Part shown: piece after piece, positions 1 through 64,000 of the stretch
How the letters are laid out: every line of letters starts with the position of its first letter
Position numbering within the stretch: the first letter of the stretch is position 1
From: Melioribacteraceae bacterium
GTDB lineage: Bacteria > Bacteroidota > Ignavibacteria > Ignavibacteriales > Melioribacteraceae
Direction: 5' to 3'
Length of the DNA stretch: 64,000 nucleotides
Assembly: GCA_026417375.1 (NCBI GenBank)
Contig: JAOADJ010000013.1
Span: 1-64,000, forward strand
Program-made: the position numbers and the translations under genes
The notes under the pieces: generated by a model
Seen by the model: the letters and a program-made list of their open reading frames with translations, nothing else
The model's database searches: none
What the model was told of the DNA's origin: nothing

Positions 1-140
1 CCATAAATATCTGCATGGTCGATTGTTGTTATTCCAAGATCAATTGCTTGTTTTACAAAATCAAGAATTTGTTGTGAAGAATAATTCCATTCTTTTGCTC
101 TCCAAAATCCAAGAGCAAATTGAGACATTAGTTTATTCAT
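1..140 (-). CDS. Aldo/keto reductase, YdhF-like (partial, N-terminus only)
   Basis: Only the first 46 codons lie in the window; the gene runs off the left edge. The translation starts MNKLMSQFALGFWRAKEW and continues to ITTIDHADIYG. This matches the N-terminal strand and the catalytic Asp (DHADIYG) of NADPH-dependent aldo/keto reductases, closest to the E. coli YdhF type (GFWR followed by TTVDHADIYG). The ATG is at 138-140 on the minus strand with no strong Shine-Dalgarno. The neighbouring MEMO-family gene is divergent, leaving a 70-bp shared upstream region. The family is clear; the substrate is unknown. Confidence 0.8.
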   Translation of the reverse strand, partial: MNKLMSQFALGFWRAKEWNYSSQQILDFVKQAIDLGITTIDHADIY

Positions 141-210
141 ATGCTTAAAAATTTTTATTGATGATTTTAAATATACTCATTAGATTGAATTAGAATAAAA
201 ATAATTCTTT

Positions 211-1260
211 ATGAAATTTAAAATACTGTTTGTGTTTGTTTCCATCTCTTTTTTTATAAATGCACAAAATATTAGACCAATCAAAGATAGTATCGGCTTT
301 TGTTGGAATGCTGAAGAAATGAATCGGTTTATAAAATTCCTGGAAAAAAATTCTTCAAAAGAAAAATTCTCTTCCACAAATTTAATTGCCGCAATTTCGG
401 TTCACGATGATTATTTATATGCAGGCAAAATTTATTATCCACTTTACAAATTAATAAAAGCAAAAGAAGTAGTAATCTTTGGTGTAACACATGGTACAGT
501 AAGAAAAGAACTAGGTGAATTAAAAAACATTTTAATTTTAGATGAATTTGATGAATGGAAAGGTGTTTATTCAAATGTTAAAATTTCTGAATTAAGAGAA
601 AAAATAAAATCTAATCTTCAAAAAGAAAATTATATTGTAAGCAACAAAGCACATTCTCTTGAACATTCAATTGAAGCACTTATTCCATTTTTACAATATT
701 ACAACCGGGATCTTAAAATTACACCAATAATGATCACACAAATGTCATTCGAAAAAATGAATGAAATTTCAAATCAATTAACTGAAATTATTTGTAACTA
801 CATTAAAGAAAAAAATTACAAACCTGGTCAAGATATATTTTTTCTGATATCAAACGATGCTAACCATTATGGAGTTGATTTTAATAATTCACCATTTGGA
901 TTGGATTTAAATGCACACAAAATCGCAACAGATTTGGATAAAAAAATAATTCACCAGAATTTAAATTGTGAAATCAATAAATCAACAATTAAAAACTTAT
1001 CGAACGAAATAATTCCAAATGAATCAAAAAAAATTGTTCCCCTTTGGTGTGGAAGATATCCATTAACTTTTGGATTGATTACAATTGAAAAAATTGTAAG
1101 CAAAACAATTTCCAAAAATATTTATGGCAAACTTTATAAATACTCAGACACATTAACAGAAAAAGTATTACCATTTGAAAATACATCAATGGGATTAACT
1201 GCAATATTTTCTCCAAAACATTGGTGTGGTTGGTTCACATTAGGAATTTATCATAATTAA
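211..1260 (+). CDS. Exported MEMO-family protein (AmmeMemoRadiSam system protein B)
   Basis: This 349-aa protein has an N-terminal signal peptide (MKFKILFVFVSISFFINAQ). A MEMO-like domain follows, with the family landmarks in order: VHDDYLYAG near residue 65 (usual form PHAGYxYSG), VTHG, and LEHSIEALIPFLQ, then SNDANHYG. MEMO proteins are related to extradiol dioxygenases and coordinate a metal through such His/Asp residues. In many bacteria protein B is encoded beside an AMMECR1-domain protein (A) and a radical SAM enzyme. Neither partner is present here, and the next gene is a permease 13 bp downstream. The signal peptide is unusual for the family. The molecular function is not established. 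Confidence 0.8.
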   Translation: MKFKILFVFVSISFFINAQNIRPIKDSIGFCWNAEEMNRFIKFLEKNSSKEKFSSTNLIAAISVHDDYLYAGKIYYPLYKLIKAKEVVIFGVTHGTVRKELGELKNILILDEFDEWKGVYSNVKISELREKIKSNLQKENYIVSNKAHSLEHSIEALIPFLQYYNRDLKITPIMITQMSFEKMNEISNQLTEIICNYIKEKNYKPGQDIFFLISNDANHYGVDFNNSPFGLDLNAHKIATDLDKKIIHQNLNCEINKSTIKNLSNEIIPNESKKIVPLWCGRYPLTFGLITIEKIVSKTISKNIYGKLYKYSDTLTEKVLPFENTSMGLTAIFSPKHWCGWFTLGIYHN

Positions 1261-1273
1261 AAAAGAGGTCATT

Positions 1274-2734
1274 ATGAATTCATCAAAAGAAAATATTGGA
1301 TTCAAAAAAGAACTTGGACTTTTTGATGCCACCATGATTGTTATTGGATCTTTAATTGGTTCGGGTATTTTTATTGTAAGCGCAGATATTGCTCGCACTG
1401 TTGGTTCAAGCGGATATTTAATTTTAGTTTGGATAATTACTGGAATAATAACTTTAGCAGGAGCTTTAAGTTATGGTGAACTTGCATCAATGATGCCTTT
1501 TGCCGGTGGTCAATATGTTTATTTAAAAGAATCTTATAATTCTTTTGTTGCTTTTCTTTATGGTTGGACTATGTTTCTTGTAATTCAAACAGGAACAATT
1601 GCAGCAGTAGCTGTTGCTTTTGCAAAATATACTGCAGTGTTAATCCCCTGGTTTAGTAGTAAAAATGTTCTGATCGATTTAATAGGAATTAAAATTTCTG
1701 CCGGACAAATTTTAGCCATATTAAGTGTAATACTTTTAACATATATAAATGTTAATGGAGTTAAAGAAGGAAAATTAGTGCAAAATATTTTTACAGTAGC
1801 AAAAACAATTTCTTTAATTGGACTTATAGTTTTGGGAATAATTATTGGCTCAAATGCTCAAGTAATACAACAAAATTTTTCTGATATGTGGAGCGCTTCA
1901 ACAGTTCATTTAAAAAACGGAATAATTGATTTTATTGAACCATTAACAGGATTTGCAATAATAGCTGCAATCGGAATGGCGATGGTAGGTTCTCTTTTTT
2001 CAAGTGTAGCCTGGGAAAATATAACATTTATTGCGGCAGAAGTTAAAGATCCCAAAAAAGTTATACCATGGAGTTTATTCTTAGGAACTTTGATTGTTAC
2101 AATTTTATATGTTTTAGCAAATATTTCATATTTATTTATTCTTCCTTTAAAAGGAGATCCAACAGCAAAAGATATTGCCGGAATGGGAATTCAATTTGCT
2201 GCCGAAGATAGAGTTGGAACGGCAGCTGCTCATTTTATTTTCGGCGATATTGCAGTAATTATTATGGCAATATTAATTATGATTTCTACTTTTGGATGTA
2301 ATAATGGTTTAATTCTTTCTGGCGCAAGAGTTTTTTATGCAATGTCTAAAGATAAATTATTTTTCAAATTTGCCGGTGAATTAAATAACAAAGGTGTTCC
2401 CGCAAAAGCATTATGGATACAAGCTGTCTGGATAAGTTTGTTATGCTTATCTGGTTCATATGGACAATTACTTGATTATGTTGTGGCAACAATTTTAGTG
2501 TTTTATATATTAACTATTGTTGGTGTTTATATTTTAAGAAAGAAAAAACCAAATGCAGAAAGACCATATAAAGTTTTTGCTTATCCAGTATTGCCTGCAA
2601 TTTACATTATACTTGCGGCAGCTGTTTCAGTAATTTTATTAATTTATAAACCCGATTACACATGGCCCGGATTGATTATTGTATCGATTGGAATTCCGGT
2701 TTATTTTATTTGGAAAAAGAATGACAACAAATAA
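1274..2734 (+). CDS. APC-family amino acid permease
   Basis: This 486-aa, very hydrophobic protein has about 12 predicted membrane segments. It begins with the APC superfamily signature near residues 17-35: LGLFDATMIVIGSLIGSGIF, the unwound TM1 substrate-binding helix. Later landmarks are a loop carrying FAGGQYVYLKE, the GIxFAAEDR region, a GCNNGLILSGARVFYAMSKD stretch and RPYKVFAYPVLP before the last helices. These fit LAT/SteT-like amino acid exchangers or permeases. The substrate cannot be read from sequence. The ATG has an AGAGG Shine-Dalgarno, and the gene probably shares a transcript with the MEMO gene 13 bp upstream. Confidence 0.9.
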   Translation: MNSSKENIGFKKELGLFDATMIVIGSLIGSGIFIVSADIARTVGSSGYLILVWIITGIITLAGALSYGELASMMPFAGGQYVYLKESYNSFVAFLYGWTMFLVIQTGTIAAVAVAFAKYTAVLIPWFSSKNVLIDLIGIKISAGQILAILSVILLTYINVNGVKEGKLVQNIFTVAKTISLIGLIVLGIIIGSNAQVIQQNFSDMWSASTVHLKNGIIDFIEPLTGFAIIAAIGMAMVGSLFSSVAWENITFIAAEVKDPKKVIPWSLFLGTLIVTILYVLANISYLFILPLKGDPTAKDIAGMGIQFAAEDRVGTAAAHFIFGDIAVIIMAILIMISTFGCNNGLILSGARVFYAMSKDKLFFKFAGELNNKGVPAKALWIQAVWISLLCLSGSYGQLLDYVVATILVFYILTIVGVYILRKKKPNAERPYKVFAYPVLPAIYIILAAAVSVILLIYKPDYTWPGLIIVSIGIPVYFIWKKNDNK

Positions 2735-2842
2735 AATATAAATTGAATGACACTTAATACTTTATAAAAGAAAAACTAAAATTTAATCTGAAGAAATATT
2801 TATGTTATATAAATTATTTGTTAAAGAAGAATTAAATTAATA

Positions 2843-2872
2843 TTTGATAATGATTAAAAATTTTTTATTTTG
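2843..2872 (+). promoter_or_regulatory. Possible Bacteroidota-type promoter of the envelope locus
   Basis: TTTG at 2843-2846 is followed after 19 bases by TATTTTG at 2866-2872. This is one base short of the Bacteroidota -7 consensus TAnnTTTG. It would start transcription about 50 bases before the parvulin gene and just ahead of the hairpin at 2881-2901. It is a motif match only, in very AT-rich DNA. Confidence 0.3.
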
Positions 2873-2880
2873 TGATGTGC

Positions 2881-2901
2881 AAGTTCAATTAGTTTGAACT
2901 T
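2881..2901 (+). promoter_or_regulatory. Perfect 8-bp inverted repeat in the 5' region of the envelope locus
   Basis: AAGTTCAA (2881-2888) and TTGAACTT (2894-2901) form a perfect inverted repeat with a 5-base spacer, 30 bases before the parvulin start codon. It could be an operator for a dimeric regulator or a hairpin in the 5' untranslated RNA. It lacks a T-run, so it is not a terminator. Confidence 0.35.
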
Positions 2902-2931
2902 ATCAAACCTCAAAAAGGCAAATAAAAAATT

Positions 2932-4599
2932 ATGAAGTGGACAAAAAAAATCTGTTCCAAATTTTCCATTCTTTTTGTCCTTTTAACTCTCACTAACTTA
3001 AACGCTAAAGGAAATTTCGATAAAAATACAATTTTAGCTTCCGTTGGCAAAAAAAACATTACCGTTGGCAATTTTTTAACCCGTTATTCTGATTATATTT
3101 TTTCTTCAGGTATTAAAGATAATATTGTTACTCGCCGCTCTATATTAAATAACATGATTAATGAAATCTTACTTTATCACTATGATGATAATTCAAATAT
3201 TTTTAATAATCCTGAATATAAAAAAGAACTAGAATGGGCTAGAAAACAAACAATTCTTGCGTTTCTAAAAGATCAGGAAATTTTTGCCAAACTTACTGCT
3301 ACAGAATCTGAATTAAGAGATGCATTCTTTAAAACTAATATGAAAGTTTCAGCCAGACATTTATTTGCAGAAACCGAAGAGGAAGCAGAAAATTTGTATC
3401 AACTTTTACAAACAGGAGCAGATTTTAATCAATTGGCAAAACAAGTTTTTACAGATTCAACTTTACAAAATAATGGTGGCTATTTGGGATTTTTTACCTG
3501 GGGAGATATGGATCCAAATTTTGAAGATGCAGCATTTAAATTAAATGAAGGTGAAATATCGAAACCAATTAAAACAAAATATGGTTTTAGCATTATTAAA
3601 GTAGAAAAAAAAATTGCCAATCCTATTATTACTGAAGATGAATTTTTAAGAAAGAAAAAACATGTTGAAAGAATAGTTAAAATGAGAAAAATTAGTTCCG
3701 AAGAGGAAAAATTCATAAATAAAATTTTCGATTCTAATAAACTCAAAATAAATGATAGTGCAATTAATTATATTTTTGAAAATTTATCTTCAATAAATCA
3801 AATTGAAAAAAATAACCCGCCAGAATTTTTATATGTCGTTAAGTATGGAAACAAAAATTATTCTCTAAATGAAGTGCTTCAAAAAATAAATGAATTACCT
3901 CCCTTCCACAGAAGAAAATTGAATTCAGTACAAAATATAAAAGCAATAATAAAAGGATTTGTTTTACAAGACATTCTTTTATCCATGGCAATTAAAAAAT
4001 CTTATGATAAAAATCCTGAAGTTCAAAAAGTAATTTCAAATTATTTTGATAATATTTTTCTTCGTTATAAAAGAGAAGAAGTTGCAAATGCAAAAGTATT
4101 TCCAGATAGCTTAATTTATAAATTTTATGTTGATAATCCTCAGTATTTTATGAATGAAAACCAAATTAATGTACAAGAAATTATTTTAGATAATAAAGAA
4201 TTAGCTGATAGTTTAATTAATGAAATAAAAAAAGGAACAAACTTTGGCTTGCTTGCAAAAAAATTTTCATTGAGAGAATGGTCAGCAAAAAATAATGGCG
4301 AAATCGGATTATCTGATATTTCTAAATTTGGTGGAATAAAAGATACACTTTGGAAAAGTGAAACAGGTAATGTTGTTGGACCAATTAAAATTCAGGAAAT
4401 GTTTGGTATCTTTAAAATATTAGATAAAAAAAATGGCGATGTTAAAGATTTTACAGAAGTAAAAAATTTAGCTCACAGATTATTAAAAAAAGAGAAATCA
4501 AAACCTATTATGGAAGAATATATTGAAAAACTCAGAAGAAAAACTACTGTGGTTTGGGATGATAAATTGTTGGGTTCATTAGAACTACAAAAAAATTAA
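2932..4599 (+). CDS. Periplasmic parvulin-type peptidyl-prolyl isomerase (SurA/PrsA-like), two parvulin domains
   Basis: This 555-aa protein has an N-terminal signal peptide ending near LNAKG, then a SurA-N-like chaperone segment (VGKKNITVGNFL). A parvulin domain follows at about residues 135-230 (ARHLFAETEEEAENLY, GGYLGFFTWGDM, KTKYGFSIIKVEKK). A second, more divergent parvulin-like domain lies at about 410-510 (VQEIILDNKELADSL, GEIGLSDISKF). Such proteins escort and isomerise outer-membrane and secreted proteins. The gene opens an operon encoding a TonB receptor, a large secreted protein and a PorV-like protein, so assisting their folding is a natural inference. A paralogue with the same architecture lies at 45400. 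Confidence 0.88.
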   Translation: MKWTKKICSKFSILFVLLTLTNLNAKGNFDKNTILASVGKKNITVGNFLTRYSDYIFSSGIKDNIVTRRSILNNMINEILLYHYDDNSNIFNNPEYKKELEWARKQTILAFLKDQEIFAKLTATESELRDAFFKTNMKVSARHLFAETEEEAENLYQLLQTGADFNQLAKQVFTDSTLQNNGGYLGFFTWGDMDPNFEDAAFKLNEGEISKPIKTKYGFSIIKVEKKIANPIITEDEFLRKKKHVERIVKMRKISSEEEKFINKIFDSNKLKINDSAINYIFENLSSINQIEKNNPPEFLYVVKYGNKNYSLNEVLQKINELPPFHRRKLNSVQNIKAIIKGFVLQDILLSMAIKKSYDKNPEVQKVISNYFDNIFLRYKREEVANAKVFPDSLIYKFYVDNPQYFMNENQINVQEIILDNKELADSLINEIKKGTNFGLLAKKFSLREWSAKNNGEIGLSDISKFGGIKDTLWKSETGNVVGPIKIQEMFGIFKILDKKNGDVKDFTEVKNLAHRLLKKEKSKPIMEEYIEKLRRKTTVVWDDKLLGSLELQKN

Positions 4600-4621
4600 A
4601 TATGAATTATTGGAGCGCATT

Positions 4622-7300
4622 ATGAAAAAAATCATTACGAAATTAATTTTATTAATTACAATACCAACTTTTGTTTTTGCCGGCACAACAGGTAAGCTCA
4701 CTGGTAAAGTAATTGATAAAAAAACAGGAGAGCCGTTACCCTTTGTAAATGTTGTTATTGAAGGAACTTCATTGGGTGCCGCAACCGATCTTGATGGAAA
4801 ATATACTATACTAAATATTCCTCCCGGAAAGTATAGTGTGAAATTTCAATACGTAGGTTATCAATCAGTTGTTATTCAAAATGTACAAATATCAATCGAT
4901 TTAACTACAACTCAGGATGTTGTAATGGAAGAAACTGCTGTTGAAATGCAGGCAATTGTTGTTGAAGGTAAAGCAGATAAAATTCAAAAAGATATTACTT
5001 CTAGCCAGGCAAGAGTAACATCAGAAGAAATTAAAAATTTACCTGTTGCTGAACTTTCTGATGTCCTTCAACTACAAGCTGGTGTTACAAGAGGTGCTGG
5101 TGGAGAATTTCATATTCGTGGCGGTCGTTCTTCTGAAATTGCTTATTGGGTAAATGGTATTTCTATTACCGATGCTTTTGACAATAGCCGTGGAATTGAA
5201 ATTGACAATTCAAGTGTTCAGGAATTACAAGTAATAAGTGGAACATTCAATGCTGAATATGGACAAGCTCTTTCAGGAATTGTTAATACTGTAACAAAAG
5301 AGGGAGGACAATCTCTAAAAGGTGATGTTAAAGTTTATGGTAGTGATTATGCAAGTAACTTTACAGATTATTTTGTCGGTATAGACAAATTTAGTCCGAT
5401 TGCAAACTATAATGTACAAGGAAGTCTTAGTGGACCCATTCCATTTACAAATAACAAACTAACATTTTTTACAAATCTTAGATACGTATATGATGATGGA
5501 TATTTATATGGTTACAAAAAATATAATACAGATGGAACTCCAGCCGATGGAAAATTAACTGCAATGAATTGGAATAAAAGATTAATTGGACAAGCAAATT
5601 TAGCATGGTTGCTTGCTGGTGCAATTAAACTTAATGCCGAAGTATTATTTTCAAATGAAAAGTTTAGAGATTATAGTCATTTCTTTAAATGGAATCCCGA
5701 TGGTGATGTAAAGAAATTCGCAAATAGTTATAATGCAACGTTTACATTAACACATACTTTATCAAGTAAAACTTTTTACACATTAAAAATTTCTGATTTC
5801 TATAAAGACTTTAAAGAATACTTATATGAAGATCCATTCGATTCGAGATACTTTCACCCCGATTCTTTAAGAACTGTCGGTTATGCTTTTGTAACAAAAG
5901 GAACAAACCTTCATCGTTTTTACAGAGAAACAAATACATTAATTGGTAAAATAGATTTTACAAGTCAAATTTCTGAAAATCACTTAATTAAATTTGGTTT
6001 TGAAGGAAGAACTCACAAACTTGCATTTGACGATTATTATCTCGAACCTTTAAGAGTAAATGGAGTTCCTGTTGAACCATTTAAACCTTCGATACCAGAA
6101 GCTAACACTCCAAACAGAACAAAATATGATGCAGAACCAATAGAATTTTCCGCATATATTCAAGATAAAATTGAATATCAAAGTGTAATTATTAACATTG
6201 GATTACGATTAGATTATTTTAATTCAAAAGGAAATATTTTAGCTGATCCAACTGATCCAAATATTTATTTACCATTAAGAACAGAATTAGAAAAATTACC
6301 AATATCGGAAAGAGAACAATATTTCTATAAAAAAGCAGAACCTAAATGGTCTATCGGACCACGTTTTGGTGTGGCTTATCCAATTAGCGATCAAGGAGTT
6401 TTACATTTTTCTTATGGACAATTTTTACAAATTCCATCTTTTCAATATTTATTTAATCGCGGTCCTTACTTGGTTCCTAATACCGGAAGTGGTTATGGAC
6501 CTTACGGTAACCCGGATTTAAAACCACAACAAACAGTAATGTATGAAATTGGTTTTAAACAACAATTCTTTGAAGATTTTTCTTTAGACGTAACCGGCTT
6601 CTATCGAGATATTAGAAACTGGATTACTGCGGGTCCTCTTATTTCAACACGTAATTTAGTTTCATATTCAACTTTTATTAATAAAGATTATTCAAACGTA
6701 AAAGGTATTACATTTAACTTGAATAAAAGATTTACTAATCATTATTCAATTGATTTGAATTACACTTATCAAGTTGCTGAAGGAAGTAATTCAAATCCTG
6801 AAGATGAATTTTTTGCACAGCTTGGAAATAACGAACCGACATTATATTTAATTCCACTCGATTGGGATCAAAGACATTTACTTAATCTATCACTTTTTGT
6901 TGGTGATGTAGATTGGGGAATTTCAACAATAGCACGTTATGGAACAGGATTACCATACACACCATCAATAACTCAATTTACTGCTGATAGAGGAATAACA
7001 TCTGGCTTGCAAAGAAACAGCAGAAGAAGACCAACACAATTTTCAGTTGATCTTAGATTACACAAATCTTTAAATGTACTTGGATTGAATGTTACTACAT
7101 TTTTGCGTGTCTTTAATTTACTTGATAATAAAATTGCTGTTAATGTTTTTGGTGATACAGGAAAGCCAGATTATACAACAGAAGGAAAAAATATTGGTTA
7201 TGATCCCAACAGACCAAATACAGTTGAAGAATATTTACGTTATCCATGGAATTATGGAGAACCAAGAAGAGTTGAATTTGGATTTGAATTTTCATTCTAA
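4622..7300 (+). CDS. TonB-dependent outer-membrane receptor with carboxypeptidase-regulatory-like N-terminal domain
   Basis: The protein is 892 aa when started at the ATG at 4622, which follows TTGGAGCG. An in-frame TTG at 4610 is less likely because the signal peptide begins MKKIITKLILL. Domains in order are: signal peptide; a CarboxypepD_reg-like beta-sandwich at about 24-110 (GKVIDKKTGEPLPFVNVVIEG, then GAATDLDGKYTILNIPPGKY); a TonB plug (VAELSDVLQLQAGVTRGAGG, FHIRGGRSSEIAYWVNG, AEYGQALSGIVNTVTKEGG); and a beta-barrel ending in EFGFEFSF with the expected terminal Phe. It lies between a parvulin gene and a large secreted protein gene. The substrate is unknown; no SusD-type partner is present. 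Confidence 0.9.
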   Translation: MKKIITKLILLITIPTFVFAGTTGKLTGKVIDKKTGEPLPFVNVVIEGTSLGAATDLDGKYTILNIPPGKYSVKFQYVGYQSVVIQNVQISIDLTTTQDVVMEETAVEMQAIVVEGKADKIQKDITSSQARVTSEEIKNLPVAELSDVLQLQAGVTRGAGGEFHIRGGRSSEIAYWVNGISITDAFDNSRGIEIDNSSVQELQVISGTFNAEYGQALSGIVNTVTKEGGQSLKGDVKVYGSDYASNFTDYFVGIDKFSPIANYNVQGSLSGPIPFTNNKLTFFTNLRYVYDDGYLYGYKKYNTDGTPADGKLTAMNWNKRLIGQANLAWLLAGAIKLNAEVLFSNEKFRDYSHFFKWNPDGDVKKFANSYNATFTLTHTLSSKTFYTLKISDFYKDFKEYLYEDPFDSRYFHPDSLRTVGYAFVTKGTNLHRFYRETNTLIGKIDFTSQISENHLIKFGFEGRTHKLAFDDYYLEPLRVNGVPVEPFKPSIPEANTPNRTKYDAEPIEFSAYIQDKIEYQSVIINIGLRLDYFNSKGNILADPTDPNIYLPLRTELEKLPISEREQYFYKKAEPKWSIGPRFGVAYPISDQGVLHFSYGQFLQIPSFQYLFNRGPYLVPNTGSGYGPYGNPDLKPQQTVMYEIGFKQQFFEDFSLDVTGFYRDIRNWITAGPLISTRNLVSYSTFINKDYSNVKGITFNLNKRFTNHYSIDLNYTYQVAEGSNSNPEDEFFAQLGNNEPTLYLIPLDWDQRHLLNLSLFVGDVDWGISTIARYGTGLPYTPSITQFTADRGITSGLQRNSRRRPTQFSVDLRLHKSLNVLGLNVTTFLRVFNLLDNKIAVNVFGDTGKPDYTTEGKNIGYDPNRPNTVEEYLRYPWNYGEPRRVEFGFEFSF

Positions 7301-7326
7301 ATAAAGTTTAATAGGAGATAAAATAG

Positions 7327-10300
7327 ATGAACAAAACAATTAAAATATTATTTGCGTTATTTATTTCACTTACGATGACTGCAAATATTGATGCACAATA
7401 TAAACCGGGAAAAGAAAGAGGCGACCCGACTAAACGTGCAAAAGGACAAATGGAAGGAAACAAAATAAGAACTACTGTTTTCAACTTTGGTATGTCTGGT
7501 CGCGAAGGTGGTCAATATCCAATCACTGTACAAACACCTTATGAATGGCCTAAAAACACCGGACAAGTTTATTTAGCTATGCTTGGAATTTTTGTAGGTG
7601 GCGAAGTAGTTGATAACAAAGGAGAAACTCAAAGAATAATTGATGTTTACAATTACAGAAGATCACCCGAAGGTAAATCATGGAATTTTGAACCTGTTCC
7701 GGGCTACAGTAAAACAAATCCTAAAACAAAAGAAAATCAAGTTGCTACAAGTGTTGACCCTGATACCTGGCCCGATAGTTGGCCAGATAGAATGAATGAT
7801 GAAGTTGATCCCGGTTGGAAAGGTGCATGGAATGGTTACTTCGGAAAAAATATTTTCAATGCTGATCAGGAAATGTTCTATCGTGCTTCAGATGATAACT
7901 ATTCCAGATATGTAAATTATTTTCCGGATGAAACTGACCTAACAAGAAAAGGATTAGGTATTTTACTTGATGTTAGAGCTTTAGCATGGTCTCAGGTTTT
8001 AGTTGAAGATGCACTTTACTTTTTACATTATGTTAAAAATGATGGAACTAAAGATATTAAAAAAGTTGGTGTAACTTTATGGTATGCAGATTTTGTTGGT
8101 GGTGATGGAGATTCTCAAGATGATATTTCTGAGTTTGATTTAATTCAAGATATCGCATGGTCTCGCGATAATGACCACAAAGCACCAAACTTTGGAAGTA
8201 ATCCTGTTGGAATGGTTGGTGTAACTTTCCTGGAAACTCCCGGTAATGCAGTTGATAGAATTGATAATGATGGCGATAGCCCTGAACAAGGAAATATTAT
8301 TTCTGCTGATATGATAGTTGGTGAAATACCTGATAATCAAGTTGATGATAATGGAAATGGGCTCATTGATGAAAATGAAACTCACATTCCTTTTGGAACA
8401 CAAGTTGGTGTTACTTATTCTGATGGTATCGCTCAACCAATAAGTCCTGAATGGCTTTCTAAACATCCAAGATTTAAATTTGAAAAAAATTCTCCAATTG
8501 TAACTCAACAAATGATCGATCAGGCATCGGCTCCAACAAACAAATGGAAAATTTGGCCACCACTCGATGCATTTCAGCGAGGACAAATTCATTTAATAAA
8601 AGTTACATCAGAAAAACTCGGATTACCTTTTAAAGATAGAATTGATAACGATGGAGATGGTGAAGAAAAAAGCCCCGTCGTAACACAGGCAATGATAATG
8701 GAAGCAGCAAAAGATGCACCTTATTACAGATATAGAGTTAATGATAAAGTTGTTTTATATAATGTTGTTGCATCAACCCTTGGTAAAAAATATGCCGATG
8801 GAATAGACAATGACAATAACGGAGCAATTGATGAAGGTATTGATGATGGAATTGATGTAATGATAGATGAAGCTAGAGATGATGCTTTTGATAACGATTT
8901 TGATTGGGATCCAATCCGTGATGATGTTGGTTTAGATGGAGTTCCTGATACCGGCGACCCGGGTGAAAATGATGGAAAACCAACCAGCGGTGCAAGATTT
9001 GGTTTGCCGGGTGAACCTAAAATTGATGTTACTGACGTTTCAGAAACAGATCAGATTGGTATTACTAATGCAGATTATGTTCCTGCAGGTGGTTTAAATA
9101 TTAACAGCGATGCACAAATGTGGTTCGATTTTATGATCCCGGGAAAATTTTATGATCCTAAAGAAGTTGTTGCCGGTGAATATGATTTGTTTGTTTCTTC
9201 AGGATTATTCCCATTAAAATCGGGTCAAACAGAACCAATTTCTATTGCTATTTTATTTGCCAATGGTCCAGTGCCTGATCCAAATGGTGAATATCGTAAA
9301 AATGAAATTTTAAGAAAAAGAGTTCGTGCTCAGGAAACTTATAATAACGATTATAGATTTGCTAATGCTCCGGTTGCACCAAACGTAACAGCAATTGCCG
9401 GCAATAATAAAGTAACTTTATATTGGGACGATATAGCTGAAAGTACATTCGATCAATATATTGATGCAATTGGTGGAAACGGACGTGATTTTGAAGGTTA
9501 CAAAATTTATCGTGCATCCGATCCAGCGTTCCAAGATGCAGAAAAAATTACAAATGGTTATGGAGTTCTTCAATTTAAAACTCCAATAGCTCAATTCGAT
9601 TTAGTTAATGGAATAAAAGGATTTGACCCTGTTGGAATTGATGGAGTTAAATATTATTTAGGAAATGATACTGGAATTAAACATACATTTGTTGATACAA
9701 CAGTTCAAAATGGATTTACTTATTACTATGCAGTTGTAGCTTACGATTTTGGATTCCCGGCTGGTCAAATTGCTCCTTCAGAATCACCAATAAGAATTTC
9801 TTTACAAGCAGATGGCTCTGTTAAACTTGGACAAAATGTTGTTCGTGTAAAACCAGAGGCTCCGGCTGCTGGTTATGTGCCACCAACTTTAGGTAAAATT
9901 CAATTAAAACAAGGAACAACTTCCGGTACTGTTACATATGAAATAGTTGATATAAATAAAATTAAAGATGGCCATGTTTATCATATTACTTTTGAAGATA
10001 CAATTAAAGTCTCAAAAAGATTAGGTCAACCCGATACATTAACTACTAAGAATTGGACTTTGAGAGATTCAACAGCCGGAGTTACTTTAATTAATAAGAG
10101 TAAAATTTTAGCATCAGATTATGAACAACCTTTAACAGATGGATTCAGATTAAAATTCTTCAATGAAAAAAGAGTTGAATTGGATAGAACAGTTTCTGTA
10201 TGGAATGATCCTAAAATTGTAGATTATCGTTTCGAAAAATTCCAAGCTACTGGTGGTTTTATTGGTGAAGAAAGACCTAACGATTACAGAATTGAATTCG

Positions 10301-11001
10301 GAGAAGTTGGAACTGGTACTTCAACTGAATTGAAACTTGGTGCTAATACATTCCCATCTAAGAAAACAAACTTTAAAGTATTCAACTTAAGTACTAATAA
10401 ATATATTGAATTCGCATTCATCGAGATAGATGGAAATGATGGAAACTTAACCTCAAATGGAGCAATAAGAGATAGAATTATTTTCTTAGAACCAGATAAA
10501 ACAGGAAAATTAGTTTATACATGGTGGTTCTATTTATATGATACTCCAAGTGAAACTTTAGGTACAAGATTTCCAAAAGCCGGAGATAAAATAGAACTTA
10601 GATTGAAGAAACCATTTTTATCTGCTGATGTTTTCCGTTTTGTAGCTAAAAGCGGAAAAATAGATTTAGACTTAGCTAAACAGGAACTTGAAAAAGTAAA
10701 AGTTGTTCCTAATCCTTATGTTGCATCTGCAATGTGGGAACCAAAGAATCCATATTCAAGCGGACGTGGTCCTCGTTCTTTACATTTTACACATTTACCA
10801 AATAAATGTACTATAAGAATATTTACTGTTAATGGAGAACTTGTTGACGTTATTGAACATGAAAGTCCATTTAACAATGGTACAGCCGAATGGAAAATGT
10901 TAACTAAAGATAACCTGAATGTAGCTTATGGTGTTTATGTTTATCATATTGAAGCACCTGGTATTGGTGAAAAGATAGGTAAGTTCGCAATTATTAAATA
11001 A
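7327..11001 (+). CDS. Large secreted protein with EF-hand-like Asp repeats, fibronectin-like domain and T9SS-type C-terminus
   Basis: This 1224-aa protein starts with a signal peptide (MNKTIKILFALFISLTM). Three clusters of Asp/Asn-rich loops resemble calcium-binding dockerin or thrombospondin-3 motifs: near residue 310 (RIDNDGDSPEQG, then DDNGNGLIDENE), near 437 (RIDNDGDGEE) and at 488-530 (GIDNDNNGAIDEGIDDG). A fibronectin-III-like module follows from about 680 (VTLYWDD to YYYAVVAYDFG). The last 100 residues carry VVPNPYV and AYGVYVYHIEAPG ending KFAIIK, the layout of a FlgD-like or T9SS sorting domain. A strong AGGAG precedes the ATG. Its place between a TonB receptor and a PorV-like gene supports surface export. 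I recognise no enzymatic domain. Confidence 0.7.
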   Translation: MNKTIKILFALFISLTMTANIDAQYKPGKERGDPTKRAKGQMEGNKIRTTVFNFGMSGREGGQYPITVQTPYEWPKNTGQVYLAMLGIFVGGEVVDNKGETQRIIDVYNYRRSPEGKSWNFEPVPGYSKTNPKTKENQVATSVDPDTWPDSWPDRMNDEVDPGWKGAWNGYFGKNIFNADQEMFYRASDDNYSRYVNYFPDETDLTRKGLGILLDVRALAWSQVLVEDALYFLHYVKNDGTKDIKKVGVTLWYADFVGGDGDSQDDISEFDLIQDIAWSRDNDHKAPNFGSNPVGMVGVTFLETPGNAVDRIDNDGDSPEQGNIISADMIVGEIPDNQVDDNGNGLIDENETHIPFGTQVGVTYSDGIAQPISPEWLSKHPRFKFEKNSPIVTQQMIDQASAPTNKWKIWPPLDAFQRGQIHLIKVTSEKLGLPFKDRIDNDGDGEEKSPVVTQAMIMEAAKDAPYYRYRVNDKVVLYNVVASTLGKKYADGIDNDNNGAIDEGIDDGIDVMIDEARDDAFDNDFDWDPIRDDVGLDGVPDTGDPGENDGKPTSGARFGLPGEPKIDVTDVSETDQIGITNADYVPAGGLNINSDAQMWFDFMIPGKFYDPKEVVAGEYDLFVSSGLFPLKSGQTEPISIAILFANGPVPDPNGEYRKNEILRKRVRAQETYNNDYRFANAPVAPNVTAIAGNNKVTLYWDDIAESTFDQYIDAIGGNGRDFEGYKIYRASDPAFQDAEKITNGYGVLQFKTPIAQFDLVNGIKGFDPVGIDGVKYYLGNDTGIKHTFVDTTVQNGFTYYYAVVAYDFGFPAGQIAPSESPIRISLQADGSVKLGQNVVRVKPEAPAAGYVPPTLGKIQLKQGTTSGTVTYEIVDINKIKDGHVYHITFEDTIKVSKRLGQPDTLTTKNWTLRDSTAGVTLINKSKILASDYEQPLTDGFRLKFFNEKRVELDRTVSVWNDPKIVDYRFEKFQATGGFIGEERPNDYRIEFGEVGTGTSTELKLGANTFPSKKTNFKVFNLSTNKYIEFAFIEIDGNDGNLTSNGAIRDRIIFLEPDKTGKLVYTWWFYLYDTPSETLGTRFPKAGDKIELRLKKPFLSADVFRFVAKSGKIDLDLAKQELEKVKVVPNPYVASAMWEPKNPYSSGRGPRSLHFTHLPNKCTIRIFTVNGELVDVIEHESPFNNGTAEWKMLTKDNLNVAYGVYVYHIEAPGIGEKIGKFAIIK

Positions 11002-11034
11002 TGAATATGAACGAGAAAAAAAAGGAATTATAAA

Positions 11035-12060
11035 ATGATAAATAAAAAATTAATAATGGTTTTAATATTGGCTGCTTTTACACTGCAGCCAATACTTGCA
11101 CAAACAGTTACTAAAACCGGAACAACTGCCGCAAAATTTTTAAGTATTGGAGTTGGTGCTCGTGCAAATGCAATGGGGGGTGCTTATAGTTCAGTTGCAA
11201 ATGATGTTTCTGCTATTTACTGGAATCCAGCGGGTATTGCTTCCGTAAATGAAACACAAACATTATTTACATATACCAGAATGTTTGCTGATATTAATAT
11301 TAATTATTTCGGGTTTGTAATTCCAGCGGGTGATTATGGAACTTTTGGTGCAAGTGTAACTGCATTAAATGTTGGTGATATGGAAGTAACAACTGAATTT
11401 TTACCAGATGGAACAGGTGAAAAATTCTCGGCCGGTAGTTATGCTTTTACATTATCTTACGCAAAATATATAACTGAAAATTTTGCTGTTGGTGCGAATG
11501 TAAAATACATAAGAGAATCAATTTATAATTCAAGTGCATCTGGTGTTGCATTTGATATTGGAACAGTATTTATGACTCCATTCTACGGAATTAAATTTGC
11601 TTCAAGTATATCTAACTATGGTTCAAAAATGCAAATGTCTGGTGATGATTTACTGGTTCGTCACGATCCCGATCCACAAAGAGCAGGCAATAATCAAACT
11701 ATTGACGCATATTATAAAACTGATGAATTTGAACTTCCTTTAAGATTACAGGTTGGAATTTCTCGTGATTTTAGAATTCTTGATGAACACCGGTTAACTT
11801 TTGCCATTGATGCAACTCATCCAAATGATAATCATCAGTGGGTTAATGTTGGAGGAGAAATTTCTTTGTTTAATGATTTAGTTTCCTTAAGAGGAGGATA
11901 TAAAACTCTTTTCTTAAAAGATACACAAGAAGGATTGACCTTAGGAGCCGGAATTAAATATGATGGATTAGGCTTCTTTAAAATTGCAGTTGATTATTCA
12001 TATCAACAATTAAAGTTTTTAGACAACATGCACAGTTTTACTATTTTACTAGGCTTTTAA
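11035..12060 (+). CDS. PorV/PorQ-family outer-membrane protein
   Basis: This 341-aa protein has a signal peptide (ending ILAQ), then the family hallmark at residues 34-65: AAKFLSIGVGARANAMGG, then AYSSVANDVSAIYWNPAG. This resembles FadL-type barrels and is diagnostic of the PorV/PorQ/UPF0164 group. The rest alternates like beta-strands and ends HSFTILLGF. PorV is the T9SS shuttle that binds C-terminal sorting signals at the outer membrane. Here the gene sits directly between two genes for large secreted proteins with C-terminal sorting-like domains. A dedicated role for this copy is an inference. Confidence 0.85.
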   Translation: MINKKLIMVLILAAFTLQPILAQTVTKTGTTAAKFLSIGVGARANAMGGAYSSVANDVSAIYWNPAGIASVNETQTLFTYTRMFADININYFGFVIPAGDYGTFGASVTALNVGDMEVTTEFLPDGTGEKFSAGSYAFTLSYAKYITENFAVGANVKYIRESIYNSSASGVAFDIGTVFMTPFYGIKFASSISNYGSKMQMSGDDLLVRHDPDPQRAGNNQTIDAYYKTDEFELPLRLQVGISRDFRILDEHRLTFAIDATHPNDNHQWVNVGGEISLFNDLVSLRGGYKTLFLKDTQEGLTLGAGIKYDGLGFFKIAVDYSYQQLKFLDNMHSFTILLGF

Positions 12061-12130
12061 TTTAAGGTGAAAAATGATAATTTCCACCACAATAAAAAAC
12101 AAAACTAATAACCAACAATATGGAGGCACT

Positions 12131-14023
12131 ATGAAAAAAACTCTATTACTTTTTTCTCTACTTTTGCTAGTCTCCTTTACGTTTGTATCTGCACAGAAAA
12201 AGAAAGTAACTTTTAATGCAGATATGCGTATTGAAGCGCTAAAGGGAACATTTGACCCGGCAAAAGATGTAGTAACTGTACCGGGTGCATTTAACAACTG
12301 GTTAAATGAACCACCAGCTAATACAACTAAAATCATGAAAGATGATGATAAAGATAATATCTATACGTTATCTTATGATTTAGACCCGGGAACTTATGAC
12401 TATAAGTTCAATATTGGTACTGGCTGGGAAGGTAAAGATGAACCTGGTGACAATAGCAAAGTTACTGTAGGAACAACCGATGTAACAATTAACAGATTCT
12501 TCAAAGGAGCTGCTTATACAAAAGTTCCTACACAAGTTACTTTTAACGTTGATATGACTTTACCAATTAAAACCGGCTTCAATCCTGCAAGTGGTAAAGT
12601 ATATGTAGCTGGAAACTTTACAGATTGGGGAACAAGTGCAGTTGAAATGACTGACCCTGATGGTGATAAAGTTTATTCAGTTAAAGTATCAAAAACTGCT
12701 GCTGGTGCAGATATTAAAAGTGGTGACCTTTTAATTTACAAATTTATCTACAGTGCAAATACACCAAGCAACGGTACATGGGAATCAATTAATGAAGGTA
12801 CTGATTACTTTGGTGGTGACAAAAACAGAATTTATGGTGTTGTAGATGGTACAAATACTGTTACACGTTTTTGGAATAACAAAAATCCTAATGTGGAAAT
12901 TAAAGATGGTGTTATTTCTTTCTCTGTAGATATGAGCGTACTTGAAAGATTGAAAGTTTACAACCCAGCAACAGATGTTTTACAAGTAAGAGGTGGATTC
13001 AATGGATGGAGCGATTCTGATAAAGAACGTTCTATTATGCTTCAGGATTTCTTAAGACCAACAGACTGGTTCTTGTTAGTTCAATTCTTAAAAACTGAAG
13101 TTCCATCTACTCAAGAATATAAATATTATGTTGTATTAAAAAATCCTGGAATTTGGACTGATGGTTGGGAAAGACCATTATCAATGGGTGGCGGTAACAG
13201 AACTGTTACCTTCAAAGGATTACCAAATCAAGAAGAACCTAAAGTATATTACGATGATGTTCATCCGGCATTTTATGTTCCGGCAGGAACATCTATCAGC
13301 ATTAAATTCCGTGTTGATATGAAAGATGCATTCGACCCAACAAAAGTTGCTATACCAATGAAAGCTGAAGATAAACTTTATTGGATTGCAGAACAACCAT
13401 TATTTGCAAGAATTATGGGTTGGGTTGATAAAGATGAAATGACAGAATTCGAAATGAAAGATCCTGATGGCGATAAGATTTATGAAGGAACTTTAACAGT
13501 TAAAGGCCCGGCATTCAACGCTTTTGAATATCGTTATGGAATTCAAAGAGCAGCTGATAAATCTTGGAAAATTGAAGAAGCTGGTTTCGGTAAAAATGCT
13601 TATCGTGTAAGATATATTCCTCAAACTGGTGCAAGTAAATTTACTCAACCATATACTGCACCACTCGATAAGTGGACTGACAAAGCTGATAAATCTGATC
13701 AGGTTGAAAAATGGCCATCAGGTTTAAGTGATATTCGTGATCTTGAATTTGGTTTACCAACCAACTATTCTCTTGAACAAAATTATCCAAATCCATTTAA
13801 TCCAACTACTTCAATCAGATTTGCAATTCCAAAAGATGAAATGGTTAGCTTGAAAGTGTTCAACGTTTTAGGACAAGAAGTTGCAACATTAGTTAATCAA
13901 AATTTAAAAGCTGGTTCTTATGCATTTGATTTTGATGCAAGAAAATTAACTAGTGGTGTTTATTTCTATACAATTCAAGCTGGTAAATTTAACGAAACAA
14001 GAAAAATGTTACTCTTGAAATAA
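12131..14023 (+). CDS. T9SS-sorted secreted protein with four tandem glycogen/starch-binding-like (E-set) repeats
   Basis: The protein is 630 aa from the ATG at 12131, which follows TATGGAGGCACT. An in-frame ATG at 12074 would bury the signal peptide (MKKTLLLFSLLLLVSF). Four repeats open with a VTFNVDM-type strand at about residues 26, 136, 262 and 390. The first three continue with (F/Y)(D/N)PA, then VPGAFNNW, VAGNFTDW or VRGGFNGW, the signature of CBM20/48- or AMPK-beta-like sandwiches. The second and fourth also carry MTDPDGDKVY and MKDPDGDKIY. The last 80 residues are a canonical T9SS type A sorting domain: SLEQNYPNPFNPTTSI, LKVFNVLGQEVATLV, LTSGVYFYTI, ending KMLLLK. No catalytic domain is visible, so a surface glycan-binding or structural role is an inference. 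Confidence 0.8.
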   Translation: MKKTLLLFSLLLLVSFTFVSAQKKKVTFNADMRIEALKGTFDPAKDVVTVPGAFNNWLNEPPANTTKIMKDDDKDNIYTLSYDLDPGTYDYKFNIGTGWEGKDEPGDNSKVTVGTTDVTINRFFKGAAYTKVPTQVTFNVDMTLPIKTGFNPASGKVYVAGNFTDWGTSAVEMTDPDGDKVYSVKVSKTAAGADIKSGDLLIYKFIYSANTPSNGTWESINEGTDYFGGDKNRIYGVVDGTNTVTRFWNNKNPNVEIKDGVISFSVDMSVLERLKVYNPATDVLQVRGGFNGWSDSDKERSIMLQDFLRPTDWFLLVQFLKTEVPSTQEYKYYVVLKNPGIWTDGWERPLSMGGGNRTVTFKGLPNQEEPKVYYDDVHPAFYVPAGTSISIKFRVDMKDAFDPTKVAIPMKAEDKLYWIAEQPLFARIMGWVDKDEMTEFEMKDPDGDKIYEGTLTVKGPAFNAFEYRYGIQRAADKSWKIEEAGFGKNAYRVRYIPQTGASKFTQPYTAPLDKWTDKADKSDQVEKWPSGLSDIRDLEFGLPTNYSLEQNYPNPFNPTTSIRFAIPKDEMVSLKVFNVLGQEVATLVNQNLKAGSYAFDFDARKLTSGVYFYTIQAGKFNETRKMLLLK

Positions 14024-14046
14024 AGTAGTAAACATTTAAAAAAAAG

Positions 14047-14084
14047 AAAAAGTCAGTCTTATTTTTAATAGGACTGACTTTTTT
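14047..14084. terminator. Bidirectional Rho-independent terminator
   Basis: AAAAAGTCAGTC (14047-14058) pairs with GACTGACTTTTT (14072-14083). The stem extends inward through a T-G wobble and TATT/AATA to about 17 bp with a TTT loop. Runs of A on the left and T on the right make it work on both strands. It sits between the convergent T9SS-protein and aldolase genes. Confidence 0.9.
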
Positions 14085-14104
14085 ATTTTAAATAAAAAAA
14101 TAAA

Positions 14105-15097
14105 TTAAGCTTTTCCAGCACTTCCTAAAACGTTAATAATTTTGTGTTTGTAAAGTTCTTTCAATGCATCGCGTGCAGGACCTAAATATTTACGTGGGTC
14201 AAATTCAGCAGGATTTTCGTTAAATACTTTTCTAATTGCAGCAGTCATTGCTAAACGACCATCAGAATCAATATTAACTTTGCAAACAGCAGAAGCAGCG
14301 GCTCTTCTTAATTGTTCTTCCGGAATTCCTACGGCATCTTTTAATTTTCCACCATTTGAATTAATTATTTTTACTAATTCAACAGGAACAGAAGAAGCAC
14401 CATGTAATACAATTGGAAAACCGGGAATTCTTTTTTCAATTTCTTCTAATATATCAAAACGTAAAGGTGGTGGAACTAAAATTCCATCTTCAGTTCTTGT
14501 GCATTGATCGGGAGTGAATTTATTTGCTCCGTGTGAAGTTCCAATTGAAATTGCTAATGAGTCAACGCCGGTTTTTTTTACAAAGTCTTCAACTTCTTCT
14601 GGTTTGGTATAATGTGAAACCTCACTTGAAACTTCATCTTCAATTCCTGCCAAAACTCCAAGTTCACCTTCAACAGTAACATCATATTTATGAGCGTATT
14701 CAACTACCTGAGCGGTTAGTTCAACATTTTTTTCGTAAGGATGATGTGAGCCATCAATCATTACAGAAGAAAAACCTGATTCAATACATGATTTACAAAG
14801 TTCAAATGTGTCACCATGATCTAAATGCAACACAATCGGAATATCGTAACCAAGTTCATGAGCATATTCAACAGCACCTTTTGCTAAATGGCGTAACAAT
14901 GTTTGATTTGCATATTTTCTTGCACCACTTGAAACTTGTAAAATAACCGGAGATTTTGTTTCAACACAGGCACCTATAATAGCTTGAAGTTGTTCGAGAT
15001 TATTAAAATTAAAAGCTGGAATTGCATATCCACCTTTAACTGCTTTTGCAAAAAGTTCTTTTGAGTTTACCAACCCAAGTTCTTTGTAGCTTAACAT
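14105..15097 (-). CDS. fba: Class II fructose-1,6-bisphosphate aldolase
   Basis: This 330-aa enzyme cleaves fructose-1,6-bisphosphate to dihydroxyacetone phosphate and glyceraldehyde-3-phosphate, or runs in reverse in gluconeogenesis. Class II, zinc-dependent features are PAFNFNNLEQLQAII, VLHLDHGD (zinc-ligand His region), SVMIDGSHHPYEKNV, VEGELGVLAGIED with a metal-ligand Glu, SIGTSHGANKF and VLHGASSVP. The length suits the longer class II subgroup. A sigma-70-like promoter is visible upstream and a shared terminator downstream, so it is probably monocistronic. Confidence 0.95.
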   Translation of the reverse strand: MLSYKELGLVNSKELFAKAVKGGYAIPAFNFNNLEQLQAIIGACVETKSPVILQVSSGARKYANQTLLRHLAKGAVEYAHELGYDIPIVLHLDHGDTFELCKSCIESGFSSVMIDGSHHPYEKNVELTAQVVEYAHKYDVTVEGELGVLAGIEDEVSSEVSHYTKPEEVEDFVKKTGVDSLAISIGTSHGANKFTPDQCTRTEDGILVPPPLRFDILEEIEKRIPGFPIVLHGASSVPVELVKIINSNGGKLKDAVGIPEEQLRRAAASAVCKVNIDSDGRLAMTAAIRKVFNENPAEFDPRKYLGPARDALKELYKHKIINVLGSAGKA

Positions 15098-15141
15098 ATT
15101 TCACCTTTCATTAGTTAAAGAAATTCATAATTAGCATCTGT

Positions 15142-15170
15142 ATTATAAAAAAAATATTAACCCTATTCAA
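15142..15170 (-). promoter_or_regulatory. Sigma-70-like promoter of the aldolase gene
   Basis: Reading the minus strand, TTGAAT (15165-15170) is followed by a 17-base spacer and a perfect TATAAT (15142-15147). Transcription would start near 15135, leaving a 5' untranslated region of about 38 bases containing the GAAAGGTG Shine-Dalgarno. Confidence 0.5.
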
Positions 15171-15189
15171 AAATTGAAAAATTAAATTT

Positions 15190-16119
15190 CTAAAAAACCC
15201 TTATATGAAAATCAGTCAGAAACTTAATTTCCTGATGAAGCATTTCTACATGTAAAGGAGTTTTACCAATGAATTCACCATCGGCTTCAATAAAGCACTC
15301 TTTGTTTGATTCAATTTTTATTTGCTTAGAGTGAAAATAATTTATCATAGGATGATCGATTTTTTCACATTTCCTTAAGTTGAAAAAGTTTTTTAAATAA
15401 TCATAAATTGAAACTTCTCCAATTAATGTAACAGAAATTTTTCCATCATTAACTTTAGCATGTGGAGCAATTCCTAAACCGCTACCAAAATATTTTGCAT
15501 TAGCAAAAGTTACGAGTAATGTATTCCCTTCATAAAATTCTTCATCTGTAAATAATCTTATTTTTTTTTGTTTGTATTTAAGAAAAGATTTTATAGTTGC
15601 AGAAAAGAATGAAATGTTCGGTCCATATTTTTTATTCCCTTCGTTAACACGTTTTGCAACTTCGGCATCTAAACCAACACCTGCTATGTTAATGAAGTAT
15701 GTTGTTGAATCTTTGTCTTCCAAATTTTTGTGTTCTATTTTTCCAACATCAATTTCAACAAATTTATTTTCGCTTATTAAATTACTTAAGAATGAAATTT
15801 TATGAGATAGTTTTAATGTTCTTGCGAAATCATTTCCACTTCCTAGAGGAAGCAAACCTACAATTAAATTTTCTCTTTCTTCTTTCGGAATTTTCATTAT
15901 TCCATTTATTACTTCGTGGATTGTACCATCTCCACCAACCGCAATTAAATAATCTGATTTCGACTTTACAATTTTTTCAGCTAAATCTTCTGCGGCTTTC
16001 GGTGTTTTAGTTATAAAATATTCGGTTAAAAAATTTTTTGAAAAATACTTTTCAGCTTCGTATTGAATTAATCTTTTTCTTAAATGTTTTCCATGAATTA
16101 TAAAAGAAATTCTTTTCAA
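15190..16119 (-). CDS. Diacylglycerol kinase-family lipid kinase (YegS/BmrU type)
   Basis: This 309-aa protein has the DAGK catalytic signature VGGDGTIHEVINGI near residue 78 and LLPLGSGNDFARTL near 107. The C-terminal lobe carries FGSGLGIAPHAKVNDGKISV and ends with an FIEADGE-type motif. The family phosphorylates diacylglycerol, undecaprenol or sphingoid-type lipids with ATP; which one cannot be read from sequence. The start codon overlaps the stop of the upstream zinc-ribbon gene by 4 bases, implying translational coupling. A second family member lies at 28023. Confidence 0.88.
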   Translation of the reverse strand: MKRISFIIHGKHLRKRLIQYEAEKYFSKNFLTEYFITKTPKAAEDLAEKIVKSKSDYLIAVGGDGTIHEVINGIMKIPKEERENLIVGLLPLGSGNDFARTLKLSHKISFLSNLISENKFVEIDVGKIEHKNLEDKDSTTYFINIAGVGLDAEVAKRVNEGNKKYGPNISFFSATIKSFLKYKQKKIRLFTDEEFYEGNTLLVTFANAKYFGSGLGIAPHAKVNDGKISVTLIGEVSIYDYLKNFFNLRKCEKIDHPMINYFHSKQIKIESNKECFIEADGEFIGKTPLHVEMLHQEIKFLTDFHIRVF

Positions 16120-16304
16120 GATTTTTTCTCTTTGTTGTTATTATTAATTAAGATTGGATTTATTTCATAAAATATATTTCCACATGATTGACACAAATAG
16201 ATAAGTTTTTCAGCCGTAGTATTTTTATAGTCTATTAATATTGCTGTTTTAATTTTACAATTAGGACAAATAGTATCACATAATATTTTGTTTTTTTCTT
16301 CCAC
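16116..16304 (-). CDS. Small zinc-ribbon protein (62 aa)
   Basis: The protein carries two CxxC knuckles, CPNC near residue 13 and CQSC near residue 38, about 20 residues apart. This is the classic zinc-ribbon spacing. It overlaps the lipid kinase start by 4 bases, and the reading frame is otherwise clean, which supports a real gene. It does not match a named family that I recognise. It may help regulate or bind the kinase, but that is only a context inference. Confidence 0.6.
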   Translation of the reverse strand: MEEKNKILCDTICPNCKIKTAILIDYKNTTAEKLIYLCQSCGNIFYEINPILINNNNKEKKS

Positions 16305-16365
16305 AACACATAATTAATTATTTTTGGTCAGAAATTTAATAAAACTAATCAATTCAAAATATTAT

Positions 16366-16373
16366 TAATTTTG
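16366..16373 (+). promoter_or_regulatory. Candidate -7 element (TAnnTTTG) before the acyl-CoA synthetase
   Basis: TAATTTTG matches the Bacteroidota -7 consensus TAnnTTTG exactly and lies 27 bases before the ATG at 16401. No matching -33 TTTG is at the usual distance, so support is moderate. Confidence 0.35.
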
Positions 16374-16400
16374 TTTCATAAACAAAAATTTGAGAAAGAA

Positions 16401-18470
16401 ATGAATATCGAAAAATTTTTTTATCCAAAATCTATTTGTGTTGCAGGTGCTTCAACAAAAGAAAAAAGTATCGGATATGAATTATTAAAAACAATTCGAA
16501 TTTATAATTATACAGGAAAAGTTTTTCCTGTTAATCCAAAAGCAAATGAAATTCTTGGTTACAAATGTTTTAACTCAATCGAAGAAATAAAAGAAGAAAT
16601 CGATTTAGCAATTGTAGTTGTTCCAAAACAATTTGCAGAAGAAACAATTGAACAACTACTAAAGAAAAATGTTAACGCAATTATTTTAATAACAGCAGGA
16701 TTTAAAGAAATCGGAAAAGAAGGAGAAGAAATTGAGAAAAGAATTTTAAACAAAATTAAAAATGCTGGTGCAAGATTAGTTGGGCCAAACTGTATGGGAG
16801 TAATTAATACAATTGAAAGTATTAAACTTAATGCAACATTTGTAGCTGAAAAACCGGAAAAAGGTGCAACAGGATTTTTATCCCAAAGCGGAGCATTAGG
16901 TGCGGCGGTTTTAAATTCATTGAGAGAAACTGATATAAAATTTGCTCATTTTATAAGTGTTGGAAATAAAGCTGATATAAATGAAAATGACATTTTACAC
17001 TTTTGGGAAATTGATGAAAATATTAGAACGATTACATTTTATTTAGAAAGTTTTGTTGATGGAGAAAATTTTTTAAAGGCATTTATTAAAAATGAAATTA
17101 ATAAACCCACCATTGTTCTTAAAGCCGGAAGAACAAAAAGTGGTATGAAAGCTGCATCTTCACACACCGGAGCTTTAAGTAGCGAAGATAAAATTGTTAA
17201 TGCACTTTTAAAGCAATTTGGAATTATAAGAGTTGATGATTTAAATGAACTGTTTAATACAGCAAAAGGTTTTGAAAACTTTCCATTACCAAAAGGAAGT
17301 AGAATTGCTGTTGTTACAAATGCTGGTGGACCTGCAATTCTTGCTGTAGATGCATTAGAAAAAGAGGGACTTACATTAGCAGAGTTATCAAATGAAACAA
17401 AGGTAAAATTAAAAGAAATTGTTCATCCTGAAGGTAGTGTCGAAAACCCAATAGATCTTTTACCGGGTGGAAATGCTGAAACTTATAAAAGAGTAAATGA
17501 AATTGTTTCATTAGATGAAAATGTAGATTCAATAATTTCAATTTTTGTTGAACCAGTTATGGTTGAGCCATTCAGTGTTATTGAGAGTGTCTATTCTATA
17601 AATTCTGAAAAACCAATTTACCAGGTTGTTATGCCATTACCGGAATTTTGGGATAAATACAGAAAAGAATCTCAAAAAAAATTACCACTCTTTAGAAATC
17701 CTGAAGATCCTTCAAAAGTAATTTCAAATATTTTGTTTTATACAAAAACAAAAATGAAATTAATTAAAAGCCAAGATGAATATCTGAAAAAACTTAATTT
17801 TCAAGAAAAGAAAAATATTTATGCAAATGGTTATTTAACTCAAAACGAAATAATTGAAATAGCAAATAATTATAATTTGCCGTTAGTATTTAGCAAAATT
17901 GTTTTACCTGATGAAATACAAGATATTGAATTAAATAAATTCCCTTTAGTTATAAAAGGATTAAATAAAAGTATAATTCATAAATCTGAAATTGATGCAA
18001 TTAAACTTAACATAAAAACAAAAGATGAATTAATCAGAGCTTCTGAAGAAATAAAATCAAATTTTGCAAGAACCGGAATTGTAGTTGAAGAATTTTTAAT
18101 CCAAGAATTTATAAAACCAAAGTTAGAGCTTTTGATTGGTGGTTTTTATGATAACTCTTTCGGCCCAATAATTATGTTTGGAAGTGGTGGAAAATATGTT
18201 GAAATATTTGATGACACTTCAATAAAATCATGTTATTTAAGTTTAGAAGATATTGATGAAATGATTGATGAAACTAAAGTCGGAAAAATATTAAAAGGTG
18301 TTCGTGGCGAAAAACAAGCTAATTTAAATGAGCTTAAAAAAATTATTAACAACGCATCAAAATTATTATTAGAAAATTCTTCTTTTAAAGAATTTGATAT
18401 TAATCCATTAATTCTTTCGGAAGAAGGTAATTTTTATATCGTTGATTTTAGAATACGTAACGAAGCCTGA
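16401..18470 (+). CDS. ADP-forming acetate/acyl-CoA synthetase (fused alpha-beta subunits)
   Basis: The protein is 689 aa from the ATG at 16401, preceded by TGAGAAAGAA. An in-frame TTG at 16371 is less likely. The N-terminal CoA-binding Rossmann domain shows KSICVAGASTKEKSIGYEL and VGPNCMGVINT. The succinyl-CoA-synthetase-like middle has GFLSQSGALGAAV and the phospho-His segment SSHTGALSSED. The C-terminal ATP-grasp region includes FPLVIKG, KSEIDAIKLN and FDINPLIL. The enzyme interconverts an acyl-CoA plus ADP and phosphate with the free acid plus ATP, so it can conserve energy in fermentation. Acyl specificity is unknown. Confidence 0.85.
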   Translation: MNIEKFFYPKSICVAGASTKEKSIGYELLKTIRIYNYTGKVFPVNPKANEILGYKCFNSIEEIKEEIDLAIVVVPKQFAEETIEQLLKKNVNAIILITAGFKEIGKEGEEIEKRILNKIKNAGARLVGPNCMGVINTIESIKLNATFVAEKPEKGATGFLSQSGALGAAVLNSLRETDIKFAHFISVGNKADINENDILHFWEIDENIRTITFYLESFVDGENFLKAFIKNEINKPTIVLKAGRTKSGMKAASSHTGALSSEDKIVNALLKQFGIIRVDDLNELFNTAKGFENFPLPKGSRIAVVTNAGGPAILAVDALEKEGLTLAELSNETKVKLKEIVHPEGSVENPIDLLPGGNAETYKRVNEIVSLDENVDSIISIFVEPVMVEPFSVIESVYSINSEKPIYQVVMPLPEFWDKYRKESQKKLPLFRNPEDPSKVISNILFYTKTKMKLIKSQDEYLKKLNFQEKKNIYANGYLTQNEIIEIANNYNLPLVFSKIVLPDEIQDIELNKFPLVIKGLNKSIIHKSEIDAIKLNIKTKDELIRASEEIKSNFARTGIVVEEFLIQEFIKPKLELLIGGFYDNSFGPIIMFGSGGKYVEIFDDTSIKSCYLSLEDIDEMIDETKVGKILKGVRGEKQANLNELKKIINNASKLLLENSSFKEFDINPLILSEEGNFYIVDFRIRNEA

Positions 18471-18542
18471 AAAGTTTTTTATTGCATTTAAAACTTTTGA
18501 CCGATAACTTATTATAAGATTTTTAGTTTAGGAGATAAAATT

Positions 18543-19523
18543 GTGAATGACGTAAAAAAAATATTTTTATTCATTTTTCTTTTATTAACATTATCAATTC
18601 ATTCGCAAGATAAAAAATATGGTTTGGTAATTCATGGTGGAGCCGGAAACATAAAAAAAGAAAATATTTCAACAGAAAAAGAAAAAGAGTATAACGAAAA
18701 ATTAAACGAAGCACTTCAAAAAGGTTTTTCAATATTAGAAAATGGAGGAACAGCATTAGATGCAGTTAATGCAGCAATAAATATTTTGGAAGATTCACCA
18801 TTATTTAATGCAGGCAAAGGTGCTGTATTAACTGAAAAAGGAGAAGCAGAATTAGATGCCTCGATTATGGATGGTAAAAATTTGATGGCAGGTGCAGTTG
18901 CCGGGTTAAAACATATTAAAAATCCAATTAACCTTGCAAGATTAGTAATGGAAAAATCACCTCATGTATTTATGATTGGTGAGGGCGCTGAAGAATTTGC
19001 AAAACAAAACAATATAGAATTTGTTGATAATAGTTATTTCATTACAGAAGAAAGATTAAATCAATACAAAAAAGCAAAAGAAAGATTGCAGGAAAGACAA
19101 TCAGAAAAACATGGAACCGTTGGTTGTGTTGCATTAGATAAAAATGGAAATCTTGCTGCAGGAACTTCAACTGGTGGAATGATGATGAAAAAATTTGGAA
19201 GAGTTGGAGATTCACCAATTATTGGTGCAGGTACTTATGCAAACAATAATACATGCGCTGTTTCGGCTACTGGGCATGGAGAATATTTTATAAGATTATC
19301 AGTCGCTCATGAAATTTCTAATCTTATGGAATATAAAAATCTTTCACTTAAAGATGCAGCCGATGAATTAGTATTAGTTAGATTAAAAAAAATGAATGCA
19401 GATGGTGGAGTGATTGCAATTGATAAATCCGGAAATGTTGCTACACCCTTTAACACAACAGGTATGTTTAGAGGAATATTAATTTCCGGGCAAAAGCCGT
19501 TAATAAAAATTTTTAATGATTAA
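18543..19523 (+). CDS. Isoaspartyl peptidase/L-asparaginase (Ntn hydrolase), exported
   Basis: This 326-aa protein starts at GTG 18543, with AGGAG upstream and a hydrophobic N-terminus (IFLFIFLLLTLSIHS) that looks like a signal peptide. The family motifs are VIHGGAGNI, FNAGKGAVL, LDASIMDG and the autocleavage site KHGTVGCVAL. Thr192 there would become the N-terminal nucleophile of the beta subunit. Downstream are GDSPIIGAGTYA and SATGHGEYFIR. The enzyme removes beta-aspartyl residues or hydrolyses asparagine, here probably in the periplasm. Confidence 0.92.
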   Translation: MNDVKKIFLFIFLLLTLSIHSQDKKYGLVIHGGAGNIKKENISTEKEKEYNEKLNEALQKGFSILENGGTALDAVNAAINILEDSPLFNAGKGAVLTEKGEAELDASIMDGKNLMAGAVAGLKHIKNPINLARLVMEKSPHVFMIGEGAEEFAKQNNIEFVDNSYFITEERLNQYKKAKERLQERQSEKHGTVGCVALDKNGNLAAGTSTGGMMMKKFGRVGDSPIIGAGTYANNNTCAVSATGHGEYFIRLSVAHEISNLMEYKNLSLKDAADELVLVRLKKMNADGGVIAIDKSGNVATPFNTTGMFRGILISGQKPLIKIFND

Positions 19524-19535
19524 AATGAGGTTGTA

Positions 19536-19949
19536 ATGTCTGAAGTAACAATTAATTATTGGGCAATTTTATTTTGTGGAATAATTGGAATGGTCTTTGG
19601 CTATCTGTGGTATAGTCCTTTTTTATTCGGAAAATTTTGGCTCAGTGCAATTGATAAAACTGAAGATGAATTAAAAAAAGATTTTAAACCAATTAAAACA
19701 TTCGGATTAACATTTCTTTCAAATTTATTTATTGCATATGTTATTGCACGACTAATGGTTTTAACAAATGCTTCAACAATTGAAGAAGGAATTAGAATAT
19801 CATTTCTATGTTGGTTGGGTTTTACTTTTGCAACAAACTTTATTAATGCACAATTTGAAAAAAAGGAAGTTAAACTTCTACTTATTGATTCCGGTTTTCA
19901 TATGGTTGTAACAATAACTTACGGAACAATTTTAGGTATTTTCATTTAA
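19536..19949 (+). CDS. DUF1761-family membrane protein
   Basis: This 137-aa protein has four predicted membrane segments. It contains the family motif FGYLWYSPFLFGKFW near residue 21, the TEDELKKD loop, and a final hydrophobic HMVVTITYGTILGIF. The function of the family is unknown. It sits 12 bp after the isoaspartyl peptidase gene and 8 bp before the HAD gene, evidently in one operon. Confidence 0.75.
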   Translation: MSEVTINYWAILFCGIIGMVFGYLWYSPFLFGKFWLSAIDKTEDELKKDFKPIKTFGLTFLSNLFIAYVIARLMVLTNASTIEEGIRISFLCWLGFTFATNFINAQFEKKEVKLLLIDSGFHMVVTITYGTILGIFI

Positions 19950-19957
19950 GGATATAA

Positions 19958-20608
19958 ATGAATATTAAATTACTTGTTTTTGACCTTGACGGAACTTTAG
20001 TCTCTTCTCATAAAACTATTTATCAAGCTACTGTAAAAACTTTAGAACATTTTAATATAAATGTTAATATTCCAGAGGATAAATTTTATGAAATGATTGG
20101 TTGGCATTTTGAAGATATTTTTAATGAGTTCGGTTTTAAAGTAAATAATTTTGAAGAGTTTATAAATGTGTATAAATCAATATATTTTGATTATATAAAT
20201 TATTCTCATCTTTATGAAGGAGTTGAAAATACTTTAACAAAATTAAAAGACAAATTTTTAATTTCTTTATTAACAACAAAAGGACAGGATCAAGCAGAAA
20301 AATTAGTTTCATATTTCAACATAGAAAATAAATTTGATTTAGTAATGGGAAGAAGAAATGGTTTAAAACATAAACCTTCTGCCGAGCCATTATTAAAAAT
20401 ATGTGAAGAATTAAATGTTGATGCTAAAGAAACAATAATAATTGGAGATACTGAATTAGATATTCAATGTGGAAAAAACGCAGATGCAAAAACTTGTGCA
20501 GTAACTTATGGATATAGAACAAAAAAAACATTAGAAGAATTATCACCCGATTACATTGTTGATAAAATAGAAGAACTTGTGTTGATATTAAACGAAAACA
20601 TCAAATAG
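19958..20608 (+). CDS. HAD-superfamily phosphatase, phosphoglycolate phosphatase-like
   Basis: This 216-aa protein has the full HAD set. Motif I is VFDLDGTLV with both catalytic aspartates, the cap domain is helical, motif II is SLLTTKG, motif III has a Lys around LKHKPSAEPL, and motif IV is IIIGDTELDIQCGKNA. Subfamily I with an alpha-helical cap resembles Gph or beta-phosphoglucomutase-like enzymes. The cap contains no motif I recognise that would fix the substrate. It lies within the metabolic run 18543-23675. Confidence 0.88.
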   Translation: MNIKLLVFDLDGTLVSSHKTIYQATVKTLEHFNINVNIPEDKFYEMIGWHFEDIFNEFGFKVNNFEEFINVYKSIYFDYINYSHLYEGVENTLTKLKDKFLISLLTTKGQDQAEKLVSYFNIENKFDLVMGRRNGLKHKPSAEPLLKICEELNVDAKETIIIGDTELDIQCGKNADAKTCAVTYGYRTKKTLEELSPDYIVDKIEELVLILNENIK

Positions 20609-20617
20609 GAGAAAGAT

Positions 20618-21376
20618 ATGGATAAGAGTGGAAAAGTAAATGTTAACATAATTAATGGAATTGCATCAATTAGTTTTAGTCATCCAAAAAGTAATTCATT
20701 GCCAAGTCGGTTACTGAAAGAAATTACAAATTATATTTATCAATTTGGAGAAGATGAAAAAGCACATGTAATAGTAATTCGTAGTGAAGGAGAAAAATCA
20801 TTTTGTGCCGGAGCTTCATTTGATGAATTATTAGAAATAAAAGATTATAAAACCGGTAAAGAATTTTTTATGGGATTTGCAAGATTATTAAATGCAATGA
20901 GAAAATGTCCAAAGTTTATAATTGCAAGAATTCATGGTAAAGCTGTTGGGGGTGGCGTTGGTATTGCTGCAGCAGCTGATTATACAATGGCAACTAATGA
21001 AGCTTCTGTTAGATTAAGTGAATTGGCTTTAGGTTTAGGACCTTTTGTTGTTGGTCCGGCAATAGAAAGAAAAATTGGTAAAACAAATTTTATTACAATG
21101 TCTATTGATGCTGAATGGCATGATGCTTTCTGGGCAAAGCAGGCAGGGCTTTACACAAAAGTTTTTGCTACCATTCATGATTTGGATGAAGCAATTTCTT
21201 CTTTAGCAAAAAAAATTGCATCCTGTAGTCCTCAAGCAGTTGCTGAAATGAAAAAAGTTTTTTGGCAAGGAACCGAAAATTGGGATTCTCTTTTAGAAGA
21301 AAGAGCAGAAATCAGTGGCAGATTAGTTCTTGGTGAATACACTAAAAATTATATTCGTAACTTTAAGAAAAGCTGA
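20618..21376 (+). CDS. Enoyl-CoA hydratase/isomerase-family protein
   Basis: This 252-aa crotonase-fold protein has the first oxyanion-hole segment at EKSFCAGASFDELLEI. The second is HGKAVGGGVGIAAAADYTMA, followed by LSELALGLGPFVVGPAIERKIG. The catalytic positions are less canonical than in FadB-type hydratases, so isomerase, hydratase or hydrolase activity all remain possible. The stop codon overlaps the start of the next gene by one base. Confidence 0.85.
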   Translation: MDKSGKVNVNIINGIASISFSHPKSNSLPSRLLKEITNYIYQFGEDEKAHVIVIRSEGEKSFCAGASFDELLEIKDYKTGKEFFMGFARLLNAMRKCPKFIIARIHGKAVGGGVGIAAAADYTMATNEASVRLSELALGLGPFVVGPAIERKIGKTNFITMSIDAEWHDAFWAKQAGLYTKVFATIHDLDEAISSLAKKIASCSPQAVAEMKKVFWQGTENWDSLLEERAEISGRLVLGEYTKNYIRNFKKS

Positions 21377-22845
21377 TGCTAAAAAAGTTATCTGATAAAA
21401 ATTTCTTTTTATTAGTTCTTCTATATTTAATTTCTTCTCTTATAAGATTAAAAATAAATTTCTCAACAGAATATTTCCCGGGTAATAACGGAGCATTTTA
21501 TTTATTACTCAACAGAAATTTAATTGAAAGTGGTGATTTAGTTTTTAGAGATTTTCCGCTTATATTTTATATACAATCTTTCTTCGCATCTTTGTTAATA
21601 AAATTTAATTTGCTAAATATTAATCAAGCTATTGATTATGTTTCAAGAGTGTTTGATTCTTTTGTGCCACCTCTTTCAATAATTCCCGCTTTTTTAATAA
21701 CTAAAAAGGTAATTAAATCGAATGGCATTTCTGTTTATTTAATTTCAGGCTTGTCAATTTTCCATTTCTATTTTTTTGTTTTGATTTCAGATTTTCAGAA
21801 AAATTCACTTGGTATTTTTTTGTTATTATGGTTGCTTTACTTTTTGATTATACTAAATGAAAATTTTAATCATAAAAATTTTCTTTATGTTTTTTTGTTT
21901 TTCATTTTAAATGGACTTACACACTTTGGATGTTTTGGTGTTGCAATTGTTCTAATTTTAATTTATACAATTATAAATGCATATTACAAATTGTCTGATA
22001 AAAAATATTTAAAACTATTTATCATTTCATTTTTAATAATCATTTTTTCATTTGGATTAGTTTATTCAATTCATTCTTTTCGTTTTTATTCTATGATTGA
22101 AATAATTAAAAACCTTTTTGTAAATCCTGTAATAATTAAAATAATTGAAAAAGAACCTGTGATTACTCAGTTAGATCTATTCCATATTTTAATTACAAAC
22201 ATTTTATCAATCTTTGTTTTCGTTTTATTGATTAAGAATAAAGATGTAGCTCTAAAAAATTATTTGTTGACTTTAGCTGCTTTAACATTATTATTATCAT
22301 CACCAATGATTAATTATGAAATAGCTCAAAGAATATATTTCATTTCATATATTTTCATTATTCCTTTAATTGCTTTTATATACCAAACATTAAATAAAAA
22401 TATTTATAAAAGACTAATAATATTTTCAATAGTTGTTTTAATTATAATTTCTGTGAATATAAATTATACAAAACCAGTTTATTCAAATATGAATAAAAAT
22501 CTTTATAAAGAACTAATAACTTTAAAAAATAATTTTCAACAAGATAAAAGAAGTTTAATAATATCAAGGCACGGATTAGAATTTTGGTTAATGTGGATTT
22601 TAAGAGTTGATGCAATAAGATCCGATGAGGTAAATGAAAAATATTGGGAGTGGTATGATGAAATTTATATTTTAGTGCAAAAAAAATTCAAACCGCCATT
22701 CGGTCCTTCAGGAAGTAATAATACTAATTTTCCTGAACCCAAAATCCCTGAAAATTCTACGTTAATTGTTTCAAACGATTATTATGACTTTTATAAAATT
22801 ATTTCTAAACCAAAAGATATTTCAATTTTCAAGGAAAGATTATGA
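21376..22845 (+). CDS. Polytopic membrane protein, possible GT-C-fold glycosyltransferase
   Basis: This 489-aa protein is dominated by about 10-12 hydrophobic segments. The first extracytoplasmic loop (YFPGNNGAFYLLLNRNL, then GDLVFRDFPLIFYIQ) recalls GT-C/GT39-like lipid-linked sugar transferases. The usual paired acidic residues are not evident, so the enzymatic call is tentative. A soluble C-terminal tail runs from about residue 380. The gene overlaps the enoyl-CoA hydratase gene by 1 base and the MOSC gene by 4 bases, implying translational coupling. Confidence 0.5.
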   Translation: MLKKLSDKNFFLLVLLYLISSLIRLKINFSTEYFPGNNGAFYLLLNRNLIESGDLVFRDFPLIFYIQSFFASLLIKFNLLNINQAIDYVSRVFDSFVPPLSIIPAFLITKKVIKSNGISVYLISGLSIFHFYFFVLISDFQKNSLGIFLLLWLLYFLIILNENFNHKNFLYVFLFFILNGLTHFGCFGVAIVLILIYTIINAYYKLSDKKYLKLFIISFLIIIFSFGLVYSIHSFRFYSMIEIIKNLFVNPVIIKIIEKEPVITQLDLFHILITNILSIFVFVLLIKNKDVALKNYLLTLAALTLLLSSPMINYEIAQRIYFISYIFIIPLIAFIYQTLNKNIYKRLIIFSIVVLIIISVNINYTKPVYSNMNKNLYKELITLKNNFQQDKRSLIISRHGLEFWLMWILRVDAIRSDEVNEKYWEWYDEIYILVQKKFKPPFGPSGSNNTNFPEPKIPENSTLIVSNDYYDFYKIISKPKDISIFKERL

Positions 22846-23675
22846 ACAGTTATTTTCTATCTCAAATATTTATATATCCAATAAAATCATTAGGTAGAAT
22901 ATCAATAAAAGAAAGTTTGGTTACAGACAGAGGATTAAAATATGACAGAAGATGGATGATTGTAGATTCAAATGGAAATTTTATATCGCAAAGAACAAAA
23001 CCCGAAATGGCTTTAATTACAACAGATATTAATAACAATAAAATTATTTTAAGACATAAAAAAACATCTGAGCAAGTTGAATTTGAAATTAATGAAACAA
23101 CAAACCGAAAAATAAAATCCAAAGTATGGAATGATGAAGTAGAACTTTTACATGTTAATAATTTAATTGATGAATGGCTAAGTATAAATCTTAACATAAG
23201 ATGTAAACTTGTTTATATGCCCGATAATGAATATAGATATGTTGATTCAAAATATTCTGTTAAAAATGAAATAACTAATTTGTCAGATGGATTTCCATTT
23301 CTTTTAATTGGTCAAAAATCTCTTGATGACTTAAATGAAAAATTAAACAACAAAATAGGATTTGATAGATTTAGACCGAATCTGGTTTTTGTTGGAGGTA
23401 ATGCTTTTGATGAAGATAAATGGAAATATTTTGAAATTAATGAAATAAAATTTTTCCCGGTTAAACCCTGCTCTCGTTGTAAAATAATAACGACGGATCA
23501 AAATACATCGCAAATAGATGATGAACCTTTAAAAATTTTGTCAACGTATAGAAGTTATAATAATAAAATATTTTTTGGACAAAATTTAATTCATGATGGT
23601 GATGGAATAATAAAAGTTGGTGATCGAATTGAAAAGATATATTTAAAGGAGAACACAGATAATTTAATCGCTTAG
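22842..23675 (+). CDS. MOSC-domain protein (mARC/YcbX-like)
   Basis: This 277-aa protein has the N-terminal MOSC beta-barrel (IFIYPIKSLGRISIKE, DRGLKYDRRWMIVD, FISQRTKPEMALI). The C-terminal MOSC domain shows GFDRFRPNLVF and KPCSRCKIITTDQNT, whose first Cys is the expected molybdenum ligand. Relatives are molybdenum-cofactor enzymes that reduce N-hydroxylated compounds. No electron-transfer ferredoxin domain is fused, so a separate partner would be needed. Confidence 0.88.
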   Translation: MNSYFLSQIFIYPIKSLGRISIKESLVTDRGLKYDRRWMIVDSNGNFISQRTKPEMALITTDINNNKIILRHKKTSEQVEFEINETTNRKIKSKVWNDEVELLHVNNLIDEWLSINLNIRCKLVYMPDNEYRYVDSKYSVKNEITNLSDGFPFLLIGQKSLDDLNEKLNNKIGFDRFRPNLVFVGGNAFDEDKWKYFEINEIKFFPVKPCSRCKIITTDQNTSQIDDEPLKILSTYRSYNNKIFFGQNLIHDGDGIIKVGDRIEKIYLKENTDNLIA

Positions 23676-23714
23676 TTAAATATTAAATAAAAAACAAAAA
23701 ACTATCTGTGTTCT
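23650..23714. repeat. Inverted repeat spanning the end of the MOSC gene
   Basis: AGAACACAGATA (23650-23661) and TATCTGTGTTCT (23703-23714) are perfect 12-bp inverted arms separated by 41 bases. They span the MOSC stop codon and lie between convergent genes. The RNA could fold on either strand, but there is no clean T-run, so calling it a terminator is uncertain. Confidence 0.5.
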
Positions 23715-23725
23715 GTCAAATAAAA

Positions 23726-23899
23726 TTATTTTAAAGCTTTTTTGATTTTAGTAATAACATCTTTAGAATAATAATTACAAACACCTTTTTTAGCAGTTGG
23801 TTCAAGTTTAAGTTCTTGAATTGCCTTTTTAACTTTTGCATCCGAAACACCGAGTTCTTTTGCGATATTTCCAGCAGTAAATAATTTTTCTTCTGCCAT
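23726..23899 (-). CDS. 57-aa helix-turn-helix protein
   Basis: This small gene has a strong AGGAGG Shine-Dalgarno a few bases upstream of its ATG. The product begins MAEEKLFTAGNIAKELGV and continues SDAKVKKAIQELKLEP, a MerR-like or excisionase-like winged-helix start. It then has a GVCNYYSKDVITKIKKAL wing and helix. The start is 25 bases past the stop of the DUF4175 gene on the same strand, so it is probably the last gene of that operon. A DNA-binding or nucleoid role is inferred from the fold alone. Confidence 0.75.
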   Translation of the reverse strand: MAEEKLFTAGNIAKELGVSDAKVKKAIQELKLEPTAKKGVCNYYSKDVITKIKKALK

Positions 23900-23923
23900 A
23901 TTTTCCTCCTAATTTATTTTTAG

Positions 23924-26900
23924 TTATTTAGAGTAAATTTTATCAAGTGATTCGAAATATTTTCTAATCAGTTCTTCATAATCTTTTTTGTAACCTTCTC
24001 TCATTGCTTTTTGAAGCTCTTCTTTCAATTTATTTTTTCTCTCTTCATTTAAGAGAAGTTCTTTTGGTGATGTTCCATAAATATTACCACCCGTATCAGA
24101 CTTTCTTGTTTCATCAAAATCTCTTTCATTAATAGAACGTTGGGCATCAAGTAATCTGGATAAAATTCTTTCTTGTTGTTTAATTGTTTGATCGTCAAGT
24201 TTATTTGATTGTAAATTTGTTACAACTTCTTTCATTTCTTGTAAGATGTTTTCAAGATTAGAAGCAAGTTTTTTTGATTGACCAGTAGATTTAGCTTCGT
24301 TGTTTAATTGCTCAAGAGATTTTCTAATTAATTCTTGTTGTTGCGAAAGTTTTTGCATTTGTGAAAGCATCTCTTGTGTCATTTGTCCATTTTTTAACAT
24401 TTGAGTCAACTGATTTAAATTCATTTGTTGTTGAGACATTTGTTGCAATTGTTGCATCAAACTCATCATTCCACCACCCTGACCACCACTCATTAATTGT
24501 TCCATCGATCCTTTTAATAAAGTTGCAGCTTCATTTATATATTGCATGGCATTTCTTTGATAATTATTTGCTATTGGTAAATTTTGATTCTGTAATGAAG
24601 ATTGAGCTTGCCTCATTTCATTTAATGCTTTTCCAATTGCTTTTCCCATTTCTGGTGTTATTGCAAATGTCTTTTGAGAAAGATTGCTCATCTTATCGAG
24701 TATCTTTATCAAATTATTACTTAATTGATTTTGAGATTTTATATTTCTATTAAGATCATTTATTGAGGGAGCTGTTTGTTCAGTTTGTTTTCTTAGTTCT
24801 TCTTGTTCTTTCGATAAAGTTATTAAGTCATCTAAAATTTTAGCCATTTCAAAAAATGAACGCATTTGATTTGTCTGTTGAATTTGTGATTGTAGATTTT
24901 GAAACTGCTTTTTCATCATTTGCATGTTTGATGAAAGTTGTTTCTGATTTTGTAATGCATTCATTTTTTGTAGTTGATTCAATTGTTTTAAAGTTTCTTC
25001 AGATAATTCGTCATTATTTTGGTTTTCAAATTCATTTTTAATTTTATCCAAAAGATCATTGGGCATATCTTTAATAGAATTCATTTTTGCTTTCAAATCT
25101 TCAATCGTGTTTTTTAATTGATCAACTTTAGAATTAATATTCTTTTGTTTTTCCGATAATTCTTTTTTTGTATCGGGGTTGTTTAAATTACTTTTTTCTG
25201 TTTGCTCGGAAATTTCTTTTAGTTCCTCAATTAAATTTTCAGTTCTTTTAATTAGTTCATCAACTTTTTGTTCTACCTGAATTCTTTTTAATAAATTCAA
25301 AGTCCTTTCAATACTGTTTTTAATAAATTCTTCATTTGCTTTTAATTCTTCTAAAGACATTTGCACATTTTCACGAACTAAATTTTTTAATGCATCTTGC
25401 ATTTTCTTCAAAGCGTTTTTTAGTTCCTCATTATCAAATTGTTCAAGTAATTTTTGTAGTTCATTGTATTTGTTAAGAGTTTCTTCCGATAACAAATTAT
25501 TCTTTAAAATTTCTTTTTGCATTTCATTAAGTTTTTGAGAAATCTCATTTAGTTTATTCCCAATTTGCTCAAATTTTTCAGTTGCTTTTTCAATTTTTTC
25601 TTTCTCCTGCCAGTTTATTTCACGAGAGTTTTGTTTAAGTTCATCACTTAGTTTCTTTAGTTCATTTTGAAGTTTTTCAGCTTCTTTGAATGTTTCATTT
25701 AATTCATTTACTGTGCTTTGTTGTGTTTTTTCAATTGAATTAAATAATTCATCTAATGATGGTATGAAAATTTTTATTTCTTTTGACTTTGTAGATTTTG
25801 GACCAGAGATGTTATCGTTATCAAAAACTTCTAAATAAAATGAAATAGTTTCTCCTTCGGTAAGAAAGAGTGGCGATAAATCCCAAACAAAAAAAACATC
25901 ATCTTGTTTTAGTTCTTTATTAAAAGTTATAGGAATTGATTGATACGATTCATAAGGTTTTCTATACTTAGAAGAAACTAAATTATAGTTTAAAGTCAAT
26001 TTTGAAAATCCATAATCATCGGAAACTTTTATTGAAAGAGGTATACGATTTTCCGTTCCAAGTTTGATATCTTCTTTTGGAGAAATTAATTCAATGCTTG
26101 GGAATAAATCGTTTTCAACTGAAATTGTATATTCAACTGGATTATCGTTCCTGATGTTTGATTTATCAATTATTTCAAAGTGATAGGAAGAGTTTTTATT
26201 TATATTAATTTCAGTATAAGCTTTGTTGCCAGCTATTTGCATAGGTTTTTCAGTGCTATCATCAAAAATTATTTTGCTGCTTAATAATTCACGTGATGCA
26301 TATAAATTTAATTTAACTTTGCTTCCTTTTAATGCAGTGATATTTCCATTATCTCTTTGAAATTGTGCTTGAAGTTTTGAATATGAAGGTGGAATTATTT
26401 CAACATCAACTAAATTTATAATTGGTCTGTTAATTACATTTATTTTGAACAAACTACTTTTAATGTTTTTATGCTGCACATAAAATTCTGTTGATTTTGT
26501 TAAAGAAAGGAAACTGTATGTTGTGAAATTATTATTAAGCTCCAGTTTTTTTTGAGTAAATTCTGATTCATCTTCATTTCTATAATAAAACGAAATCTCT
26601 TTTTGTTGTTTGCCAATAACCGAAATATTTATTAAAACATTCTCGCCTTTTGTTATGGTTTTATTTGTTGGGGAGATGGAAAAATAAAATTCTGGTGGTG
26701 GAGAAAAATCACGATTGTAATTTACTAAGCGATAAACAGAACTACTCAAAGGATTAACAATTGCAAATAATAAAACAAATGCAAGTAAAAAGAATAAAGT
26801 TATTTTAAATCGTTTCTTTGTTTTGGAGTAATCAATTACAGAGCTAAAATCTATATCTTTTATTTTATCATATAAATTATCAAAAGCTGCCTCAATTAAT

Positions 26901-27277
26901 TCAAAAGATGTGTTTTTTGATGATTCATTTTTTAGTTGAAGTATATTAGTAAGTTCATCTTTTATTTGTGGAAATTTATCACCAATCTCTTTTGATGTTT
27001 TTTCATAATCGGGATTTAGATAAAAAATAAAATCTTTTATGAATTTATATCCGACAAAAAAAATAAAAGAAAAAAGTGAAACCAGAAGAAAAGCGTAAAC
27101 AATAAATGTTCTTTCTTGTTTTGTGAAATTAAAAAAGGCTTCTAAAATTGAAATTATGAGAACAGAAATAAAAAATATAGTCAACCAAAGAAAAAATTGT
27201 TCTAACCCCTCTTTTCTTTTTTGTTTATTTAAATAATTACGGATTTTATTATGTATGTCAAAAAGTTTGTTATTCAT
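23924..27277 (-). CDS. DUF4175-family membrane protein with long Gln/Asn-rich coiled coil
   Basis: This 1117-aa protein has two N-terminal membrane segments at about residues 25-80 and a third near 155-175. Beta-rich, Ig-like regions follow to about residue 510 (for example LVDVEIIPPSYSKLQ). A very long helical, coiled-coil half from about 515 to the end is rich in Gln, Asn, Glu and Lys. This is the DUF4175 layout, usually found with DUF4159, MoxR, DUF58 and BatA genes. A DUF4159 gene lies 1 base upstream, consistent with an operon. The biochemical function is unknown. Confidence 0.82.
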   Translation of the reverse strand: MNNKLFDIHNKIRNYLNKQKRKEGLEQFFLWLTIFFISVLIISILEAFFNFTKQERTFIVYAFLLVSLFSFIFFVGYKFIKDFIFYLNPDYEKTSKEIGDKFPQIKDELTNILQLKNESSKNTSFELIEAAFDNLYDKIKDIDFSSVIDYSKTKKRFKITLFFLLAFVLLFAIVNPLSSSVYRLVNYNRDFSPPPEFYFSISPTNKTITKGENVLINISVIGKQQKEISFYYRNEDESEFTQKKLELNNNFTTYSFLSLTKSTEFYVQHKNIKSSLFKINVINRPIINLVDVEIIPPSYSKLQAQFQRDNGNITALKGSKVKLNLYASRELLSSKIIFDDSTEKPMQIAGNKAYTEININKNSSYHFEIIDKSNIRNDNPVEYTISVENDLFPSIELISPKEDIKLGTENRIPLSIKVSDDYGFSKLTLNYNLVSSKYRKPYESYQSIPITFNKELKQDDVFFVWDLSPLFLTEGETISFYLEVFDNDNISGPKSTKSKEIKIFIPSLDELFNSIEKTQQSTVNELNETFKEAEKLQNELKKLSDELKQNSREINWQEKEKIEKATEKFEQIGNKLNEISQKLNEMQKEILKNNLLSEETLNKYNELQKLLEQFDNEELKNALKKMQDALKNLVRENVQMSLEELKANEEFIKNSIERTLNLLKRIQVEQKVDELIKRTENLIEELKEISEQTEKSNLNNPDTKKELSEKQKNINSKVDQLKNTIEDLKAKMNSIKDMPNDLLDKIKNEFENQNNDELSEETLKQLNQLQKMNALQNQKQLSSNMQMMKKQFQNLQSQIQQTNQMRSFFEMAKILDDLITLSKEQEELRKQTEQTAPSINDLNRNIKSQNQLSNNLIKILDKMSNLSQKTFAITPEMGKAIGKALNEMRQAQSSLQNQNLPIANNYQRNAMQYINEAATLLKGSMEQLMSGGQGGGMMSLMQQLQQMSQQQMNLNQLTQMLKNGQMTQEMLSQMQKLSQQQELIRKSLEQLNNEAKSTGQSKKLASNLENILQEMKEVVTNLQSNKLDDQTIKQQERILSRLLDAQRSINERDFDETRKSDTGGNIYGTSPKELLLNEERKNKLKEELQKAMREGYKKDYEELIRKYFESLDKIYSK

Positions 27278-27278
27278 A

Positions 27279-27929
27279 TTAATTAATCAATGACCAAACA
27301 ACAATGTTAGTTCCAAAACGTAATGCTTCTTCACGTTTTTCAGGAGGATCTTTGTGAACATCCGGATCAGCCCAGCCATCACTCGGATTGCTTTCATATG
27401 TATAGTAAAGGCATAATCTTCCATTTAAAAAAATTCCAAAGCCACGTGGTGGATTTTTATCATGTTCATGAGTTTTTGGAGGACCATTTTTAAAATCGAA
27501 AACACAATTATATAAACCGTAATTAAAAGGAATTTCAATTAAATCTTTATCAGGAAAAACTTTTTTTATTTCTCTTCGGAAAGCTTTATCTAAACCGTAA
27601 TCGTCATCAACATAAAGAAATCCACCGGCTTCAAAATAATTACGCAGCTTTTTAGCCTCAGAATCTGTAAAAATAATATTTCCATGACCTGTCATAAATA
27701 AAAATGGATATGCAAAAATGTTTCCGGTGGTTAAATCAACAAATTCATATTTAGGATTTGTTTTAATGTTTGTATTGTTAGCAATAAATTTTAACAAATT
27801 AATTTCTGCTGATGGATCATTATACCAATCTCCGCCACCATTGTATTTTAATCGCGCAATGAAAAATCCATCGCCCTGAGCTAAAACAATTGAATTTACA
27901 ATAAAGTATATAATTAAATAAAATTTCAT
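27279..27929 (-). CDS. DUF4159-family exported protein
   Basis: This 216-aa protein has a signal peptide (YLIIYFIVNSIVLAQ). DUF4159 landmarks follow: FIARLKYNGGGDWYNDP, PFLFMTGHGNI, GGFLYVDDDYG, a FRREIKKVFPDKDLIEI stretch, and GIFLNGRLCLYYTYESN with a C-terminal FGTNIVVWSL. The fold resembles class I glutamine amidotransferase-like proteins. It ends 1 base before DUF4175, so the two are co-transcribed, as in many Bacteroidota. Function unknown. Confidence 0.85.
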   Translation of the reverse strand: MKFYLIIYFIVNSIVLAQGDGFFIARLKYNGGGDWYNDPSAEINLLKFIANNTNIKTNPKYEFVDLTTGNIFAYPFLFMTGHGNIIFTDSEAKKLRNYFEAGGFLYVDDDYGLDKAFRREIKKVFPDKDLIEIPFNYGLYNCVFDFKNGPPKTHEHDKNPPRGFGIFLNGRLCLYYTYESNPSDGWADPDVHKDPPEKREEALRFGTNIVVWSLIN

Positions 27930-28022
27930 TTTGTGTTTTAATTTATATCTAAAAATAAAAATTTAATTGTGGTATTTCATAAAAAATAAATTTTATATCT
28001 TTAAAAAAATAAAAATGAGATA

Positions 28023-28922
28023 ATGAAAATATTACACATAAATAATCCGGCAGCTGCAAATGGAAAAAGTCATAAATTATTTCCATTAATTAAAAAACAA
28101 TTTGAAAAACTTCAGCTACATCATGAATCAATTCAAACAAAATATGCCGGTCAGGCAACCGAGATAATTTCTTCTGTTGATTTTAACAAATATAAATGTA
28201 TTGCTGTTTCAGGAGGGGATGGTTCTCTCTTCGAAGTTGTTAATGGCTACATGAAAAATTCTTCAAAGAATAAAATTCCAATCGTTCCAATTCCAATTGG
28301 TAGAGGAAATGCTTTTGCTAGAGATTTGAACTTTCAACCAGATAACTGGGAAAATTCATTAAATGCTATTTCAAAAAATGAAGTAATTAATTCCGATGTC
28401 GGTTATTGCAAAACATCAAATTCAGAATTTTATTTTGTAAATATTTTAGGATTTGGTTTTGTAACTGATATTGCTGAAACAGCATTTAAATTAAGATCGT
28501 TTGGACATCTTTCATATGTTGTTGGAGTTATTTACCAAACAATAAATTTAAAGTCATATAAGTTAAAAATTGAAATTGATGAAAAAGTAATTGAAAGAGA
28601 CAATGTTTTTGTTGAAATATCAAATACAAAATATACTGGTAAAGATTTTTTAATGGCACCAAATGCAAAAATAAATGATGGCTTATTGGATATCACCTTA
28701 CTGAATAAATTATCAAGAAAAAGAGTTCTTCAAGCTTTGCCAAAAATTTTTACCGGTGAACATATTCATATGAAAGAAGTTGAGACCTTCAAAGCAAAAA
28801 AAATTAAAATAGAAACAGAACCTAAAAAAACTTTAACCCCCGATGGTCAAATAATGGAATCAACTCCAATTGAAATCGAATGTTTGCCAAATGCTATTTC
28901 ATTTATTCACAATGTTACTTAA
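28023..28922 (+). CDS. Diacylglycerol kinase-family lipid kinase (second copy)
   Basis: This 299-aa protein begins with the family start ILHINNPAAANGKSH. Catalytic motifs are AVSGGDGSLFEVVNGY near residue 64 and VPIPIGRGNAFARDL near 90. The C-lobe has KDFLMAPNAKINDGLLDI and ends with TPDGQIMESTPIEIE. The GRGNAFA variant replaces the GSGNDFA of the copy at 15190, so the two probably use different lipids. The 3' end overlaps the convergent dehydratase gene by 8 bases. Confidence 0.87.
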   Translation: MKILHINNPAAANGKSHKLFPLIKKQFEKLQLHHESIQTKYAGQATEIISSVDFNKYKCIAVSGGDGSLFEVVNGYMKNSSKNKIPIVPIPIGRGNAFARDLNFQPDNWENSLNAISKNEVINSDVGYCKTSNSEFYFVNILGFGFVTDIAETAFKLRSFGHLSYVVGVIYQTINLKSYKLKIEIDEKVIERDNVFVEISNTKYTGKDFLMAPNAKINDGLLDITLLNKLSRKRVLQALPKIFTGEHIHMKEVETFKAKKIKIETEPKKTLTPDGQIMESTPIEIECLPNAISFIHNVT

Positions 28923-29868
28923 ATGGTAAATTAGTTAAATCAACATTTCCACCCGTAAGAATTATAGCAACATTTTTATTTAAAAACTTTTCTTGATTTT
29001 CTTTAACTATTGCTAAAGCAACGGCACTCGATGGTTCAATTATTATTTTCATTCGTTCCCAAATCAATTTCATTGACTCAATTATTGTTTCTTCTTCAGC
29101 GGTTAAAATTTCATCAACATTATTAATAATGATGTTAAAGGTTTTTTCACTCAACTGAGTTAATAAACCATCGCAAATTGTTTTAGGATTAACAGAAGGA
29201 TAAATTTTCTTATCGTAAAAAGATCGAAAAGCATCATCAGCACCTTTGGGTTCTGCCCCTATTACTTTTGTTTTAGGAGAAAAATATTTTGTACTTAATG
29301 AAGTCCCGCTTAATAATCCGCCACCACCAACTGGTGTTATTATAAAATCAATATCATTAAATTCTTCGAAAATTTCCTGAGAAGCTGTTGATTGACCGGC
29401 AATAACATCATAGTTATCAAAAGGATGAATAAAATTTGCATTTGTTTCTGCGATAACTTCATTTAGTTTTTCTTCACGCGATTTCAATGTTGGTTCAGAA
29501 AAAATAATTTTTGCTCCATAATTAGCAACAGCTTTCTTTTTAATTTCTGGCGCAGTATGTGGCATAACAATGTAAGCAGGAATATTTTTCAATTTTGCTG
29601 CAAGAGATATTGCTGCCGCATGATTTCCAGATGAATGTGTTGCAATTCCGTTTCTCAATTCATTTTCTTTTAATGATAAAACTGCATTACTTGCCCCACG
29701 AAATTTAAATGCACCAACTTTCTGAAAATTTTCGCACTTGAAAAAAATATTTGCACCGGTTATTTCATTAATTGATGATGAAGTTAAAACTGGTGTTTTC
29801 TTAACTTGATTCTTAATTCTTTCTCTTGCTTGTATTAAATCGTCTTTTGATAAAAAATTATTTTTCAT
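28915..29868 (-). CDS. PLP-dependent serine/threonine dehydratase (or serine racemase-type)
   Basis: This 317-aa fold-type II PLP enzyme has the Schiff-base lysine in VGAFKFRGASNAV, the substrate loop HSSGNHAAA and the phosphate-binding glycine loop VGGGGLLSG. It ends with LTGGNVDL. It lacks the C-terminal ACT regulatory domain of biosynthetic IlvA, so a catabolic threonine/serine ammonia-lyase or a serine/aspartate racemase fits best. It is divergent from the trp leader, sharing about 80 bases of upstream DNA. Confidence 0.87.
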   Translation of the reverse strand: MKNNFLSKDDLIQARERIKNQVKKTPVLTSSSINEITGANIFFKCENFQKVGAFKFRGASNAVLSLKENELRNGIATHSSGNHAAAISLAAKLKNIPAYIVMPHTAPEIKKKAVANYGAKIIFSEPTLKSREEKLNEVIAETNANFIHPFDNYDVIAGQSTASQEIFEEFNDIDFIITPVGGGGLLSGTSLSTKYFSPKTKVIGAEPKGADDAFRSFYDKKIYPSVNPKTICDGLLTQLSEKTFNIIINNVDEILTAEEETIIESMKLIWERMKIIIEPSSAVALAIVKENQEKFLNKNVAIILTGGNVDLTNLPFK

Positions 29869-29912
29869 TGTTTTATAAATTCCAAAATATTTTTATTAAA
29901 AATAAAAAATAA

Positions 29913-29941
29913 TTGACATTTAACTTTATAAAAATTAGTTT
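29913..29941 (+). promoter_or_regulatory. Promoter of the trp leader
   Basis: A perfect TTGACA (29913-29918) is followed by a 17-base spacer and TAGTTT (29936-29941). Transcription would start near 29948, almost at the leader AUG (29950), so the leader transcript may be leaderless or nearly so. Confidence 0.5.
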
Positions 29942-29949
29942 CGCATCAA

Positions 29950-30015
29950 ATGAAAAGAACAAATAACATATTGAATAACAACTGGTGGTGGCTTAACACA
30001 AATACGCCATCCTAA
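29950..30015 (+). CDS. trpL: trp leader peptide (21 aa, three consecutive Trp)
   Basis: The open frame encodes a 21-residue peptide starting MKRTNNILNNN, followed by WWW at codons 12-14 (29983-29991) and ending NTNTPS before TAA at 30013. Three successive Trp codons in a tiny frame directly before an antiterminator/terminator pair and a trpB gene are the hallmark of a ribosome-mediated attenuator. There is no clear Shine-Dalgarno. Its role is regulatory; the peptide itself probably has no function. Confidence 0.9.
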   Translation: MKRTNNILNNNWWWLNTNTPS

Positions 30016-30070
30016 GGTTATTATATATTCTATTCAAGCCGTGGATGGCGAAAGCGTTCACGGCTTTTTT
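29987..30070 (+). promoter_or_regulatory. Tryptophan transcription attenuator (1:2, 2:3 and 3:4 structures)
   Basis: Segment 2, CGCCATCC (30005-30012), can pair in two ways. It pairs with segment 1, GGTGGC (29987-29992), inside the Trp codons, with one G-U pair. Or it pairs perfectly over 8 bp with segment 3, GGATGGCG (30043-30050). Segment 3 overlaps the 5' arm and inner stem of the terminator at 30036-30070. A ribosome stalled at the Trp codons frees segment 2 to form the 2:3 antiterminator. A ribosome reaching the stop codon, directly after segment 2, lets the terminator form. The controlled gene is trpB2. Confidence 0.88.
30036..30070 (+). terminator. Attenuator terminator hairpin
   Basis: AAGCCGTG (30036-30043) pairs with CACGGCTT (30059-30066). 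The inner stem closes on a GAAA tetraloop (30050-30053) with one bulged G, and six T residues follow at 30065-30070. It lies 64 bases before the trpB2 start codon. Confidence 0.9.
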
Positions 30071-30086
30071 ATTGCCTGCCGTGAAC
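30056..30086 (+). repeat. Alternative hairpin using the 3' arm of the trp terminator
   Basis: GTTCACGGC (30056-30064) and GCCGTGAAC (30078-30086) are perfect 9-bp inverted arms with a 13-base loop containing the T-run. This fold excludes the terminator because both use the same 3' arm. It could only form after read-through. Confidence 0.6.
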
Positions 30087-30134
30087 TATAATTAAAAATT
30101 AATTAACCAACAATTATCAATTAATGAGGTTCAC

Positions 30135-31442
30135 ATGTCACAAAACAAAATTATCTTTCTTGATCAAAAACAATTACCAACACATTATTACAATATCATG
30201 GCAGATTCTCCGGTTCCACTAGATCCACCTTTACATCCAGCTACAAAACAACCCGCTGGTCCGCAAGATTTAGCAGCCATTTTTCCTATGGCATTAATAG
30301 AACAAGAAATGTCGCAGGAACGATTTATTGAAATTCCAGATGAAGTTCGTGATTTATATAGATTAAGCAGACCAACACCATTAATCCGTGCTGCAAACCT
30401 TGAACAAGTTCTTGATACGCCAGCTAAAATTTATTTTAAATATGAAGGTGCTAATCCAACCGGAAGTCATAAAACTAATACTTCTTACGCACAAGCATAT
30501 TACAATAAAAAAGCCGGAATTAAAAAACTTGTTACTGAAACTGGTGCCGGGCAATGGGGAAGTGCTCTGGCAATGGCGTGTAAGCATTTTGATATGGAAT
30601 GTGAAATATTCATGGTAAAAGTTAGTTATAATCAAAAACCATATCGTAAAACTTTCATGAAATTATTTGGTGCAACTGTTCATGCAAGTCCAACAGATTT
30701 AACACAAGCAGGAAGAAATGTTTTGGCAGAAGATCCGGATTCTCCCGGTTCACTTGGAATTGCAATAAGTGAAGCAATTGAAACTGCAGTTCAAAGAGAT
30801 GATACAAATTACTCTTTGGGAAGTGTATTAAATCATGTTATGCTTCATCAAACAATTATAGGAGAAGAAGCAAGAATTCAAATGGAAATGGCAGGCGATT
30901 ATCCGGATGTTGTTATTGGTTGTGCTGGCGGTGGAAGTAATTTTGCAGGATTAGCATTTCCATTTTTAAGAGATAAATTAACTGGTGAAAAAAAAGATTT
31001 AGAAATAATTGCTGTTGAACCTGCATCATGTCCATCATTAACTCAAGGGAAATATGATTATGATTTTGGAGATGAAGCACAAATGACACCATTAATTAAA
31101 ATGTACACACTAGGGCACAAATTTATTCCGCCTAAAATTCATGCTGGTGGATTACGTTACCATGGTATGGCGCCTACAATTTCGTTGATGTATAATATTG
31201 GAATGATTTCAGCAAAAGCTTATAATCAATTAGAAGTTTTTGAAGCTGCAAAAATTTTTGCTCAGGCAGAAGGAATTGTTCCGGCTCCGGAAAGTTCTCA
31301 TGCAGTTAAAGAAGCAATTCAACAGGCTTTAATATGCAAAGAAAATGGTCAATCAAAAACAATTTTATTTAATTTATCCGGAAATGGATTTTTGGATTTA
31401 GGTTCTTATGAAATGTATCTTGAAAATGAATTGACAAATTGA
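30135..31442 (+). CDS. trpB: Tryptophan synthase beta chain, TrpB2 type
   Basis: This 435-aa PLP enzyme is longer than classical TrpB (about 400 aa) and has the TrpB2-type N-terminus ([20 protein letters not shown]). Key sites are the Schiff-base lysine in [12 protein letters not shown], the [14 protein letters not shown] substrate loop with the catalytic Glu, the phosphate-binding [10 protein letters not shown], and [10 protein letters not shown]. It condenses indole (or reacts O-phosphoserine) with serine to give tryptophan. No trpA is adjacent, as is common for TrpB2. The ATG has a GAGG Shine-Dalgarno. Expression is probably set by the Trp attenuator upstream. Confidence 0.93.
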
Positions 31443-31490
31443 TTTAATAAAAAAGTATTGTGAAAAAAACTCAAAGTTAATAGTTGAATA

Positions 31491-31573
31491 TTTGTCAGTC
31501 TGAGCTCGTCGGAAATTTATTTTCTTATTCAAACATTTTAGAAAACTAACTTCGACAAGCTCAGCATGACAAA
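31491..31573. repeat. Imperfect inverted repeat of the GTCATGCTGAGC..GTCG intergenic class
   Basis: The left arm at 31491-31511 and right arm at 31553-31573 match in 18 of 21 positions. They carry the cores CTGAGCTCGTCG and CGACAAGCTCAG. The arms are separated by 41 AT-rich bases between two convergent genes. The core resembles short dispersed intergenic repeats common in Bacteroidota genomes. It may act as a bidirectional transcription stop. Confidence 0.65.
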
Positions 31574-31607
31574 TAATTTTATAATTAAAACATCATCAAT
31601 AATAAAA

Positions 31608-34600
31608 TTATTTTAATTCTGGAATTCTACCCGGTGTCCACGGTGCATTTATTTTCTCTAACTCTTTTTCAATTGACTTCAACTCAACTTCATTTATCTT
31701 TTTAAGTTGTGCAATTATTGGTTGAATTTCTTCATATAAAGTTTCATATGCTACAAATTGATTTTTTGTAATATTTGAAGTTGAACGAGCAGTTATTGAA
31801 ATCATATCACTTAATCTATTATTTAACGGAACAGGAGAAGGTGGTATTTCTTCACGACTAGCCTTTGGTGTTGGTCCATTAAATTTATAAATAATATCAG
31901 CAATTTCTTTTGAAGTTGCGTCAGCTTTTTTAAATAAATCATAATTTGCTTTTGAAGAATTATTAATTGCTTGTTTAATTGCTTCATATTTCTTCTGCAA
32001 TTCTTCTGCTAAACGTAAAGCACCTTGTGCTGTTCTGGATAATTCTGCTGCTTTTTGTTGGAACTCAACAACTTTTGCAAAATCATCTGCAGGGAGTGAA
32101 CTGTTTTTAAGCAGTTCAACATTAAAAGGTTCTGGTCCAGATAATTTTTTCTCTTCACCACGAACAACCATCGACATTGAAACAAAATATTTTCCCGGTT
32201 TAACAAAATATCCCGATGAAGAAAATCTTCCACGTCCACTTGTTGAAACAGGTTCAAATTTATCCGTTGTTATAGGAGATAAACTTTCCATTCTTAAATC
32301 CCAAACAATTCTATTTATACCACTACTAGCTGATTTTGTAAGTTTTCTAATTACATTATTGTTTTCATCTGTTATTGTGAAAATTAAATAAGGAGCTTTT
32401 TCATCTGCTTCAGCTCTTAATTCTTCAAACGTTGGTTGTGGAATTGGTTTTCCATCTTTAAATAATTCTTTTTCCTTAGCTTGTCTTTGTGCTTTTAAAG
32501 TTTTTGGAACATCTTTAACATAATAAGTTATTGTTGCACCAAATTCCGGGTTAGGAGCTTTGAAATAAGTTGAACCTTGTCCATATCTACCACTTTTTTG
32601 TACATACATCAAAGCATTTTTAATTGGAAAGATGTGAGAATCTTTTTCTAATAAATCTTTTGTTAAAAATCTTAATGGTGAATAATCATCAAGAATGTAA
32701 AAGCCGCGACCAAAAGTAGCAACAACTAAATCTTTTTCTCCTTCGTGAATAGTTATATCCGGCACTTTAACTTTTGGCAAACCATTTTTTAACTGAATCC
32801 ATTTTTCACCACCATCAACTGTAAAGAAAACTCCCCATTCAGTTCCAACAAAAAGTAAATTTGGATTAACAGGATCTTCAACAATTGTATTTACCGCTCC
32901 ATCTTGTGGTAAATTACCTGCAATAGATTTCCATGTTTTTCCTTTATCATTACTTTTTAATAAGTAGGGTTTGAAGTCATCTCTTTTATGATTGTTAAAA
33001 GAAGCATAAACAACATTTTCATCAAAACGGGAAGGTAGAATATCGCTAACCAATGTGAATTTAGGAACACCAGGAAAATCTTCAATTTTTCTCCATGACT
33101 TTAAATCTTCAGTAACTTGAATTAATCCATCGTCAGTTCCTGCATAAAGAAGATTTTCTTTTTTAGGTGATTCAGCCAAAGAAACTACTAAACCAAAAAG
33201 TGAAGTGCTTACATCTTTAGCAACAGCATCATAGCTCCAATATTTACCCATTACAGGAAAAGAATTTCTATCTGTTTTTGTTGAAAGATCATCACTAATA
33301 ACCTGCCAGGAATTTCCACGATCATCACTTCTAAAAACTTTTTCGGCAGCAATGTATAATCTTGTTGGAGAATGTGGACTAATAAAAAATGGTGTGTCCC
33401 AATACCATTTGTAAGTTTTTTCACCTTTAGCAGGTTCTGGACGAATATCAACAGATTCACCATTTAATTTATCGTAACGAACAATATTTCCATATTGCCA
33501 AGCTGAGTAAACAATATTTGGATTGCCGGGTTCAGTAGCTTGGAAAAATCCATCACCACCAGCTGTAACAGTCCAATCACTATTTACAATTCCATCACTG
33601 CTTAATGTTCTTGATGGTCCAAAAAAACTATTGTTATCTTGTGTTCCACCATATACATTATAAAATGGTTTGTCGTCATCAACTGATACACGATAGAATT
33701 GTGTTACAGGTAAGTTGCATTTAAAAACAAATGTTTTACCTGAATCAAAAGTTTCATAAACACCACCATCACCACCAATTAGAAAATGATTTGTATCGTT
33801 AGGATCAATCCAAATTGCATGATCATCTACATGGCGGTTTTCTGTGCTTATTGGTTTCCAGGTTTTGCCACCATCTTCAGTAACATGAGAATTAGTTTCA
33901 ACAGAATAAACTTTGTTTACATCTTTCGGGTCGCAAAAAATTTCGTTGTAATATTGACCAGCTTCATGATGGTCGCTCATTTTTTCCCAACTTGCCCCAC
34001 GATTTGTTGAACGATAGAAACCACTACCATTTTCTGCAGCTTGCATAATTAAATAAATCACATCAGGATTAGCCGGAGAAATTGCAATACCCATTCCACC
34101 AATATCAACTTTGGGTAAACCATTCATAATTTTTTCCCAGGTAGCACCGGCATCAGTTGATTTATAAACTGCAGATTCTGGTCCACCATTTATTTTTGTA
34201 AAAATATGTCTTCTTCTTTGCTCTGATGTTGCATATAATACGTTTGAATCTCTTGGATCCATTACAATATTATTAACACCAGTGTTTTCAGAAATATTTA
34301 AAACTTTATTCCAGGATTTACCACCATCGGTAGTTTTATAAAGACCACGTTCACCACCAGGACCCCAAACAGATCCTTCTGCAGCAACATAAACTGTATT
34401 AGGGTTTTTAGGATCAACAACAATTCCACCAATTTGGCGAGAATCTTTTAATCCCATGTGTTTCCAACTTTTTCCACCATCTAAAGATTTATAAACTCCA
34501 TATCCATAACCAAGTGCACGTTGATGATTGTTTTCTCCAGTGCCTACCCAAACTACATTTGGATTGGTTGGATCTAAAACTACAACTCCAAGGGAATATG

Positions 34601-34886
34601 GAAGTGTATCTGCAATAGCTTCCCATGTTGTTCCGCTGTTAGTTGTTTTCCATAAATGACCACTTGCTGTTGCAACATAATATTCACTATGATTGTTTGG
34701 ATTAACTGCAAAGTCTGCAATCCGACCACTTGTAAATGCTGGTCCAATTCCTCTAAATTTTAATCCGGAAACTGTGCTGCTTGTTAACCATTCTTTTTCT
34801 TTCTTTTCATTTCCTTTTTCTTTTTGTGCAGTTAAAGAAAATGAAAATAAAAGTAGAATAAGAAAAACAAGTTTTAAATATCTCAT
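31608..34886 (-). CDS. Secreted VPS10/sortilin-like BNR-repeat beta-propeller protein
   Basis: This 1092-aa protein has a signal peptide (LVFLILLLFSFSLTAQ). Many BNR/Asp-box repeats of the S-x-D-x-G-x-T-W form follow across residues 60-740, such as SLDGGKSWKHM, TTDGGKSWNKV, STDAGATWEKI and SNDKGKTWKSI, giving one or two 10-bladed propellers. A beta-rich module is at about 850-930, and the helical C-terminal part ends PWTPGRIPELK. It is often annotated as a sortilin-type glycosyl hydrolase, but no catalytic residues are identifiable. It follows the tricorn-like gene on the same strand, separated by a structured 237-bp gap. Confidence 0.8.
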   Translation of the reverse strand: MRYLKLVFLILLLFSFSLTAQKEKGNEKKEKEWLTSSTVSGLKFRGIGPAFTSGRIADFAVNPNNHSEYYVATASGHLWKTTNSGTTWEAIADTLPYSLGVVVLDPTNPNVVWVGTGENNHQRALGYGYGVYKSLDGGKSWKHMGLKDSRQIGGIVVDPKNPNTVYVAAEGSVWGPGGERGLYKTTDGGKSWNKVLNISENTGVNNIVMDPRDSNVLYATSEQRRRHIFTKINGGPESAVYKSTDAGATWEKIMNGLPKVDIGGMGIAISPANPDVIYLIMQAAENGSGFYRSTNRGASWEKMSDHHEAGQYYNEIFCDPKDVNKVYSVETNSHVTEDGGKTWKPISTENRHVDDHAIWIDPNDTNHFLIGGDGGVYETFDSGKTFVFKCNLPVTQFYRVSVDDDKPFYNVYGGTQDNNSFFGPSRTLSSDGIVNSDWTVTAGGDGFFQATEPGNPNIVYSAWQYGNIVRYDKLNGESVDIRPEPAKGEKTYKWYWDTPFFISPHSPTRLYIAAEKVFRSDDRGNSWQVISDDLSTKTDRNSFPVMGKYWSYDAVAKDVSTSLFGLVVSLAESPKKENLLYAGTDDGLIQVTEDLKSWRKIEDFPGVPKFTLVSDILPSRFDENVVYASFNNHKRDDFKPYLLKSNDKGKTWKSIAGNLPQDGAVNTIVEDPVNPNLLFVGTEWGVFFTVDGGEKWIQLKNGLPKVKVPDITIHEGEKDLVVATFGRGFYILDDYSPLRFLTKDLLEKDSHIFPIKNALMYVQKSGRYGQGSTYFKAPNPEFGATITYYVKDVPKTLKAQRQAKEKELFKDGKPIPQPTFEELRAEADEKAPYLIFTITDENNNVIRKLTKSASSGINRIVWDLRMESLSPITTDKFEPVSTSGRGRFSSSGYFVKPGKYFVSMSMVVRGEEKKLSGPEPFNVELLKNSSLPADDFAKVVEFQQKAAELSRTAQGALRLAEELQKKYEAIKQAINNSSKANYDLFKKADATSKEIADIIYKFNGPTPKASREEIPPSPVPLNNRLSDMISITARSTSNITKNQFVAYETLYEEIQPIIAQLKKINEVELKSIEKELEKINAPWTPGRIPELK

Positions 34887-35021
34887 AGAGACTCCTTATT
34901 TAATTGGTGATTAATAATTCACGATGATAAATGGACAATGTAAAAAAACTTTTATGTTATACGTAAATTGCGAATAATGAATTGTAAGTTCAAGGAGAGA
35001 AGAAAAAATTTTAATAAAAAG

Positions 35022-35121
35022 CGGAAGCAATGATGAACAACTAAGTTCATCATTTTTGCATTCAAGCAAGCTTCCGTTTAGGAGATATACCAACTTTGAT
35101 ACTCTCGCCGAAGGTATATCT
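35022..35121. repeat. Nested hairpin element between two secreted-protein genes
   Basis: Three perfect inverted pairs are packed into 100 bases. The first is CGGAAGC/GCTTCCG (35022-35028/35070-35076), enclosing the second, ATGATGAAC/GTTCATCAT (35030-35038/35045-35053). The third is AGATATACC/GGTATATCT (35083-35091/35113-35121). On the minus strand the last stem runs into a T-rich tract, so it probably ends transcription of the tricorn-like gene, which stops 3 bases away. The complexity exceeds that of a simple terminator. Confidence 0.65.
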
Positions 35122-35123
35122 AA

Positions 35124-38100
35124 TTATCTAACTTCGTATTTAGGTTGTTTTGGTTCCTGGTATGGTTTTGATTTTAATTCGTCCATAATTATTTCAACAG
35201 CTTTTTCAAGTTGTGGATCAATTCCTTTTGCTAATTTAGAAGGATCATCAATTTGATAAATGTCTGGATCTACACCATGTCCTTCTTTAAACCATTTCCC
35301 ATCAGGATCATACATTCTGAAAGTGGGAACAGTTACACTACCTCCATCAATTAATTGAGGAGTGCCGGTAATACCAATTAATCCGCCCCATGTTCTTGTT
35401 CCAATTAATTTACCTAAACCAGCTTTTCTAAAATAATCTGGAAATGCGTCGCCACCAGAACCACTCCAACCATTGATCAACATTACTTTTGGGCCGAAAT
35501 GAGCAACAGGAGGCCATTGCCAATTTTTTCCATCCCGAACAGCCCAATATGCAAGTGGTTTTCTGTTTAATAATTCAATGAAACGATCGGGTATTTGTCC
35601 TCCATTGTTAAATCTTTCGTCAATTATTAAAGCATCTTTATTGAACTGTGCATAAAACATTCTTACTAATTCATATTGTCCATCAGAAACACCAGTACTT
35701 GGAACATAAATATAACCGACACGACCATTTGTTTTTTCTTCAACATATTTTCTGTTTTGTTCAATCCAATCTAAATTTCTTAATCTTGTTTCTGATGAAA
35801 GTGTTTGAACTATTATTTTTTTTGCACCTTCAAAAGTTGGTTTATCATTAACAGTAAGTTCAATTGTTTTTTCCGCAAGTCCTTCAAAAGCATAGTATGG
35901 TGCTTTTGTAATATCGAGTGGTTCATCATTTACTGCCAAGATGTAATCACCTGTTTTTATTTTTAATCCTGGTTGTAAAAGTGGTGAACGTATTTCTGTA
36001 TCCCACACAGCACCATTTATAATTTTTTTAATTCTATAAAATCCATTTGCAATTTCCCAGTCAATACCAAGATAACCTATGTTTCTTTGTTCAGCTTCTT
36101 CTGTATCGCCGCCACTTCTGTATGTGTGAGAAGCATTGAGTTCAGAAATCAATTCGCCAAGTATGTAATTTAAATCCCATCGGGTTACACAATAATCAAC
36201 CAGTTTACCGTAACGTTCTTTCATTTCTTTCCAATCAACACCATGCATGTTTTTGTCATAAAAGAAATCTCTTTCGAATCTCCAGACATCATTAAAAATT
36301 TGTTTCCATTCTTCTTTTGGATTAACAGTCATTTCCATCATTGAAGTTGGAATTTTTTTATCAAGTTTTTGATTTTCCGCAATATCAACAATTGAATAAT
36401 TTCCATTTGAAGCAACAAGAATTTTCTTTCCATCTGCGGATACCTGATATGAGTTTGCATCATCAACTATTTTTTTCTCTTCTCTTTTTTCTAAATCATA
36501 AAAATATATTGGTCTGTTCCTTTCTGAAGAGCAACTATTTGGTAAACGGTGAAATATTAATTTACCGGATACAGCAGATAGTCGTGCATAATTTCCATTT
36601 TGTGGTGGAAGTATTACAACACGGTTTTCAAAATTTTTGAAATCGATAATTGTTTCTTTTTGTTTGTCATTTTTCTTTTCATCTTTAGCTGTTTCTTTTT
36701 TGGAATCATCTTTTTTGGGATCTTCCTTTTTTATTTCATCTTTTTTAATTGAAGTTGTATCATTCTTAGGAGCAAGTGGTGAAGTTATATTTTCATTCAA
36801 AGTAACTAATGCTAATTTAGTTGCATTTGCATAAACAAACGAATTGTCAAAATCGCTGTAAATTGGAGAAAAGTTTCTATCTGTTAAGAAATAAAGATAT
36901 TTACCATCAGGATCGAAAACGGGTTCAGTATCTTTATAAAATCCTGAAGTTGCTTGTGTAACTTTTTGTTCTTTAACATCATAAATAAAAATTGCACTAC
37001 TTCTGTTTTCAAGATCATTTTGATAAGCTAACCAGCGGCTATCTGATGACCAGCTTGGTTTAAATGAATCTAAATTTCCTTGATACCAATATTTACCTTT
37101 ATCAACATTATATATTTTATTTTTTTCTAAATCATAAATTTTAATTTCCATTGCTTTATCAACAAAAGCAATCATTTTGCTATTCGGAGACCAATATAAA
37201 TTATACCGATAACCTTCACCAAGAGATGTTAATATTTTTTCTTCATTTTGTTTTTCTAAGTCCCGGATTGTAAGTTCATATTCACCGGATTTATCAGACC
37301 AATATGCTATAAATTTTCCATTTGGTGACCAGGATGGATAACGTTCTGCAACACCAGAAGATTTTGTTAAATTTATTACTGCACCATTTTCTGCAGGAAG
37401 ATTAAATAATTCACCACGAGCTTCAAATATTGCACGTTTTCCATCGGGTGATATTGAAAAACCCTGTATCAGGTTCGAAACCTTTTCAACTTGTGGTAAT
37501 AATGTAATTGCATCAGTTATTACATTAACTTTTACTTCGCGATATTTTTCATCATTAAGATTTAGTAAAAATAATTTTCCACCAGCTTCAAAAACAATTT
37601 CATTTGGTCCAAGTGAAGGAAAATGAATATCATAATCTGTGAATTTTGTTATTTGTTTTAATTCTTTTGTGTCAAGGTTATATGACCAGATATTCATTCT
37701 GATTTCAGGACCACGATCAGATAAAAAATAAATCTTTCTTCCGCTCCACATTGGCAATTCATCACCAGCAGGATTTTCGATGATATAATCAACAGTCAAT
37801 TTATTTAAATCAAACAACCAAATATCTGCAGCATCACCACCACGATAGCGTTTCCATGTTCTGAATGATTCTGTTTTATTTGAGTAAACAATTTGTTTCC
37901 CATCCGGAGAAAGAGAAGCATGTTCACCATAAGGAACAGGAAGTTTTTCAGGTAATCCACCATTTGAAGAAACTTTGTAGAACTGACTAAATCTTTGTTT
38001 TCCGCTTTCAGCAGAAGAAGCAAATAAAATATTTTTTCCATCCGGATACCAATCAATTATTCTATCCGGCATTCCATGATTTGTAATTCTTTTAGGAATT

Positions 38101-38390
38101 CCTCCAGTAGTTGGAATAACATAAACATCAGTATTTCCATTATAATTTCCACTAAAAGCTATTTGAGAACCGTCTGGCGAAAATTTAGGAAAAACTTCCT
38201 GCCCCTTTGGTGAGCTTAACTTATAAGCTGTTCCTCCTTCTTTTTGAACAATCCATAAATCTCCGGCATATGAAAATACAATATGAGTTTTGGAAACATC
38301 TGGATATTGAAGCATACGGGCATCAATTTGTGCAAAAAGATTTACACTAAATGATAAAATTAAGATTGAAATAATTGCAAGATTTTTCAT
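35124..38390 (-). CDS. Tricorn-like secreted protease (beta-propeller, PDZ, S41 peptidase)
   Basis: This 1088-aa protein has a signal peptide (ISILILSFSVNLFAQ). A TolB/WD40-like propeller covers about residues 25-540 with repeated SPDGKxIxF blades. A Lys/Asp-rich linker is at 545-590, then a second beta region, and a core with the catalytic-type His segment ELNASHTYRSGGD near 755. A PDZ domain follows (GLKIKTGDYILAVND). The S41 peptidase domain has RFNNGGQIPD and the nucleophile-serine segment INGWSGSGGDAFP near 995. Tricorn-type proteases degrade peptides; the signal peptide places this one outside the cytoplasm. Confidence 0.9.
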   Translation of the reverse strand: MKNLAIISILILSFSVNLFAQIDARMLQYPDVSKTHIVFSYAGDLWIVQKEGGTAYKLSSPKGQEVFPKFSPDGSQIAFSGNYNGNTDVYVIPTTGGIPKRITNHGMPDRIIDWYPDGKNILFASSAESGKQRFSQFYKVSSNGGLPEKLPVPYGEHASLSPDGKQIVYSNKTESFRTWKRYRGGDAADIWLFDLNKLTVDYIIENPAGDELPMWSGRKIYFLSDRGPEIRMNIWSYNLDTKELKQITKFTDYDIHFPSLGPNEIVFEAGGKLFLLNLNDEKYREVKVNVITDAITLLPQVEKVSNLIQGFSISPDGKRAIFEARGELFNLPAENGAVINLTKSSGVAERYPSWSPNGKFIAYWSDKSGEYELTIRDLEKQNEEKILTSLGEGYRYNLYWSPNSKMIAFVDKAMEIKIYDLEKNKIYNVDKGKYWYQGNLDSFKPSWSSDSRWLAYQNDLENRSSAIFIYDVKEQKVTQATSGFYKDTEPVFDPDGKYLYFLTDRNFSPIYSDFDNSFVYANATKLALVTLNENITSPLAPKNDTTSIKKDEIKKEDPKKDDSKKETAKDEKKNDKQKETIIDFKNFENRVVILPPQNGNYARLSAVSGKLIFHRLPNSCSSERNRPIYFYDLEKREEKKIVDDANSYQVSADGKKILVASNGNYSIVDIAENQKLDKKIPTSMMEMTVNPKEEWKQIFNDVWRFERDFFYDKNMHGVDWKEMKERYGKLVDYCVTRWDLNYILGELISELNASHTYRSGGDTEEAEQRNIGYLGIDWEIANGFYRIKKIINGAVWDTEIRSPLLQPGLKIKTGDYILAVNDEPLDITKAPYYAFEGLAEKTIELTVNDKPTFEGAKKIIVQTLSSETRLRNLDWIEQNRKYVEEKTNGRVGYIYVPSTGVSDGQYELVRMFYAQFNKDALIIDERFNNGGQIPDRFIELLNRKPLAYWAVRDGKNWQWPPVAHFGPKVMLINGWSGSGGDAFPDYFRKAGLGKLIGTRTWGGLIGITGTPQLIDGGSVTVPTFRMYDPDGKWFKEGHGVDPDIYQIDDPSKLAKGIDPQLEKAVEIIMDELKSKPYQEPKQPKYEVR

Positions 38391-38517
38391 AATACTCCTA
38401 TGAAAGTTATATTTTACATATAAAATATTGATTTGTTCTTTTGGTTCAAAAATTTAATAATAATTTATTTTGATTATTAATTCAGACGATATAGAAAGGA
38501 TAAAGTTGAATGTATAA

Positions 38518-38558
38518 AACAGAATATCACTAATTTTTTAAATTAATGATATTCTGTT
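38518..38558 (-). terminator. Rho-independent terminator of the NifX-like/DUF134 operon
   Basis: AACAGAATATCA (38518-38529) and TGATATTCTGTT (38547-38558) form a perfect 12-bp stem with further AT pairing inside the loop. On the minus strand the stem is followed by TTTTATAC. It lies 16 bases past the stop codon of the NifX-like gene. Confidence 0.75.
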
Positions 38559-38573
38559 AATTAAATTGATAAA

Positions 38574-38951
38574 TTAATGGTGGGAATGACAAGTAGCACT
38601 TTCATTTATTATAAGTTCACCTTTACAAAATTTAATTGCTGCCAAATCTGCATTTATTTCATTTGTAAAAACCACATCGATGTTATTTTGTTTTAAATCT
38701 TCAATTATTCGCCAACCTGCAGATTGACATATTAAATGTGAACAATCTTTAAGTGCATTAATTAAATTTTTATGTGAATGTCCATGCTCATGATTATTAT
38801 GATGCGAATGAGAATGATTAGTTAAATTATTTTCTAATTCAATTTTGTTTATGATATTTTCATTCTCAATATCATAAATTATAAATCCTTTACATCTGCC
38901 TATATGCCCGGTTACAGTTGAATAATCATTTGTAGCAACAGCAATTTTCAT
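38574..38951 (-). CDS. NifX/NifB-type dinitrogenase-cofactor-domain protein, His-rich
   Basis: This 125-aa protein begins with the family start MKIAVATNDYSTVTGHIGRC. It shows CKGFIIYDIENE and the CQSAGWRIIEDLKQNNIDVVF segment of the ribonuclease-H-like NifX/MTH1175 fold. It has two histidine clusters: HSHSHHNNHEHGHSH near residues 46-60 and CHSHH at the extreme C-terminus. These imply metal binding (Ni, Zn or Fe). Its Shine-Dalgarno (AAGGAG) lies inside the last codons of the DUF134 gene, one base upstream, so the two are translationally linked. A role in nitrogenase itself is not supported by any nearby nif gene. Confidence 0.85.
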   Translation of the reverse strand: MKIAVATNDYSTVTGHIGRCKGFIIYDIENENIINKIELENNLTNHSHSHHNNHEHGHSHKNLINALKDCSHLICQSAGWRIIEDLKQNNIDVVFTNEINADLAAIKFCKGELIINESATCHSHH

Positions 38952-38952
38952 T

Positions 38953-39246
38953 TTATTTCTCCTTATTATTTAATAATTCAATTTGTATTGCTTTTCCATT
39001 TAAGATTGCATCTGAAACTATAAATCTTGCATTCTCTAAAATTCTTCCGAAAGTAGCCCGACTAATTTTCATATGTGCTGCTGAATCTTCATGGCTTAGC
39101 TTTTCAAAATCTGCTAATCTAAGAGACTCTAATTCATCATAATTCAAAATATTAATTTGAAGTTGATGAATTGGTATTCCTTTCGGCTTAAAATAATTTG
39201 CCTTTGGTTTACAACAGATATGTCTATGTTTTTTTGGTCTTGGCAT
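38953..39246 (-). CDS. DUF134-family predicted DNA-binding regulator
   Basis: The protein is 97 aa from the ATG at 39246 (MPRPKKHRHICCKPKAN), the usual DUF134 N-terminus with conserved Pro, Lys and Cys residues. A C-terminal sigma-like helix-turn-helix follows (ELESLRLADFEKLSHEDSAAHM, then ISRATFGRILENARF). A longer frame starting at 39273 would begin inside a palindrome and is rejected. DUF134 genes are often next to NifX-like genes, as here. The perfect palindrome just upstream is the obvious candidate for its own binding site. Confidence 0.85.
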   Translation of the reverse strand: MPRPKKHRHICCKPKANYFKPKGIPIHQLQINILNYDELESLRLADFEKLSHEDSAAHMKISRATFGRILENARFIVSDAILNGKAIQIELLNNKEK

Positions 39247-39257
39247 AATTAATAATA

Positions 39258-39273
39258 ATGAGCATATGCTCAT
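39258..39273 (-). promoter_or_regulatory. Perfect 16-bp palindromic operator candidate
   Basis: ATGAGCATATGCTCAT is a perfect 16-bp palindrome, 11 bases before the DUF134 start codon. It sits 2 bases past the -7 element, so it covers the expected transcription start. It is likely bound by the DUF134 protein as a dimer. Confidence 0.65.
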
Positions 39274-39275
39274 AA

Positions 39276-39305
39276 CAAAAATAAAAAAATATTTTTTAAA
39301 ACAAA
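39276..39305 (-). promoter_or_regulatory. Promoter of the DUF134/NifX-like operon
   Basis: On the minus strand TTTG (39302-39305), an 18-base spacer and TATTTTTG (39276-39283) match the Bacteroidota TTTG / TAnnTTTG promoter form. The palindrome at 39258-39273 follows directly. Confidence 0.5.
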
Positions 39306-39331
39306 AAACGCAGATTATAAAATCTGCGTTT
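39306..39331 (-). terminator. Rho-independent terminator of the duplicated helical protein gene
   Basis: AAACGCAGATT (39306-39316) and AATCTGCGTTT (39321-39331) form a perfect 11-bp stem with an ATAA loop. On the minus strand TTTTGTTTT follows. It lies 27 bases past the stop codon of the upstream gene, and its 3' T-run overlaps the DUF134 promoter. Confidence 0.85.
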
Positions 39332-39358
39332 ATAAATTTTATAAATAAAAAATTTCTG

Positions 39359-40063
39359 TTAGTTAAATATTTTTTCTAATTGTTCATATTTATGATGCAT
39401 TTTATCAACTGCTTTGTTAATTGAATTTTTATCTTTTCCTTTATTTACTGTTTCAGTTAATTCAACAACAGATTGTTTCAACTCATTAGCAGCAGATAAA
39501 AACATTTCCTGTTTTGATTCCAATCTTTTTGAAAGTTTTGCTTTTGTTAGTGCCTCGGCTTTTTTGTTTAAATTTTCTAAAAGAGATTTAATTTTATCGT
39601 AATTAAATTCCGGCATGTAATAGTGATAAATCATATATAAATCCTGATGGAACTCATCCATTTCTTTTACCATAGGTTTAATAACACGAACTAAAGCTTC
39701 GTAATCAGAGTGTAATTTTTCAGCTGCGTCAAGAAATGCTTTTGAATCATTTTCATTGGAAGCTTTTTTGTAAGCTTCTACACTTTCAGAAAATTTTTTT
39801 AATCCTTCTTCCCATTTAGTTTTCTTTTCTCTTAATATACCGGGAAGTTTTGCAGATTTAATTTTTTCAAATCCTTTTTCAACATCCGGAAGTAACGATT
39901 TTAACATTTCAACATTTTTTTCTGGCCATGCAGTATGCCATATTTGATAAATAACATCATGAAACTCTGTAAGTTCTTTAACTTCCGATTTTACTTCATG
40001 ATTATCTTGGCCATATAAATTAAATGATAATGATATTAAAATTAACATTAATACTTTTTTCAT
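39359..40063 (-). CDS. Secreted helical protein with an internal duplication and a repeated His triad
   Basis: This 234-aa protein has a signal peptide (LMLILISLSFNLYGQ). I do not recognise the family. Residues 34-128 and 138-233 are two copies of one helical domain, offset by 104. Each has FH then H eight residues later (H35 and H43; H139 and H147), a K(S)LLxxLxK segment, a helical EK-rich stretch, and a closing LHSDYEAL or MHHKYEQL. The triads H35/H43/H118 and H139/H147/H223 are conserved in position between copies, which suggests metal or haem binding. It has its own terminator. Confidence 0.7.
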   Translation of the reverse strand: MKKVLMLILISLSFNLYGQDNHEVKSEVKELTEFHDVIYQIWHTAWPEKNVEMLKSLLPDVEKGFEKIKSAKLPGILREKKTKWEEGLKKFSESVEAYKKASNENDSKAFLDAAEKLHSDYEALVRVIKPMVKEMDEFHQDLYMIYHYYMPEFNYDKIKSLLENLNKKAEALTKAKLSKRLESKQEMFLSAANELKQSVVELTETVNKGKDKNSINKAVDKMHHKYEQLEKIFN

Positions 40064-40086
40064 TTTTCACCTCAAATTTGATAGCT

Positions 40087-40094
40087 CAAATATA
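40087..40094 (-). promoter_or_regulatory. Candidate -7 element before the helical protein gene
   Basis: The minus strand reads TATATTTG, a perfect TAnnTTTG match, 24 bases upstream of the ATG at 40063. The matching -33 TTTG is not at the usual distance. Confidence 0.35.
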
Positions 40095-40195
40095 TAAATA
40101 GATATTATTAAATTGATTTCAAAAAAGTAAAAATATTTTATAGTTAATAATTCAGAAACTTTATATATTAAATAAGTAAGCTGGAGATTTAGTTG

Positions 40196-40702
40196 ATGAA
40201 AAATATTATCAAAATAATTCCCGTTTTGATTCTGTTTATAAGTCTTTCATGCAATAAAGGAATAGAACCTGGTGAGCCGACCGGACCATTTGGCTTTAGC
40301 GGAAAGGTTACTTTCGTTGGTAAGTGGCCAGCGGGAATAAAAAGAACCCACATTGTTGTTTTTAAAAATGAAATTAAAAAAGTGGAAGACTTTTTTAACT
40401 ACTTCAGTTTTATTGTTGATTCAATTCCAAATGGCGCTAAAGAATTCAAATATAATTCCATTGATAATCCATTTAATCCAAATATAAAATTAACACCGGG
40501 TATTTATTCTTATGTTGTAGTTGCTCAATCTAAAACTCCTGAAATAACTTTAATAAGAAGTGATTGGAATGTAGTGGGCGTTTATTGTATAAATGGTGAT
40601 CAAAATAAGCCCAAACCATTGATTATAAATCAAGGGCAAATTACCACTGATGTAAATATCACTGTTGATTTTAATAATCCACCTCCACAACCTCCAATGT
40701 AA
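40196..40702 (+). CDS. Small lipoprotein of unknown function
   Basis: The protein is 168 aa from the ATG at 40196, with GGAG upstream; a TTG one codon earlier is unlikely. The N-terminus ends in a lipobox (FISLSC) with the lipidated Cys at position 19. A beta-rich body follows (FSGKVTFVGKWPAG, GIYSYVVVAQSK) and a Pro-rich C-terminus (PPPQPPM). I recognise no family. The gene ends 9 bases before a TonB receptor gene, suggesting a surface or periplasmic accessory role in uptake. Confidence 0.75.
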   Translation: MKNIIKIIPVLILFISLSCNKGIEPGEPTGPFGFSGKVTFVGKWPAGIKRTHIVVFKNEIKKVEDFFNYFSFIVDSIPNGAKEFKYNSIDNPFNPNIKLTPGIYSYVVVAQSKTPEITLIRSDWNVVGVYCINGDQNKPKPLIINQGQITTDVNITVDFNNPPPQPPM

Positions 40703-40711
40703 TTAGGAGAA

Positions 40712-42880
40712 ATGAAAATGAAATTTTTGATAAAATTTATTTTAGTTTACTTTTTTATTGTTTCTATAAATTATTCTCAAAATACATTTAAAGGAAAAAT
40801 TATTAATCAAAAGGGGGAACCGGTTTTAGGTGCATCTGTAATTGTTCTTGGATCATCATCAGGAACTTCTGCAGATGAAAACGGATTTTTTGTTTTGTCA
40901 AATATCAAAGAAAATATTATTGATATTCAGATAAGTGCTGTAGGTTATGAAAAACGAATTATAAAAAATGTTCAACCGCAAAAACAGATTAATGTTATCT
41001 TAAATGAAATATCAATTTTAACAAATCAAATAGTTGTAACGGCAGGAAAATTTGAACAAAATATTCAGGATTTAACAGTAAGTACAGTTGTTCTTTCACC
41101 GGAAATAATAAAGAAAAAAAATTATATAACATTAGATGAATTACTTAGAAACATTGCCGGGATACAAATGAATCTTGAACAAGTTAGTATCCGTGGTTCA
41201 AGTGGTTATAGTAAAGGTGCAGGGGCAAGAGTTTTAGTTGCAATAAATGGTTTGCCAATTTATTCGGGTGATAATGGTGATATAGTTTGGGAAATGATTC
41301 CTACAAATGATATTGATAGAATTGAAATAATTAAAGGTCCGGCAAGTTCACTTTATGGCTCATCGGCTATTGGTGGAGTTATTAATATTATAACCAAAAC
41401 CAATACAAAAAATGCTTTAACAAATTTTAGAAATTATATCGGCTTCTATGATAAACCAGCTTACGAAGTTTGGGATTGGAGCAAATCATATAGAAAATTT
41501 TTTGGAACAGAGTTAACACATTCTAATTCATCAGATAAACTGGGATATACTTTTTCAATCAAAAAATTTGATAACGATAGTTATAGACAAAGTGATTTTT
41601 ATAAAAGAATTCTTGGATATACTAAATTAAATTATAATTTCAATGAAAATGATAACATAACTTTCTTTGCAAATTATTTAAATCAAAACAGAGGAAATTT
41701 TCTTTACTGGAAAGATTCCAGAAATGCACTTGTTCCTAAAGATGAAGAAAATGGAAACACTGTAAAATCAAATAGATTGTTTACAGGGATAGTTTATCAT
41801 AATGTTTTTGATAATAATCTATCAGCTGATTTTAAAGCTAGTTATTACAAAACAAAATTTACAGGCTATGGAGTTGAAATAACAACTTCAACTGCAGATT
41901 TATTTAGAACAGAGGCAATAGCAAATTATAAGTATAATGATAAAATGTTTTTCACTGGAGGTATTGAATTTTCTACTGCAAATATTTCGTCGAACATATT
42001 TAAAAATCCTTCGTTTTATGGTGGAGCTGGATATTTTCAATTAGAATTTCATCAGATAAAAAATTTGATTGCAACATTTGGGACAAGATTTGATTTAATG
42101 AAACTTGATACTCTTAATGTAAAAAGTGCAATTACTCCAAGATTAGGATTAAACTATAAGATTGACAATAATTTAGTTTTAAGAAGTTCTATTGGTACAG
42201 GTTTCCGCGCCCCAACTCCTTCAGAGGTTTTTACTACAGCGGGTGTTGGTGGTGGTGTTGATGTAATTGAAAATCCTAATTTAACATACGAAACAAGTTT
42301 GTCGTTCGAAACAGGATTGAATTATTCAGTTTCAAATCAATATTTACTCGACGCAGCATTTTATCAAACAGATTACAATAATTTTATTGAACCCAATCTT
42401 ACAAAAGAAGGTGATATACAATTTATCAATTTACCGAAAGCAAGAATTCAAGGATTTGAATTTTTATTTGATTGGAAAATTACTGATGAATTAAAAATTA
42501 ATGGTGGTTATAATTATATGTGGGCAAGAGATTTGAACAAAAAAATTGCAATGAAATATCGTCCTAAAAATTCTTTTAACTTTTCTGCAAGATATACACC
42601 ATCACAATTTGAATTTGGAATAGATTACAGATTTTCAAGTAAAGTAGAAGAAATAGATAATGCATTGGTTCAGCCACCATTAGCATTAGTTACAGATGGA
42701 GAAAAAAGAGTACCTGTTTTTGTTACGGATTTATTATTTGGTTACAACTTTTTTATTATGAATATTCCAACAAAAATATTTTTTAATGTAAAGAATTTAT
42801 TAAACTATAATTACGTTGAATTTATTGGAAATATTGCTCCGATAAGAAATTTCACATTATCACTTGAATTTTATTTTTAA
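40712..42880 (+). CDS. TonB-dependent receptor (BtuB/siderophore-receptor-like)
   Basis: This 722-aa protein has a signal peptide, then a CarboxypepD_reg-like domain at about 22-100 (GKIINQKGEPVLGASVIV, SADENGFFVLSNI). A clear plug follows (LDELLRNIAGIQMN, VSIRGSSGYSKGAGARV, IEIIKGPASSLYGSSAIGG, VINIITK). The barrel contains GTGFRAPTPSEVF and ends with SLEFYF. The plug resembles cobalamin, haem or siderophore receptors more than Sus-type receptors. A second ATG at 40718 could serve as the start. It is co-transcribed with the upstream lipoprotein gene. Confidence 0.9.
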   Translation: MKMKFLIKFILVYFFIVSINYSQNTFKGKIINQKGEPVLGASVIVLGSSSGTSADENGFFVLSNIKENIIDIQISAVGYEKRIIKNVQPQKQINVILNEISILTNQIVVTAGKFEQNIQDLTVSTVVLSPEIIKKKNYITLDELLRNIAGIQMNLEQVSIRGSSGYSKGAGARVLVAINGLPIYSGDNGDIVWEMIPTNDIDRIEIIKGPASSLYGSSAIGGVINIITKTNTKNALTNFRNYIGFYDKPAYEVWDWSKSYRKFFGTELTHSNSSDKLGYTFSIKKFDNDSYRQSDFYKRILGYTKLNYNFNENDNITFFANYLNQNRGNFLYWKDSRNALVPKDEENGNTVKSNRLFTGIVYHNVFDNNLSADFKASYYKTKFTGYGVEITTSTADLFRTEAIANYKYNDKMFFTGGIEFSTANISSNIFKNPSFYGGAGYFQLEFHQIKNLIATFGTRFDLMKLDTLNVKSAITPRLGLNYKIDNNLVLRSSIGTGFRAPTPSEVFTTAGVGGGVDVIENPNLTYETSLSFETGLNYSVSNQYLLDAAFYQTDYNNFIEPNLTKEGDIQFINLPKARIQGFEFLFDWKITDELKINGGYNYMWARDLNKKIAMKYRPKNSFNFSARYTPSQFEFGIDYRFSSKVEEIDNALVQPPLALVTDGEKRVPVFVTDLLFGYNFFIMNIPTKIFFNVKNLLNYNYVEFIGNIAPIRNFTLSLEFYF

Positions 42881-42889
42881 TGAGGAACT

Positions 42890-43222
42890 ATGGATTATTT
42901 AAATGAAATTTCAGCAGCAGTTACAATTTGTGACGAACAAGGAACTATAACATATATGAATAAAAAAGCTGCTGAATCATTCAAAGATGAAGGTGGTTAC
43001 AATTTAATAGGTCAAAGTTTATTAGCTTGCCATTCGAATGAATCAAATGAAAAAATTAAAACGTTGCTATCAGAAGAAAAAAACAATGCTTACACAATTG
43101 AAAAAAATGGAATTAAAAAATTTATTTATCAAACTCCTTTTTATGAAAATAAAAAATTGAAAGGGCTAATTGAATTTTCAATAGAAATTCCTTTAGAGTT
43201 ACCACATTTTAAAAGAGATTAA
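42890..43222 (+). CDS. Stand-alone PAS-domain protein
   Basis: This 110-aa protein is one PAS fold. It starts MDYLNEISAAVTICDEQGTITYMNKKAA, split here as AAVTICDEQGTITYMN and KKAAESF, and continues LIGQSLLACHSNESNEKI. The second half is beta-rich (KFIYQTPFY, LKGLIEFSIEI). No output domain is fused. The ACHSNES segment with Cys-His could bind a cofactor such as haem. It may be a soluble signal or redox sensor acting with a separate partner. It is spaced 9 bases after the TonB receptor gene and 2 bases before DUF2905. Confidence 0.75.
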   Translation: MDYLNEISAAVTICDEQGTITYMNKKAAESFKDEGGYNLIGQSLLACHSNESNEKIKTLLSEEKNNAYTIEKNGIKKFIYQTPFYENKKLKGLIEFSIEIPLELPHFKRD

Positions 43223-43224
43223 TT

Positions 43225-43446
43225 ATGAATGAATTACAACCATTAGGAAAACTTTTAATATTTGGAGGAGTTTTACTTTTAGTTGTAGGATTAATATTTA
43301 CCTTCTGGGATAAAATTCCTTTTATAGGTAAACTACCTGGTGATATAGTTTGGAAAGGAAAAAATTTTACATTTTATTTTCCAATTGTGACTTCAATATT
43401 AATTAGTCTTATTATTTCAATCATTCTTTATTTCTTCCGCAAATAA
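43225..43446 (+). CDS. DUF2905-family small membrane protein
   Basis: This 73-aa protein has two membrane helices. The family core LGKLLIFGGVLLLVVGL and the loop DKIPFIGKLPGDI, then WKGKNFTFYFP, are characteristic. Function unknown. It lies in the operon between the PAS protein and the purine permease genes. Confidence 0.88.
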   Translation: MNELQPLGKLLIFGGVLLLVVGLIFTFWDKIPFIGKLPGDIVWKGKNFTFYFPIVTSILISLIISIILYFFRK

Positions 43447-43467
43447 AAATAAAATTTTGAGAAGAAG

Positions 43468-44769
43468 ATGATTTCAAAATATTTTCAGTTGGAAGAATTA
43501 GGTACAACTATAAAACAAGAAATAATTGCCGGAATTACAACATTTGTAACAATGGCATATATAATTGTTGTAAATCCAAAAATATTAGAAGCAGCTGGTT
43601 TACCTTTTGAAGCTTCAATGGCAGCAACAATTTTATCAGCTTTTTTTGGAACATTAGCTATGGGTGTTTATGCAAAACGTCCATTTGCAATTGCTCCTTA
43701 TATGGGGGAAAATGCATTTATTGCTTATACTGTTGTTAAAGTTTTAGGATACAGTTGGCAAACTGCACTTGGAGCAATTTTTATCAGTGGTGTTCTTTTT
43801 ACACTTTTGACATTATTTAAAATAAGAAGTTGGTTAGCTAATTCCGTTCCGGAAAATTTGAAAATAGCTTTTGCTGTTGGGATTGGTTTATTTTTAACAT
43901 TTATTGGTCTTAATGAAACTGGCATTGTAAAAATTGGTGTTGAAGGTGCACCTGTTCATGTAGGAAATTTAAAGGACCCCAAAATTTTACTCGGTATTTT
44001 TTCATTTCTTATAATTTCTGTTTTAATGATAAAAAAAATTAATGGTTCAATACTTATTGGAATATTTATAACTACAATTTTAGGAATCATACTTGGTCAA
44101 GCACAATTACCTCAAAATTTTATTTCAACTCCGCCGGATATATCTGTTTTATTTTTAAAATTAGATATTGTTGGAGCATTACAATGGGGGTTTGTTTCAA
44201 TAATACTGGTTGTGTTCATTTTAGATTTTGTTGATACAATGGGAACATTAATTGGCTTAGGTTATAAAGCTAAAATGTTAGACAAAGATGGTAATTTACC
44301 AGAAATAGAAAAACCAATGTTATGCGATGCTTTGGCAACTTGCATTGGTGCATTATTCGGAACCACAACAACCGGAACATATATTGAATCAGCAACAGGA
44401 ATTGAAGCTGGAGGTAAATCGGGATTAACTGCAGTTGTTACAGCATTTATGTTTTTAACAGCACTTTTTTTCGCTCCACTTTTTTCTGCTATCCCGGCTT
44501 TTGCATATGGTTCATCTTTAATTATAGTTGGTTTGTTGATGATTTCTACAATATCAAATTTAAAATTTGAAAAACTTGAAGAAATTATTCCTGCTTTTGT
44601 AACAATAGTTTTAATGAGTTTTACATATAATCTTGGTATCGGAATGACAGCCGGTTTTTTATTATATCCTTTCACAATGTTGATTGCTGGTAGAATTAAA
44701 GAAGTTAAAACTGGAATGTGGATTTTATTTTCATTTTCAATTTTGTTTTATCTTTTCTATCCATATTAA
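43468..44769 (+). CDS. NCS2-family purine permease (AzgA/guanine-hypoxanthine type)
   Basis: This 433-aa protein has about 12-14 membrane segments. AzgA-group landmarks are EIIAGITTFVTMAYIIVVNP near residue 18, GVYAKRPFAIAPYMGENAF, the FILDFVDTMGTLIGLGYKA substrate segment, and the TTTGTYIESATGIEAGGKSG motif. It probably imports guanine, hypoxanthine or adenine by proton symport. The exact base is not readable. Confidence 0.92.
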   Translation: MISKYFQLEELGTTIKQEIIAGITTFVTMAYIIVVNPKILEAAGLPFEASMAATILSAFFGTLAMGVYAKRPFAIAPYMGENAFIAYTVVKVLGYSWQTALGAIFISGVLFTLLTLFKIRSWLANSVPENLKIAFAVGIGLFLTFIGLNETGIVKIGVEGAPVHVGNLKDPKILLGIFSFLIISVLMIKKINGSILIGIFITTILGIILGQAQLPQNFISTPPDISVLFLKLDIVGALQWGFVSIILVVFILDFVDTMGTLIGLGYKAKMLDKDGNLPEIEKPMLCDALATCIGALFGTTTTGTYIESATGIEAGGKSGLTAVVTAFMFLTALFFAPLFSAIPAFAYGSSLIIVGLLMISTISNLKFEKLEEIIPAFVTIVLMSFTYNLGIGMTAGFLLYPFTMLIAGRIKEVKTGMWILFSFSILFYLFYPY

Positions 44770-44820
44770 TGAATCTAATTGTTCTAATTAGCATCTAAAT
44801 AAATAAAAAAGGGAAAAATA

Positions 44821-45252
44821 ATGGCAACAAAAAAAGCCTATGTAAAACATATTAAAGGAGTAACATTTTTAGGTAAAACAGATTCAAATCATTGGGTTGC
44901 AATGGATGGACCAGAACAATTTGGTGGAAGTGATGCTGGTATTCGTCCAAAGGAACTGTTGTTAATTGCATTAGCCGGATGTACTGGTAGCGATGTTGCT
45001 GTAATACTGCAAAAGAAAAAAATTAAGTTTGATGATTTTGAAATGAATATTGAAGCTGATGTACAAGAAACCCACCCACAAGTTTTTACAAAGATTCATT
45101 TAGAATATGTTTTTTATGGTAAAAATATTCCTACAGATGCAGTTGAAAGAGCAATTGAACTTTCACAAAAAACTTATTGCAGTGTTACCGCAATGTTACA
45201 AAAAGCTGTTGAAATAACTCATTCATTTAGAATTGAAGAAAATAAAAATTAG
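44821..45252 (+). CDS. OsmC-family peroxidase-like protein
   Basis: This 143-aa protein has the OsmC/YhfA-type core: KELLLIALAGCTGSDVAVIL with the first redox Cys near residue 59, a long central helix and strand, and the second Cys in LSQKTYCSVTAML near residue 121. OsmC relatives reduce organic hydroperoxides with two cysteines. YhfA-like members are less well defined. A terminator follows. Confidence 0.9.
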   Translation: MATKKAYVKHIKGVTFLGKTDSNHWVAMDGPEQFGGSDAGIRPKELLLIALAGCTGSDVAVILQKKKIKFDDFEMNIEADVQETHPQVFTKIHLEYVFYGKNIPTDAVERAIELSQKTYCSVTAMLQKAVEITHSFRIEENKN

Positions 45253-45277
45253 ATGTATTAAAATATCTAAAAATTTG

Positions 45278-45311
45278 AAGCAGGAATTAAACACTTTTTC
45301 CTGCTTTTTTT
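45278..45311 (+). terminator. Rho-independent terminator after osmC-like gene
   Basis: AAGCAGGAA (45278-45286) pairs with TTCCTGCTT (45298-45306), with an 11-base loop and a T-run to 45311. It lies 26 bases past the OsmC stop codon. Confidence 0.85.
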
Positions 45312-45399
45312 ATTTTAAATACATAAATAAGAAATAATATTTCTAATCATATCACACTTCTTTATCTTTAACCAATAAATTTTAATAAAATGAATAATT

Positions 45400-47235
45400 A
45401 TGATAAAACTTAGTTTAATATCGAAACTGACACTTACTTTTTGTTTGTTATCATTAATAAATTTATATGCACAAAAAGAATATGTGGCTAAAGCAAATGG
45501 AATAGAAATTTCAAAAGAAGAATTCAAAAAGAGATTTGAATTTTCACCACATCCAAGGAGAGATAAAAATTTTGACTCAACTTTAACAAAATTAGATTTT
45601 TTAAAAACATTAATTGCTGAAAAATTATTAGCAAAAGATGCAATTAGTAAACAACTTGATAAAACAGAAGAATTTATTTCGGCATATAAACATATAAGAA
45701 ATTTATACTTACGGGATGCACTTTATCAAAAAGAAGTAAAAGAAAAAGTTGCTGTGCCAGATTCTGAATATGCCAGAAACAAAAGTAAAGTGTTAAAAAC
45801 AATTAATGCTAAATTTATTTTTTCCAATGATGAAAAAGAAATTTATGATATTTATAATCAATTAAAATCTGGTGCCAGTTTCGATTCAATTTTATCAACA
45901 CGACCCGAATACAATGAACAAAAAATTTCTGAAGAAATTACTTTTGGTAAATTAAATGAAAAAATAGAAAATGAAGTTTTTGAACTTGCCGTTGGAAGTT
46001 TTAGTAAACCTCTTGAGTTAAAAGAAGGCTGGTATATTTTTAAAGTTTATTCTTTCACTAAGAAAAGTATAATTGACGAAAATGATTTAAGAAAAGCTGA
46101 ACGTGTACTTAAAGAACGATGGGAAAATAAAATTTATGAAGAGTTTTATAAAAAATTTTTTAAGAATGTGACAATTAATGCTGATAGAATTTTATTCGAA
46201 AAACTTTATAACGAAATTAAAAATTATATTCTTAGTAATTCCCAAACCTTTATTAAAAAATATGGTAAATATTCTTTATTACAACCCGAATTAAGTAGAA
46301 TAGAGAAAAAATTTACAGATAAAGAATTAAAATCAATATTTGTAAAATTTCCTAATGAACCAATTACATTAAAAGAATTTATAACAAGTATTAAAATTGA
46401 TGGATTTGAATTTCAAAAAATTGATGAAAAACATTTATGGTCAAGATTAAATACAGTTGTGTTTTTATTTATACAAAATGAATTATTAGTTAGAGAAGCT
46501 TTAAAACGTGGTTACGATAAACTGCCTGATGTTTCCTTCGACTTAAAGTTGTGGAAAGAAAATTTTTTGGCAAATCTTAATATGAAAAATATTTATAAAA
46601 GCATTCATGTTGATGATAACGAAGCTTATGAGTTTTTCTTAAAAAACAATAAAATAATTTCTCAACCCGAAAAAATTAAAGTTGCAGAAATTTTAACTAA
46701 TGATTTAGATGTTGTTAAATTGATTTTTGATGAGTTAGATAAAGGAAAAGATTTTAAGGAGCTTGCTATGAAATTCACTATCAGAGATTCATTAAAACAA
46801 AAAAACTGTGAGTTTGAATTTGTAAGTGTAAAAAATGAAAATGAAATTTTTAAAAATGCTGTAAATCTACAAGTTGGTGAAGTTTTTGGTCCGATAAAAA
46901 CAAATGAAGGTTATTCTATAATAAAATTAATAGAAAAGAAAAAAGGTGAAGTGCAAAAGTTTGATACTTTTGAAGAAGGAAAAGAAGATATTAAAAACAT
47001 TCTGAGAACAGAAAAAATGTTTAATAAATTAGAAGATGTTACTGCGAAACTTGCACTTGATAATAAAATTCAGCTTAATGAAAATGCTTTAAGAAGTTTA
47101 AAAGTAAATTCAGTAAATATGATTGTCTTTAAAAGATTTGGTTTTGGTGGTCAATATATTGCAGTTCCATATCAAAATGATTTTTCCGGTTGGTATAAAA
47201 AATATGAACAACTAAAAAAATCACTTTCATTATGA
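45400..47235 (+). CDS. Periplasmic parvulin-type isomerase/chaperone, two parvulin-like domains
   Basis: This 611-aa protein has a signal peptide (LTLTFCLLSLINLYAQ) and a SurA-N-like start (VAKANGIEISKEEFKKRF). A degenerate parvulin domain is at about 145-225 (AKFIFSNDEKEIYDIYNQL, then LKEGWYIFKVYS), and a second at about 425-530 (KVAEILTNDLDVVKLIFDEL, then KTNEGYSIIKLIEKKKG). It resembles the protein at 2932 and is probably a paralogue. Its stop overlaps the solute-binding protein start by 4 bases, so it is translationally coupled to a sensing cassette rather than to an outer-membrane gene. Confidence 0.82.
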   Translation: MIKLSLISKLTLTFCLLSLINLYAQKEYVAKANGIEISKEEFKKRFEFSPHPRRDKNFDSTLTKLDFLKTLIAEKLLAKDAISKQLDKTEEFISAYKHIRNLYLRDALYQKEVKEKVAVPDSEYARNKSKVLKTINAKFIFSNDEKEIYDIYNQLKSGASFDSILSTRPEYNEQKISEEITFGKLNEKIENEVFELAVGSFSKPLELKEGWYIFKVYSFTKKSIIDENDLRKAERVLKERWENKIYEEFYKKFFKNVTINADRILFEKLYNEIKNYILSNSQTFIKKYGKYSLLQPELSRIEKKFTDKELKSIFVKFPNEPITLKEFITSIKIDGFEFQKIDEKHLWSRLNTVVFLFIQNELLVREALKRGYDKLPDVSFDLKLWKENFLANLNMKNIYKSIHVDDNEAYEFFLKNNKIISQPEKIKVAEILTNDLDVVKLIFDELDKGKDFKELAMKFTIRDSLKQKNCEFEFVSVKNENEIFKNAVNLQVGEVFGPIKTNEGYSIIKLIEKKKGEVQKFDTFEEGKEDIKNILRTEKMFNKLEDVTAKLALDNKIQLNENALRSLKVNSVNMIVFKRFGFGGQYIAVPYQNDFSGWYKKYEQLKKSLSL

Positions 47236-48560
47236 TAGAAAAACTTAAGAAATATTTTAAAACATTTTATTTCTATGTAGCATTAATTACAATTCTTGCG
47301 GTTGCTGTCTTGGGATTTATGTTTTTTTGGGGAAATGGTTTATTTCAACCTGTAAGAATACCTGAAAAAATTTTTTATGCAGATAATATTTCCCCAACTC
47401 ATAAATTATTAATTGATAAATTTAATCAATTAAATAAAGGAAGAATTGAAGTAATTCCGATTGATTTACCCTTTGAAAAGTTTAGCACCAATGAAAGAAA
47501 AGAATTACTTATCAGATATCTGAGAAGTAAAAGTGATAAGATAGATATTTTTTCTGTTGATCAAATTTGGATACCAAGATTTGCAAAATGGACAGAACCA
47601 CTAAACAAATACTTTATTACACCCGAAAGAGAAACCATTATAAACGAAGCATTAAAAACTTGTTATTATAAAAATGATTTAGTAGCTGTTCCACTATATT
47701 TTGATATTTCATTTCTTTATTACAACGATGAATTATTAAAAAAGTTACCAAACTATAATCAAATTAAAAATGAATTAGAAAATGGTATAACTTGGGGAAA
47801 ATTTTTTGAATTAAGCAATCAGCTTAAAATAATGAACAAGCCGATTTATCTTTTTCCGGCGGATAATTATGAAGGATTGATGTGTAGTTTTTTTGAATTG
47901 TTGGAAAGCTTAAATGAAAAAATATTTGTTGGAGATACAGTAAGATTAAACACACCTGCAACCAGAAAATCATTACAATTATTAGTTGATTTAATTGATA
48001 AAAAAATTACACCAAAAGATGTTCTTGAATTCAGAGAAACAGAATGCTATAGAAAATATGTTTTAGAAAACGGTTTTTTCTTACGTGGTTGGTCCGGATT
48101 GGATGTTTGGTATAAAAACAATATTGATTCAGTTGATGTTAGTAATAAATTTATTCCAACTTTTGTTCCTCATTTTAATGACACAAAGCCAACGTCAATT
48201 TCTGGCGGATGGAATTTAATGCTTTCAAAAAACTCTACTAAAAAAAGTGAATCAATTGAATTTATAAAATTTTTACTATCTGAAGAATCTCAGAAAATAC
48301 TATTTGAAAAAGGTGGCTATCTTCCTGTAAACAGTAAAGTTTATCAGGACACAAACTATGTATCAAATAGAAATCTTTTGAACAAATACAAAAAAATTAT
48401 TAAAACAGTTGCGTATCGTCCGTTGTTAGAAAAATATACAAGAGTATCAGATGTAATTGCATATTATTTAAAGGAAGCTCTTCAAAAGAAAATCAAAGTT
48501 GAAGATGCACTTATAATGGCTGAAAGATCAATTAATTCAAAAGAAATATTTTTTAGATGA
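47232..48560 (+). CDS. Membrane-anchored extracellular solute-binding protein (family 1)
   Basis: This 442-aa protein has an uncleaved-looking membrane helix at about residues 13-35 (FYVALITILAVAVLGFMFF). A type 1 periplasmic binding fold follows: LLIDKFNQLNKGRIEVIPID, DIFSVDQIWIPRFAKW, LVAVPLYFDISFLYYND, SISGGWNLMLSKNS and KFLLSEESQKILFEKGGYLPV. These match sugar-binding proteins of ABC importers. No ATPase or permease gene is adjacent. The next genes are a sensor kinase (3 bases away) and an NtrC-type regulator, so it may be a ligand sensor. Confidence 0.85.
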   Translation: MIEKLKKYFKTFYFYVALITILAVAVLGFMFFWGNGLFQPVRIPEKIFYADNISPTHKLLIDKFNQLNKGRIEVIPIDLPFEKFSTNERKELLIRYLRSKSDKIDIFSVDQIWIPRFAKWTEPLNKYFITPERETIINEALKTCYYKNDLVAVPLYFDISFLYYNDELLKKLPNYNQIKNELENGITWGKFFELSNQLKIMNKPIYLFPADNYEGLMCSFFELLESLNEKIFVGDTVRLNTPATRKSLQLLVDLIDKKITPKDVLEFRETECYRKYVLENGFFLRGWSGLDVWYKNNIDSVDVSNKFIPTFVPHFNDTKPTSISGGWNLMLSKNSTKKSESIEFIKFLLSEESQKILFEKGGYLPVNSKVYQDTNYVSNRNLLNKYKKIIKTVAYRPLLEKYTRVSDVIAYYLKEALQKKIKVEDALIMAERSINSKEIFFR

Positions 48561-48563
48561 CTT

Positions 48564-50045
48564 ATGGAAAACAAAAATAGTTTCATAGAAAATCTTAAGA
48601 AATACCATTTCGAATTCAAACATTTAACTGTTTTGTTTATAGGATTAATTGTTTTACAGCTTGTTTTATCATTTGTTCATAAAGCTTCTTTAAGAAATTT
48701 TGTTGAGAATACACAAGAATGGTATCAACAACATTCAGCAGAAAAATTTGCAAACTTAAGTACAACAACTTTAGAGTTGTTATTAGAAACTATCCAACTC
48801 AGTTCAAGTTCTTCTGAAGCAGACAAAAGAAGAATAATACAATTCTTTGATATAATATTGAATCAACAAGTGTTACAACAAAATGTTGAAGAAATATGTT
48901 TATTAATTTCAATCGGTGATAAAATTTATACAATAGATGATGGTAAAGTTCTTTACTCATTTTTTATTACCAAAAAAATAGAAGAACCGGACGCAACACA
49001 AAGACATTTGAACGCTGTAAATATTTATAAAAAATTTAAAAGCACATTAGAACAAGATGAACAAATTTTAAATATTAGAAGCGATAAACAAACATATCAT
49101 TTGTTCGTGCCATTTGTTCCTCGTGGGGAATTTACAGGTGCTTTTTATATGCGGAATACAGCAGACGTTTCATTTATTCAAAGAGAAATAGTTTCAAACT
49201 ATGAAGAAACTTCTATTATTTATTCAGCGTTATTTTTACTTGGATTACTTGCAATGTATTACATTTCATCATATACTGTTAAAGAAAGAGATGAAGCACA
49301 AAAACTATTTCTCGAAGAACATGAAAATTCGTTGAAACAAAAAATTGATCATGATAAAGAAGCTCTTTTTACAAAACGAATTTATCATACTCATCATAAA
49401 GCCGAAAAAGTAATGGGATTTATTAAAGAAGATTTAAGAATGCTTGAACCGAATAATATTAATGAAATTAAATATCGTGTTACAAAATATTCTAATTTTA
49501 TTTCACGTGTAATTTATGATATGAAATGGTACGATCCACCAATTCAAACAATAAGAAACATTGCATTTAAAACCAATTTAAATGAAGTTATTAAATTTAT
49601 TGTTGAAAATATTTTCAACAGAACTGCACGCAAAACCGGTTCATTTGAAATAAAATTAAATCTTGATGAAAAAGTTCCTATAATACATATAAATGAATTT
49701 GTTATTTGGGAAATATTAGAACCATTAATTCAAAACAGTATTGATCATGGTGGAGATAATAAATTAGTTATTGAAATAACAACAAAATATTTTGAGAATG
49801 AAAAAATAACCCGATTATTTATACAAGATAATGGACCAGGAATAGTTCAGGAACTTTTAGAAAAAAATGAAAGTGGAATTAAAAAATTATTTCTGGAAAA
49901 TGTTACAACTAAAATGAACAATCAATCATCAGGATATGGATGTTATATTGCATATGAAATATCAAAATTAAGATGTGGCTGGAATATTGATGTTGAAAAT
50001 TTACCTGACGTTGGTTGTAAATTTACAATTGAAATTCCTCATTAA
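48564..50045 (+). CDS. Membrane sensor histidine kinase with atypical dimerisation domain
   Basis: This 493-aa protein has a membrane helix at about 21-38, a periplasmic domain to about 215 and a second helix at 216-235. A coiled-coil linker and a HATPase_c domain follow, with an N box (LIQNSIDHG, N391), a G1 box (DNGPGI, 422-427) and a G2 region (SGYGCYIAYE). The DHp region lacks a canonical HE[L/I]RTPL box. The likeliest phospho-acceptor is within the cluster H275/H277/H278 (IYHTHHKAEKVM). It lies between the solute-binding protein and the response regulator genes. Confidence 0.85.
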   Translation: MENKNSFIENLKKYHFEFKHLTVLFIGLIVLQLVLSFVHKASLRNFVENTQEWYQQHSAEKFANLSTTTLELLLETIQLSSSSSEADKRRIIQFFDIILNQQVLQQNVEEICLLISIGDKIYTIDDGKVLYSFFITKKIEEPDATQRHLNAVNIYKKFKSTLEQDEQILNIRSDKQTYHLFVPFVPRGEFTGAFYMRNTADVSFIQREIVSNYEETSIIYSALFLLGLLAMYYISSYTVKERDEAQKLFLEEHENSLKQKIDHDKEALFTKRIYHTHHKAEKVMGFIKEDLRMLEPNNINEIKYRVTKYSNFISRVIYDMKWYDPPIQTIRNIAFKTNLNEVIKFIVENIFNRTARKTGSFEIKLNLDEKVPIIHINEFVIWEILEPLIQNSIDHGGDNKLVIEITTKYFENEKITRLFIQDNGPGIVQELLEKNESGIKKLFLENVTTKMNNQSSGYGCYIAYEISKLRCGWNIDVENLPDVGCKFTIEIPH

Positions 50046-50056
50046 TAGGAGAACCA

Positions 50057-51511
50057 ATGATAGCTGATGAAGTAATAAAAATAATGTTGATTGAAGATGA
50101 AGATTTTGATATGCGTCGTGTTGAAAACACAATTAAACCATTCAAAGAAAAAATTAAAATTGTTGATGTGGTTTCTGATGGAAAATCTGCAATTGAATTA
50201 CTTGAAGCAAAAAAAAATTGTTATGATATAGTTATAATGGATTTTCAAATTGCTGGCGGACTACGAGGTGAACACTTGATTAAAAAACTAAGAGATATCG
50301 ATACATCTCTGCAAATTATTGTTATTACAAAAATGACTATCAATGTTACAGATTACGACTTTGCACACAACCTTTTGGAAGCTGGTGCTTTTTGGTATTG
50401 CACTAAATATCCCGGAGATATAGAAGAATATATTTATCAACCAACAGATTTTATACTTTCAATATTTAATGCTTTCGAAAGAAAAAAATTATTACGCGAA
50501 AAACAAAAATCAAATCAAAAACTTTATAAAAATGTTGAAAATATTCTTACAAGTAAAAAAATTATTGGTATATCAGAAATAGCTAATAAATTAAGAGAAC
50601 AAACTTTAAAGTTCGCAAATAGTAATGCTCCCATTCTAATTACAGGTTCAAGTGGTACTGGAAAAGAATTGATTGCATACAACCTTCATTATTTAAGCAA
50701 CAGAAAATTTGAAAATTTTATTCCAATAAATTGCGGTAGCATTCCAGATCAACTAATTGAGAGTGAATTATTTGGATATGAAAAAGGTGCTTTTACCGGT
50801 GCCGATAAAGGAAAACCCGGATTATTTGAACTTGCCAACAATGGTACAATATTTTTAGATGAAGTTTCTGAACTTCCGCTTTCTGCTCAGGTAAAACTTT
50901 TACGCGTGCTTCAAGATGGCGAAGTAGAAAAAATTGGCAGAACAGAAAAAATTAAAGTTAATGTTAGAATAATTTCTGCGACTAATAAAAATCTGGAAAA
51001 TGAAATAAAAGAAAAAAGATTTAGAGAAGATCTTTATTATAGATTGAATGTGGTTCCTATTTTTGTTCCACCATTAAAACAACGTAAAGAAGATATACAT
51101 TATTTGATTGATTATTTTATGAACGAATTTGCTATTGATATGGGAAAAGAAATGCCTACAATTTCTGAAAATGCGATGAAATATTTAATGAATTATGAAT
51201 GGCCCGGAAATATTCGTGAATTGAAAAATTTAGTTCAAAGATTATTGTTTTTTGATGAAAAGAATATAGATGAAAATTTAATTGAACTAGCTTTGGGTAA
51301 AAAATTTAGTGATGAATTTGCGAATATTGATGGTATAAGTTTTAACTCTCCAGATGGAATTCTGCCATTAAAGCAAATGGAAAAATTGTTCAGAGAAAAA
51401 TATTTTAATTATGTAAGAGAAAGATCAGACTCTGATAGTGAAGCAGCAAAAAAACTTGGTTTAGCTCCTCCTAACTATTATAGAATGTGCAAAGAATTAG
51501 GTTTGAAATAA
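50057..51511 (+). CDS. NtrC-family sigma-54-dependent response regulator
   Basis: This 484-aa protein has a receiver domain (MLIEDED acidic pair; phospho-acceptor Asp62 in VIMDFQ; conserved Lys in WYCTKYPGD). The AAA+ domain has a Walker A site (GSSGTGKE), the sigma-54 contact loop (KGAFTGAD) and a Walker B site (TIFLDEVSEL), plus an arginine-finger region (FREDLYYRLNVVP). A short C-terminal helix-turn-helix follows (AAKKLGLAPPNYYRMCKEL). It activates RNA polymerase carrying sigma-54, whose gene is at 60610. It is probably phosphorylated by the kinase encoded just upstream. Confidence 0.95.
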   Translation: MIADEVIKIMLIEDEDFDMRRVENTIKPFKEKIKIVDVVSDGKSAIELLEAKKNCYDIVIMDFQIAGGLRGEHLIKKLRDIDTSLQIIVITKMTINVTDYDFAHNLLEAGAFWYCTKYPGDIEEYIYQPTDFILSIFNAFERKKLLREKQKSNQKLYKNVENILTSKKIIGISEIANKLREQTLKFANSNAPILITGSSGTGKELIAYNLHYLSNRKFENFIPINCGSIPDQLIESELFGYEKGAFTGADKGKPGLFELANNGTIFLDEVSELPLSAQVKLLRVLQDGEVEKIGRTEKIKVNVRIISATNKNLENEIKEKRFREDLYYRLNVVPIFVPPLKQRKEDIHYLIDYFMNEFAIDMGKEMPTISENAMKYLMNYEWPGNIRELKNLVQRLLFFDEKNIDENLIELALGKKFSDEFANIDGISFNSPDGILPLKQMEKLFREKYFNYVRERSDSDSEAAKKLGLAPPNYYRMCKELGLK

Positions 51512-52477
51512 TTACTCTGTTGCAGTTGTTAAACCACCTCGATTATTTCTAACCATTCTCGAAAACAAAGAAAGATTTTTATCAAATAAAAATCTAAACA
51601 AAAGTTTTACCCATGATTTATGATATTTCAAGTTATCGTAAAACTCCGGTGCCATTTTTTTTAGCTGTGGTAATTTATTCCAGGGAACAGAGGGAAAATC
51701 ATGATGTTCATTATGATAACCAACATTTAAAGCTAAAATGTTAAGTGGACCATAATAGCCATAAGTTTCTTGAGGTGGAAAAGTTAAATAATGCTCTTGA
51801 ATCCATCTTGCACCAAGTGGATGTAATCCGACAGAAAAAAACAAAGAAGCAATAAAATATAAAAAAGCACTCCATCCAAAATTATATATTAAAAAAAGAT
51901 CAAAGCCGAAAACCACAATCCAATTTATTACAGTCCATTTATTTAAAAAATTTATTTCTTTCAAACGAGGTGGACGTAGTGCTTGAAAAACCGGAAAAAA
52001 TAAAAGCCAAAAGGCTTTTCCTAAAAATGTATTACCAATTAATTTTGCTTCCCAGCGGCTAGCTAAATCTGCATCAAGATAGTAATCACCTTGAAATGAA
52101 TGATGTTTAAGATGATAACTTCTAAACGAAATTGCTGTTGGGATTGAATTTGGAATATCTGCAATTATACTGGATATCATATTTGCAGTTTTTGATTTGA
52201 AAATTAAATTATGAGCTGCTTCATGTATTAAAACAAAAAGTGCATGATTTGCAAACGCACCTACAAAGTATGCAACAATTAAAACTAACCAAATTGATTT
52301 GTCGCTTAAAAAAACTGCAAGAGAAATTTGTATTGAAACAATTAAGACAATTAATAAAAAACTAAAATTGTTTCTTGAAATTAAATTTCTCACTTCGGGA
52401 TGTGCCTTTAAAATTTTTTTTGTTCTTTCTTTATGTGGTTCAGGTTCGGTTGAGTAATAAAAATCCTGTTGTTTCAT
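51512..52477 (-). CDS. Fatty-acyl/sphingolipid delta-4 desaturase-like membrane enzyme (DEGS1-like)
   Basis: The protein is 321 aa from the ATG at 52477, with GAGG upstream; the longer frame from 52537 lacks support. The N-terminus (DFYYSTEPEPHKERTKKIL) matches the special lipid-desaturase N-terminal motif of dihydroceramide desaturases. Three histidine boxes follow at 85-89 (HEAAH), 122-126 (HLKHH) and 255-259 (HNEHHDFP). The last one and ETYGYYGPLN are close to human DEGS1 (323 aa as I recall). The di-iron enzyme would insert a double bond in a lipid; ceramide as substrate is an inference. Confidence 0.85.
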   Translation of the reverse strand: MKQQDFYYSTEPEPHKERTKKILKAHPEVRNLISRNNFSFLLIVLIVSIQISLAVFLSDKSIWLVLIVAYFVGAFANHALFVLIHEAAHNLIFKSKTANMISSIIADIPNSIPTAISFRSYHLKHHSFQGDYYLDADLASRWEAKLIGNTFLGKAFWLLFFPVFQALRPPRLKEINFLNKWTVINWIVVFGFDLFLIYNFGWSAFLYFIASLFFSVGLHPLGARWIQEHYLTFPPQETYGYYGPLNILALNVGYHNEHHDFPSVPWNKLPQLKKMAPEFYDNLKYHKSWVKLLFRFLFDKNLSLFSRMVRNNRGGLTTATE

Positions 52478-52602
52478 AGTAGCCTCTATGAAATAAATTA
52501 ACGGTATTAAGCTAATTAAGTAAACACACTTTTGCAATTAAAATCAACTATACATTATTTATTAATACCTTCTTATATTTCGAATGAATTTAGGTGATAA
52601 CT

Positions 52603-53931
52603 ATGAATCAACCAGAAATTAAAGTTGGAATATTAACAGAAAAAGAAATTCATTTTGAATTTTACGGATTGTTTTATTCAACAAGAATTGATACAAAATT
52701 AAGTGGAAGATTTAAAGCAACTTATTTTAATGGACAAGTTAAAATCACAAAAGATGATAAAGAAATATTCATTGGAGATGAAATAACTTTTTCACCGAAG
52801 GATTTTGAGATCGATTCTTTTCTTTTACGTGATGTGGTTATTGGAATTAATTTTCATTGGCAAAAAAAAGAAAATCAACGGTTCAGAGGAAACCTAAGTT
52901 TTATAGTTGAAAATGAAAAAGTAACAGCAATAAATATTCTTCCACTTGAAGAATATTTAACCAGCGTTATATCTTCTGAAATGAGTCCAAATGCATCAAT
53001 TGAATTATTAAAAGCACATGCTATAATATCAAGAGGTTGGATTCTTGCTCAACTGGCAAAAAAGAAAAATCAAACTAAACAAATGAATGAAATTATTAAT
53101 GAAGATGAAATTATTAGATGGTATGATCGCGAAGATCATCTAAATTATGATTTTTGTGCAGATGATCATTGTCAACGTTATCAGGGAATAACAAAAATAA
53201 TTAATGACCATGCTTTCATTGCTGTGAATGAAACATCTGGTTTGTTTCTTACTTTTAATGATAAAATTTGTGATACCCGTTTTTCAAAATGTTGCGGTGG
53301 AATTACAGAAACTTTTGAAAATGTTTGGGAAGAAATTCCGCATGACTATCTTCAATCTTTTTATGATTACAAATATGAAGATGATGATATGAATTGGGAT
53401 TTAACAAAAGAAACAATTTCAATGAAATGGATTAACTCTTTTCCTCATGCTTTTTGTAATACTAACGATAAAAAAATACTATCTCAGGTATTAGTCGATT
53501 TTGACAGAGAAACAAATGATTTTTATCGTTGGCAGGTTGAATATTCACAAAATGAAATTTCTGAATTAATTAGAAATAAAAGTGGAATTGATTTCGGTTT
53601 TATTAAAGATTTAATTCCTGTTCAAAGAGGAAAATCGGGAAGATTAATTAAGTTAAAAATAATCGGCACAGAAAAATCTTTAATTGTTGGTAAAGAATTA
53701 GAAATTAGAAAATGGTTATCAAAAACACATTTGTATAGTAGTGCATTTATTGTTAAAAAAGAAAAAATAGAAAATGATATTCCACAAAAATTTATTTTAA
53801 AAGGTGCAGGTTGGGGACATGGAGTAGGTCTTTGTCAAATTGGAGCTGCTGTTATGGGAGAATTAGGTTATACATTTGACGAAATATTAAAACATTATTT
53901 CCGTGGTGCTTTTATTCAAAAAGGTTATTGA
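52603..53931 (+). CDS. SpoIID/LytB-domain protein
   Basis: The protein is 442 aa from the ATG at 52603, with TAGGTGA upstream; an in-frame GTG at 52594 is also possible. The SpoIID core is visible: LPLEEYLTSVISSEMSPNAS, LLKAHAIISRGWILAQ, a Cys-rich insert (FCADDHCQRYQG, FSKCCGGITE) and the catalytic-like GAGWGHGVGLCQIGA near the C-terminus, ending HYFRGAFI. In spore formers SpoIID is a lytic transglycosylase on peptidoglycan. In Bacteroidota the role is not defined, and no signal peptide is evident here. The gene overlaps the next one (TGATG). Confidence 0.87.
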   Translation: MNQPEIKVGILTEKEIHFEFYGLFYSTRIDTKLSGRFKATYFNGQVKITKDDKEIFIGDEITFSPKDFEIDSFLLRDVVIGINFHWQKKENQRFRGNLSFIVENEKVTAINILPLEEYLTSVISSEMSPNASIELLKAHAIISRGWILAQLAKKKNQTKQMNEIINEDEIIRWYDREDHLNYDFCADDHCQRYQGITKIINDHAFIAVNETSGLFLTFNDKICDTRFSKCCGGITETFENVWEEIPHDYLQSFYDYKYEDDDMNWDLTKETISMKWINSFPHAFCNTNDKKILSQVLVDFDRETNDFYRWQVEYSQNEISELIRNKSGIDFGFIKDLIPVQRGKSGRLIKLKIIGTEKSLIVGKELEIRKWLSKTHLYSSAFIVKKEKIENDIPQKFILKGAGWGHGVGLCQIGAAVMGELGYTFDEILKHYFRGAFIQKGY

Positions 53932-55043
53932 TGAAGATACTTTTTACCTGCATTTCAAATGGTTGGGGTGGTTTGGAAATGTTTTCTCTTTCTATTCTCC
54001 TTCAACTAAAAAATCTTCAACATGATGTTTACTTGCTTACTCTAAAAAATTCTCCACTCTTTAACGAAGCTGAAAAAGAAAATATCAAAGTATTTTCTCT
54101 CTCTTCAGAAAATTATTTGAATTTATTTTCATTAATTCACATTAAAAAAATTTTTGAAAAAGAAAACTTTGATATTATTCATTCACATTCTTCAAAAGAT
54201 TTATGGTTTATTGTTCCAACATTGAATTATTTAAAAATTAAAACTCCCATTCATTTTACAAAACATGTTGCAAGTGGAATTTCGAAAAAAGATTTTCTTC
54301 ATAATTGGATTTATAAAAGAATTGATAAAGTTTATGCAATAAGTGAAATGATTAAAAAAAATATTATCGAAACAACAACAATAAATGAAGATAAAATAAT
54401 TTTGTTATATAATGGAATTGATACAGAAAAATTTAATCCGGATTTATATAACAAAAATATTTTTCGTGAAGAAATTAATGTTAATGAAGATGAAATATTA
54501 ATTGGAATGATAGGAAGAATAAGCCAAGGAAAAGGGCATGAAGAATTTCTTAAAAGCGCTGATATCCTACTTAAAAAATATTCTAACTTGAAATTTGTTA
54601 TAGTTGGTCATCCAAGTATTGGTGAAGAAAATTATTATAAAGGAATTGTCCATTTAGCAAAATCAATTAATCAAAATAAAAAAATAGTTTTTACAGGTCT
54701 TAGGAAAGATACTCCAAATATTTTAGCTGCTTTGGATATATTTGTTTTTCCTTCGCACGATGAATCTTTTGGATTAACATTAATTGAAGCTATGAGTATG
54801 AAAAAAGCAAATGTTTGCACACGTGCATCAGGAGTTTTGGAAATAGCAGTTGAAGATCAAACATCGCTATTTTTTAATAAAGCAGATGTAAATGAATTAG
54901 TAGATAAAATTACAATTTTAATTGAATCAATTGATCTAAGATTTAAATTGGGTGAAAATTCCCGGAAAAGAGTTTTAGATAAATTTGATTTTAAGAATTA
55001 CATTAATTCATTAATTAATTATTACAATAAATCAATCGAATGA
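53931..55043 (+). CDS. Family 4 glycosyltransferase
   Basis: The protein is 370 aa from the ATG at 53931, overlapping the previous stop. The GT-B fold shows an N-terminal GWGGLEMFSLSILLQL and DIIHSHSSKDLW, then the C-terminal nucleotide-sugar site: IGMIGRISQGKGHEEFLK, FTGLRKDTPNILAALDIFVFPS and HDESFGLTLIEAMSMKK with the EX7E-type motif. It probably adds a sugar to a surface polysaccharide or lipid; donor and acceptor are unknown. Its stop overlaps the BatA-type gene by 4 bases. Confidence 0.92.
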   Translation: MKILFTCISNGWGGLEMFSLSILLQLKNLQHDVYLLTLKNSPLFNEAEKENIKVFSLSSENYLNLFSLIHIKKIFEKENFDIIHSHSSKDLWFIVPTLNYLKIKTPIHFTKHVASGISKKDFLHNWIYKRIDKVYAISEMIKKNIIETTTINEDKIILLYNGIDTEKFNPDLYNKNIFREEINVNEDEILIGMIGRISQGKGHEEFLKSADILLKKYSNLKFVIVGHPSIGEENYYKGIVHLAKSINQNKKIVFTGLRKDTPNILAALDIFVFPSHDESFGLTLIEAMSMKKANVCTRASGVLEIAVEDQTSLFFNKADVNELVDKITILIESIDLRFKLGENSRKRVLDKFDFKNYINSLINYYNKSIE

Positions 55044-57133
55044 CTTTTTTAAATCCTTCTTTTTTATTCGGCTTAATTGCTATTTCAATACCAATTGTTT
55101 TACATTTTCTTAATCTCAGAAAATTGAAAACAGTTGAATTTAGCACTCTAACCTTTTTGAAGGAATTACAAAAAAATAAAATTAAAAGAATAAAACTCAA
55201 GCAACTTTTATTGTTGTTAATCAGAATATTAATAATAATTTTTATTGTATTGGCATTTTCAAGACCAACCTTAAAAAATACTTTCACAAATTCAACAGCA
55301 AATACTTCAGCTGTTTTCATTATAGACAATACATTCAGTATGTCTTTAATTAACGAAAAAGGTTCTTTATTAAATCAAGCCAAATTTATTGCTAAAAATT
55401 TGTTGAATAATTTCCAAGCAGGAGATGAAATAACTATTATTGATATTGGTGAGCTTAAATTTAGAAATTATTTACCATCAAAAAGTTTGAAAGATGTACA
55501 AAACCAAATAGAAGAAATTGAAATCTCAGATGTAAGTAATACTTTAAATCTAGCATTAATTGAAGCTTCAAAAATTTTATACCAATCTCAGAATCTTAAT
55601 AAAGAAGTATATGTATTTTCAGATATGCAGAGGAGTAGTTTATTTAATAATAAAGAAGAACTTTCAGATTATGGTAAAATATTTTCTGAATATACAAGAT
55701 TATATTTATTTGATTTAAGTAATGATGATTATAATAATTTAGGCATCGTTACATTCAAACCTGATAATCAGATATTTCAATTAAATAAAGAAATTAGTTT
55801 TACAGCTAACGTAAAAAATTATTCAAAAGAAAAAAGTAATAATAATGTTGTCTCACTTTTTATTAATGGAAAAAGAAGCGCACAAAAAAATATTTCTCTT
55901 AATGCAAATGAATCAAAAGAAGTTATTTTAGAAACAACCCTTCAAGATTCGGGATTAGTTAACTTTTCTGTTGAGCTTGAAGATGATAATATATTAGCCG
56001 ATAATCAATTTCACTTTTCTCTCGAAATTAAAAATAAAATTTCCGTTTTAATTTTGACAGATAATATTAATGATTCCAGATTCGTGAAAAACGCTTTAGA
56101 ATTAAATCCAAATGTTAATTTGGATGAACTTTTATTAAATCAAATACGTGCTTTAAATTTTAAAAAATATGATTTGATTTTAATTATTGGGACAACCAAC
56201 TTTGAAAACACACCAGATTTCAAAAACTATTTAGATGAAAGCAAAAACGTAGTTATATTTCCATCAAACAACACTAACCCAATTAATTTAAATACACTTT
56301 TAAAATTTTTTAATCTCAAATATCAAATAAGTGAAAAAGGTAAATCAAATTCTGAACAAGTAATTAATGAATTTGGAAAAGTAGATTTTAATCATCCTTT
56401 ACTAAAAAATATTTTTGTTGATGCAAAGAAAAATAAAATTGAATCTCCTTCGTTCTATAAATATTTGAAAATAAATTTGAGCAATAATGAAAAACAAATT
56501 ATTCGATTTATTGATGGTTCACCATTTTTGTTTGAAATGAACTTTATGAAAAATAAGTTTATTGTTTTTACCTCGGCACCAAACTTAAGCTGGAACGATT
56601 TCCCGATGAAATCATTATTTGTTCCTTTATTAAATAAAATTGTTTATTACATGTCTATGAAAGGAAAAGATGAATACATTATTACAGGTGATGAGATTAA
56701 TATTAATCTATCAAATTCGAATAGTTCTATAATTAAAATTGTAAAACCAAATAACAATAATGAATTTATTAATAGAGACTCATTACAAACCAAAGATAAA
56801 CTCAATTATAAAATGACAAATAAAAAAGGCACATATAAAATTTATTCAAACGAAAAATTAATTGATTATTTTGATGCAAACATTAATCCAAAAGAATCTG
56901 AACAAGAGAAATTTACAATTAAAGAATTTGAAGATTACCTAAATACTATAAAATACAATGGAAAATATTTTTACATAAATCAAAAAGATGACCACAATAA
57001 AATATTATATGAGTCTAGATTTGGATCAGAATTATGGAAATATTTTTTAATTATTGTGTTGATTTTATTAATTACTGAATCCTTAATAGCAAGAAATACA
57101 AAAAAAGATCTCGTTAGTATTAATGAAAAATAA
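55040..57133 (+). CDS. BatA-type N-terminal domain protein with VWA-like region
   Basis: This 697-aa protein begins with the BatA/aerotolerance N-terminal motif FLNPSFLFGLIAISIPIVLH, then FLNLRKLKTVEFSTL. Two membrane helices lie within the first 75 residues. A von Willebrand A-like domain follows (VFIIDNTFSMS, a degenerate MIDAS), then beta-rich modules and a final membrane helix (YFLIIVLILLITESLIA). Such proteins usually lie beside MoxR, DUF58, DUF4159 and DUF4175 genes. Here DUF4159/DUF4175 are 27 kb away. Function unknown; envelope integrity or protein complex assembly has been proposed for relatives. Confidence 0.85.
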   Translation: MTFLNPSFLFGLIAISIPIVLHFLNLRKLKTVEFSTLTFLKELQKNKIKRIKLKQLLLLLIRILIIIFIVLAFSRPTLKNTFTNSTANTSAVFIIDNTFSMSLINEKGSLLNQAKFIAKNLLNNFQAGDEITIIDIGELKFRNYLPSKSLKDVQNQIEEIEISDVSNTLNLALIEASKILYQSQNLNKEVYVFSDMQRSSLFNNKEELSDYGKIFSEYTRLYLFDLSNDDYNNLGIVTFKPDNQIFQLNKEISFTANVKNYSKEKSNNNVVSLFINGKRSAQKNISLNANESKEVILETTLQDSGLVNFSVELEDDNILADNQFHFSLEIKNKISVLILTDNINDSRFVKNALELNPNVNLDELLLNQIRALNFKKYDLILIIGTTNFENTPDFKNYLDESKNVVIFPSNNTNPINLNTLLKFFNLKYQISEKGKSNSEQVINEFGKVDFNHPLLKNIFVDAKKNKIESPSFYKYLKINLSNNEKQIIRFIDGSPFLFEMNFMKNKFIVFTSAPNLSWNDFPMKSLFVPLLNKIVYYMSMKGKDEYIITGDEININLSNSNSSIIKIVKPNNNNEFINRDSLQTKDKLNYKMTNKKGTYKIYSNEKLIDYFDANINPKESEQEKFTIKEFEDYLNTIKYNGKYFYINQKDDHNKILYESRFGSELWKYFLIIVLILLITESLIARNTKKDLVSINEK

Positions 57134-57136
57134 AAT

Positions 57137-58414
57137 ATGATAGAATTAAAACCAGTACCTAAAGAAAGAGCAATATTAATAGCATTATCTACAGGTGAAT
57201 ATTCAAAAGAACAAATAGAAGAACACCTTGATGAACTTGAGTTATTAACAGACACAGCAGGTGCAGAAACTGTATTTAAAGTTTTACAAGAAAAATCAAA
57301 ACCTGATCCTGCATATTTCATTGGTAAAGGAAAAGCAGAAGAAATTGCACAATTAATAGAATTAAATAATATTCAAATAATAATTTTTGATGATGATTTA
57401 AATCCAACACAAGTAAGAAATCTCGAAAAACTTTTTGAAAGAAAAGTAATTGATCGAAGCGGATTAATACTTGATATATTTGCATCACATGCAAAAACAA
57501 GAGAAGCCAAAACTCAAATAGAACTTGCTCAACTTCAATATATGTTGCCAAGATTAACGCGTGCATGGACACACCTTTCAAAACAATATGGTGGAATTGG
57601 TACAAAAGGTCCTGGTGAAACACAAATTGAAACCGACAGAAGAATTATCCGCACAAGAATTAGTAAGCTTAAAGAGAACTTAAAAAAAATTGAATCGCAA
57701 CAACAAACAAAAAGTTCCGGAAGAAAAGAATTTATAACTGCTACTCTTGTTGGATATACCAACGCAGGAAAATCAACATTAATGAATAGATTAACAAATT
57801 CAGAGCTGCTTGCTGAAGATAAATTATTTGCAACTTTAGATTCAACAACAAGAGCATTAACATTAGCTAAAGGAAAAAATATTTTATTGAGTGATACAGT
57901 CGGATTCATCCGTAAACTTCCACATCATTTAGTTGCTTCATTTAAAAGCACTTTGAATGTTGTTAAAGAAGCGGATATTATTCTTCATGTTATTGATGTT
58001 TCAAATGAATATTTCGAAGAACATATTAAAGTTGTTAATGAAACGCTTGAAGATTTAAATGCTCAGAAGAAAACACAAATAAAAATTTTTAATAAAGTTG
58101 ATTTACTAAAAGATAAATCAAAAATTGATTACATAGCTCAGCATTATTCGGATAGCATAATTATTTCGGCTGAACGTGGAATTAATATTAACAATCTTAA
58201 AAGTATGATACTAAATCTTTATGAAAAATATTTTGTAGAAGATGATATATTTATTCAACATGAAAAATCAAAAATAATTTCAATGATTTATGAAATAGCC
58301 GATGTCCTCGATATAAAGTATCATGATGATTTCACTCAAATAAAATATCGGGCTAGTACAATTAACCATAACCTAATTAAAAAATTATTAAATGAAGAAA
58401 ATGAATTGGAGTAA
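57137..58414 (+). CDS. hflX: Ribosome-associated GTPase HflX
   Basis: This 425-aa protein has the HflX N-terminal domain (DPAYFIGKGKAEEIAQLI, IIFDDDLNPTQVRNLE, RSGLILDIFASHAKTREAK). The glycine-rich helical linker is GGIGTKGPGETQIETDRR. The GTPase domain has G1 (GYTNAGKST), G3 (DTVG) and G4 (NKVD). HflX splits stalled ribosomes. It sits 3 bases after the BatA-type gene and 2 bases before hutH, apparently by genomic convenience rather than pathway. Confidence 0.96.
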   Translation: MIELKPVPKERAILIALSTGEYSKEQIEEHLDELELLTDTAGAETVFKVLQEKSKPDPAYFIGKGKAEEIAQLIELNNIQIIIFDDDLNPTQVRNLEKLFERKVIDRSGLILDIFASHAKTREAKTQIELAQLQYMLPRLTRAWTHLSKQYGGIGTKGPGETQIETDRRIIRTRISKLKENLKKIESQQQTKSSGRKEFITATLVGYTNAGKSTLMNRLTNSELLAEDKLFATLDSTTRALTLAKGKNILLSDTVGFIRKLPHHLVASFKSTLNVVKEADIILHVIDVSNEYFEEHIKVVNETLEDLNAQKKTQIKIFNKVDLLKDKSKIDYIAQHYSDSIIISAERGININNLKSMILNLYEKYFVEDDIFIQHEKSKIISMIYEIADVLDIKYHDDFTQIKYRASTINHNLIKKLLNEENELE

Positions 58415-58416
58415 AA

Positions 58417-59973
58417 ATGAAATTGATTATTGATGGTGAATCTTTAACCTTTGAAAAAATTGAAAACTTTTTAAAAAACAATTTACATGTTGAATTATCT
58501 AATAATGCAAAAAAAAATATTTTAAAATCACGTAATCAAGTTGAAGAATGGATTAATAAAGGAGAAGTAATATACGGAGTAACAACCGGGTTCGGCGATT
58601 TTTCTAATGTAAGAATATCAACTAAGGATATAAAAAAACTTCAAGAGAATTTAATTATAAGCCATTCTGCCGGCGTTGGTGAAAATTTACCACCAATAAT
58701 TGTAAAACTAATGATGTTATTACGAGCCAATGCTCTTGCTAAAGGTTATTCAGGAATTAAACTTGAAACTTTGCAATTATTAATTGATATGATGAATAAT
58801 AATATTATTCCTGTAATACCATCTCAAGGTTCTGTTGGTGCAAGTGGAGATTTAGCCCCGCTTTCTCATTTGGTTTTAGCTATGATCGGTAAAGGTGAAG
58901 TTCAATTAGTAAAAAATATTTACAATGAAAAATTTTCTTTTACAAAAAAATATTCTTCAAAAACAGCATTAAAAAAATTCGGATTGAAACCAATTTCACT
59001 TGATGCAAAAGAAGGGCTTGCATTAATTAATGGAACGCAAATGATGGCTGCCTTTGCTTCATATATTTGTATTGAGGCAAATAAACTAATTAAACTTGCC
59101 GATATTGCTTCAGCCCTTTCACACGAAGCGTTACTTTCAACAGATAAAGCATTCGACCTGCGGTTGCATAATCTTCGCCCATATAAAGGACAAATTACAA
59201 CAGCAAAAAACATCTTAAAACTTTTAGAAAATAGTGAAATAAGAAAATCTCATCTTGAAAATGATCCCCGTGTACAAGATTCATATTCAATAAGGTGTAT
59301 TCCTCAAATTCATGGAGCTTCAAGAGATGCAATTGATTTTGTATGTTCTCAAATTAAAATCGAGTTGAATTCAGTTACAGATAATCCATTAATATTTGCT
59401 AATGATAAAGATTATATCAGTGGTGGAAATTTTCATGGTCAACCTTTGGCATTACCATTAGATTTTATGGCAATAGCCCTGGCTGAATTAGCAGATATTT
59501 CAGAACGAAGAATTGACAGATTAACAAATGGTTCAAATGAAAAACTACCAAAATTTTTGACTAAAGAAGGTGGTTTAAATTCTGGTTATATGATTGCTCA
59601 ATATACAGCAGCAGCTTTGGTATCAGAAAATAAAGTGCTTGCTCATCCTGCAAGTGTAGATTCAATTCCAACATCTGCCGGAAAAGAAGATATTAATTCA
59701 ATGGGATCAATTTCTGCACGCAAATGTTTTCAGATTTTAAATAATGTTAAAAAAGTAATTGGAATTGAATTACTGGTTGCTGCTCAAGCTATTGATTTTT
59801 TACGTCCACTAAAATGTGGTAAAGGAACTGAAATAGCTTATCAAACTATAAGATCTAAAATTAAACCTCTTACAACTGATAGAATTTTACATGATGATCT
59901 GAGAAAAATTTTTGATTTAGTTGATAACAATACAATTCTCGAAAGTGTTGAAAAGCTAATTAAAATTGAGTAA
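58417..59973 (+). CDS. hutH: Histidine ammonia-lyase
   Basis: This 518-aa protein carries the MIO prosthetic group precursor Ala142-Ser143-Gly144 within GSVGASGDLAPLSH. Tyr53 (VIYGVTTGFG) and the selectivity residues Ser82-His83 (IISHSAGVG) sit at the same numbers as in Pseudomonas HutH. The SH pair favours histidine over phenylalanine or tyrosine. It converts histidine to trans-urocanate and ammonia. No urocanase, imidazolonepropionase or glutamate-formimino gene lies nearby, so the rest of the pathway must be elsewhere if it is complete. Confidence 0.93.
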   Translation: MKLIIDGESLTFEKIENFLKNNLHVELSNNAKKNILKSRNQVEEWINKGEVIYGVTTGFGDFSNVRISTKDIKKLQENLIISHSAGVGENLPPIIVKLMMLLRANALAKGYSGIKLETLQLLIDMMNNNIIPVIPSQGSVGASGDLAPLSHLVLAMIGKGEVQLVKNIYNEKFSFTKKYSSKTALKKFGLKPISLDAKEGLALINGTQMMAAFASYICIEANKLIKLADIASALSHEALLSTDKAFDLRLHNLRPYKGQITTAKNILKLLENSEIRKSHLENDPRVQDSYSIRCIPQIHGASRDAIDFVCSQIKIELNSVTDNPLIFANDKDYISGGNFHGQPLALPLDFMAIALAELADISERRIDRLTNGSNEKLPKFLTKEGGLNSGYMIAQYTAAALVSENKVLAHPASVDSIPTSAGKEDINSMGSISARKCFQILNNVKKVIGIELLVAAQAIDFLRPLKCGKGTEIAYQTIRSKIKPLTTDRILHDDLRKIFDLVDNNTILESVEKLIKIE

Positions 59974-60013
59974 ATCTTGAAAAATAGAAAATCGTGATTT
60001 ACAATTAATTTAT

Positions 60014-60021
60014 TATCTTTG
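60014..60021 (+). promoter_or_regulatory. Bacteroidota -7 promoter element
   Basis: TATCTTTG matches TAnnTTTG exactly and is followed by GCTCGCC, 20 bases before the DUF3109 start codon. Transcription would start near 60027. It likely drives DUF3109, rpoN and the genes overlapping them. Confidence 0.5.
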
Positions 60022-60041
60022 CTCGCCAAAAATGATAAAAG

Positions 60042-60608
60042 ATGAATGTTGAATTTTTAAATATTGATGGAATTGTTTTAAATAGTGAAATAACAGAATC
60101 CTATTTCACTTGCGATTTAGCAAAATGTAAAGGTGCGTGTTGCACAATGGAAAGCCCTTATGGAGCGCCAATTACAGAAAATGAAATTGAAGAAATTACA
60201 AAAGAACTTCCAACAATTTTAGAATATTTGCCAAAGCAACACCAAAATGAAATTAATAAAAAAGGTTTTTGGGTAAAACAAAATGATGAATTAATGACAA
60301 GATCTATTAACAACAGAGCTTGCGTATTTGTATATTTCGAAAGTGAAATTGCTAAGTGTGGTATAGAAAAAGCTTATAGAGAAAATAAAATTTCTGTAAA
60401 CAAACCAATTTCTTGTCATTTATTTCCAATACGAATTTCTAATTTTGCCGGGCCTGTTCTTCGATATGAAAAATATAGAGAATGTCAGCCAGCTGTTGAA
60501 AAAGGAAAACAAACTAAAATTAAAATAGTTGATTTTTGTAAAGATTCACTTTTAAGAAAATTTGGGGAAGAATGGTTTAATAAATTAAAAGAGGTGATTA
60601 AAAAGTAA
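60042..60608 (+). CDS. DUF3109-family Cys-rich protein
   Basis: This 188-aa protein has the family pattern YFTCDLAKCKGACCTMES near residue 21. Further cysteines follow at ACVFVYFE, AKCGIEKAY and ISCHLFPIR, and then at ECQPAV and DFCKDSLL. This is eight or more conserved cysteines, suggestive of metal or Fe-S binding. Function unknown. It is 1 base from rpoN, an arrangement that implies co-expression. Confidence 0.87.
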   Translation: MNVEFLNIDGIVLNSEITESYFTCDLAKCKGACCTMESPYGAPITENEIEEITKELPTILEYLPKQHQNEINKKGFWVKQNDELMTRSINNRACVFVYFESEIAKCGIEKAYRENKISVNKPISCHLFPIRISNFAGPVLRYEKYRECQPAVEKGKQTKIKIVDFCKDSLLRKFGEEWFNKLKEVIKK

Positions 60609-60609
60609 T

Positions 60610-62082
60610 ATGTTATCCTTACAACAAAGATTAGCATTACAACAAAAGCTTTCTCCGCAACAAATTCAATATCAAAAATTATTGCAATTGAATACACTTG
60701 CATTAGAACAAAGAATAAAAACTGAACTTGAGTTAAATCCAATTCTGGAAGAAACATTAGATGAAGAAATAGATTTAGAACAATTAGAAGAAAATCCCGA
60801 AGATTCAAACGATAAAACTGAAGAAGAAGAAGATAATTATTCAACAAAAGAAGATGAATTTGATTTAGAAGATTTTATGAATGATGAAGTTGATTCAGAA
60901 TATGAAATTGAAAGAATGAATAAAAGTCAGGATGAAGAATATATTCATCCAGTAGCTCCACAAAAAAAATCTCTGCGGGAAAATTTAGTTGACCAATTAA
61001 GAATGTTAGATTTAACAGATGAAGAATTAATTTTAGGTGAAAATATAATTGGCAGCTTAGATAAAGATGGATATTTGAAAACAGATTTATCAAAAATTGT
61101 TAATGAATTAAAACTTTTTGAAGAAATTGATGTTACTTTAGAACAAGCAGAAAAGGTATTATCCGAAATTCAGAAATTAGAACCAGTTGGAATTGCAGCA
61201 CGCTCTTTACAAGAATGTCTTCTAGTGCAAATCAGAAATTCATCTTACGACCCATATTATTCTTATCTTGCTGAAAAAATTCTTAGTGAACATTTTGAGG
61301 ATTTTGTAAATAAAAGGTATGAATTGATTCAGAAAACAATGAATCTTTCTAAAGAAACATTAAGAACAACAATTGATCTTATACAAAAATTAAATCCTAA
61401 ACCGGGTGAAGGAAATATTGATTCTGAAGAGATGAATCAAATAACACCCGATTTTCTTATTGAAAAAGTTGATGATAATTATATTGTTACATTAAACGAT
61501 AGAAGTGTTCCTTCGGTTACAGTAAGTAAAACTTACTTGGAAATGTTGGATACAAACAAACGTAAAAGAAAAATTTCTGAACGTGAAAAAGAAACACATA
61601 AATTTCTGCGTGAAAAATTTGAATCAGCAAAATGGTTTATTGCTTCACTTCAGCAAAGAAGAAACACATTAATGAAAATAATGCGAGCTATTTTAGAAAA
61701 ACAATATGAATTCTTTGAAAGTGGACCAAAGTTTTTAAAACCAATGATTTATAAAGATATTGCTGATGAAATTGGAATGGATATTTCAACTATAAGTCGT
61801 GTTGTTAATGGTAAATATGTACAAAGCCCGCAAGGAATTCATGAACTAAAATATTTTTTCAGCGAAGGTTTATCTACAGATAGCGGTGAAGAAGTATCAA
61901 ATAAGCATATCAAAGAACTCATCAAAGAAATTTGTGAAAACGAACCTAAAAATGCTCCTTATAGCGATGATAAAATTGCAAGCATTCTTCAAGAAAGAGG
62001 TTTTCATGTTGCAAGAAGAACTGTTGCAAAATATCGTGAAGCTTTAAAAATTCCAGTTGCCCGGTTACGTAAAAGTTTATGA
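60610..62082 (+). CDS. rpoN: RNA polymerase sigma-54 factor RpoN
   Basis: This 490-aa protein has the activator-interacting Gln/Leu-rich region I (LSPQQIQYQKLLQL, LELNPILEE), an acidic linker at about 45-110, and the core-binding domain (LRENLVDQLRMLDLTDEE, LEPVGIAARSLQECL). The DNA-binding domain carries MDISTISRVVNGKYVQSPQG and a perfect RpoN box (ARRTVAKYREAL) near residue 473. It serves the sigma-54 activator at 50057, and presumably others. The stop overlaps the next gene (ATGA). Confidence 0.97.
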   Translation: MLSLQQRLALQQKLSPQQIQYQKLLQLNTLALEQRIKTELELNPILEETLDEEIDLEQLEENPEDSNDKTEEEEDNYSTKEDEFDLEDFMNDEVDSEYEIERMNKSQDEEYIHPVAPQKKSLRENLVDQLRMLDLTDEELILGENIIGSLDKDGYLKTDLSKIVNELKLFEEIDVTLEQAEKVLSEIQKLEPVGIAARSLQECLLVQIRNSSYDPYYSYLAEKILSEHFEDFVNKRYELIQKTMNLSKETLRTTIDLIQKLNPKPGEGNIDSEEMNQITPDFLIEKVDDNYIVTLNDRSVPSVTVSKTYLEMLDTNKRKRKISEREKETHKFLREKFESAKWFIASLQQRRNTLMKIMRAILEKQYEFFESGPKFLKPMIYKDIADEIGMDISTISRVVNGKYVQSPQGIHELKYFFSEGLSTDSGEEVSNKHIKELIKEICENEPKNAPYSDDKIASILQERGFHVARRTVAKYREALKIPVARLRKSL

Positions 62083-62714
62083 TTTATATTGAAGTAATTC
62101 TTGTTTTTTTATTGTTTGCTTCTTTTGGAATATTACATTCCTTTTTGGCTTCATTGAATATCAAAGAAAAATTGGTTGTTAAAATTGGAAATAAGATTGC
62201 ATTCTATCGATTATTCTATAACATATTTTCAGTATTGCTTCTGATATTTATTTATGAAATTTCTCCCAAACCAAATCTTGTTATTTACGATTTACAATTT
62301 CCTTACGATATAATTACTTTTGCTTTACAGGTTTTATCTTTATTTGGTTTAATTTGGTCAACAAAAGAAATAGATTTGAAAGAATTTGCTGGTATATCTC
62401 AAATAATAAGATATTATAATAATACATATAACATTGAAGAACTTGATGAAAAACAAAGTTTAAGAATCGAAGGAGCATTTAAATTTGTACGTCATCCTAT
62501 TTATTTCTTTTCAATTTTATTTTTGGGATTACGTCCGCAAATGGATTTATTTTATTTAACAATGTTTATCTCATTTGTAATATATTTTTATGTCGGTTCT
62601 TTTTATGAAGAAAAAAAACTTATTAAAATTTTTGGAGAAGATTATTTGAAATATCAAAAATCTGTACCAAGAATTTTTCCAATAAAATTTAAAAGGAAAA
62701 AAAATGAAAATTAG
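62079..62714 (+). CDS. Isoprenylcysteine methyltransferase-like membrane protein (ICMT/NnrU-type)
   Basis: This 211-aa protein has about five membrane helices. Its C-terminal part shows the ICMT-type SAM-binding pattern: [19 protein letters not shown] near residue 131, and then [24 protein letters not shown], the EExxLxxxFGxxYxxY signature. It would methylate a small or lipid acceptor; the substrate is unknown. It overlaps rpoN by 4 bases and hslV by 11 bases. Confidence 0.75.
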
Positions 62715-63240
62715 ATCAACAACAATCATTGGATTAATTCACAATGGTGAAGCAGCACTTGGCGGAGATGGTCAGGTTACACTTGGCAACACAGTGATGA
62801 AACATAATTCAATGAAAATTAGAAAATTACTTGGTGGTAAAGTTTTAACAGGTTTTGCTGGTTCAACTGCTGATGCATTTACTTTACTTCAAAGATTCGA
62901 AGAAAAATTGGAAGCTTATAGTGGTAATGTTAGTCGCGCAGTTGTAGAATTAGCAAAAGACTGGAGAACAGATAAATATCTTCGTCGTTTAGAAGCAATG
63001 CTTGCAATTATATCTGAAGATAAAGCTTATGTTGTAAGCGGAACAGGTGACGTTATTGAACCTGAAGATAATATTGTTGCAATTGGAAGCGGCGGAATGT
63101 ATGCTTTAGCTGCAGCAAAAATGTTAAAAAAATATAGCAACTTAAAAGCAAAAGAAATTGTTGAAGAAGCTCTTAAAACAGCTGCAGATATATGTATTTA
63201 TACAAACGATAAAATTACTGTTGAGGAAATAAAAAAATGA
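62704..63240 (+). CDS. hslV: ATP-dependent protease subunit HslV
   Basis: This 178-aa protein begins MKIRST, then TIIGLIHNG. The catalytic N-terminal threonine would be Thr6, exposed after removal of a 5-residue propeptide. The motif [17 protein letters not shown] and the [13 protein letters not shown] segment are diagnostic. It assembles with HslU into the proteasome-like degradation machine. It starts 11 bases before the previous gene ends, and its stop overlaps the hslU start (ATGA). Confidence 0.97.
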
Positions 63241-64000
63241 CAAATGAAACAACAAATGATTTAATGAAAAATTTAACACCAACACAAATTGTAAAAGAAT
63301 TAGATAAATATATCATCGGTCAAAATGATGCAAAACGTGCTGTTGCAATTGCTTTAAGAAACAGATGGCGTCGTCAGCAAGTTGAAGAAAACATTCGCGA
63401 AGAAATAATGCCGAATAATATTATTTTAATTGGTCCAACAGGAGTTGGAAAAACTGAAATCGCTCGTCGTCTTGCTAAACTATCAGGCGCTCCATTTATA
63501 AAAGTTGAAGCTTCAAAATATACCGAAGTTGGTTATGTCGGTCGCGATGTTGAATCAATGATTAGAGATTTAGCAGAAATTGCTGTTTCAATGGTTCGTT
63601 CAGAAAAAACAGCCGAAGTTCAGGAAAAAGCTGAAAGAATGGCTGAAGATAGAATTCTTGACCAATTAATTCCTCCTGTTAAAAAACCATTAAGCACCGA
63701 AGATGAAAATGGTGAAAGTGAAGAATTGCAAAATGAAAAAACACGTGAATGGATGAGAGAAAAAATTCGTAAAGGAGAGATGGATGATCGATTAATTGAA
63801 TTTGATACTACTACACCAGCTTTTGGAATGCAGGTTCTCGGACCAATGGGAATGGATGATATTACAATGAGTTTACAAGAAATGATGAGTAGCATGGTTC
63901 CAAAGAAAAAAAAGAAAAAGAAAACATCAATTCGGGAAGCAAAAAAAATATTAACACAGGAAGAAGCAGAAAAATTAATTGACATGGAAGCAGTTCAGCG
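63237..64000 (+). CDS. hslU: HslU ATPase subunit (partial, C-terminus beyond window)
   Basis: The frame is open for 254 codons from ATG 63237 to the edge. It begins [26 protein letters not shown], with [16 protein letters not shown] being the HslU/ClpX-type start. The Walker A site [17 protein letters not shown] is near residue 65, followed by [19 protein letters not shown]. The I-domain includes a seven-lysine run (63904-63924) before [10 protein letters not shown]. The 4-base overlap with hslV is the usual arrangement. Confidence 0.96.

Follow-up and report, generated by a model that had tools for sequence, protein, structure and literature searches.

The Sus system of Bacteroides is built from SusC, SusD, SusE/F and SusG together with periplasmic enzymes. 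The role of SusE/F in Sus is also described in passages of PMC8211771, and according to parts of PMC3534657, M. roseus uses many polysaccharides and carries a sus operon (Mros0764-0758) annotated as encoding SusC, SusD and SusE. Despite such polysaccharide use, sections of PMC10576277 report that few susCD genes occur among the carbohydrate gene clusters of Ignavibacteriales. As to surface anchoring in P. gingivalis, excerpts of PMC5562754 state that PorQ anchors PorZ and PorV anchors PorU, and the published type A tails treated in portions of PMC12618676 all use the general PorV.

We analysed a window (the whole 64,000-nucleotide stretch of Melioribacteraceae DNA, from a genome of 2.83 Mb that is 99% complete) in which five genes on one strand form an operon that ends with the gene for a four-module protein, P0001:

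2932..4599, +: PPIC-type peptidyl-prolyl isomerase (PPIase), first gene of the conserved set (PF13616, PF00639; conserved position)
4622..7300, +: TonB-dependent receptor, 892 aa (PF00593, PF07715, PF13715; TIGR04056 86.8 bits versus a cut-off of 368.25)
7327..11001, +: P0003, secreted protein of 1224 aa whose C-terminal domain is PorZ-like; proposed lid at the cell surface (structure match 5m11)
10660..10998, +: C-terminal domain of P0003, of a class common to the genome's six PorV-linked proteins (structure, profile search)
11035..12060, +: P0002, PorV/PorQ-family outer-membrane barrel (NF033709 214.9 bits versus 90)
12131..14023, +: P0001, predicted four-module T9SS-exported binding protein, 630 aa (ORF, Pfam, NCBIfam)

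The PPIase and receptor genes are 10 bases apart (or 22, taking the ATG at 4622 as the receptor start), and the gaps that follow are 26 (receptor to P0003), 33 (P0003 to P0002) and 70 bases (P0002 to P0001). Among the papers listed by searches of open-access PMC, none appears, from its title and the opening of its abstract, to describe this operon. Fold, sequence and gene neighbourhood argue that P0001 is probably a non-enzymatic surface protein for alpha-glucan capture, the counterpart of SusE/SusF in a glycan-import locus that would do without SusD and be anchored by T9SS. It would work like SusE/F, with modules of CBM20/48 type and export by T9SS.

Like SusE/SusF, P0001 combines tandem non-catalytic modules of starch-binding type with predicted export to the outer surface and a gene beside that of a TonB receptor, and in one relative (G011) the operon, like Sus, adds GH13, GH31 and a surface amylase. 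Unlike SusE/SusF, P0001 scores below the cut-off of PF16411 (22.4 versus 27.5 bits) and has no lipobox, a T9SS tail taking the place of the lipid anchor; the partner receptor, unlike SusC, stays far below the TIGR04056 cut-off, and the partner lid P0003, unlike SusD, has no SusD_RagB match. Judged by curated families, the operon is a predicted Sus counterpart in proposed working and gene content that lacks SusC/SusD homologues. The family of bacteria does possess SusD: a genuine SusC/SusD pair lies elsewhere in the same genome (L126, contig C38; TIGR04056 412.5 bits, SusD_RagB 29.6 bits, the genome's only SusD match), and M. roseus is reported to have its sus operon (PMC3534657, in part). M. 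roseus belongs to the same family and uses alpha-glucans (same excerpts), and Mros0764-0758, compared here by annotation only, may correspond either to the present operon or to a true SusCD pair like that on C38.

Export signals and modules of P0001

The P0001 gene starts with an ATG at 12131, preceded by GGAGG at 12122-12126, and ends at 14023. Its product divides as follows:

12131..12193, +: signal peptide, ending ...FVSA-Q, without lipobox Cys (by eye from the translation)
12194..12514, +: module 1, residues 22-128, AMPK1_CBM/X25/CBM20-type, with W57, K92 and W99 (PF16561, PF22058)
12515..12892, +: module 2, residues 129-254, CBM48/CBM20-type, with W166, K204 and W217 (PF02922, CBM20 fold)
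12893..13291, +: module 3, residues 255-387, divergent CBM20/53-type, with W293, K331 and W346 (CBM53 below cut-off)
13292..13690, +: module 4, residues 388-520, degenerate, without the binding set (hhalign to modules 1-3)
13778..14023, +: T9SS type A sorting tail (residues 550-630) and stop codon (PF18962, TIGR04183)

By eye, the signal peptide ends in ...FVSA-QKKK, without the cysteine found at the mature N-terminus of the SusE/SusF lipoproteins. The tail was recovered by PF18962 (E 1.9e-12) and by TIGR04183 (45.8 bits versus a cut-off of 23), so that P0001 carries both marks of T9SS type A cargo, the signal peptide (by eye) and the tail, in agreement with the original prediction of a secreted protein of surface type with a T9SS sorting domain. 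The same prediction had assigned it no catalytic domain, and a Pfam scan of the whole protein indeed returned no catalytic family. The tail type recurs in the genome with 65 matches including P0001, whereas at E<=0.001 the rest of the genome yielded no module paralogue. The nearest named relative of P0001 is from Stygiobacter electus (80% identity in the best segment). The tail closest to that of P0001 (78% identity) is that of a 958-aa secreted GH13/CBM48 protein (L115:6424-9297:-, contig C30 of the same genome), other near-full-length tails being at most 61% identical. This suggests that the two proteins, whose functions are likely related, have exchanged tails.

The four modules are mutually related, well beyond chance. 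Profile comparison by hhalign gave E values of 3e-34 (modules 1 and 2), 6e-22 (1 and 3) and 2e-20 (2 and 3), and towards module 4 of 9e-14 (from module 2), 3e-12 (from 1) and 8e-8 (from 3), versus best control values of 0.027 for the modules against the sorting tail and 0.018 for modules 1 and 2 against 20 column-shuffled versions each of modules 3 and 4. All four open with the strand that had been predicted as V-x-F-x-V/A-D-M (VTFNADM, VTFNVDM, ISFSVDM and IKFRVDM), except that modules 3 and 4 have I in place of the leading V, and the FNxW/FTDW motif expected in the first three modules reads FNNW, FTDW and FNGW, with IMGW in module 4.

Curated families placed the first two modules when the whole protein was scanned: module 1 reached 33.9 bits with PF16561 (AMPK1_CBM, cut-off 26.8) and 29.2 with PF22058 (cut-off 27), and module 2 reached 31.2 bits with PF02922 (CBM_48, cut-off 22.4). 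Scanned alone as short pieces, they fell under the cut-offs (24.9 and 17.8 bits), and modules 3 and 4 had no curated CBM family score above cut-off. Across orthologues (Pfam, E<=0.1), AMPK1_CBM was found in module 1 of 17/25, CBM_48 in module 2 of 24/29 and CBM_20 in the same module of 22/29, and CBM53 in module 3 of 18/32 (below cut-off in P0001 itself); module 4 matched no CBM family in any of 32 members. A profile search of the PDB returned glucoamylase, STBD1 and AMPK-beta chains for modules 1 and 2, with CGTase starch-binding domains also matched, weak matches for module 3 (lowest E 0.045) and none for module 4. The alignment behind these counts comprises P0001 and 31 of 44 array hits (arrays being P0001 and its homologues); the 13 omitted are a duplicate (L039, of L048), five with extra domains or modules (L041, L042, L043, L067 and L072) and those that are remote or another gene (L075, L076, L079-L082 and L086).

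An AlphaFold2 model of P0001 built from 32 sequences has a mean pLDDT of 86.5 and a pTM of 0.63. Using VIA-align, module 2 (residues 130-250 of the model) was superposed on the CBM20 fold of STBD1 (8x8k, Z 12.1, rmsd 1.9 A over 95 residues) and on CGTase and glucoamylase domains (Z 10-12); the structural check proposed for every module hence bears on module 2, modules 1, 3 and 4 having been barely sampled by this search. A whole-chain Foldseek search was set aside as a guide to the fold, S-layer, titin and other Ig-like chains coming top with TM about 0.1. From family and fold matches, modules 1 and 2 are assigned to the CBM20/CBM48 starch-binding group with module 3 as a putative divergent member, and module 4 appears related to the group only through the other modules.

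We take residue numbers of 1ac0 plus 508 to correspond to A. niger glucoamylase numbering, and in an alignment to 1ac0 the module 2 residues W166/K204/W217 fall on CBM20 site 1. In A. niger glucoamylase this site is Trp543/Lys578/Trp590, according to passages of PMC9920598. The set is invariant in module 2 (29/29 rows) and, as W57/K92/W99, in module 1 (25/25 rows), despite a mean identity to P0001 of 47% and 39%, respectively. Module 3 keeps W293 and K331 in 32/32 rows and W or Y at 346 in 28/32. Module 4 retains W431 in 30/32, but its lysine position holds R in 20/32 and K in 4/32, and it has no conserved second tryptophan (W479 in 15/32). Site 1 is accordingly complete in modules 1 and 2, near-complete (with W/Y) in module 3 and disrupted in module 4, to which the predicted reading of four glycan-binding repeats does not extend; for modules 1-3 the starch/glycogen type that had been foreseen is supported by CBM families, the CBM20 fold and site-1 residues, binding itself being predicted. 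P0001 thus resembles the CBM20/CBM48/CBM53/AMPK-beta superfamily in the fold of module 2, the Pfam matches of modules 1 and 2 and the Trp/Lys/Trp site 1, and differs from it in that its modules sit on no enzyme and that module 4 has neither site nor family match.

Arrays linked to GH53 (8/8 loci) and the one linked to GH66 likewise retain the Trp/Lys/Trp set in the modules scored, and because of this it is no proof of alpha-glucan specificity: conservation of these residues argues for a putative glycan platform, not for a particular glycan. A remote array (L079) departs from the set in 2/3 modules.

Conservation of the operon and neighbouring enzymes

Adjacency was scored for the window together with 27 loci retrieved through their array hits; upstream sequence is present in 25 of these 28 (L058, L059 and L071 start with the gene at a contig end and are outside the count, and L039 and L043 were skipped as duplicates). 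The barrel gene lies directly upstream of the array in 23/25 informative loci, the exceptions being L064 and L072, and where the contig reaches, the barrel is preceded by P1224 (the P0003 orthologue) in 22/22, the TonB receptor in 20/20 and the PPIase in 19/19. Across 97 genomes, P1224 and the array occur together in 26, each alone in one (P1224 in G034; the array in G003, which is 75% complete) and neither in 69 (Fisher 2.6e-21, not corrected for kinship or linkage). In G034, G047 and G049 the receptor-P1224-barrel set stands without an adjacent array.

Relatives place enzymes around this core. In G011, the order of genes along one strand is GH31, GH13 (maltogenic type), PPIase, TonB receptor, P1224, barrel, array, T9SS GH13 and sodium:solute (SSF) symporter, and near a contig start in G042 the array is followed by a T9SS GH13 and the symporter. 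GH13 was present in 8/28 four-module neighbourhoods (seven by Pfam; L059 by BLAST, 56%) and LacI-type regulators in 5/28 (two by Pfam), while the neighbourhoods of the window and of its nearest relative, L048, contain no glycoside hydrolase of the kinds searched. The binding array changes with the neighbouring enzyme: a second array class, about 680 aa long, is immediately followed by a GH53 gene in 8/8 loci (three by Pfam), and arrays of about 500 aa are followed by GH66 (L145) or by a rhamnosidase-type gene (L143). The eight GH53-linked loci come mostly from the batch fetched around P1224 hits (L130-L149), in which adjacency is a biased count; L083 is from the array batch. The presence of a T9SS GH13 was dropped as a functional marker, since it was found in 83/97 genomes and is too common, and a 793-aa neighbour in L066 with an amylase-like start was not counted, having no GH13 match above cut-off.

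Array proteins also vary in length. In those of L042, L043 and L072 (about 1040 aa), the modules are preceded by an extended N-terminal stretch of repeats, by eye of GNVYVTGAF type, and proteins of about 790 aa in L075, L079, L081 and L082 join a different N-terminal region to two or three modules, with a second kind of receptor-lid-barrel set upstream in L079, L081 and L082.

Proposed function and rival readings

Carrying the signal peptide found in its sequence, P0001 would be exported by Sec, cross the outer membrane through the T9SS by way of its type A tail and the general PorV, as its family implies, and then be attached at the cell surface. There, modules 1-3 would hold starch, glycogen or maltodextrin chains on the Trp-Lys-Trp platform, module 4 may be a degenerate spacer or docking module, and surface GH13 enzymes would cut the chains, which may then reach the TonB receptor. 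P0003 would cover this receptor as a lid, fixed in the membrane by a PorV/PorQ-family barrel of its own in the way that PorZ is held by PorQ, and the PPIase may assist folding of the exported proteins. We favour import of alpha-glucans because sister operons carry GH13, GH31 and a symporter, because of the CBM20-type fold and residues and because of the tight operon linkage. The surface glycan capture named in the original prediction is in keeping with the T9SS surface tail, the CBM20/48-type modules and the TonB-receptor operon, binding again being predicted; the coat protein offered beside it fits poorly with a gene that is part of a TonB-receptor operon carrying alpha-glucan enzymes in relatives.

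Multivalent modules, a T9SS surface tail and the lack of an enzyme would equally suit a protein that binds glycans for attachment (to storage granules, plant matter or the cell's own exopolysaccharide) outside uptake, and some arrays do lie outside the receptor operon (L064 and L072). However, the array is tightly linked to the TonB receptor (20/20 where the contig reaches) and, in relatives, to GH13, GH31 and symporter genes, and we regard attachment as quite unlikely. The modules might instead be structural, as S-layer or spacer repeats that bind no ligand: S-layer and Ig-like arrays headed the Foldseek matches, module 4 has no site, and the Trp/Lys/Trp set persists whatever the enzyme. Yet module 2 matches the CBM20 fold (Z 12.1), and it is exactly the ligand-contacting set that is invariant in modules 1 and 2 despite their mean identity of 39% and 47% to P0001, which makes purely structural modules very unlikely. 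That the receptor imports other cargo (heme, cobalamin or a siderophore), with the array as a passenger, is highly improbable; hemin and siderophore receptors are among its best partial NCBIfam scores, but all of these are far below cut-off, and the sister operons carry GH13, GH31, GH53, GH66 and GH16.

The barrel P0002, the proposed lid P0003 and their recurrence

With 214.9 bits in NF033709, P0002 belongs to the PorV/PorQ family; it is below the cut-offs of both PorV (NF033710, 73.6 versus 250) and PorQ (106.6 versus 220), the genome's canonical PorV being encoded beside PorU on contig C36 (NF033710, 255.6 bits, above cut-off). Exactly six proteins of the genome score strongly for the P0003-type C-terminal domain (149-210 bits), the next being PorU at 35 bits, and all six are encoded directly 5' of a PorV-family gene, with a TonB receptor upstream of 6/6 (one cut by the contig end). 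The genome thus has six receptor-lid-barrel units, and PorU/PorV is its seventh pair of C-terminal domain and barrel; three more PorV-family genes above cut-off lack a partner of this kind. Pairwise distances among the C-terminal domains correlate with those among the barrels (r 0.886; 2 of 5040 permutations did as well), also when PorU/PorV is left out (r 0.846, 4 of 720 permutations), although duplication of whole units could cause the same co-divergence.

P0002 had been suggested as a possible dedicated PorV-like shuttle of the four-module protein. The two genes are adjacent, 70 bases apart, and adjacency recurs in 23/25 informative loci; however, the barrel is equally constant beside P1224, even where no array follows (G034, G047 and G049), all six strong C-terminal domains of the P1224 type in the genome have a barrel of their own, and recognition of type A tails falls to the general PorV (PMC12618676, in the portions cited above), which here is encoded elsewhere. 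We therefore consider a private shuttle for P0001 unlikely and the role of P0002 probably misassigned. We infer instead that P0002 holds P0003, not P0001, because 6/6 such C-terminal domains adjoin their own barrel, because PorQ and PorZ set a precedent and because the domain of P0003 is PorZ-like. The pairing resembles PorZ-PorQ and PorU-PorV of P. gingivalis (as presented in excerpts of PMC5562754), and differs from that attachment complex in that the lid gene lies between a TonB receptor and the barrel and that six such units exist here.

P0003 matched no Pfam family at E<=1, SusD_RagB included. Its structure model (pLDDT 63) was too weak to name a fold. An FN3-like part and the PorZ-like C-terminal domain (5m11, Z 11.1, 27% identity) were recognised in it, and a GH94-like match of the N-terminal part (4zle, Z 13.8, rmsd 3.8, 242 residues) is a lead only. 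A profile search of the PDB gave a single match of no use (E 0.048), and no SusD-like chain was among the matches listed for the structure search, which excludes nothing. The poorly modelled middle of P0003 (window 7327-11001) contains repeated Asp-rich stretches of DRIDNDGDG type, calcium-loop-like by eye.

The P0003-type C-terminal-domain class was present in 62/148 genomes sampled from the phylum. In 14 loci outside the order, a receptor adjoins the C-terminal-domain protein in 11, a barrel in 10; L165 and L174 have no unit, L167 has no barrel, in L169 another gene separates the receptor from the lid, and L177 is at a contig edge. Array-type modules lie downstream in four of the 14 (L168, L170, L172 and L176). 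We tentatively propose, at somewhat less than even confidence, that a TonB receptor, a T9SS-type lid and a private PorV/PorQ-family barrel make up a widespread SusD-independent class of outer-membrane glycan importers that extends beyond Ignavibacteria to further classes of the phylum. In this class, the lid would keep its C-terminal domain and be held by it within the dedicated barrel, and the substrate would be set by exchangeable non-enzymatic binding arrays and by glycoside hydrolases (GH13, GH53, GH66 and GH16). If true, such a unit with swappable arrays and enzymes would be a concrete answer to how Ignavibacteriales import sugars, would explain what a large group of PorV/PorQ-family paralogues does and would allow annotators to call glycan loci in genomes without SusD.

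Another receptor-lid-barrel unit of the genome (L117, contig C35) is flanked by GH16/malectin and CBM9 T9SS proteins, and L168 has two tandem lid-barrel pairs behind one receptor. Elsewhere in the window, on the minus strand, a Sortilin/BNR-repeat protein adjoins a tricorn-type protease (31608-34886 and 35124-38390).

Follow-up and report, generated by a model that had tools for sequence, protein, structure and literature searches.

A gene in the window, by which we mean the whole 64,000-nucleotide stretch of DNA that was analysed, probably encodes a bacterial sphingolipid delta-4 desaturase of the DES/DEGS family, an integral-membrane di-iron protein with three His boxes. The sphingolipids of bacteria are usually portrayed as dihydroceramides, which are saturated; in eukaryotic signalling it is the 4,5 double bond that sets ceramide apart from dihydroceramide. 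The window DES most likely acts as an O2-dependent di-iron desaturase of the sphingoid base and produces 4E-ceramide. In the proposed pathway Spt would act first, and N-acylation by a bCerS-like enzyme together with ketone reduction by a CerR-like enzyme would then yield dihydroceramide. The window DES, if expressed and served by a presumed electron donor, would use O2 and two electrons to remove two hydrogens at C4-C5 of the sphingoid base, giving 4E-ceramide.

The open reading frame is intact on the minus strand (Table 1), and its product carries DFYYSTEPEPHKER, HEAAH, HLKHH and ETYGYYGPLN...HNEHHDFP. An alternative TTG start at 52537 would lengthen the protein to 341 aa; the ATG was preferred because homologues begin near its position. 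An initial annotation of this DNA had described a protein of DEGS1 length, with the N-terminal lipid-desaturase motif and three His boxes ordered and spaced as in DEGS, and our analysis confirmed each of these features. Pfam recognised Lipid_DES (PF08557) at 50.7-54.6 bits against a gathering cut-off of 23 (E 1.2e-13 in the library-wide scan) and FA_desaturase (PF00487) at 103 bits, while the Lipid_DES profile had 0 matches in 14 control genomes. The His boxes, which are the catalytic ligands, were invariant across 35 aligned bacterial relatives. An AlphaFold2 model computed with 35 sequences reached a pLDDT of 91, and fold comparison with the PDB retrieved AlkB (Z 14) and SCD1 (Z 6), both of the membrane di-iron superfamily. 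At such Z scores, which describe a helical membrane protein, the comparison is consistent with the membrane di-iron fold class and is not specific for DES. A sequence search of solved structures returned no match to the window DES; in a viral structure library its model matched nothing closer than distant desaturases, and a search of the viral sequence collection found no DES relatives.

Table 1. Coordinates of the window features and of DES-containing sphingolipid clusters in relatives.
Feature	Sequence	Position	Strand	Details
DES-family membrane di-iron desaturase, proposed dihydroceramide (sphingoid-base) desaturase	Window	51512..52477	-	321 aa; ATG at 52477, stop codon included at 51512
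N-terminal Lipid_DES motif (PF08557)	Window	52373..52474	-	Residues ~2-35, including DFYYSTEPEPHKERTKKILKAHPEVRNLIS; Pfam (residues 23-55 in the 341-aa version; G000:C19:52373-52471)
His box I, HEAAH	Window	52211..52225	-	Residues 85-89; H85 and H89 invariant in alignment
His box II, HLKHH	Window	52100..52114	-	Residues 122-126; H122, H125 and H126 invariant
His box III, HNEHH	Window	51701..51715	-	Residues 255-259, within ETYGYYGPLN...NVGYHNEHHDFP; H255, N256, E257, H258 and H259 invariant
Lipid kinase	Window	15190-16119	-	DAGK_cat and YegS_C
Lipid kinase	Window	28023-28922	+	DAGK_cat and YegS_C; NCBIfam TIGR00147, YegS/Rv2252/BmrU type
FA_hydroxylase-Spt-bCerS-DES-CerR	L100	2957-8853	One strand	Five consecutive genes overlapping at their ends
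Same gene order as L100	L179 (G486)	4873-10821		DES and CerR overlap by 4 bases
FA_hydroxylase-Spt-bCerS-CerR-DES-MIPS-PgpA	L140 (Saprospiraceae MAG ACE_BAC3)	1813-8930		MIPS, myo-inositol-phosphate synthase

BLASTP of the window DES against human DEGS1 gave 36% identity and 58% positives over 321 aa (E 3e-76), the human DEGS1 and DEGS2 sequences in BLASTP and the tree serving as yardsticks rather than database records. The term near-identical, which the initial annotation used for the third His-box region (ETYGYYGPLN...HNEHHDFP), does not hold outside that region, identity being 36% overall. Could the protein instead be an ordinary desaturase of acyl lipids or fatty acids, with no more than a resemblance to DES? 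The FA_desaturase domain is broad and shared, and no sphingolipid genes are clustered with the window DES, but the Lipid_DES domain, the full-length similarity to DEGS1 and the presence of family members in Spt operons make this very unlikely. Moreover, the FA_desaturases outside the DES family in ten related genomes matched the window DES at best with E 2e-4 over 21 residues, and DEGS1 at best with E 0.025 over short stretches; full-length similarity to same-phylum acyl desaturases was not found. Since other desaturases gave only marginal short matches, the match of the window DES is specific to the DES family.

In a tree of 49 rows, the window DES was placed within an Ignavibacteriota clade (100/99). 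DEGS1 and DEGS2 nested with a bacterial sub-clade (L033-L035 and L184-L186; 98/98), different from that of the window DES, and did not fall outside all bacteria; monophyly of bacterial DES to the exclusion of eukaryotes was marginally rejected (p-AU 0.047). The branch splitting DES and DEGS from other FADs was weak (55/64) because other desaturases were barely alignable, and at that point the BLAST contrast carries more weight. As to the grouping check proposed with the initial annotation, the window DES fell in the Lipid_DES family together with DEGS1/DEGS2, themselves nested among its bacterial members (98/98), and not with generic acyl desaturases. Because DEGS, of known function, and the members found in Spt operons lie in different parts of the family, the window DES is bracketed by two lines that speak for a sphingolipid substrate. 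The bacterial proteins L033, L034, L035, L036, L184, L185 and L186 group with human DEGS1, and eukaryotic DEGS may have arisen from them or be their sister; four of them, L033-L036, share 43-49% identity with the human DEGS1 sequence.

The strongest new evidence came from the gene clusters of relatives, which point to a sphingolipid substrate without relying on sequence similarity. DES lies inside a sphingolipid cluster in three Saprospiraceae-type genomes (L100, L179 and L140; Table 1). The Spt of L100, a locus of the Saprospiraceae MAG SKYG121 whose contig also appears as G494:C128, scored above the NCBIfam equivalog cut-off (647 vs 640). These three operons could be a bacterial route to inositol-sphingolipids that are both hydroxylated and unsaturated, with the FA_hydroxylase as a possible acyl 2-hydroxylase. 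PgpA follows all three operons, and L140 also has MIPS. On one strand of L113, Pfam identified MIPS-PgpA-GtrA-...-CDP-alcohol phosphatidyltransferase-DUF4833-FA_hydroxylase-DES, and BLAST and gene order revealed the same arrangement in L137; in L108, DES is paired with an FA_hydroxylase.

Most DES genes, that of the window included, are unclustered. The window DES stands alone, its neighbours being one convergent and one divergent gene, both unrelated. Synteny of the window DES and its Ignavibacteriota orthologues revealed no conserved sphingolipid neighbours, and Spt was absent from all Ignavibacteriota DES neighbourhoods examined. The initial annotation's central claim, a bacterial homologue of dihydroceramide delta-4 desaturase, is supported by family, tree and the relatives' gene clusters; we infer the substrate from these clusters and from DEGS1, and the delta-4 position and the geometry of the double bond are predictions.

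Spt was searched for in the host genome (G000; 2.83 Mb, 99% complete), as the initial annotation had proposed, and an Spt-type synthase was found on contig C41. Neither of the two outcomes that the initial annotation had named as contradicting its claim was thus observed. The best PDB match of this alpha-oxoamine synthase was the Sphingobacterium Spt (372 bits vs 274 for the best Kbl/BioF-type chain), and it fell in the Spt clade, apart from SulA and Kbl (92/89). It keeps the catalytic Lys, His, Asn and Arg (GTFSK, DNHAC, GSNNY, MMRTS) and has Ala at the column of SulA Lys281 (FSAS vs FAKS in SulA), the residue used as Spt/SulA marker (PMC9304779). The synthase is Spt-like by clade, marker and context, and not by the cut-off of the NCBIfam Spt equivalog NF047600 (474 bits, below 640). 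Beside it are encoded a GNAT protein, 40% identical to the bCerS candidate of L100, and a divergent SDR, 32% identical to the CerR candidate of that locus; by cluster position and family we name the two as bCerS-like and CerR-like candidates. Two heme-copper oxidases are encoded in the same genome and point to O2 use, so that the O2 needed by the di-iron desaturase class can be available. Co-presence of these pathway genes with DES in the host is in itself weak evidence, since Spt-like genes occur in nearly every genome of the window's own order, whereas DES is scattered there (Lipid_DES in 13 of 28 genomes). Co-occurrence of DES and Spt within that order was rejected as evidence for the same reason.

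A search of the synthase family found two members in the host genome, neither of them SulA-type. The second (L003/L063; C50:51849-52937) is very divergent, and its best PDB match was Spt, not SulA. Its marker column is neither Spt- nor SulA-type, and it adjoins genes resembling a PLP-dependent amino-acid decarboxylase and an FeS oxidoreductase. The only other FA_desaturase of the host (L065; C50:109316-109879, 223 aa) has by eye the look of a CrtW-like carotenoid ketolase, and similar genes are present in G031 and G070.

In two wider samples, DES was associated with Spt. Lipid_DES proteins were present in 58 of 249 genomes of another order of the same phylum (that of G253), and here DES occurred in 21/34 genomes with curated-level Spt vs 37/215 without (Fisher p=1.9e-7, kinship ignored). 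Across the phylum, 30 of 296 sampled genomes had Lipid_DES proteins, with DES in 6/10 genomes with curated-level Spt vs 24/286 without (p=1e-4, kinship ignored). In the 249-genome sample, 37 DES carriers lack a curated-level Spt; of these, 27 encode an Spt-like synthase of at least 480 bits and 10 do not. Eight Spt-less DES genomes, all chosen as DES carriers, were checked for SulA (six of these 10, plus G146 and G249 of the phylum sample), and a SulA-type synthase was found in every one (L198-L205, in G249, G407, G521, G503, G527, G150, G146 and G491). The eight synthases are L203 itself or 62-90% identical to it, and the SulA Lys marker is present; the best PDB match of L203 was cysteate-C-fatty acyltransferase (563 bits vs 238 for Spt). 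DES thus seems to accompany whichever synthase supplies the sphingoid or capnoid base, which suggests that DES-family enzymes may desaturate sulfonolipids too.

The same genomes bear on two other substrates for the window DES. Given the analogous backbones and the Lys281-marked synthase in all eight checked genomes, the window DES might itself desaturate sulfonolipids (N-acyl capnine), alone or alongside sphingolipids; we consider this highly improbable, as the host's two synthases are one Spt-type (Ala) and one divergent, the latter closest in the PDB to Spt and not to SulA. Four DES carriers outside the SulA count (G321, G351, G397 and G454; two of the genomes incomplete) have no Spt-like synthase, as might be expected if the substrate of DES were some other long-chain lipid, either an amide (such as an N-acyl amino-acid lipid) or an alcohol. 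Repeated clustering of DES with Spt, bCerS and CerR and with inositol-lipid genes leaves this reading with almost no probability, and a sphingolipid substrate is favoured.

A further alternative keeps family and substrate and changes the reaction: the sphingoid base would be hydroxylated at C4, as by DEGS2, to give phytoceramide, or desaturated at a position other than C4. DES-family enzymes can be bifunctional, as known from DEGS2. Box III of the window DES is HNEHH, presumably the DEGS1 type, where DEGS2 would have HVEHH, a marker that is suggestive only. HVEHH, the DEGS2-type form, was found in box III of two bacterial DES, L181 (8000-9028) and L189 (8388-9377), so outcomes may vary within the DES family; these two proteins are candidate C4-hydroxylases. 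The window DES, by contrast, has HNEHH as in DEGS1, kept in the 35 aligned relatives, and we regard hydroxylation or another position as unlikely here and delta-4 desaturation as the preferred reaction.

The initial annotation had also pointed to two kinases of the DAGK/sphingosine-kinase fold elsewhere in the window. Both have the DAGK_cat and YegS_C domains (Table 1), which upholds the fold; assignment as sphingosine kinases, and the supporting weight placed on them, did not stand, since the kinases are of generic YegS type and add nothing to the sphingolipid reading. Convergent with the YegS-type kinase, a PLP enzyme is encoded at window positions 28915-29868 (minus strand), with 424 bits to beta-hydroxyaspartate dehydratase BhcB against a cut-off of 550.

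A scan of the collection identified at least 563 relatives of the window DES. Ignavibacteriota, Saprospiraceae, Chitinophagaceae, Sphingobacteriaceae and Cytophagales account for most of the best 80, and MAGs labelled KSB1, Gemmatimonadales and Leptospiraceae for a few; the nearest among them, with up to 76% identity, come from Ignavibacteriae and Melioribacter MAGs, which makes Ignavibacteriota the most likely phylum of the host. The DES genes L108 (JAEUSA010000031.1, Leptospiraceae-labelled) and L116 (JAUWDL010000174.1, Gemmatimonadales-labelled) have either been transferred out of Bacteroidota or come from contigs that were mis-binned.

Since the Pfam model already recognises bacterial DES homologues, the window protein adds to a known family as one of hundreds of bacterial members. 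The open-access literature yielded no experimental account of a dihydroceramide desaturase in bacteria, nor of an Spt-bCerS-DES-CerR cluster; for a search confined to such papers, this is weak evidence. Unsaturated ceramides of the animal kind are probably among the lipids of some bacteria. A broader and distinctly more tentative proposal, which we rate as less probable, is that a bacterial step of ceramide desaturation has become established in the Spt-bCerS-DES-CerR and inositol-lipid clusters of Bacteroidota and yields true 4E-ceramides (also 4E-sulfonolipids in SulA species), and that eukaryotic DEGS descended from within this family. If the bacterial DES genes work as proposed, many environmental Bacteroidota and Ignavibacteriota, including cultured Pedobacter, Mucilaginibacter and Chitinophaga, would make sphingosine-type lipids, and environmental sphingosine could no longer be assigned to eukaryotes. 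Placement of DEGS within a bacterial family would bear on the origin of the eukaryotic enzyme.

Compared with known systems, the window DES resembles eukaryotic DEGS1/DES (PF08557) in length, N-terminal motif, number and spacing of the three His boxes and the YYGPLN...HNEHHDFP block; it differs in sharing 36% identity and belonging to another sub-clade, and its activity is a predicted one. SulA, the sulfonolipid synthase of Alistipes finegoldii, is like Spt a base-forming enzyme, and is found in Spt-less DES genomes but not in the genome of the window. The inositol-lipid cluster of B. thetaiotaomicron, BT_1522-1526, has been described without a desaturase or FA hydroxylase (PMC9246714), unlike L113 and L137, where four genes matching it by annotation (MIPS, PgpA, GtrA and CDP-alcohol transferase) precede DES; in L140, MIPS and PgpA come after DES, and genes of this type do not surround the window DES. 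Finally, the bacterial ceramide pathway Spt-bCerS-CerR of Caulobacter and Bacteroidota has been described without a desaturase step in two papers whose text does not mention a desaturase (PMC11087976, PMC11334938). The host of the window resembles it in having an Spt-type gene with adjacent GNAT and SDR genes, and in relatives of the window DES, a DES gene is inserted into the cluster itself.
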